Below are positions 1 to 22,128 of a stretch of 22,128 nt of DNA, in pieces. Each line of letters begins with the position of its first letter. The stretch's first letter is position 1. Both the position numbers and the translations under genes were made by a program. The notes under the pieces were generated by a model that saw only the letters and a list, made by a program, of their open reading frames with translations, did not search any database and was not told the origin of the DNA. Origin of the DNA: a virus; IMG/VR virus record IMGVR_UViG_3300021960_000582, positions 1-22,128 of that record; one strand, written 5' to 3'.

Positions 1-85
1 GCATATCTTCCAGCATGATCTTACGTTCTTCAGCATCAATCACCCCGTCACCATTGAGGTCATACATCTTTTCTTGGTCTGTCAT
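1..85 (-). CDS. EF-hand microprotein, 3' end cut off by window edge
   Basis: The first 28 codons are visible, read from an ATG at 85. They contain a textbook EF-hand calcium loop, DLNGDGVIDAEE, at residues 9-20: Asp1, Asn3, Asp5, Gly6, Ile8, Asp9 and Glu12 of the loop are all in place. The ATG overlaps the stop of the upstream gene (TAATG), and an AAGAAGGGA ribosome-binding site lies just before it, so the start is secure and translation is probably coupled. No signal peptide or membrane segment is seen in the visible part. Calcium binding is inferred from the loop. Single or paired EF-hand microproteins of unknown role are known near lysis and tail genes of marine phages. The rest lies beyond coordinate 1, so total length and any second EF hand are unknown. 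Confidence 0.75.
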   Translation of the reverse strand, partial: MTDQEKMYDLNGDGVIDAEERKIMLEDM

Positions 86-267
86 TATGTTCCCTTCTTG
101 TCGCTTGGTATTGGTACACAGGCCATACCCCTTGGGTCTTCTGCGTCTGCCATTATGACCATTGCGTCTTCAAAACAATCCTGTGGGTTAGTGTATTCTT
201 TACGTTCAACAATCTGTAATATACCGGGTTGAATAGCTAGGGTGATGATTCCATATACAAGCCACAC
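85..267 (-). CDS. Small N-terminally anchored protein with a cysteine pair
   Basis: This is a 60-residue protein starting at a GTG codon (265-267). The start is supported by a GAAGGGGAAG-type ribosome-binding site and by lying one base past the upstream stop. Residues 1-19 are a hydrophobic segment, a likely signal anchor. The polar remainder has Cys31 and Cys50, which could form a disulfide if this part is periplasmic. I recall similar tiny one-segment, two-Cys proteins at the lysis end of marine phage genomes, with no assigned activity. Its place between a membrane-anchored coiled-coil gene and the EF-hand gene suggests an envelope role. That is inference from context. No spanin lipobox is present, so an outer-membrane spanin is not supported. 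Confidence 0.65.
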   Translation of the reverse strand: MWLVYGIITLAIQPGILQIVERKEYTNPQDCFEDAMVIMADAEDPRGMACVPIPSDKKGT

Positions 268-268
268 C

Positions 269-718
269 CTACTTCCCCTTCACACTTATGAGCCAATATA
301 GGAAGTAACCGCATATGCCAACAGCAGAAAGGGCGGCCAAGGTAACAGCGATACCAATACTCCAGTCTTTAATTTGTCTAGCTCTACGGGCTTTCTTATC
401 GGCAATTCGCTTTCGTTCATTTTCTTTCAGTTGTTTCCTATTGGCTATAAATTTACAGTAATCATCCCAAAGACCTGCACGGCCATTGTAGATAAACATT
501 TGTTTGATTTCAGCTTCTCTCTGGCGTATCTTTTCGAGTTCAAAGAAGCATTCCATGTCACCATCTTTCGCTTTCTTTTCTAGCTCTTCTTTAGCGTCAG
601 CGAGTTTGGTGAGTTGTGGCCCCATTTCACCGACACTTTGTACGTGACCGGCGAATTCCTTGATAGCCCCGATAGCTTCGTTGGCTATCTTGATGGCGGC
701 TATGGCCTCAAAGATCAT
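269..718 (-). CDS. C-terminally membrane-anchored coiled-coil protein
   Basis: The product has 149 residues. Residues 1-30 form an alanine/isoleucine-rich amphipathic stretch. Residues 40-115 are strongly charged and helical, with the core FELEKIRQREAEIKQM followed by GRAGLWDDYCKF. Residues 120-145 are one clear transmembrane segment, followed by a short positive tail. I recognise the ELEKIRQREAEIKQ...GRAGLWDD pattern from many marine phage genomes, where the family has no settled function. The start overlaps the end of the holin candidate by 11 bases, so the two are probably translated together. With its anchor at the C-terminus it is not a classical Rz spanin, whose anchor is N-terminal. 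It could be a lysis regulator, a membrane-bound virion protein or a superinfection factor. Confidence 0.75.
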   Translation of the reverse strand: MIFEAIAAIKIANEAIGAIKEFAGHVQSVGEMGPQLTKLADAKEELEKKAKDGDMECFFELEKIRQREAEIKQMFIYNGRAGLWDDYCKFIANRKQLKENERKRIADKKARRARQIKDWSIGIAVTLAALSAVGICGYFLYWLISVKGK

Positions 719-902
719 CTGGGCGATCCTTGCCCATCATTTTTTGTACCGTTTTAGTTTCGTATATTCTTATTACTGTCCACACTATAGTTAATAAAGC
801 CGCCACAGGTGGTAACATATTTCCTAGCGTACCTACTACAGTAACAATACTCACTGCGTCCATTACTTGTTTAGTTCCTTCTGTGGCGACTTGCATTGGC
901 AT
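708..902 (-). CDS. Candidate holin, two transmembrane segments
   Basis: The 64-residue product has hydrophobic stretches at about residues 14-29 and 30-47, split by a Leu-Pro-Pro turn. A positively charged C-terminal tail follows (KTVQKMMGKDR). Small size, two membrane segments, a basic tail and position downstream of tail-fibre genes fit a class II holin such as the T7-type holin. I cannot show homology. The ATG at 902 has a GGAAGA site about seven bases upstream. A second ATG two codons later could give a dual start, a known control device in holin genes. No endolysin is visible in the window, so the functional call rests on architecture and neighbourhood only. Confidence 0.55.
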   Translation of the reverse strand: MPMQVATEGTKQVMDAVSIVTVVGTLGNMLPPVAALLTIVWTVIRIYETKTVQKMMGKDRPDDL

Positions 903-904
903 AA

Positions 905-1132
905 CTATTCTTCCGTTATCTCTTCTTCTGCGGCTTCTTCTTCGTTAGTAATAGAAGCAACCAGCATATTAGTGAAAGCGGACAGAGCAACCTCAGTCTC
1001 AGTAAACTGGAAACGCAGGTTTGCTTGCTTGCCGCGAAGCTGTTCAATGTGAGCTAACAGATTGCGTTGCTCATCAGTTAAGTCCTCAACACTGTATTCT
1101 GTGTCGTTAATTGTTACTGTAGTATCAGTCAT
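905..1132 (-). CDS. DUF6447-like small acidic phage protein
   Basis: This is a 75-residue acidic, soluble protein. Residues 6-22 (VTINDTEYSVEDLTDEQ) are followed by a helical stretch, LLAHIEQLRGKQANLRFQF, then TETEVALSAFTNML. The C-terminal tail is almost all Glu and Ala. The order 'short beta hairpin with an x-I-x-x-x-x-Y-x-x-x-D-L core, then a helix' is what I remember of the DUF6447 family, widespread in marine phages and uncharacterised. Its first bases overlap the end of the glycosyltransferase gene by eight, so the two are probably co-translated. No membrane segment or catalytic motif is present. Function is unknown, and the family assignment is from memory of the pattern. Confidence 0.7.
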   Translation of the reverse strand: MTDTTVTINDTEYSVEDLTDEQRNLLAHIEQLRGKQANLRFQFTETEVALSAFTNMLVASITNEEEAAEEEITEE

Positions 1133-1994
1133 TTAGTTTTCCTTTATACAGATCCACTACCTGAGTAGGATCCACCATGATGTTACGGGGATCGAGCGAA
1201 TTAAATTTTGATTCAATCCAAACATCTTTCATGTGAAAATTAATATTTGTATTTTCACTATAACCAAGTTGGTTAAACCGGGTACTGCCCCACAAGACCA
1301 CACCATTTGTCCTTGCGGATTGAGACATATGCTGTAAGCTAGAATCGATTCCGATAAAACCTTCAGCATTTTTAAGTAATTCGTGCCACACGCCAAAATT
1401 TGTCATAAATGTTTTGTGTGCGTTTTGGTACTGTGGCTCATTGGGCAATCCAAAGAATAATATTTGCCTATCTGGATTGTCTTCTTTCAATATATTAACA
1501 ACTTGCTGTGCCATCCAATACGGATAATTTCTACCGGGATCACCGCTTTGATATGGCGTTTTTAGACTTTCGTCCATTGGCGGTTGCCCACCAGTAAACT
1601 GCACTATCATGTAGTTGTCAAAAATTTCTTGCTCTTTCTTTACCTTATCATGCTCTTCGATTAGGTATTCAGTGTAAACTTTAGGCCGCATTTTCTTGTT
1701 GTACTTAACGCCTAACAATTTACAATACGTTTCAATTAAGTGCTCATTACCTTTTAGGTAATTTGATTTATATGGCTCGCAATACTTTATGTCACCCGCA
1801 GAGGTAATTCGTTCGTCTCCATACGCTATTTGATTAGCTGGAAAGACCCACTTAACATTCGGATTGTTTGCAAACACTTCTGGGTAGGGTGTATACACTT
1901 GTATTTGCTCACCGTCTTTTTTTACAAGCGCATCGATGATTGCGCTAAAGGCAACGGCTTTACCGATGCCACCTTCAACAATGTAAGTATTCAT
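1125..1994 (-). CDS. GT9-like (heptosyltransferase-type) glycosyltransferase
   Basis: The 289-residue product has GT-B architecture. A glycine-rich opening, GGIGKAVAFSAII (residues 8-20), is the usual first loop of ADP-heptose:LPS heptosyltransferases. The C-terminal half carries GFIGIDSSLQHMSQSA (212-227) and VVLWGS (232-237), matching the donor-binding D-S-x-x-x-H...A...v.lwGst signature of family 9. It is shorter than the 320-350 residues common for bacterial members. The acceptor is unknown. It could glycosylate a virion protein or alter the host surface to block superinfection. The gene has its own predicted promoter and an AAGGAA site upstream. It looks AT-rich: the 60-base rows at 1681 and 1741 hold 20 and 22 G+C. 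Together these suggest a separately acquired unit. Confidence 0.75.
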   Translation of the reverse strand: MNTYIVEGGIGKAVAFSAIIDALVKKDGEQIQVYTPYPEVFANNPNVKWVFPANQIAYGDERITSAGDIKYCEPYKSNYLKGNEHLIETYCKLLGVKYNKKMRPKVYTEYLIEEHDKVKKEQEIFDNYMIVQFTGGQPPMDESLKTPYQSGDPGRNYPYWMAQQVVNILKEDNPDRQILFFGLPNEPQYQNAHKTFMTNFGVWHELLKNAEGFIGIDSSLQHMSQSARTNGVVLWGSTRFNQLGYSENTNINFHMKDVWIESKFNSLDPRNIMVDPTQVVDLYKGKLND

Positions 1995-2024
1995 GTAGTT
2001 TATTCCTTATGTAGCTAACTTATT

Positions 2025-2053
2025 ATTATACCACATAATTTTGTTATTGAAAA
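2025..2053 (-). promoter_or_regulatory. Sigma70-type promoter upstream of the glycosyltransferase
   Basis: On the minus strand the intergenic region reads TTTTCA, a 17-base spacer, then TATAAT. The -10 box is a perfect hexamer at 2025-2030 preceded by TGG, the extended -10 (TGnTATAAT). The -35 box at 2048-2053 matches four of six consensus positions. It sits in the only real gap (1995-2058) between the fibre-tip gene and the glycosyltransferase, 31 bases before the start codon. It could drive the glycosyltransferase and all small lysis-region genes separately from the structural transcript. Confidence 0.65.
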
Positions 2054-2058
2054 CTGTT

Positions 2059-2946
2059 TTAGCCCGTATAAGTTCCGTTCGCAGTGAAAGTAAGTATTTT
2101 GAAAGCGCCACTTGTAGCGACGGTGGGCGATCCCGTTGTGGTGCCACTATAATTTGCGGTAGGTACTTTAAGTATTACGGCTCCGTCACCTCCTGCGCCC
2201 GCTTGCGCTTGCGACCCGCATCCACCTCCGCCGCCGCCTAATGCGTCAGTTCCGTCAGTTCCGTTTCCAGTTCTACTTACTCCGCCGCCACCTCCGCCGC
2301 CAGAACCGCCTGCGCCTCCTGATGTACGACCACTGCCGCCGCCGCCGCCGCCGTATACAGTAGATGTGCCAGTTATGTCAGAAGTTAATCCTGCGCCTCC
2401 TGCACCGCCGAAGTCCGATATTGCGGTACTACCGTCGCTATCTCCTGCACCGCCACCCGCGCCTCTATACGCACCATCGCCACCCGCGCCTATATTATTT
2501 GCACTGCTAGCACTGCCGCCGTACCCAGCACCGGGACTTGAGTGAAAACCGCCGCCGCCGCCGCCGATCCCTGCATTATCGCTAATGTCATTTTGATAGC
2601 CTTGACCACCACCACCCCCGCCGATGACGGTTTGGGTTGTGATATCTGACCCCGAAATTAAGGATGATGTGCCATCGTTGCCCGGAGTCGCAACTCCAGA
2701 TGCTGGGGCCGCCCCTCCTGCACCAACGGTTATTGTATATACTGTTCCGGGGGATAGAGTTACGGCACTAATGTCTTTTTTGCCGCCCCCTGCACCGCCT
2801 CCGCCTGCTTCATCTCTATCTGATGGATAGCCATTGTCATTATCTCCACCTTGTCCACCAGAGCCGCCCCCTCCCACCAACAAGAGTCGGATATCATAAG
2901 GACTAGCAAGGGCTAAGGATGATGAAACAATTCCAATATCAAGCAT
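2059..2946 (-). CDS. Glycine-rich fibre-tip / adhesin-like protein
   Basis: The product has 295 residues. After about 20 residues comes LLLVGGGGSGGQGG, then some 220 residues dominated by runs of four to seven glycines broken by short Ser/Ala/Asp/Asn links. The closing segment GGDGAVILKVP and a C-terminal TFTANGTYTG complete it. That start and finish are typical of phage and surface glycine-rich domains. Gly runs of this kind form polyglycine-II sandwiches in the T-even adhesin gp38 and in S16-type fibre tips, which bind host receptors. The gene is coupled to the giant fibre by a TAATG overlap with GAGG upstream. I infer it caps or decorates the fibre and sets host range. The gly-rich loops are the likely variable receptor contacts. 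Confidence 0.75.
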   Translation of the reverse strand: MLDIGIVSSSLALASPYDIRLLLVGGGGSGGQGGDNDNGYPSDRDEAGGGGAGGGKKDISAVTLSPGTVYTITVGAGGAAPASGVATPGNDGTSSLISGSDITTQTVIGGGGGGQGYQNDISDNAGIGGGGGGFHSSPGAGYGGSASSANNIGAGGDGAYRGAGGGAGDSDGSTAISDFGGAGGAGLTSDITGTSTVYGGGGGGSGRTSGGAGGSGGGGGGGVSRTGNGTDGTDALGGGGGGCGSQAQAGAGGDGAVILKVPTANYSGTTTGSPTVATSGAFKILTFTANGTYTG

Positions 2947-5900
2947 TATGAAGCCTCAAGATCACCAACAAGAACCCAAGTATCTGTTGCTAGTTTTATA
3001 ACACTAGCCGCTGACCACTGCGCTCTGAGTTTTAGTGTTTGTGATGAGTTGACTGTCACCCCCGTACCTGCGGCTACAGTAACTTGCCCTGCTCCCTTGG
3101 CAAGCAAATCAATCTTAGTCCCTGTGGGGTATGCTACAGATGAGTTTGGAGGGATTGTTACGGTAACAGCAGAGGCATTGTCTAGTGTGACTAATTTGGA
3201 GCGATCTGCTAAGACTGTGGTGTAGGTTGTGCCTGTCTGAGCGTTTATTGAAATGTTTGAAGCAATTGAACCAGTAACGTCTACGCCTGTGGAGGTTGTT
3301 TCTAGTTTCTTAGCGTTATCGTAGTAGAGGTCAACAGAGCCGTTAGCAGTGGCAAGAATCATTAGTTCTGTATTATTGCCATTGTAAAGTTGAAAAGCAT
3401 CAGTAAGAATTTGCAAGGTGGATGTAGATTTTATGTAGTTATTACCAGAGACATGATAAAGCTGTAAATCGTCACTATCGCCGATAAGTAATTGCCCTTT
3501 GGATGTTGCAAAGTCCCAGTCTGGGAGATTGATATCACCTAATACAGTCATATCACAAAGAACTAAAGCGCCTCCTGTAGCAGAAACACAGAAGCCAGCA
3601 CCCGGTACACGTAAACAGGTGACACTAGCATTACCAAGGGTGATTTCATTACAAGCTGTGGCACTACTTGCGAACGCCGCATAACCAATAGCTGTATTGT
3701 TACAGCCTGTCGTTACGTTATAACCAGCACAATCACCAACGTAACTATTATAACAACCTGTTGTTACACTTGCGCCGGAGAATTGTCCAATTCCTGTATT
3801 GTTACAACCAGATGCGTTGACAGCATACCCACTTCCCGATCCAAAGTAAGTGTTATTACAGCCCGTTATGTATTTGCCTGCTTGGTAGCCAACTGCTGTA
3901 TTGTTGCAGGATGTTAGTAATCCGCAGTTTAAAGTGTCGTAGCCAACTGCTGTATTTTTCGTGTTAGCACCGGTATGGCAAAACCCTGAGCAACTGCCAA
4001 TATATGTGTTATAGTCACCGCATACGCCGTTCTTACCCGAAGAGTATCCCATAAATACATTTTGACTACCGGTGCCGCCGTTGTTAGAATATGCACCTAT
4101 CATGACGTTTGCGTTGCCAGTCTGTGCGACACCGGCATAGTCGCCAACGATCACTCCACAATTGCCGGTATAACCCATGGTGCCATCGCCTACGGCTACT
4201 CCATTCTTAGACCCATCATGTTCAAATACACTAGCAATCATTACGCAATAAGAATTAGTCCAATCGCCTATGCGTATACTTCCGATAGCACTTGTTGGCA
4301 TAAAAGAGTCTAGCATACTACCGATTATAATGTCATTATTTCCTGTTGTTATATTACAACCAGCTAACCGCCCCATAAGGGTGTTAAGACATCCTGTTGT
4401 AACACTATCACCAGCACCATAGCCGATGAAGGTATTCCGTGTACCCGAGGTAAGGCTATTTCCAACCAGATGCCCCAACATTGTATTGCAAGATCCACAG
4501 GTTAGGGCAAGAGCAGAACAACTACCAATTAACGTGTTCCCGTGAGCTTGACCAGCCACTGTCGAATGAATAACTTTAGCTGTGTCGTTGCCAATGACTA
4601 CGTTATGACCTTGTGGTGTATTAGTTGGTGACGCTGTGGAGTAATGCCCGATGAAAATATTGTGCTGACCAGAACTCCCGGATCCAGCCGCTAATGCTTT
4701 CGTACCAATAGCAATTTGATCTGGGCAGATTGCGCCAGCCTTGTGGGCGCATAGACCAATTGCAATGACATTATTAGCCATGGGGCCGACTCCAGCACAA
4801 CCACCAATTGCAATTAGATTATTATTGTAGTAATTATTTGCGCCAGCAAAATAGCCTATCTGAACTGAACACTGGCCGCCAGCCCAATTATCATACCCAG
4901 CACAGTACCCAATTGAAACAGATCCGGGTTGACCTATGCAATTTCCTGCATAAGCGCCTATAGCTACACTACCGGTATTAGATGATAAACCGCCGTTCAA
5001 CTCCCCGGCACAATGACCTATAGCTACTGAACAATCTTGAGCGTTTGTGCCAGTCCCTATAAGAACTTTACCCCCGGTTGGCGCAGTCGTAATTCTCGTT
5101 CCGCATACTGTAATGCCATCACTGTTAACAATGAGTCGTTCAGCCGCCGCCGCTCCTGCGGCCATAGTGCTAAATCTGAGATCAAAGTCTTCTGAGGTAG
5201 CCGTTACATCTGTAGAGACAGATTCAATAAGTGCGCCAGTTTCTACATTGCTTGCCGATGTTTCAGTATTCAGCGCAATACCAGTTCCTACGCCAACCGC
5301 TGGAGTTCCAGATGTTGTACGTTCTAGTGTAAGCAGATTTATAACTGAGTTTGTTGAGGCATCATCGCAAGTAATACAATTGATGTCAGAGGTAAGAGCA
5401 AGTGTTCCAGCCGCAAGAGGTAAACATAGTGCAATGTTGGCGGATTGCGAGGGGTTTTCCATAAGGCATGTTTTATAGAGATAATTGCTACTTAAATCTA
5501 TTCGACCGGGAATTTCCACACCGCTTGCTGTAGTAAACAGTTTAATAACACTGTTGTAGTCTAAAGCAATGCCATTGCCTAATTCTTCGATTAGTATAGT
5601 TTGGTTAGCTTTTCCAATATACAGTCCGCTAGATCCACCATATATCTGCAAAGACCCCGGAGCATTACAAGCATGTATGAAAGCATTTACTCCGTTAGAA
5701 TAAATGTCTAAATCATTACCTGCTCCAAAACGTAATGTGTCATCTGTTCCGCGTGTTGCACTGTCTCCAAAGGCAATGTTATTACCGTTGGTATCTAAAG
5801 AACCGCCTAGTTGTGGAGTAGTGTCATTCAGAAGATCACTGCTAATTCCAGTAAGGCCAGAACCGTCTCCTGTGGGGGAAAGAACATCAGTACCAATTGC

Positions 5901-8900
5901 AACGCCTAGATTAGTACGTGCTGTCGCCGCATCATTTAGATCTGATAAATCATTAGCGACTAGTAATGCGCCCGAAAGAGAGGCGTATGCCGCAACCCAA
6001 GCAGACCCGGTGTACACTTTCATGACACCGTTAGTGCTGTCAAAGTATAAAGCACCGCCGACTAATGCGTTACCATCATTATCTACAGATGGGTCTGAGG
6101 TTTTTGATCCTAAGTATCTATCATCAAAACTATCAAATGCGGCAAGCGTAGAATCTCTAGCAGACTCTGCGGCAGTTTTAGCCGCCTGCGCTTTTGCGTT
6201 ATAGTGCAATGCTGAATAGCCTGTCGTTACAGAATCGGAAAGAGTAAACTGAGTATCTTCTGCAGTAATTGCTAACTTGCAAGCGTCAGTTGCATTAGCG
6301 CAAGCGTTAGTAATTGCAGTCATGTTTGTAGCGGCACAAGTTACATCTGCCGCGCAAGTAGCTACACAAGTTACATTTGCAGAGATACCTGCAACAGCAG
6401 TAGTGTCAGAACTAATCCCTGCAACAGTCGTAACATTTCCACTAATAGTAGCAACACCCGTAACATCAGACGAAATGCCCGCAACTGTTGAAACATTCCC
6501 AGAGATTCCTGCTACAGTGCCGATGTCTGTGCCGTCAGCGGCTACTGTAACTACGTCAGCACTAATACCCGCAACACAGGTAACATTAGCCGAAATGCCT
6601 GCAACAGTAGTGACATTCGCGCTGTTTCCACTTACGGTAGTTACATTGCCTGATATCCCTGCAACAGTTTGTATTGCGTTAGTTGCAGAAGTACCGTCTT
6701 CGATATCAGCAAGAGTTTGAATATCAGAGGAAATTCCTGATACTACGCCAATATCAACCCCGTCTGCCGCCACAGTCGTTACATCAGATGATATACCAGC
6801 TACAGATGTAACACCGCTTGATATACCCGCAACCGTAGTGACATTAGACGAAATTCCTGCAACAGTAGTCACATCAGAATTGATACCTGCTACGGTGTTA
6901 ACATTAGCAATGTTAGTTGCCGCAGTATTAACATTAGCGATTGAAGTAGCGACAGTGTTAACATCGGTGATATCGTTTCCGACAGTGTTGACGTTAGCAA
7001 TATTGTTCGCAACCGTATCAATTTCAGATACAACTTCGTTCAAGTCATTCGCCGCAGTAATAACATCTGCAATGTTGTTTGCTACGGTGTTAATGTCCGC
7101 AATGTTGGTAGCAACAGTAGTGATGTTGGCATTGTTAGTGGCCGCTGTAGTTACATCACTTGAGATCCCTGCAACCGTCGTTACGTTGCCTGAGATACCA
7201 GCTACGGTAGTAACATTAGATGAAACGCCAGAAACAGTAGTAACGTCTGAGCTAATACCAGCGACTGTACCAATATCAGTGCCATCAGCGGCCACAGTAG
7301 TAACATCTGAACTAATCCCCGCGACAGTTTGAATTGCGTTAGTAGCAGATGTTCCATCTTCAATGTCGGCAAGTGTTTGAATGTCTAAAGAAATACCTGC
7401 AACGGTTCCAATATCTGTGCCGTCACTAGCCACCGTAGTTACATCGGCGCTAATGCCAGCTACGGTAGTAACATTACCACTAATTCCACCGACAGTATTT
7501 ACGTTGCTGATGTTTGTCGCAACTGTATCAACATTTGAAATACTTGCGGCAACAGTTTCAATTTCAGAAACAACCTCTTGCAAATCATCTGCTACTGTTT
7601 GAACTTCCGTAAGTTTATCTTGTACATCTTGAATATCTCCAGAAATTCCTGCTACCGCAGTTACGTCAGAAGATATACCTGCAACGGTAGTAACATCAGA
7701 ACTAACACCAGCTACTGTTGTTACATTGGCGGATATGCCAGCTACAGTGCTGACGTTTGTAGTGTTTCCAGCAACGCAAGTTACATCCGATGTAATCCCG
7801 CCTACGGAAGTTACATTTGAAGAAATTCCAGCTACTGTGTTTACATCGGCAATATTAGTAGCTACGGTTCCAATATCTGTGCCGTCTGAAGCAACTGTAG
7901 TGATATCAGAAGATATCCCGGCTACAGTATTAATGTTAGTTTGCTCAGATGAAGATGGGGATGTATACGACCAAGCGGATGTTCCTGTGTCGTATACTTT
8001 CATTCTATTGTTTGTTGTGTCGAAATATAATGCTCCGTCTAACAAAGCATCGCCATCGTTATCTAATGACGGGTCTGTTGCTTTAGCGCCTAAATATCTA
8101 TCATCAAATGAGTCAAAGCTTGCCGCCGCGTTTGTCGCGGAATTAGCGGCATTAGTTTCGGATGTGGCCGCGCATGTAGCTGAAGCCGCCGCGCATGTAG
8201 CACTATCAGCCGCCGCAGTTGAGCTACCTAAAATTCCATCAACATAAGTTTTTGTAGTTAGATCTGCACTATCTGTTGGCGTGTAGGTAGTAGTAATTTT
8301 ACTAGAACCCATGTCAATAGCGCCGCTCATGGTGCCACCGGCAAGGTTAAGTTTTAGAGCATCACCTGCATCAACGTAAGATTTATTAGTTGCATCGCCG
8401 TTTGCAGTTGCCAGTCCCAAGCCAGTGATTTTACAATTACCCATGGCAATAGCACCAGTCATGGTTCCGCCAGCTAATGGCAACTTAGTTGCAATACTAT
8501 TAGTAACATTTGTAGAGAAACTTGCATCGTCGCCTAATGCCGCCGCTAATTCGTTTAGGGTGTTGAGAGCACCCGGCGCTGAGTCTACAAGGTTAGTTAT
8601 TTGTGTATCAACATAATTTTTTGTAGCCGCGTCTTGCGCAGAAATTGGATCCGTTACATTTGTAATTTTAGTGCTAGTAACATCCAGCGTTCCGTTAATT
8701 GTGACATTGTTAAATGTAGAACTGCCACTTGATGCAGTCACATTTCCAGTCAAAGTAGCATTAAGTGCTCCTGCAACGCAGACGTTACAAAAATTAGATG
8801 TGCCTGAAGCGGCTGTTACATTTCCAGTGACAGCGCCTGTTATGGGTCCGAAGAATCCTGTAGTAGCACAAACAGTCGTTCCCTTAACACTTGAAGCAGA

Positions 8901-9491
8901 AGAAGCGCCAATGGCAGTTCCATCAATATTACCAGCATTAATGTCTACACTTGCTAATGTAGCTTGTCCTGTCGTAGTTATAGTAGTAAATACACCAGAC
9001 GTTGCAGATGTTGCACCGATAGTTGTGCCGTCAATAGCGCCGCCGTTAATATCAACAGTAGTTAATGTAGATGTGCCTGTTGCATTTAGCGTTGTAATGT
9101 TAGCGGTATCTGCTGACAAAGAATCAATGTTTGCTGTGCCGTCGATATAAATATTTTTAAATTCAAGTAATGAAGTACCCAGATCAATATCATCATCTGT
9201 AACAGGAACAATAGCACCGTCTTGGAATCGTACTTGTTCTACTGCGGCGGAAGATACCTCAACAAAAACACCCACTCGATTATTGGATGTGTCTACAACA
9301 ACTTTATTCTTAGCATCCGCGTCAGCAAGTACAGGAACGTAGCCTCCTTCTGCCGCTGATCCATCATGCTTGTGTCCAGTAAGTGCCGCAAAGGCATCGC
9401 GGATTGCGTTGTATTCGGCGTTAATAGGTGCAGATTTTACAATCTCGCCTGTAACGATATCCGCAACGGATTGTCGAGTATAGCCTGCCAT
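2946..9491 (-). CDS. Giant repeat-rich tail fibre protein (2181 aa)
   Basis: Domains in order: residues 1-110 are a virion-attachment-like head, including FAALTGHKHDGSAAEGG, a pattern shared by many marine phage fibres. Residues 110-280 are beta-rich T/G/A repeats. Residues 280-420 hold two KNYVD/KSYVD-type shaft units. At 425-458 is an Ala-rich helix, then a FDDRYLG module at 459-510, decapeptide repeats at 521-1060, and a second Ala-rich helix plus FDDRYLG module ending at 1170. Residues 1260-1460 form a mixed beta region. Residues 1474-1955 are YadA-head-like repeats of the type NTAVGYQAG. The C-terminal cap is 2090-2181. There are 48 cysteines, 29 of them between 1474 and 1979, and none after 1979. 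No peptidase-S74 intramolecular chaperone is recognisable, although it often follows such repeats. The start ATG directly follows the upstream stop, with a GGAGACAGAAG site. It probably forms trimeric side or central fibres with the glycine-rich protein at the tip. Confidence 0.9.
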   Translation of the reverse strand: MAGYTRQSVADIVTGEIVKSAPINAEYNAIRDAFAALTGHKHDGSAAEGGYVPVLADADAKNKVVVDTSNNRVGVFVEVSSAAVEQVRFQDGAIVPVTDDDIDLGTSLLEFKNIYIDGTANIDSLSADTANITTLNATGTSTLTTVDINGGAIDGTTIGATSATSGVFTTITTTGQATLASVDINAGNIDGTAIGASSASSVKGTTVCATTGFFGPITGAVTGNVTAASGTSNFCNVCVAGALNATLTGNVTASSGSSTFNNVTINGTLDVTSTKITNVTDPISAQDAATKNYVDTQITNLVDSAPGALNTLNELAAALGDDASFSTNVTNSIATKLPLAGGTMTGAIAMGNCKITGLGLATANGDATNKSYVDAGDALKLNLAGGTMSGAIDMGSSKITTTYTPTDSADLTTKTYVDGILGSSTAAADSATCAAASATCAATSETNAANSATNAAASFDSFDDRYLGAKATDPSLDNDGDALLDGALYFDTTNNRMKVYDTGTSAWSYTSPSSSEQTNINTVAGISSDITTVASDGTDIGTVATNIADVNTVAGISSNVTSVGGITSDVTCVAGNTTNVSTVAGISANVTTVAGVSSDVTTVAGISSDVTAVAGISGDIQDVQDKLTEVQTVADDLQEVVSEIETVAASISNVDTVATNISNVNTVGGISGNVTTVAGISADVTTVASDGTDIGTVAGISLDIQTLADIEDGTSATNAIQTVAGISSDVTTVAADGTDIGTVAGISSDVTTVSGVSSNVTTVAGISGNVTTVAGISSDVTTAATNNANITTVATNIADINTVANNIADVITAANDLNEVVSEIDTVANNIANVNTVGNDITDVNTVATSIANVNTAATNIANVNTVAGINSDVTTVAGISSNVTTVAGISSGVTSVAGISSDVTTVAADGVDIGVVSGISSDIQTLADIEDGTSATNAIQTVAGISGNVTTVSGNSANVTTVAGISANVTCVAGISADVVTVAADGTDIGTVAGISGNVSTVAGISSDVTGVATISGNVTTVAGISSDTTAVAGISANVTCVATCAADVTCAATNMTAITNACANATDACKLAITAEDTQFTLSDSVTTGYSALHYNAKAQAAKTAAESARDSTLAAFDSFDDRYLGSKTSDPSVDNDGNALVGGALYFDSTNGVMKVYTGSAWVAAYASLSGALLVANDLSDLNDAATARTNLGVAIGTDVLSPTGDGSGLTGISSDLLNDTTPQLGGSLDTNGNNIAFGDSATRGTDDTLRFGAGNDLDIYSNGVNAFIHACNAPGSLQIYGGSSGLYIGKANQTILIEELGNGIALDYNSVIKLFTTASGVEIPGRIDLSSNYLYKTCLMENPSQSANIALCLPLAAGTLALTSDINCITCDDASTNSVINLLTLERTTSGTPAVGVGTGIALNTETSASNVETGALIESVSTDVTATSEDFDLRFSTMAAGAAAAERLIVNSDGITVCGTRITTAPTGGKVLIGTGTNAQDCSVAIGHCAGELNGGLSSNTGSVAIGAYAGNCIGQPGSVSIGYCAGYDNWAGGQCSVQIGYFAGANNYYNNNLIAIGGCAGVGPMANNVIAIGLCAHKAGAICPDQIAIGTKALAAGSGSSGQHNIFIGHYSTASPTNTPQGHNVVIGNDTAKVIHSTVAGQAHGNTLIGSCSALALTCGSCNTMLGHLVGNSLTSGTRNTFIGYGAGDSVTTGCLNTLMGRLAGCNITTGNNDIIIGSMLDSFMPTSAIGSIRIGDWTNSYCVMIASVFEHDGSKNGVAVGDGTMGYTGNCGVIVGDYAGVAQTGNANVMIGAYSNNGGTGSQNVFMGYSSGKNGVCGDYNTYIGSCSGFCHTGANTKNTAVGYDTLNCGLLTSCNNTAVGYQAGKYITGCNNTYFGSGSGYAVNASGCNNTGIGQFSGASVTTGCYNSYVGDCAGYNVTTGCNNTAIGYAAFASSATACNEITLGNASVTCLRVPGAGFCVSATGGALVLCDMTVLGDINLPDWDFATSKGQLLIGDSDDLQLYHVSGNNYIKSTSTLQILTDAFQLYNGNNTELMILATANGSVDLYYDNAKKLETTSTGVDVTGSIASNISINAQTGTTYTTVLADRSKLVTLDNASAVTVTIPPNSSVAYPTGTKIDLLAKGAGQVTVAAGTGVTVNSSQTLKLRAQWSAASVIKLATDTWVLVGDLEAS
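3627..5072 (-). repeat. Cysteine-rich YadA-head-like beta repeats (fibre residues 1474-1955)
   Basis: The protein repeats the motif G-x-x-N-T-x-I/V-G-x-x-A-G with 13-20 residue spacing, for example TGCNNTAIGYAA, SCNNTAVGYQAG and GCNNTYFGSGSG. Repeats of this type build left-handed beta-roll or trimeric head domains of the YadA/Hia kind and the passenger of endosialidase-chaperoned fibres. Cys often occupies the position just before N-N-T, where other proteins usually have Asp, Ser or Asn. It also takes the Ala position of A-G (HCAG, YCAG, GCAG). Whether these cysteines are paired, buried or reduced cannot be told from sequence. Confidence 0.75.
5982..6137 (-). repeat. FDDRYLG module, copy 2 (fibre residues 1119-1170)
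   Basis: This is the second copy of the module, FDSFDDRYLGSKTSDPSVDN through ALYFDSTNGVMKVY to GSAWVAAYA. It is preceded by the Ala-rich AQAAKTAAESARDSTLAA helix and lies just past the end of the decapeptide array. It differs from copy 1 at scattered residues, so the duplication is not recent. Confidence 0.8.
6312..7931 (-). repeat. About 54 tandem decapeptide (30-base) repeats in the fibre gene
   Basis: Residues 521-1060 of the fibre repeat a ten-residue unit with consensus TTVAGISSDV. Common variants are T-N-I-A-D-V-N-T-V-A and T-V-A-x-D-G-T-D-I-G. Hydrophobic residues recur with 3-3-4 spacing. The DNA is degenerate at third positions, so selection acts on the protein unit, though recombination between units is still likely. 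The spacing breaks twice in matching fashion: a 14-residue step near 632-646 is restored by a 16-residue step near 706-722, and the same pair recurs at 812-826 and 926-942. The 30-residue segments at 701-730 and 921-950 are nearly identical and exactly 220 residues apart. Confidence 0.9.
7962..8117 (-). repeat. FDDRYLG module, copy 1 (fibre residues 459-510)
   Basis: This segment encodes FDSFDDRYLGAKATDPSLDN and continues through ALYFDTTNNRMKVYD to SAWSYT. It precedes the decapeptide array. The same module returns 660 residues later, after the array. Each copy follows an Ala-rich helical stretch. The module is common in marine phage fibres and looks like a small beta domain closing a coiled coil. 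Copies at both borders suggest the decapeptide array sits inside a duplicated cassette. Confidence 0.8.
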
Positions 9492-11033
9492 TTATCTTCT
9501 GTCTCCAAGACCAAATAACAACACAAAACCTTGAATCGAATGACTTGCGTTAGTGTCGTTAGTTACAAATTTAAGTGCAATTGATGTTCCCGATCCGGAA
9601 AAATTTGTTTTGGATACGGGGGATGCATTACCATCAAACACAGCAGTTGAATCGTATTCCGCTTCGTTGAAAAGAGCGGCTGTTGCTTCCGACGCTAAAC
9701 TGTAGTTTGTGGGGTTTGATACAAATATATCGTTGTAATCATATACAATACCCAAAACAATGTTTGTTGTTCCTTCTGTTCTAAGGTATGTAGATAACTT
9801 TATAAAATTTTTTCTTAGCTCCGGATCACCCATATGGTAAAAAGGTGTTTGAAAGAGAGAAAATATTTCAACACTATCGAAACTTGTTCCAGTTTCTTGC
9901 TTGTGGACTTTCCCGTCAGAGTCTCCATGAATGACTATTTCACTCAATCCTATATATCCAGAGTCCGCGCAAGTGGCAGATATTCCTAAAAGTTGTCCAA
10001 ACTCAAAAACAATGCCGCCAGCCTGTTGTTCGCGTAACGCACCAATAACGCCTTCAGATTCCGCCTCGCCAAAGAATATTCTAAATTGTGATTTTTGGCG
10101 GATAACTACAGAACACAGAGTGCTCAAATCGTTATTGTTAGAAATAAAATTAAAAATTGATTGTACGTTTTTGGAAACAGTCTCAAGGTTTACGTCGCCA
10201 ATTTTATCTGTACCAGATACTGGACGCATACCGTCCGGACCAAGAAATAAAAGATCGCCGCCAAGCTCGATAACTGAATCCGCAGATAGGCACCCTAGAT
10301 CGTTAGTAACTGGCAAAACAGTAAAATCGGTATTGTTATTACCTACAATTTTTTTAATATTATTTTTTCCGAACACGTATAACTCGTCTCGGAAAGCTTT
10401 AATCTGGATAATTTCAAAACCAACATTTACAGATCCGGCACCAAGGCCGGGGTCAAAATCCGTATCGCTCAAAGGAGAGCTATGGTATACTTCATTGGGG
10501 TTGGCAGATGAACCCGCCAAAAACATATGCCCTTTAAAGTCTGTTGCGTATTTAGGATCTACTGGAGCATTAGCGTCTGTTATTTGAGTGTAAGTCGTTC
10601 CGTCATAAATAGCCGCTGGATTGACTCCATCAGTCAACAATACTTTTTGATTATACCAATTGTACTTTAAAAAACGGACACGTGTAACCCCACTCGTTGT
10701 GGGTGATCCGGAAAGAGTAACGGCTACCCAAGCGGAGCTAGTGTTATCCCAATAGTAAAGATAATTAGTTCCAGACGAGGGAGCGCGACACGCAAGTATT
10801 CCGTCGTTAATATCTCCAATAACACAAACACCAAGTACGGGTCCGGTTCCCGGTAAATTTGCATAGGAGTTAGTGTACCCGCTAATTCTACGATATCCGC
10901 CAGTAACAGATGGTTCGTAATTAATTAGTCGCGTAGCAGATCCCGGAAGTAACTCACTATGAGATAGCAAATTTTTGTTTGTGTGTAGTCCGCCTTCACA
11001 AGAAACACTAAAAATCTGTAGATCATCCGCCAT
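9492..11033 (-). CDS. Tail (nozzle / stabilization-like) protein
   Basis: The 513-residue, beta-rich protein has an opening signature PGSATRLINYEPSVTGGYRR (residues 30-49). I associate this with a tail protein found next to the adaptor in many marine short-tailed phages. The body has aromatic-Gly strand patterns such as NYLYYWDNTSSAWV, GHMFLAGS and DELYVFGKNNI, suggesting a beta-propeller. By position, after the adaptor and before the fibre, it corresponds to T7 gp12 (tail nozzle) or P22 gp10 (stabilization). I cannot show direct homology. Its start overlaps the adaptor gene by 11 bases, with AGGG upstream. No membrane segment is seen. It probably forms the lower tail and the fibre attachment site. 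Confidence 0.75.
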   Translation of the reverse strand: MADDLQIFSVSCEGGLHTNKNLLSHSELLPGSATRLINYEPSVTGGYRRISGYTNSYANLPGTGPVLGVCVIGDINDGILACRAPSSGTNYLYYWDNTSSAWVAVTLSGSPTTSGVTRVRFLKYNWYNQKVLLTDGVNPAAIYDGTTYTQITDANAPVDPKYATDFKGHMFLAGSSANPNEVYHSSPLSDTDFDPGLGAGSVNVGFEIIQIKAFRDELYVFGKNNIKKIVGNNNTDFTVLPVTNDLGCLSADSVIELGGDLLFLGPDGMRPVSGTDKIGDVNLETVSKNVQSIFNFISNNNDLSTLCSVVIRQKSQFRIFFGEAESEGVIGALREQQAGGIVFEFGQLLGISATCADSGYIGLSEIVIHGDSDGKVHKQETGTSFDSVEIFSLFQTPFYHMGDPELRKNFIKLSTYLRTEGTTNIVLGIVYDYNDIFVSNPTNYSLASEATAALFNEAEYDSTAVFDGNASPVSKTNFSGSGTSIALKFVTNDTNASHSIQGFVLLFGLGDRR

Positions 11034-11757
11034 CTACAACTACCCTGAGTGCGTAGGAATTAAAAGTAGATCTTGGTTTGTAGGTAGAGCGAACAAATAA
11101 TTTATCGTCAACCAATAACCTTCTCATCATTTTAATCCCCTCATCAAAATCATTTTGATGAATTTGCGCACTTTGTTCGTTAGAGCGAAAACGCATCATG
11201 TACATCATAGCACCATCAATTATGACATGATTAAACCTATCGGGAATTACTGCTGTATCTGTGTACAAATTCAAGCTTGTAGGAAACGTCCAGTATTTAT
11301 ACTCAACAACGTATGCATCATTTGGACTTGGTGTTACGCCAAACTTTTCTTCTTGCGTTTGGTATACCCTGAAAGGAATTGCAATCCCAGATCCTTCATC
11401 ACCAGTCTCGTCGTCAGGTCTGTATCTAAATAAATATTCAGTGTACGGAATCACACTCAACTTCTGCGGTTGATTACTCTTGCTAGCTAACTGTTTAATG
11501 TAAAAAGAATCCCAGTCAACAGAAGACATATCCGCAGGAAAATCGTATTCGCGGGTTCCAGCAGTTAGCGTTTGGGAATAAGTAGTTAATGTAAAAGGCC
11601 ACTCTTGCGCAGATTGAATAATTTTTCTAATAGAGGAGTTGATAGCATCTTTTGCTAACGCTTGAATATTACGCACAGCCGGGAAGTCGTTCTGGTCAAT
11701 TACAACTTCGTTGAGCCTGCGTAACAACTCATTTGTTAAATCAATATAAGTAGCCAT
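11023..11757 (-). CDS. Head-tail adaptor protein (T7 gp11 / SU10-adaptor-like)
   Basis: The product has 244 residues. The N-terminal segment YIDLTNELLRRLNEVVI (4-20) followed by ALAKDAINSSIRKIIQ is the characteristic opening of phage adaptor proteins of the SU10 type. Further on are EYDFPADM and YVVEYKYWTFP, and late helices around FNHVIIDGAMMYMMRFRSNE. These match the helical bundle plus beta layer that docks under the portal. It is the first gene after the capsid block and lies downstream of a strong hairpin. An AAAGG site sits twelve bases before the ATG, a slightly long spacing. An ATG six bases upstream runs straight into TAA and is not used. It is expected to form the dodecameric ring joining portal and tail. 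Confidence 0.82.
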   Translation of the reverse strand: MATYIDLTNELLRRLNEVVIDQNDFPAVRNIQALAKDAINSSIRKIIQSAQEWPFTLTTYSQTLTAGTREYDFPADMSSVDWDSFYIKQLASKSNQPQKLSVIPYTEYLFRYRPDDETGDEGSGIAIPFRVYQTQEEKFGVTPSPNDAYVVEYKYWTFPTSLNLYTDTAVIPDRFNHVIIDGAMMYMMRFRSNEQSAQIHQNDFDEGIKMMRRLLVDDKLFVRSTYKPRSTFNSYALRVVVDGG

Positions 11758-11786
11758 TTACATTAAATACCTTTATATATACGTCA

Positions 11787-11802
11787 GGGGGCCGAAGCCC
11801 CC
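11787..11802 (-). terminator. UUCG-capped GC hairpin, possible terminator or processing site
   Basis: In the 59-base gap between decoration protein and adaptor, the minus strand reads GGGGGC-TTCG-GCCCCC. This is a perfect six-pair GC stem with the extra-stable UUCG tetraloop. No U tract follows on the minus strand, so it is not a classical intrinsic terminator. It could still give partial termination or protect the 3' end of the capsid message, so that capsid genes are expressed more than the tail genes below. A similar step-down after the capsid gene is known in T7. Confidence 0.55.
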
Positions 11803-11816
11803 ATCCGCATTGTTAT

Positions 11817-12227
11817 TTATGCAAGTTGATCACGAACAACTTCGTCAGCACCGTTTGTTGCTTCATTAACGTCAACAACGATTGCCCATACACGAGCAGT
11901 CACTGTAGCCGCAGGAGAAGCACCTGCAGTACCAGTTACGTCGATTGTGTCAGTAGACGCTACGATACCCTGAGTTTGAGTACCAAAAGCGAAGTCTCCA
12001 GCGGAACCACTATCGACAGCAGTAGCCGCCATGAAAGTAGTAGTGCCATCAGCGACTGTGACATCGTAATCAGCAGAGTCCATAGCGTCGATTAACTCAA
12101 CGCCAGCCGCTAGAACGAGAGTTCCCGCTCCAACAGATGGACCCGTTACTGTGCCAGTTGTAGTTGGAAGCTCAACTTCCTTCTCAACCATGATTGCTTT
12201 TGAAAGCAAAGATGTAGATTTAGCCAT
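11817..12227 (-). CDS. Probable capsid decoration / head-associated protein
   Basis: The 136-residue protein is rich in Thr, Val, Ala, Gly and Asp, predicted all-beta, with no membrane segment. After a charged start (MAKSTSLLSKAIMVEKEVELP) come beta-forming stretches such as GTLVLAAGVELI and DTIDVTGTAG, ending in ARVWAIVVDVNEA. It lies 15 bases after the major capsid gene and before the hairpin. It has a strong GGGGGA site, so it probably shares the high expression of the capsid gene. These points fit a capsid decoration or cement protein. I recognise no family-specific motif, and a head fibre or minor head protein remains possible. Confidence 0.6.
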   Translation of the reverse strand: MAKSTSLLSKAIMVEKEVELPTTTGTVTGPSVGAGTLVLAAGVELIDAMDSADYDVTVADGTTTFMAATAVDSGSAGDFAFGTQTQGIVASTDTIDVTGTAGASPAATVTARVWAIVVDVNEATNGADEVVRDQLA

Positions 12228-12242
12228 TGTTAGATCCCCCTA

Positions 12243-13307
12243 TTAATAGCCAGTTTGGTAACGAAGAGTTACGATACCTTCTGGACGAAGAATCTTACGA
12301 CCATACAGGTGCATACCACGAACGATATCAGCGAAGCTGTCTGGATCACGGTAAGTTTCAGTCTTGTTGATCTGCTGAGCAGTAGCAACCGCTGAATCAT
12401 GACCTGCTGTGATTACACCATAGTTAGTGCCTTGTGCAGTTGCAGAAGCAACGGCAGGACCAGTACCAACAGAAGGCAGGTTATTAGAAATATAAACACG
12501 GAAACCGTGCAAGTTATTAATAACAAGACCATTCTGGAGGCCAGAACCACCAAAGTCTGAATTGAACAGACGAGAATCTTCGTCTTTCAAAGTTTCAGCA
12601 AACACAGGGTCAACAACCAACCAACGTCCGTTTGTGTCAACAAACTGTTGATCAAGCAGACGGCTCATACGAGCAATCGCTTGTAGCGGAGACACCGTTC
12701 CTGATGGGAATGATGTAGCACCCGGCAAACGTGGGACGATTGGAATAGCGTCGCCAGAAGTACCAGAAGAAACAAAAGTCGTCTCGTCTAACTTCATTGC
12801 GGAAAGAAGTTCATCCGAACCTGCTGATGTAACAGCTTTAGTTCCGTTTACAGTTGTGTTGACTGTGTCGCCAGCACCGTGAAGTGCAGACTGAGCATAG
12901 CCAGACAAGTATGCAAGAACTTCTTGGTCATACTGATCACGAAGGCGGTAAGCCGCACGGTCAGTAGCCATCTGCATAAAGTTCACGTGTGAGTGAGCTT
13001 CTTCGATGTCGTCAATCTTAAATGCGAAATAGTTCGCTTTGTCGATTGTAAGTGAGAAATCCTCATCATCCAGATCATCCGCAGTGATTTGAGAACCACG
13101 TGAGTATGCCTTGACTGAGATTTCAGGCTCTTTGATAATCTTCACTGAGTCGCCCATTTGAGCGATTTCACCGAAGTAATCATTGTTAGTAATATCTTCT
13201 ACAGTAGAAGACTTACGGAAAGCAAGTTGTACCTGCTTTGAATAGATAATCGGGCTAAAGTTACCATTGGGTAGGTTGCCGTAGCCCGCCGCTTTTGCAA
13301 ATGCCAT
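12243..13307 (-). CDS. Major capsid protein
   Basis: The product has 354 residues. The N-terminal VQLAFRKSSTVEDITNNDY, then MGDSVKIIKEPEISVK and RGSQITADDLDDEDFSLTID, are typical of the P22/T7-like branch of HK97-fold coat proteins in marine phages. The stretch AYRLRDQYDQEVLAYLSGYA is the expected spine-helix region. VDTNGRWLVVDPVFAETLKD and GFRVYISNNLP match the conserved A-domain strands. The C-terminus DIVRGMHLYGRKILRPEGIV closes the fold. Size is normal for the family. Placement after the scaffold, a strong AAGGAG site seven bases before the ATG, and its own promoter with a long leader all fit the most abundant virion protein. GC is visibly higher than in the nearby accessory genes. Confidence 0.93.
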   Translation of the reverse strand: MAFAKAAGYGNLPNGNFSPIIYSKQVQLAFRKSSTVEDITNNDYFGEIAQMGDSVKIIKEPEISVKAYSRGSQITADDLDDEDFSLTIDKANYFAFKIDDIEEAHSHVNFMQMATDRAAYRLRDQYDQEVLAYLSGYAQSALHGAGDTVNTTVNGTKAVTSAGSDELLSAMKLDETTFVSSGTSGDAIPIVPRLPGATSFPSGTVSPLQAIARMSRLLDQQFVDTNGRWLVVDPVFAETLKDEDSRLFNSDFGGSGLQNGLVINNLHGFRVYISNNLPSVGTGPAVASATAQGTNYGVITAGHDSAVATAQQINKTETYRDPDSFADIVRGMHLYGRKILRPEGIVTLRYQTGY

Positions 13308-13545
13308 GATGACACTCCTTATATTATAAGCATAGGGTTAAGGTTATGTGTAACTTCGGCAGAGGCCATCTAGCATCAGGGTGGCTTTCTCACCGGCCAA
13401 AGTGAGTAGCGGCCTGCGTAGTTTGGGTGTTCTGAGAAGGCATAATAAGAATCCCTGCTAATTTAACAACTGGCCTGAAGTTAAACTAACAGTTCATCTT
13501 AATATTAAATAGTCGTGGGTATCCTTACGGGGCCACTACGTCCTG
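13308..13545 (-). promoter_or_regulatory. Long structured 5' leader of the major capsid gene
   Basis: This is the only gene-free stretch near 300 bases. If transcription starts about seven bases past the -10 box, the leader is about 240 bases. Visible inverted repeats are TTTAAC/GTTAAA (13462-13485, 12-base loop) and CTCAC/GTGAG (13389-13406, 8-base loop). The 13-base palindrome CTTATAATATAAG (13318-13330) shares three bases with the capsid Shine-Dalgarno site. Several GGCC self-complementary patches could form alternative pairings. No poly-U terminator is seen. It may control capsid translation or message stability. I do not recognise a known riboswitch or Rfam family in it. Confidence 0.55.
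13390..13443 (-). CDS. Possible 17-aa leader peptide in the capsid-gene leader
   Basis: An ATG at 13443 opens an 18-codon frame encoding MPSQNTQTTQAATHFGR and a TGA stop. It is preceded by GCAGGGA eight bases upstream, an acceptable ribosome-binding site. The stop codon lies in the 3' arm of the CTCAC/GTGAG hairpin, so a translating ribosome would disrupt that stem. The peptide is polar, with four Thr and four Gln, and has no signal or membrane segment. A short ORF like this can occur by chance, and only conservation across relatives would make it real. Confidence 0.3.
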   Translation of the reverse strand: MPSQNTQTTQAATHFGR

Positions 13546-13551
13546 CATATA

Positions 13552-13579
13552 GTTATATCTACAGAATACTAATTGTCAA
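13552..13579 (-). promoter_or_regulatory. Sigma70-type promoter for the capsid gene
   Basis: The minus strand carries a perfect TTGACA (13574-13579), a 16-base spacer and TATAAC (13552-13557, five of six consensus). The -35 box begins five bases after the scaffold stop codon, in the only long gap of the head module. It would give the capsid and decoration genes extra transcription from host RNA polymerase, on top of read-through from upstream. Confidence 0.75.
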
Positions 13580-13584
13580 GTAAT

Positions 13585-14466
13585 TTATCGTGCAGATCCA
13601 GAAAGATCGTAGATAAACTTACCTGTACGAATTGCTTCGGCAATTTCGTCTGCCATTTTTTCATATTGCTGTGCAGTCATGCGAGCAACATCAGATTCTT
13701 TAAAGTAACTGTTAGACTCGTCTGCTTCAGGGGAAGATCTTTCAGATCGAGTTCCAATAGCTTTTGCCGCATCGCGGTCAGAAGAAGATCTTTTCTTTCC
13801 ACTAATGCCCATATCCGCCTTATACAAATCGATAGCGCGAGATGCAGAGACAGCGTCATTATCGTTATCGTAAAGTGCATCCTGCACCCACTTAGGTTGT
13901 TCTTCCACCCAGTTATGGAAATCGTCCGTATCGCGGATCTGTTCAAAGTCGGGGTGTAAACGCATGAGTTCAGCTTCAGCTTTTTCTCGCCGCGCTTCTA
14001 ACTTCATTTCGTCGATTTCTTTAAATTTATTTTCATATTCAGACGCAGTTTCATTTGCTTTTTTCATTGCAATAGTTTCAACAATCTTAGCAACATCTGG
14101 ATACCTTTCCATCCAAGCTGTCAGTTCATCCTCAGACTTTGGATACTTGATTTCTTTTTTAGTAGACGCATCAAGTTGCGCTTTTAACTGGTCGATTTGT
14201 TCTTGTAATTTTTCCTCAGTCTTCTGCGCGTGTCGGCGCAAATCGCCGTACCTTTTCTTAAAGGTTTTCTCTTCCGCTTTCTTAGGCTCTGGACCTTCAT
14301 CAACTTGTTCATTATCTTCAGTAGCTTCTTCTTTTACTTTCATTAATTCAGCAAGTTCAGCTTCTTCATCTTCAATGCGCTTTTTATTCGCATTCCTCTT
14401 AGCAAAGCCAGATGCGACTTTTACTTGTTCGACTTTCTTAGTCATTTCAGTTGTTGTTGTAGACAT
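13585..14466 (-). CDS. Capsid scaffolding protein
   Basis: The 293-residue product is highly charged and mostly helical. Residues 28-60 are acidic. Residues 66-100 (KTFKKRYGDLRRHAQKTEEK and on) form a strong coiled coil. A conserved block, RYPDVAKIVETIAMKKANE (121-139), and a second coiled coil (141-170) follow. Then comes HPDFEQIRDTDDFHNWVEEQ (171-190) and WVQDALYDN. The C-terminus ESDVARMTAQQYEKMADEIA (257-276) continues to a basic GKFIYDLSGSAR end. That end resembles the coat-binding helix-turn-helix of scaffolding proteins. The position just before the major capsid gene is standard. No protease motif is seen, so it is probably released or degraded by other means. An AAAGGA site precedes the ATG. 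Confidence 0.87.
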   Translation of the reverse strand: MSTTTTEMTKKVEQVKVASGFAKRNANKKRIEDEEAELAELMKVKEEATEDNEQVDEGPEPKKAEEKTFKKRYGDLRRHAQKTEEKLQEQIDQLKAQLDASTKKEIKYPKSEDELTAWMERYPDVAKIVETIAMKKANETASEYENKFKEIDEMKLEARREKAEAELMRLHPDFEQIRDTDDFHNWVEEQPKWVQDALYDNDNDAVSASRAIDLYKADMGISGKKRSSSDRDAAKAIGTRSERSSPEADESNSYFKESDVARMTAQQYEKMADEIAEAIRTGKFIYDLSGSAR

Positions 14467-14487
14467 TAGTTTTTCCTTTGTCTGGGG

Positions 14488-14511
14488 CTAACGGTTGCCG
14501 AAGGGCGTTAG
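14488..14511 (-). other. Hairpin pair in the cupin-scaffold junction
   Basis: CTAACG and CGTTAG pair across a 12-base loop (14488-14511). A smaller stem, GAAGT/ACTTC (14526-14541, 6-base loop), spans the cupin stop codon. The 66-base gap otherwise holds only the scaffold Shine-Dalgarno site. No U tract follows, so termination is unlikely. The stems could set off the cupin/Asn-synthetase insert from the scaffold message as a processing or stability element. Confidence 0.4.
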
Positions 14512-14532
14512 GTAGCCAGTTAAATGAAGTAT

Positions 14533-15126
14533 TTAAACTTCGTGCGTTCCTAATTTCATTGCATGGTTATGCTCCAATGGAGTAGAACTATACACATGAA
14601 AAGGTATTACAGTAAGACTACTGTCTTCTGTCTCAAAATGATGAGGTTCCATTTTATCTAAAATAATAACATCGCCTTCTTCCAGCAAATGCTTTTCATC
14701 TCCCTTCATTCCAATAATGCTCCAGCCTTGTCCTTCGTATACGTAAACAACTCTAGCAGTAGAATGAATGTGATGCTTTTGTTCAGACGCATGTGGGGGA
14801 ATAGTTAATTTTTGTAATGTCGGGTCGCCGGGACGAATTGGGTGAATAAGCTGGTCAGTGCTACATCCATTAATGTAAGGCAAGTTTGTGTCACTGCCGT
14901 TAATAGCAGAAGAGCGATACGGACAATTATATCCACGTAAAACTACACACATAGAGTTTGTTTCAATAGATCTTTTCCCCGGCGCAACAAAAACTTTTTT
15001 GTCACTAACTGCCCAAGCAGTATCCCCGCGAGCAACATCTACTTTATGATTTCCGACATAAATAGTGTGCGCGTACAAACCAGAACCTTTAATAATTTCT
15101 GTTTCGCCTTTCTTAAATAACCTCAT
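14533..15126 (-). CDS. Cupin-domain protein
   Basis: The product has 197 residues. The C-terminal half is a clear cupin barrel. EQKHHIHSTARVVYVYEGQG (115-134) supplies the metal-binding His pair (His119 and His121) and the turn glycines of motif 1. GDVIILDKMEPHHF (151-164) supplies the motif 2 Gly and His. The usual motif 1 glutamate is not at the standard spacing. The N-terminal half includes RGYNCPYRSSA (64-74), NGCSTDQL (86-93) and GDPTLQKLTIPPH. I recognise this whole pattern from marine phage and bacterial genes without an assigned reaction. Its ATG lies inside the end of the Asn-synthetase-like gene (14-base overlap, AGGAAG site), so the two are surely co-translated and probably share a pathway. 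It could be a sugar isomerase or epimerase, a dioxygenase or a small-molecule sensor. Confidence 0.8.
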   Translation of the reverse strand: MRLFKKGETEIIKGSGLYAHTIYVGNHKVDVARGDTAWAVSDKKVFVAPGKRSIETNSMCVVLRGYNCPYRSSAINGSDTNLPYINGCSTDQLIHPIRPGDPTLQKLTIPPHASEQKHHIHSTARVVYVYEGQGWSIIGMKGDEKHLLEEGDVIILDKMEPHHFETEDSSLTVIPFHVYSSTPLEHNHAMKLGTHEV

Positions 15127-16099
15127 ATTCTTCCTGTCTAAATTTATAAATTTTCAAATCACTAGTGATTCTACTCAAGTCTTTTGCAAAACTATCACTA
15201 ACAGTATTGCACAACGACGGCACTTTTATTTTTGATTTAAGATACCACAAATCTTTTGCAAAATCAAATATATATTGTTTTGCTGGCATTTTATATGTCT
15301 GCGGCTTTGTGAAGTCTGGAAACTTTTCTTCTATTGGATGTGTAATTGCCCAGCTTTGGAATAAATCAGAATCAAAAAAATGTATGGTATTCCGAAAATG
15401 CTCCGGTCCAAGAGAAACACACATTCTTAACTGAACCCACTGATACTTTAGTGTAAAGTTTAACCACCACAAAAAATTTGCTAACGATCTGTCTTCTTCA
15501 AAAAACGGATTTTGTTTTGCTATTGGTTCCAACTTTAAGTAGTTGACAAGTTTCAAGTTCGTGGCCCACTTATCTTCTAGCAACTCTGGAGATAAGGTAA
15601 ACATTATAGCACTACCAAATAACTGATCTCCTATCTCACCAGTCACAATGTAGTACGGCTTTTCAGATTCTTTTACAAGCGTTTCTAGAACATCTAAAGA
15701 TGTTACCCACTGAACAGCTACTCTAGATTTAAGATGATTTTCGTAAAACTCTGGATACTCGTAATAACTTTCGTCTGACATGACTACTGTTATATTTACT
15801 TCAGGATACTCTTCATTGTATTTTATCAAAGCGCACAACACGGACGTACTGTCTATTCCTCCAGAATATGAAACGCGAATATCCCTTCCAGTATTCTTTG
15901 CTTTTTTCAGTAGTTGTTTTGCGCGAATGTCCATAATCTCTGAAAACGACTTTGGCGTTGTTTCAGTTGGCATACGAGAAATTAGTTTTAAATTTTGTTT
16001 TATTGTATTTGTTCTATCAATAAGGGGAGACTGAAATATCCTTCTCTCCTCACCTAACAATTCTTCATCTTCAATTATAGTCTTATTGTATAAATCCAT
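15113..16099 (-). CDS. Asparagine-synthetase-fold (N-type ATP pyrophosphatase) enzyme without glutaminase domain
   Basis: The product has 328 residues. The PP-loop SGGIDS (79-84, within VSYSGGIDSTSVLCAL) binds ATP pyrophosphate. TGEIGDQLFG (153-162) matches the G-E-G-A-D-E-L-F-G signature of the Asn_synthase domain rather than QueC- or GMP-synthetase-type PP-loop enzymes. A late Lys-rich stretch, AKDLWYLKSKIK (281-292), may hold the catalytic lysine. No N-terminal Cys-led glutaminase domain precedes it, so it cannot use glutamine by itself. Such stand-alone forms adenylate a carboxylate and make an amide with ammonia or an amine, as in lasso-peptide cyclases or beta-lactam synthetase. It lies six bases after the 1173-aa gene with no clear Shine-Dalgarno site. 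Hand counts in the 60-base rows at 15181, 15481 and 15841 gave 19, 20 and 26 G+C, against 30-31 in two capsid-gene rows. Confidence 0.8.
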   Translation of the reverse strand: MDLYNKTIIEDEELLGEERRIFQSPLIDRTNTIKQNLKLISRMPTETTPKSFSEIMDIRAKQLLKKAKNTGRDIRVSYSGGIDSTSVLCALIKYNEEYPEVNITVVMSDESYYEYPEFYENHLKSRVAVQWVTSLDVLETLVKESEKPYYIVTGEIGDQLFGSAIMFTLSPELLEDKWATNLKLVNYLKLEPIAKQNPFFEEDRSLANFLWWLNFTLKYQWVQLRMCVSLGPEHFRNTIHFFDSDLFQSWAITHPIEEKFPDFTKPQTYKMPAKQYIFDFAKDLWYLKSKIKVPSLCNTVSDSFAKDLSRITSDLKIYKFRQEEYEVI

Positions 16100-16105
16100 T
16101 AATTA

Positions 16106-19100
16106 TTAGCCATAGGCGTTTTCCGATGCGGCTGTTTGACTTGTACTTCTTCCCAACCCATCCGAACCGCTTAGGTTATCTCTCATGCGGTCCGCTTCGC
16201 TTCTGCCCGTGCTAGTGCTAGTGGTTCTCGATGACCCACTATCTCGACTTGCCGATACGGTGCTTACGGCATACTCCTTTCCGCCAGCTACAATAGGATC
16301 ATCCGAATAAGACATGAATCCAGTATAACCTATATCCAAGTCTGGATCTACAGTTTCATCGAATTTGTCTGATCCTATTTCTCCAATGCCACCTAAACCA
16401 CCGGAAGATACAGCTAGGTTATCTCTCATCTGATCCGCTTGTGTGGTATCATATTCGCCAGTACCATTATACCAATCTAAGTCATCCTGACTAAAGCCTG
16501 TAAGGAAGTCCGCCGTCATTGCAGTCTGGACTGAACCCACTTTCATTGCATTGCCGCCGCCTACATCAATTTTTCCGCCACGAGCATCTTCACCGCCGCC
16601 GAATTTACCAGCCGCTATATCGCGTTCTAATTGCCCAAGATCAGTATAATCTCCTACGCCCGTACCCGCAAACGCATCTGATTGAATTGCGAAAGCTGTA
16701 GCAAGAGCAGGAGATGCTCCAGCTTTTACCGACTCAGTAAATACCTTTTGTGCGTTTGCACTAGTAACGCCTTTTACATATGACGGCGTTCCTGTAGAAC
16801 TACCTGTAGTGTAGGAAAGTAAATTTCGGACTTCTGGTGGCAATTGATTAAAAGTATTGTTTTGATATTCTCCTGTTTTTTTCTGCATCATACCAAGAGA
16901 AACTGCGGCCCCTATAATGTTGCCCGTTGCTAGCGATAGACCAGCACCGACCAATCCTTTGATTTGTGCGCTACGATATTTATTAACATTGTCTTGTATT
17001 GCCGCCGCGTTTGTGTAGTTTGGATTGACTTCTAAAAACCCACGAGCAACACCCATAACAGGATCAGCATTTGCATCCGAACGACCTCCGTCATCGTTTT
17101 CATCGCGGCCTTCGCCACCTCCGCTTTCTGTTACTGCTGTTGTTTTAATAACTGGATCTACTTTACTTTCTGTAGTGCTGGGTTTTCCTAAAGCTTCTTC
17201 AGCGGCCTCATTAATTCCTGCCATTCTGGTCTGGAAAGTATATCCTTCTGGGATATTAAACTGTGGAACGCCATTGACAACAGGAACATAAATTACATTA
17301 CCTTCTGCATTTCTGTATCTACGCATTTCGTAAGACATAGGCGCAGGTGGTGTTATTGTAGGCTGAACAACAGACTGAGTAGTTCCCTGTTGCTCTGTTT
17401 GTGGGCTAAACCCACCGGTGTTGACAGCACCTTGTCCTGTAGGTACTATGGGCGCTACAGTTTTGAATTGATTTTGTGCATAGACAGATTGAGGAGCGCC
17501 TTGTTGCACACCAGAGAATTTGGGGGCTGTGTGTACTGCTCCCGGCTTCATATAGTTTGGTGTTTCTTGCCCACGGTATTGCGGAACATTTCCGCCGATA
17601 GCCATTTCAATCGGTTCATGTGGAACAGTATCAGCAATGACCGCCTCATCCGAGTTGCCCATTTGACCCATGTCTTCCATTTTAACTAAACCTTCTTTAG
17701 CTTGCTGTCTCATTTTCATCAGCTTATCTAGGCCAATATAACGAACTACATCCGCAGGAAAAACAAACTCTCCCTCGCTAAGCATTGCGGGAACATCATC
17801 CCTTACTTCTTTTGCCAATGCTCCGGGTGGGATATCATTTCCCGATACCGGATCTACATCTCCGCCTGATTTCATCTCTAGGGGTTCCTCATTTTGTTTG
17901 CTCTCAGAAGAAGTCCCGAAAGCGAATTTATTTGCTAAGTAACTTGCAAGTAAGCCAGCACTTCCTGCAGAGTATAAAGATAAAGGTTTATTCTTTTCAT
18001 CGTCACCAAGTATTTGATTCACGTAGTATTGGCGCAAGTCAAGTGCTTGTGTCTCTACAAACTGTTCTCCAAATGCACCATCCCGACGTTGTTTAATTGT
18101 TACAACAGGAAAATCACCATAGTTCTCAACACGTTTTGGGGATAGCAAAGCTTCGTCATAAAACTGTATGATGCCCCTTCCGCCAAAACCTTCGCCTTCA
18201 TATAATGTCAAAGGCTCATTAACTTCGGCAGATCTGCGAATTTCCGCGACGGGTATATTTAATTCTTCGGCAACGTCTTTGATAGGATATCGGCGTGTAA
18301 GATCAAATCCAGCGTTAGAACCACGTTCTATAATTTCATCATCAAGGGCGCTTAATTCTTGTCTAAGGTTGTTAGGTAAAATATATTCCTCCATGAAATC
18401 GACAAAAGTCATAGGCTCTTGTCCTTCTTCTTTTAACATGGTAGAAATATTTCTTTCGTAATTTTTTATTCTTGCAACTACCGAATCTCGATGTGATGGC
18501 GCTATGTTATTAGAGTACGATGAAAATTTTGCAATAAGATAGTCTCTAGCTATGTCTCCAAGATCTTCTGGGTCAAAAGAAGAAACACCCGTCATATCCT
18601 CGATTATGTCAATACCTGCATTTGCCCCAATGCTATCCCCGATATTTTCAGCGTCCTCTATATATTTTCCAAAAACCTCGTCAATATTAACACCCTGCGG
18701 CTCGAAAGATACTAGCTCCCCCTCTTTACCCGAAATTGGATCTGTTCCGCGCTCAATTATGGGTATGGCATCTGTAGTTTCTGATACCATTTCTCGCGCT
18801 TGTACGGACTCGGCTATTTCTCTTCCCGGCGCAACTGCAACATATCTGTCACCTCTACGGATAGCCAACCTAATAGCTTCTTTTACGCCCAGCTTTTCCC
18901 AATTTTCTACCATCGGAAGAACTGGATCTGCCGCCGCTACCTGTTTTAATTCTTCAAGTTCTGGTGGACGCTGTCGCCTTTGTTGTATATCTGACTGTAT
19001 TTCTAGGATGTTTGTTACTCGATCATAATCTTCCGTTACACCTTGATTGACGCGAAGATGAAAAAGTTGATCTGTTTCGGGGAAATGTTGCCCCGCCATT

Positions 19101-19627
19101 GCGTCTTCTTCCTCAATCTTTAGTGGGTTTCTGCCCAAAGCTTTACGCAGACGAGATTGCTCGCCACCACGCTGACTGTAAACTATTTCTTGGTATGTGT
19201 CTGGTTCTCCAATTGAAGGCGTGTGAAATGCATAAGCAGGTTCACCAGCATACTCCATGTCAGGCATTTTATTGGTACTCGCCCCCTGATAATTGTCAGG
19301 AGTATTAACTATTTGGCGTGTTCTGTAGGTGGACCGACCAACTAAACTTTCCTCACGACGACGATCAATATCATCGAGAAGTTCTTGCTTAGTCATGCGC
19401 TTATTGCGAAGCGGTCCAGTTTTAGGATCATAATCATCTAATAACCCTAAATCTTTCATCTCCTCAGTCGCTACACCTTCTTTCTGCATTTGCTTAATGT
19501 AAGACGCGGCAGGCTTTGGCTTTGTTTGCCCACGCGGAGAGTCCTCAACAGACTTCCTAGATTTAAGAAAATAATCTCCAAAGACATCTTTGGTCTGTTT
19601 TGCTACCAGCCTACCTAATGTTGACAT
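16106..19627 (-). CDS. Large multidomain virion-associated protein (LPD-like head plus DDVPAMLSEGEF motif)
   Basis: The product has 1173 residues. Residues 45-275 and 480-540 resemble a large polyvalent-protein domain found in many phage proteins. GVATEEMKDLGLLDDY and MTKQELLDDI (51-87) are followed by NILEIQSDIQQ (206-216), the EIQSDWHQ signature. WEKLGVKEAIRLAIRRGDRY (243-262) and FYDEALLSPKRVENYG (489-504) complete the match. Hydrophobic SAGSAGLLASYLANKFAF (553-570) follows. Residues 610-650 hold DDVPAMLSEGEFVFPADVVR and GLDKLMKMRQQAKEGL, a motif very common in marine phages. A Pro/Gln-rich linker (680-770) leads to VIYVPVVNGVPQFNIPEGY, then a second hydrophobic segment (887-913). The tail is Ser/Gly/Asp-rich, with MRDNL twice (1067, 1148). 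I infer an internal or ejected virion protein placed between portal and scaffold. Its enzymatic activity, if any, is unknown. Confidence 0.8.
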   Translation of the reverse strand: MSTLGRLVAKQTKDVFGDYFLKSRKSVEDSPRGQTKPKPAASYIKQMQKEGVATEEMKDLGLLDDYDPKTGPLRNKRMTKQELLDDIDRRREESLVGRSTYRTRQIVNTPDNYQGASTNKMPDMEYAGEPAYAFHTPSIGEPDTYQEIVYSQRGGEQSRLRKALGRNPLKIEEEDAMAGQHFPETDQLFHLRVNQGVTEDYDRVTNILEIQSDIQQRRQRPPELEELKQVAAADPVLPMVENWEKLGVKEAIRLAIRRGDRYVAVAPGREIAESVQAREMVSETTDAIPIIERGTDPISGKEGELVSFEPQGVNIDEVFGKYIEDAENIGDSIGANAGIDIIEDMTGVSSFDPEDLGDIARDYLIAKFSSYSNNIAPSHRDSVVARIKNYERNISTMLKEEGQEPMTFVDFMEEYILPNNLRQELSALDDEIIERGSNAGFDLTRRYPIKDVAEELNIPVAEIRRSAEVNEPLTLYEGEGFGGRGIIQFYDEALLSPKRVENYGDFPVVTIKQRRDGAFGEQFVETQALDLRQYYVNQILGDDEKNKPLSLYSAGSAGLLASYLANKFAFGTSSESKQNEEPLEMKSGGDVDPVSGNDIPPGALAKEVRDDVPAMLSEGEFVFPADVVRYIGLDKLMKMRQQAKEGLVKMEDMGQMGNSDEAVIADTVPHEPIEMAIGGNVPQYRGQETPNYMKPGAVHTAPKFSGVQQGAPQSVYAQNQFKTVAPIVPTGQGAVNTGGFSPQTEQQGTTQSVVQPTITPPAPMSYEMRRYRNAEGNVIYVPVVNGVPQFNIPEGYTFQTRMAGINEAAEEALGKPSTTESKVDPVIKTTAVTESGGGEGRDENDDGGRSDANADPVMGVARGFLEVNPNYTNAAAIQDNVNKYRSAQIKGLVGAGLSLATGNIIGAAVSLGMMQKKTGEYQNNTFNQLPPEVRNLLSYTTGSSTGTPSYVKGVTSANAQKVFTESVKAGASPALATAFAIQSDAFAGTGVGDYTDLGQLERDIAAGKFGGGEDARGGKIDVGGGNAMKVGSVQTAMTADFLTGFSQDDLDWYNGTGEYDTTQADQMRDNLAVSSGGLGGIGEIGSDKFDETVDPDLDIGYTGFMSYSDDPIVAGGKEYAVSTVSASRDSGSSRTTSTSTGRSEADRMRDNLSGSDGLGRSTSQTAASENAYG

Positions 19628-19860
19628 TAATCGTCAGCCTCATCTTTTAAGTATTTAAGAAACCTAAGCACATCAATCGCGCCTTGTGCCCGATAAACAG
19701 ATACTACGTTATCCGATTTCTCCAACTTAGTATGCTGTTCGGATATCAGGATGTCCAAATAATCACAAAAGGCATCCCACTGTTTTTTTGTACTTGTTAG
19801 CGTTTTAAGTTTACTGACCGACTGCTTGCGGAGTTGGTCCTTGTTGAGTTGGTTGTTCAT
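19627..19860 (-). CDS. Small helical protein between portal and virion protein
   Basis: This is a 77-residue soluble, all-helical protein. The core KKQWDAFCDYLDILISEQHT is followed by VYRAQGAIDVLRFLKYLKDE. The W-x-x-F-x-x-Y-L...RAQGAI-x-x-L pattern is one I know from small genes next to portals in marine phages, with no function assigned. Its first 50 bases overlap the portal 3' end in another frame, and its stop overlaps the next gene as TAATG. It is thus tied to both in translation. M1 is the only methionine, which supports the start. It might be a portal-associated or packaging chaperone, but that is inference from place only. Confidence 0.75.
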   Translation of the reverse strand: MNNQLNKDQLRKQSVSKLKTLTSTKKQWDAFCDYLDILISEQHTKLEKSDNVVSVYRAQGAIDVLRFLKYLKDEADD

Positions 19861-21913
19861 TACCTGTAAAGCCTTGTTCTCCCGGTACAGGAGCTAGACC
19901 AATGCCGATATTTCCATTTCCTGTTCCTGCGGTATCGGCTACGCCGGGAACACCCATTGGGCCAGCTTCTGGCTGTGGGTTTTCTTGTTTAAATAACTCT
20001 GCTTGTCTAGCGGCCTCTTCCATTGAGTTAGTCACTTTATCTGGATCAAGATCCATAGACTTAGCAATCTCCCTAATAATGTAAGGGAACTTGGCATACG
20101 GAGCGAGAACGGGGCTAGACGCAACTTGCATAAACTGCATCAGTCTTTGGCTACGAACTTCATTAGCCATCAAAGATTCCGTGCCACGGGCTTTGACTTC
20201 CAAGTCCCCTTTGATTTCGGGATCATAGTCAAATTGCATATTAAAGCTGTACAAAGCTTCGCCCATTGGCCGTAGTAAGTAATCATCAATATTTTTAATA
20301 ACAGTTTTGATTCCGCCAGCCGCCGCATTCATCAACATGGAAATGCCAGAAGCTGTACGTCCTACACCAGCAACCCCAGTTTGCCCATGTGCGAACGAAG
20401 GGAAGCCAGTCGATTCGTCTGCGAGAACACGAGCCTTATCGAACAGTTGCATGTTTTCTTGCGAAACATTAGGGAACTTTGTTCCAAAGATTGCTTGTCC
20501 CGGAGCGCCCGCCTGACGACGGAATACTTTGCCCGGATAGACTGATAAATCCTGTCCCGGCACAAGATTAGTTTCGTCAATCTCGATAAGAAGATTGCCT
20601 GACAGCACAGCATTATCTACAGCCATACGCATGAAACCATTCATCAATGTTTGCGTATCATCCATATTTTCCGCAATGCCAACACCGAAGAAAGAATATG
20701 GATTTAACTCGTAAGGTACTGCATAGTAAGGTATTTTCGATGGCTTGAAAGGATTTAATACAGCGCGAAGAATTCGACCGTTACAAATCCAAATGTTTGC
20801 CTGTAGCTCATCGTATCCTTCTAGTTCTTCTGGAACAGTTACTCCAGATTCTTCTAAAATTTCTACGTCAATAACGCCCCAGTATTCTAAAACCTCATAA
20901 CGATTGATGTCGTTTTGAATATAATAGTCGTTAAGATCGTCCTCCCAATACTTTTTAGCATACGATTCTCCCATTTCGATTACGGAATCGACTACAGAAG
21001 AGCGGAAGTATGGGCGTTTCTTTAAGGCGCGTATTTGAGAACGAGACATTTTATGTCGCTCAATAACATATAATGCTTCGTCCATATTGTCAGCATCTGG
21101 ATCTGGATAGAAATTCCAGATAGAAACGTGATCTACAAAAGGAACTGTTTTAATTACGGGGTCATAGTTCCCTTCGCCGTCCCAATTAGCGTACTCTTTG
21201 TCTACGGCAAATGGACCTTTCATGATACCAGTACCAAACAACGCCATTTCAAATGCGGCGCTACGTAATTTTTTGGATGCACTTGACTCCTCAAGCTGAT
21301 CCATAATTTTCTTTTCCATCTTCTTGGCGGCAACAAGAGCGGGGAAGAATGTTTGTGATGTGGGCGTAGTTCCCGGACCTTCTTCTAACTTCTCTACACT
21401 TTCAAGTTTACTGCGTAGTGGGCCTAGAACATCACGTAGTCTCGCTCCTTTAGGCACCTCTGAGCCATCTCCTTTGTAGCCGTAAGACAATTCAGATTTC
21501 TCAGTACCTCCCCCTGCATCAACTCCTTCAGGCTTCTGTGGGTCAAATGAGACAGCCTCAGATACACCTTCAGGAAGTGTTGTTGGTTCGATAGATAGAG
21601 GGAATCTTTGTCCAGCGAAAAGCACATCAACAATCTGCCCGTATGCCGCCAGTGATTTAGTTTTAGTTACTTTAATAAAGACGCGAGATCTTTCTGAATC
21701 CGTAAACTGAACATCGGGACCATAGATACCACGATAGTTTCTGTATGATTGCAACCACCGCTCTTCGTCAGTGCGGCGGCTTGTTTCCGCTTTACTAAAC
21801 CTTTCCTCTACAAAACGGAATAGGCGTTGCGTTGCGGGATCTTCATCCGAGTAGTTGGTAACATCATCTAAAGAAATGTTACCGTCATCAATGATGGGAT
21901 CGTTCTCTTCCAT
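19811..21913 (-). CDS. Portal protein
   Basis: The 700-residue product is long for a portal but normal for P22- or SU10-like forms. The opening FVEERFSKAETSRRTDEERW (34-53) and GPDVQFTDSERSRVFIKVTK are the usual clip and wing entry. Mid-protein are DHVSIWNFYPDPDADNMDEA, VPYELNPYSFFGVGIAENMD and QTLMNGFMRMAVDNAVLSGN. The signature GVGRTASGISMLMNAAAGGI is followed by KNIDDYLLRPMGEALYSFNM. These are the stem-helix and crown features of the family. The last 60 residues are Pro/Gly/Gln-rich, probably a barrel or tail extension. It follows terminase directly, with only a weak ribosome-binding site (GGATATTAGATAAT before the ATG). It forms the dodecameric DNA gate at one capsid vertex. Confidence 0.93.
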   Translation of the reverse strand: MEENDPIIDDGNISLDDVTNYSDEDPATQRLFRFVEERFSKAETSRRTDEERWLQSYRNYRGIYGPDVQFTDSERSRVFIKVTKTKSLAAYGQIVDVLFAGQRFPLSIEPTTLPEGVSEAVSFDPQKPEGVDAGGGTEKSELSYGYKGDGSEVPKGARLRDVLGPLRSKLESVEKLEEGPGTTPTSQTFFPALVAAKKMEKKIMDQLEESSASKKLRSAAFEMALFGTGIMKGPFAVDKEYANWDGEGNYDPVIKTVPFVDHVSIWNFYPDPDADNMDEALYVIERHKMSRSQIRALKKRPYFRSSVVDSVIEMGESYAKKYWEDDLNDYYIQNDINRYEVLEYWGVIDVEILEESGVTVPEELEGYDELQANIWICNGRILRAVLNPFKPSKIPYYAVPYELNPYSFFGVGIAENMDDTQTLMNGFMRMAVDNAVLSGNLLIEIDETNLVPGQDLSVYPGKVFRRQAGAPGQAIFGTKFPNVSQENMQLFDKARVLADESTGFPSFAHGQTGVAGVGRTASGISMLMNAAAGGIKTVIKNIDDYLLRPMGEALYSFNMQFDYDPEIKGDLEVKARGTESLMANEVRSQRLMQFMQVASSPVLAPYAKFPYIIREIAKSMDLDPDKVTNSMEEAARQAELFKQENPQPEAGPMGVPGVADTAGTGNGNIGIGLAPVPGEQGFTGNEQPTQQGPTPQAVGQ

Positions 21914-21918
21914 ATTAT

Positions 21919-22128
21919 CTAATATCCAAATGTTGAGTCAGCGGCATTAAAGGCTGACGTTGGGGAGCTTGATGGGTCATAATCCCATACAGAAAAACGA
22001 GGGCGGCTCATCACGCCATAACGCAATGCGTCATATAAATGATCTTCCGCCTTAGTGTCTACGTCCTCTGGATTCTTTTTGTCTAGAGGTATACTGGGTA
22101 ATTGTGAAACTAAGTTAACACAATTTTC
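21919..22128 (-). CDS. terL: Terminase large subunit, C-terminal 69 residues only
   Basis: This open frame runs off the window end and stops at TAG five bases before the portal start. The readable part includes LPSIPLDKKNPEDVDTKAED and HLYDALRYGVMSRPR, then an aromatic, Ser-rich end (SVWDYDPSSSPTSAFNAADS). The N-P-E-D-V-D-T-x-x-E-D-H-x-x-D-x-x-R-Y motif is the conserved end of the RNase-H-fold nuclease domain of phage large terminases. The order terminase-portal agrees. The ATPase domain and most of the nuclease lie beyond the window, so catalytic residues cannot be checked here. Confidence 0.85.
   Translation of the reverse strand, partial: ENCVNLVSQLPSIPLDKKNPEDVDTKAEDHLYDALRYGVMSRPRFSVWDYDPSSSPTSAFNAADSTFGY

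Follow-up and report, generated by a model that had tools for sequence, protein, structure and literature searches.

Enzymes of the AsnB fold include a group, comprising beta-lactam synthetase, carbapenam synthetase and the lasso cyclases, that makes amides without glutamine. The known structures of this group retain an Ntn-type N-terminal domain. On the phage side, two proteins in BFVD (A0A6J5LYZ2 and A0A8S5PBV1) bear the name 'Asparagine synthase', which is automatic only, and the papers searched gave neither function, partners nor genomic context for them, nor any description of a PP-loop gene paired with a cupin. A paper on the auxiliary genes of uncultivated pelagiphages mentions neither a cupin nor asparagine (PMC9599517).

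A gene pair within the head-assembly region

We analysed the 22,128-base IMG/VR record IMGVR_UViG_3300021960_000582 over its whole length (the window); the record is probably incomplete. It belongs to an HMO-2011-type marine podophage, with a capsid protein 75.6% identical to that of Roseobacter phage CRP-345 and 74.6% to that of HMO-2011. Pfam and PHROG scans gave, in order along the minus strand, an SU10-type portal, a 1173-aa virion-type protein, the PP-loop and cupin pair, a scaffold and the major head protein, so that the neighbours are those described in an earlier, sequence-only reading, which had put the pair between a portal/virion-protein block and the scaffold. The features are as follows.

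15113..16099, minus strand: AsnB-fold PP-loop synthetase, 328 aa, without a glutaminase domain (ORF, motifs, fold and profile comparison)
14533..15126, minus strand: two-barrel cupin, 197 aa (ORF, Pfam Cupin_2, model)
15113..15126, minus strand: 14 nt shared by the end of the PP-loop gene and the beginning of the cupin gene, with AGGA shortly upstream of the cupin ATG
13585..14466, minus strand: scaffold-like gene (phrog_13678, E 7.9e-59), also present in relatives; a flank that marks the slot, outside the module
16106..19627, minus strand: 1173-aa virion-type protein (ORF, slot comparison); the other flank that marks the slot, outside the module
2059..2946, minus strand: glycine-rich tail protein, Gly_rich_2 (PF21722, E 3.9e-15)
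1125..1994, minus strand: GT9-like glycosyltransferase-type gene adjoining the tail genes (PF01075, E 0.0018, below the Pfam cut-off)

The cupin start indeed lies inside the last 14 bases of the PP-loop gene, and the pair is AT-richer than the capsid gene, both as previously claimed: GC content is 34.1% for the PP-loop gene (the lowest among the genes compared) and 39.4% for the cupin, against 45.4% for the capsid gene and 43.3% for the contig. It is possible that the Gly_rich_2 protein is a client of the pair, and that the GT9-like gene is its companion. Two short viral contigs (L161 and L163) carry scaffold fragments 98–99% identical to that of the window and, judged by these fragments, likely represent the window's phage type in different samples.

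The pair occupies a variable slot

The pair is absent from HMO-type relatives whose slot is intact; in these, the large virion protein is followed by the scaffold either directly or after one short ORF; HMO-2011 itself is arranged in this way. In CRP-345, a SAM methyltransferase (L023:11905-12609) occupies the slot that the pair holds in the window. Since the slot is empty or differently filled in relatives, the pair is an accessory insertion, and it was likely acquired horizontally. Its absence from the intact-slot relatives also argues against its being a head component or having a strict head-assembly role, in line with the sequence-only reading, which had seen no morphogenetic role for it.

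The pair is rare and AT-rich within the HMO-type group, as might be expected of a passenger island that has no current function in this phage lineage. However, both ORFs are intact, the active-site residues are conserved (see below), and another contig (L020), which is cut within the cupin, keeps it directly before the scaffold in the same slot, with 96% identity over the 46 residues present. We consider a functionless passenger highly unlikely.

Fold and predicted active site of the PP-loop protein

The PP-loop protein carries the motifs SGGIDS (residues 79–84), TGEIGDQLFG (153–162) and YKMPAK (269–274) and the lysines K290 and K292; its ORF contains SYSGGIDSTS and VTGEIGDQLFGS. It belongs to no Pfam family at that family's cut-off and has no good match in Pfam, NCBIfam or PHROG; PF00733 gave no match anywhere in the window record, and hence did not reach the Pfam gathering cut-off. 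Comparison of its profile with that of bacterial AsnB by hhalign, in contrast, placed it with AsnB (P 97.3, E 1.8e-11). An AlphaFold model built with 50 family members (pLDDT 88) had as its best PDB matches in Foldseek human ASNS (9.8e-6), carbapenam synthetase (3.2e-5) and beta-lactam synthetase (4.6e-5), followed by the hydroxyamidotransferase TsnB9 (2.9e-4); AsnB was matched too.

The protein retains the catalytic set D83, E155, D158 and K290 in the profile alignment with AsnB. At default hhalign settings, E155 and D158 fall on the corresponding residues of the AsnB motif, while K290 pairs with the lysine of the AsnB RPK motif at a permissive alignment setting only. In a 94-row alignment of the family, D83 is conserved in 92 rows, D158 in 83, K290 in 82 and E155 in 67, and S79, G80, G81, D83 and S84 are each kept in 91–93 rows; this conservation supports a predicted working site. 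The N-terminal glutaminase domain (Cys2, Ntn) is absent from both the ORF and the model, and only about 75 aa precede the PP-loop motif, which therefore leaves no room for it. The earlier description of an Asn-synthetase-fold protein without glutaminase is thus borne out by the ORF, hhalign and Foldseek, and the protein is likely, from its sequence and model, an adenylate- and amide-forming enzyme. Among the window ORFs scanned (those of at least 80 aa) we recognised no lasso precursor, RRE or protease.

A tRNA or nucleobase modification enzyme of the TilS, LarE, QueC or MnmA type would agree with the weak matches of family members to LarE, TilS and QueC-like models and with the mnmA annotation of homologues in Pseudomonas phage Cygsa01. 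Against this, the LarE, TilS and QueC-like matches span the PP-loop region where coordinates are given, and the fold search ranks AsnB and beta-lactam synthetase first, over the full length, with LarE and TilS limited to about 130–150 columns in the well-superposed rows. We turned down a TilS, LarE or QueC identity on these fold and motif grounds, and hold a tRNA or nucleobase modification enzyme to be very improbable.

The cupin

The second protein matches Pfam Cupin_2 (E 1.4e-9, 38 bits, cut-off 27.2), and its model has two barrels (pLDDT 87.5), the nearest folds being generic cupins. Across 31 viral and bacterial sequences, Q116, H119, H121, R125 and H162 are invariant, R125 standing in place of the motif-1 Glu of cupins, which is absent. 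The H119/H121/H162 triad fits a predicted metal site.

A large and almost undescribed phage family

A scan of IMG/VR with a profile of the PP-loop family found relatives in at least 405 uncultured viral stretches, and 80 loci were retained from it; the same protein used as a single sequence found no viral relatives, so that detection needed the profile. Among 50,697 phage records, relatives were found in Cygsa01 alone, which has two copies (XAI71054 and XAI71056; L021:6043-6951 and 7236-8192) in the tail module, beside a Gly-rich protein. These copies do not retain the glutamate of the TGE motif, and no cupin of the family was seen with them. No cupin relatives were found in the phage records, and plasmids yielded no relatives. 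In 399 evenly drawn Pseudomonadota genomes, the PP-loop profile had no match at E <= 1e-20, although it does recover the bacterial homologue of locus L120, and the only strong match of the cupin profile was the seed genome itself. In viral fold libraries, the matches to the model (TM 0.68–0.71) are uncultured-phage proteins named asparagine synthase or uncharacterised; of these, the two BFVD proteins named above share the fold over the full length (TM 0.70–0.71, 19–21% identity). The PP-loop phage family is thus large and almost undescribed, being spread over hundreds of uncultured phage contigs, nearly absent from the sampled bacteria, and named automatically at best.

Some phages carry tandem copies, at most five, which are diverged. 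The five lie in L110:5910-16521, where T4-like genes for the small and the large terminase flank them and a TRAP transporter.

Recurrent but loose pairing of the two families

A PP-loop ORF was present in 18 of 20 viral loci that had been fetched by the cupin alone. The order of the genes varies: PP-loop then cupin in the window, L028, L043, L089, L104 and L113; cupin then PP-loop in L001, L005-type loci and L075; a gene between the two in L030 (cupin first); and opposed strands in L026. Conversely, a cupin lies within 3 kb of the PP-loop gene in 22 of 56 non-redundant PP-loop loci, some of which were found via the cupin, and the majority of PP-loop loci have no cupin. For the bacterial cupins of L119, L121, L122, L123, L125 and L127, a PP-loop gene is absent from the genome or the locus. 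Because the two families were re-paired repeatedly in unrelated phages, a shared pathway is indicated; as each is also found without the other, this pathway is modular, with no fixed pair. The dedicated two-gene pathway of the sequence-only reading accordingly stands as to recurrent pairing and, by the refuting condition which that reading had itself set, fails as to its being obligatory.

The bacterial neighbourhoods of the cupin vary. In L119, the cupin cluster adjoins flagellin and includes a DegT aminotransferase, a methyltransferase, an AMP-ligase, a PglD-like acetyltransferase, a sulfotransferase and a GT41/HMW1-like protein, the last of which suggests a flagellin-modification locus; L121 has a similar layout by sequence, the domains having been checked in L119. 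These flagellin-side clusters span L119:4910-14858 and L121:6334-15178. In L124, L126 and L128, the genes after the cupin encode a double methyltransferase and an AsnB-like protein that lacks the usual MC start, while in L120 methyltransferases, a PP-loop gene and the cupin lie near chemotaxis genes. No obvious glycan genes were seen in L125. Taken together, the bacterial settings fit a pathway in which an acid or an amino sugar is tailored for use on a surface appendage.

Acid transporters and tailoring enzymes accompany PP-loop genes

The tie of PP-loop genes to the transport of organic acids is strong, genes for DctP, DctM, TctA and TctC being found near them. The DctP proteins include a phage family that starts at the mature domain (as in MKTIKWVIAHEP; the absence of a leader was judged by eye) and has at least 188 viral relatives. 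A PP-loop ORF was present in 57 of 79 loci of this leaderless family and, after clustering at 80% identity, in the loci of 12 of 19 DctP groups, within 300 nt in 9 of them, though the DctP seeds were drawn from PP-loop loci, which biases these figures towards finding the link. Counted from the other side, a transporter gene was detected in just 6 of 54 non-redundant PP-loop loci. In the clade of the window enzyme (support 0.875), all the other members (L045, L053, L181 and L086) have a DctP or TctA-type gene nearby. The window pair adjoins no transporter, aminotransferase or methyltransferase in what is probably a partial record. Since genes for organic-acid transporters accompany PP-loop genes, we favour a small-molecule acid as the substrate.

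Examples of the leaderless DctP genes are L045:4317-5255, L053:9148-10092, L116:5286-6248 and those of loci L180-L258. An operon-like run in L214:5770-13217 consists of a PP-loop gene, a TctC-like gene, a leaderless DctP gene, a second PP-loop gene and TctB/TctA-like genes.

Class I methyltransferases, 2OG-Fe(II) oxygenases and radical SAM enzymes are recurrent neighbours of PP-loop genes; others are a GNAT protein, a fatty-acid desaturase and two families without a name, whose members measure about 214 and 244 aa. Next to the PP-loop and cupin genes of L113 lies a gene for a fused AMP-ligase/methyltransferase. This company bears on the simplest interpretation of the fold, an ammonia-dependent synthetase of asparagine (or a similar product) that tunes host amide pools, with the cupin acting on a related metabolite. 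The AsnB fold, the catalytic residues and the names of the BFVD relatives all speak for such an enzyme. A single housekeeping product, however, is hard to reconcile with up to five diverged tandem copies or with the way in which cupin, methyltransferase, radical SAM and AMP-ligase genes recur beside them, and PF00733 and the asparagine-synthase models scarcely match the PP-loop family. We judge this interpretation improbable.

Tail proteins near PP-loop genes

Gly-rich tail proteins are encoded beside the PP-loop gene in L005-type loci and in Cygsa01, and other adjacent repeat-rich tail proteins have Ser/Thr/Trp repeats (L045) or collagen-like repeats (L086). Upstream of the PP-loop gene in L089, L096 and L102, tail-type proteins with Cys repeats (13–19% Cys) lie near a radical-SAM gene, and L251 has an ORF with 14% Cys in the same arrangement. 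It is possible that the Cys-rich proteins near radical SAM undergo a RiPP-like maturation.

Tail-type genes lie one or two positions ahead of a PP-loop gene at L045:986-1819 (the Ser/Thr/Trp repeats), L051:5259-6500 (52% Ser+Thr) and L086:3-800 (the collagen-like repeats). The Cys-rich ORFs lie at L089:4720-5130, L096:2623-3120, L102:407-901 and L251:4722-5090 (e.g. ...CACACDCACACDC...). In the window, the 2181-aa fibre (2946-9491) has 48 cysteines (2.2%), mostly in its C-terminal half, and few were seen in the large tail proteins of relatives that we examined. A thiol-dioxygenase-like cupin working on Cys-rich fibres was considered and rejected, as nothing links this fibre to the cupin.

The sequence-only reading had speculated that the substrate of the pair is a virion protein, and for the window this is possible. 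In its general form, the proposal is that a carboxylate, either a side chain or a small acid, is activated and attached to a protein of the tail fibre or tail tip, or that a cross-link is formed, in a RiPP-like manner, with cupin, radical-SAM, 2OG-oxygenase and methyltransferase as alternative tailoring partners. The position of PP-loop genes right behind repeat-rich tail proteins in several lineages, the Cys-repeat proteins with their radical-SAM gene and the Gly_rich_2 protein of the window phage all agree with it. However, low-complexity ORFs within three genes of a PP-loop or cupin gene were not significantly enriched (45 observed, 42.9 expected, p = 0.31, within-locus permutation), which also disposes of the idea that the enzyme is always found beside such tail proteins. 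Moreover, about 11.6 kb separates the window pair from the Gly-rich gene, a nearby repeat-rich protein is lacking in many T4-like loci, and the TRAP/TTT transporters are hard to account for. We therefore regard direct modification of virion proteins as unlikely, but as a serious rival. A more elaborate scheme would be a widespread phage tailoring system in which AsnB-fold enzymes, present in arrays, activate organic acids captured by transporters or leaderless DctP; helped by cupin, radical-SAM, methyl- and glycosyltransferase partners, they would attach these acids to repeat-rich tail-tip proteins, which would become chemically decorated adhesins. This scheme seems to us quite unlikely. Given that phage tail modules are hyperplastic, the neighbours of PP-loop genes may be chance passengers.

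Proposed function

Our preferred reading, which we put forward tentatively and at close to an even chance, is that the two genes are a swappable accessory (moron) pair for carboxylate adenylation, amide formation and small-molecule tailoring directed at a surface structure. From the fold and the conserved residues, the SGGIDS motif would bind ATP-Mg and the PP-loop protein would adenylate a carboxylate; the acyl-AMP would then react with an amine to give an amide. Because there is no glutaminase, the donor would be ammonia in free form or a second substrate that brings its own amine. The cupin, through its putative H119/H121/H162 metal site, may act on the same acid, either prior to amidation or following it. 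The genomic company points to a small organic or sugar acid, the product of which would tailor a tail fibre or a host surface glycan. For the PP-loop family as a whole, the probable reaction is the joining of an amine and an organic or sugar acid; a small carboxylate is the best-supported reading of the substrate, and a surface appendage or a glycan is where the product probably ends up.

The recurring partners of the family (cupin, leaderless TRAP binding protein, radical-SAM enzyme, methyltransferase and tail genes) offer a route to unrecognised phage chemistry, for which modified virions or captured host carboxylates are the candidates.

Comparison with known systems

The PP-loop protein resembles AsnB and ASNS in its fold, its SGGxDS PP-loop, its (T/S)GExxD motif and its C-terminal Lys. 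Unlike them, it has no N-terminal glutaminase, lies below Pfam detection and carries motifs of its own, namely an N-terminal DRTNT-type motif, WW, YK and K-x-K. Beta-lactam and carbapenam synthetases are among its top structural matches, but their Ntn-type N-terminal domain is missing from the model. The phage proteins called 'Asparagine synthase' in BFVD probably belong to the same broad family. The window cupin, for its part, has in common with His-triad cupins the HxH...H metal motif and the cupin fold, and differs from them in having Arg125 for the motif-1 Glu, an invariant Gln116, and YINGCST and PIRxGDP segments of its own.
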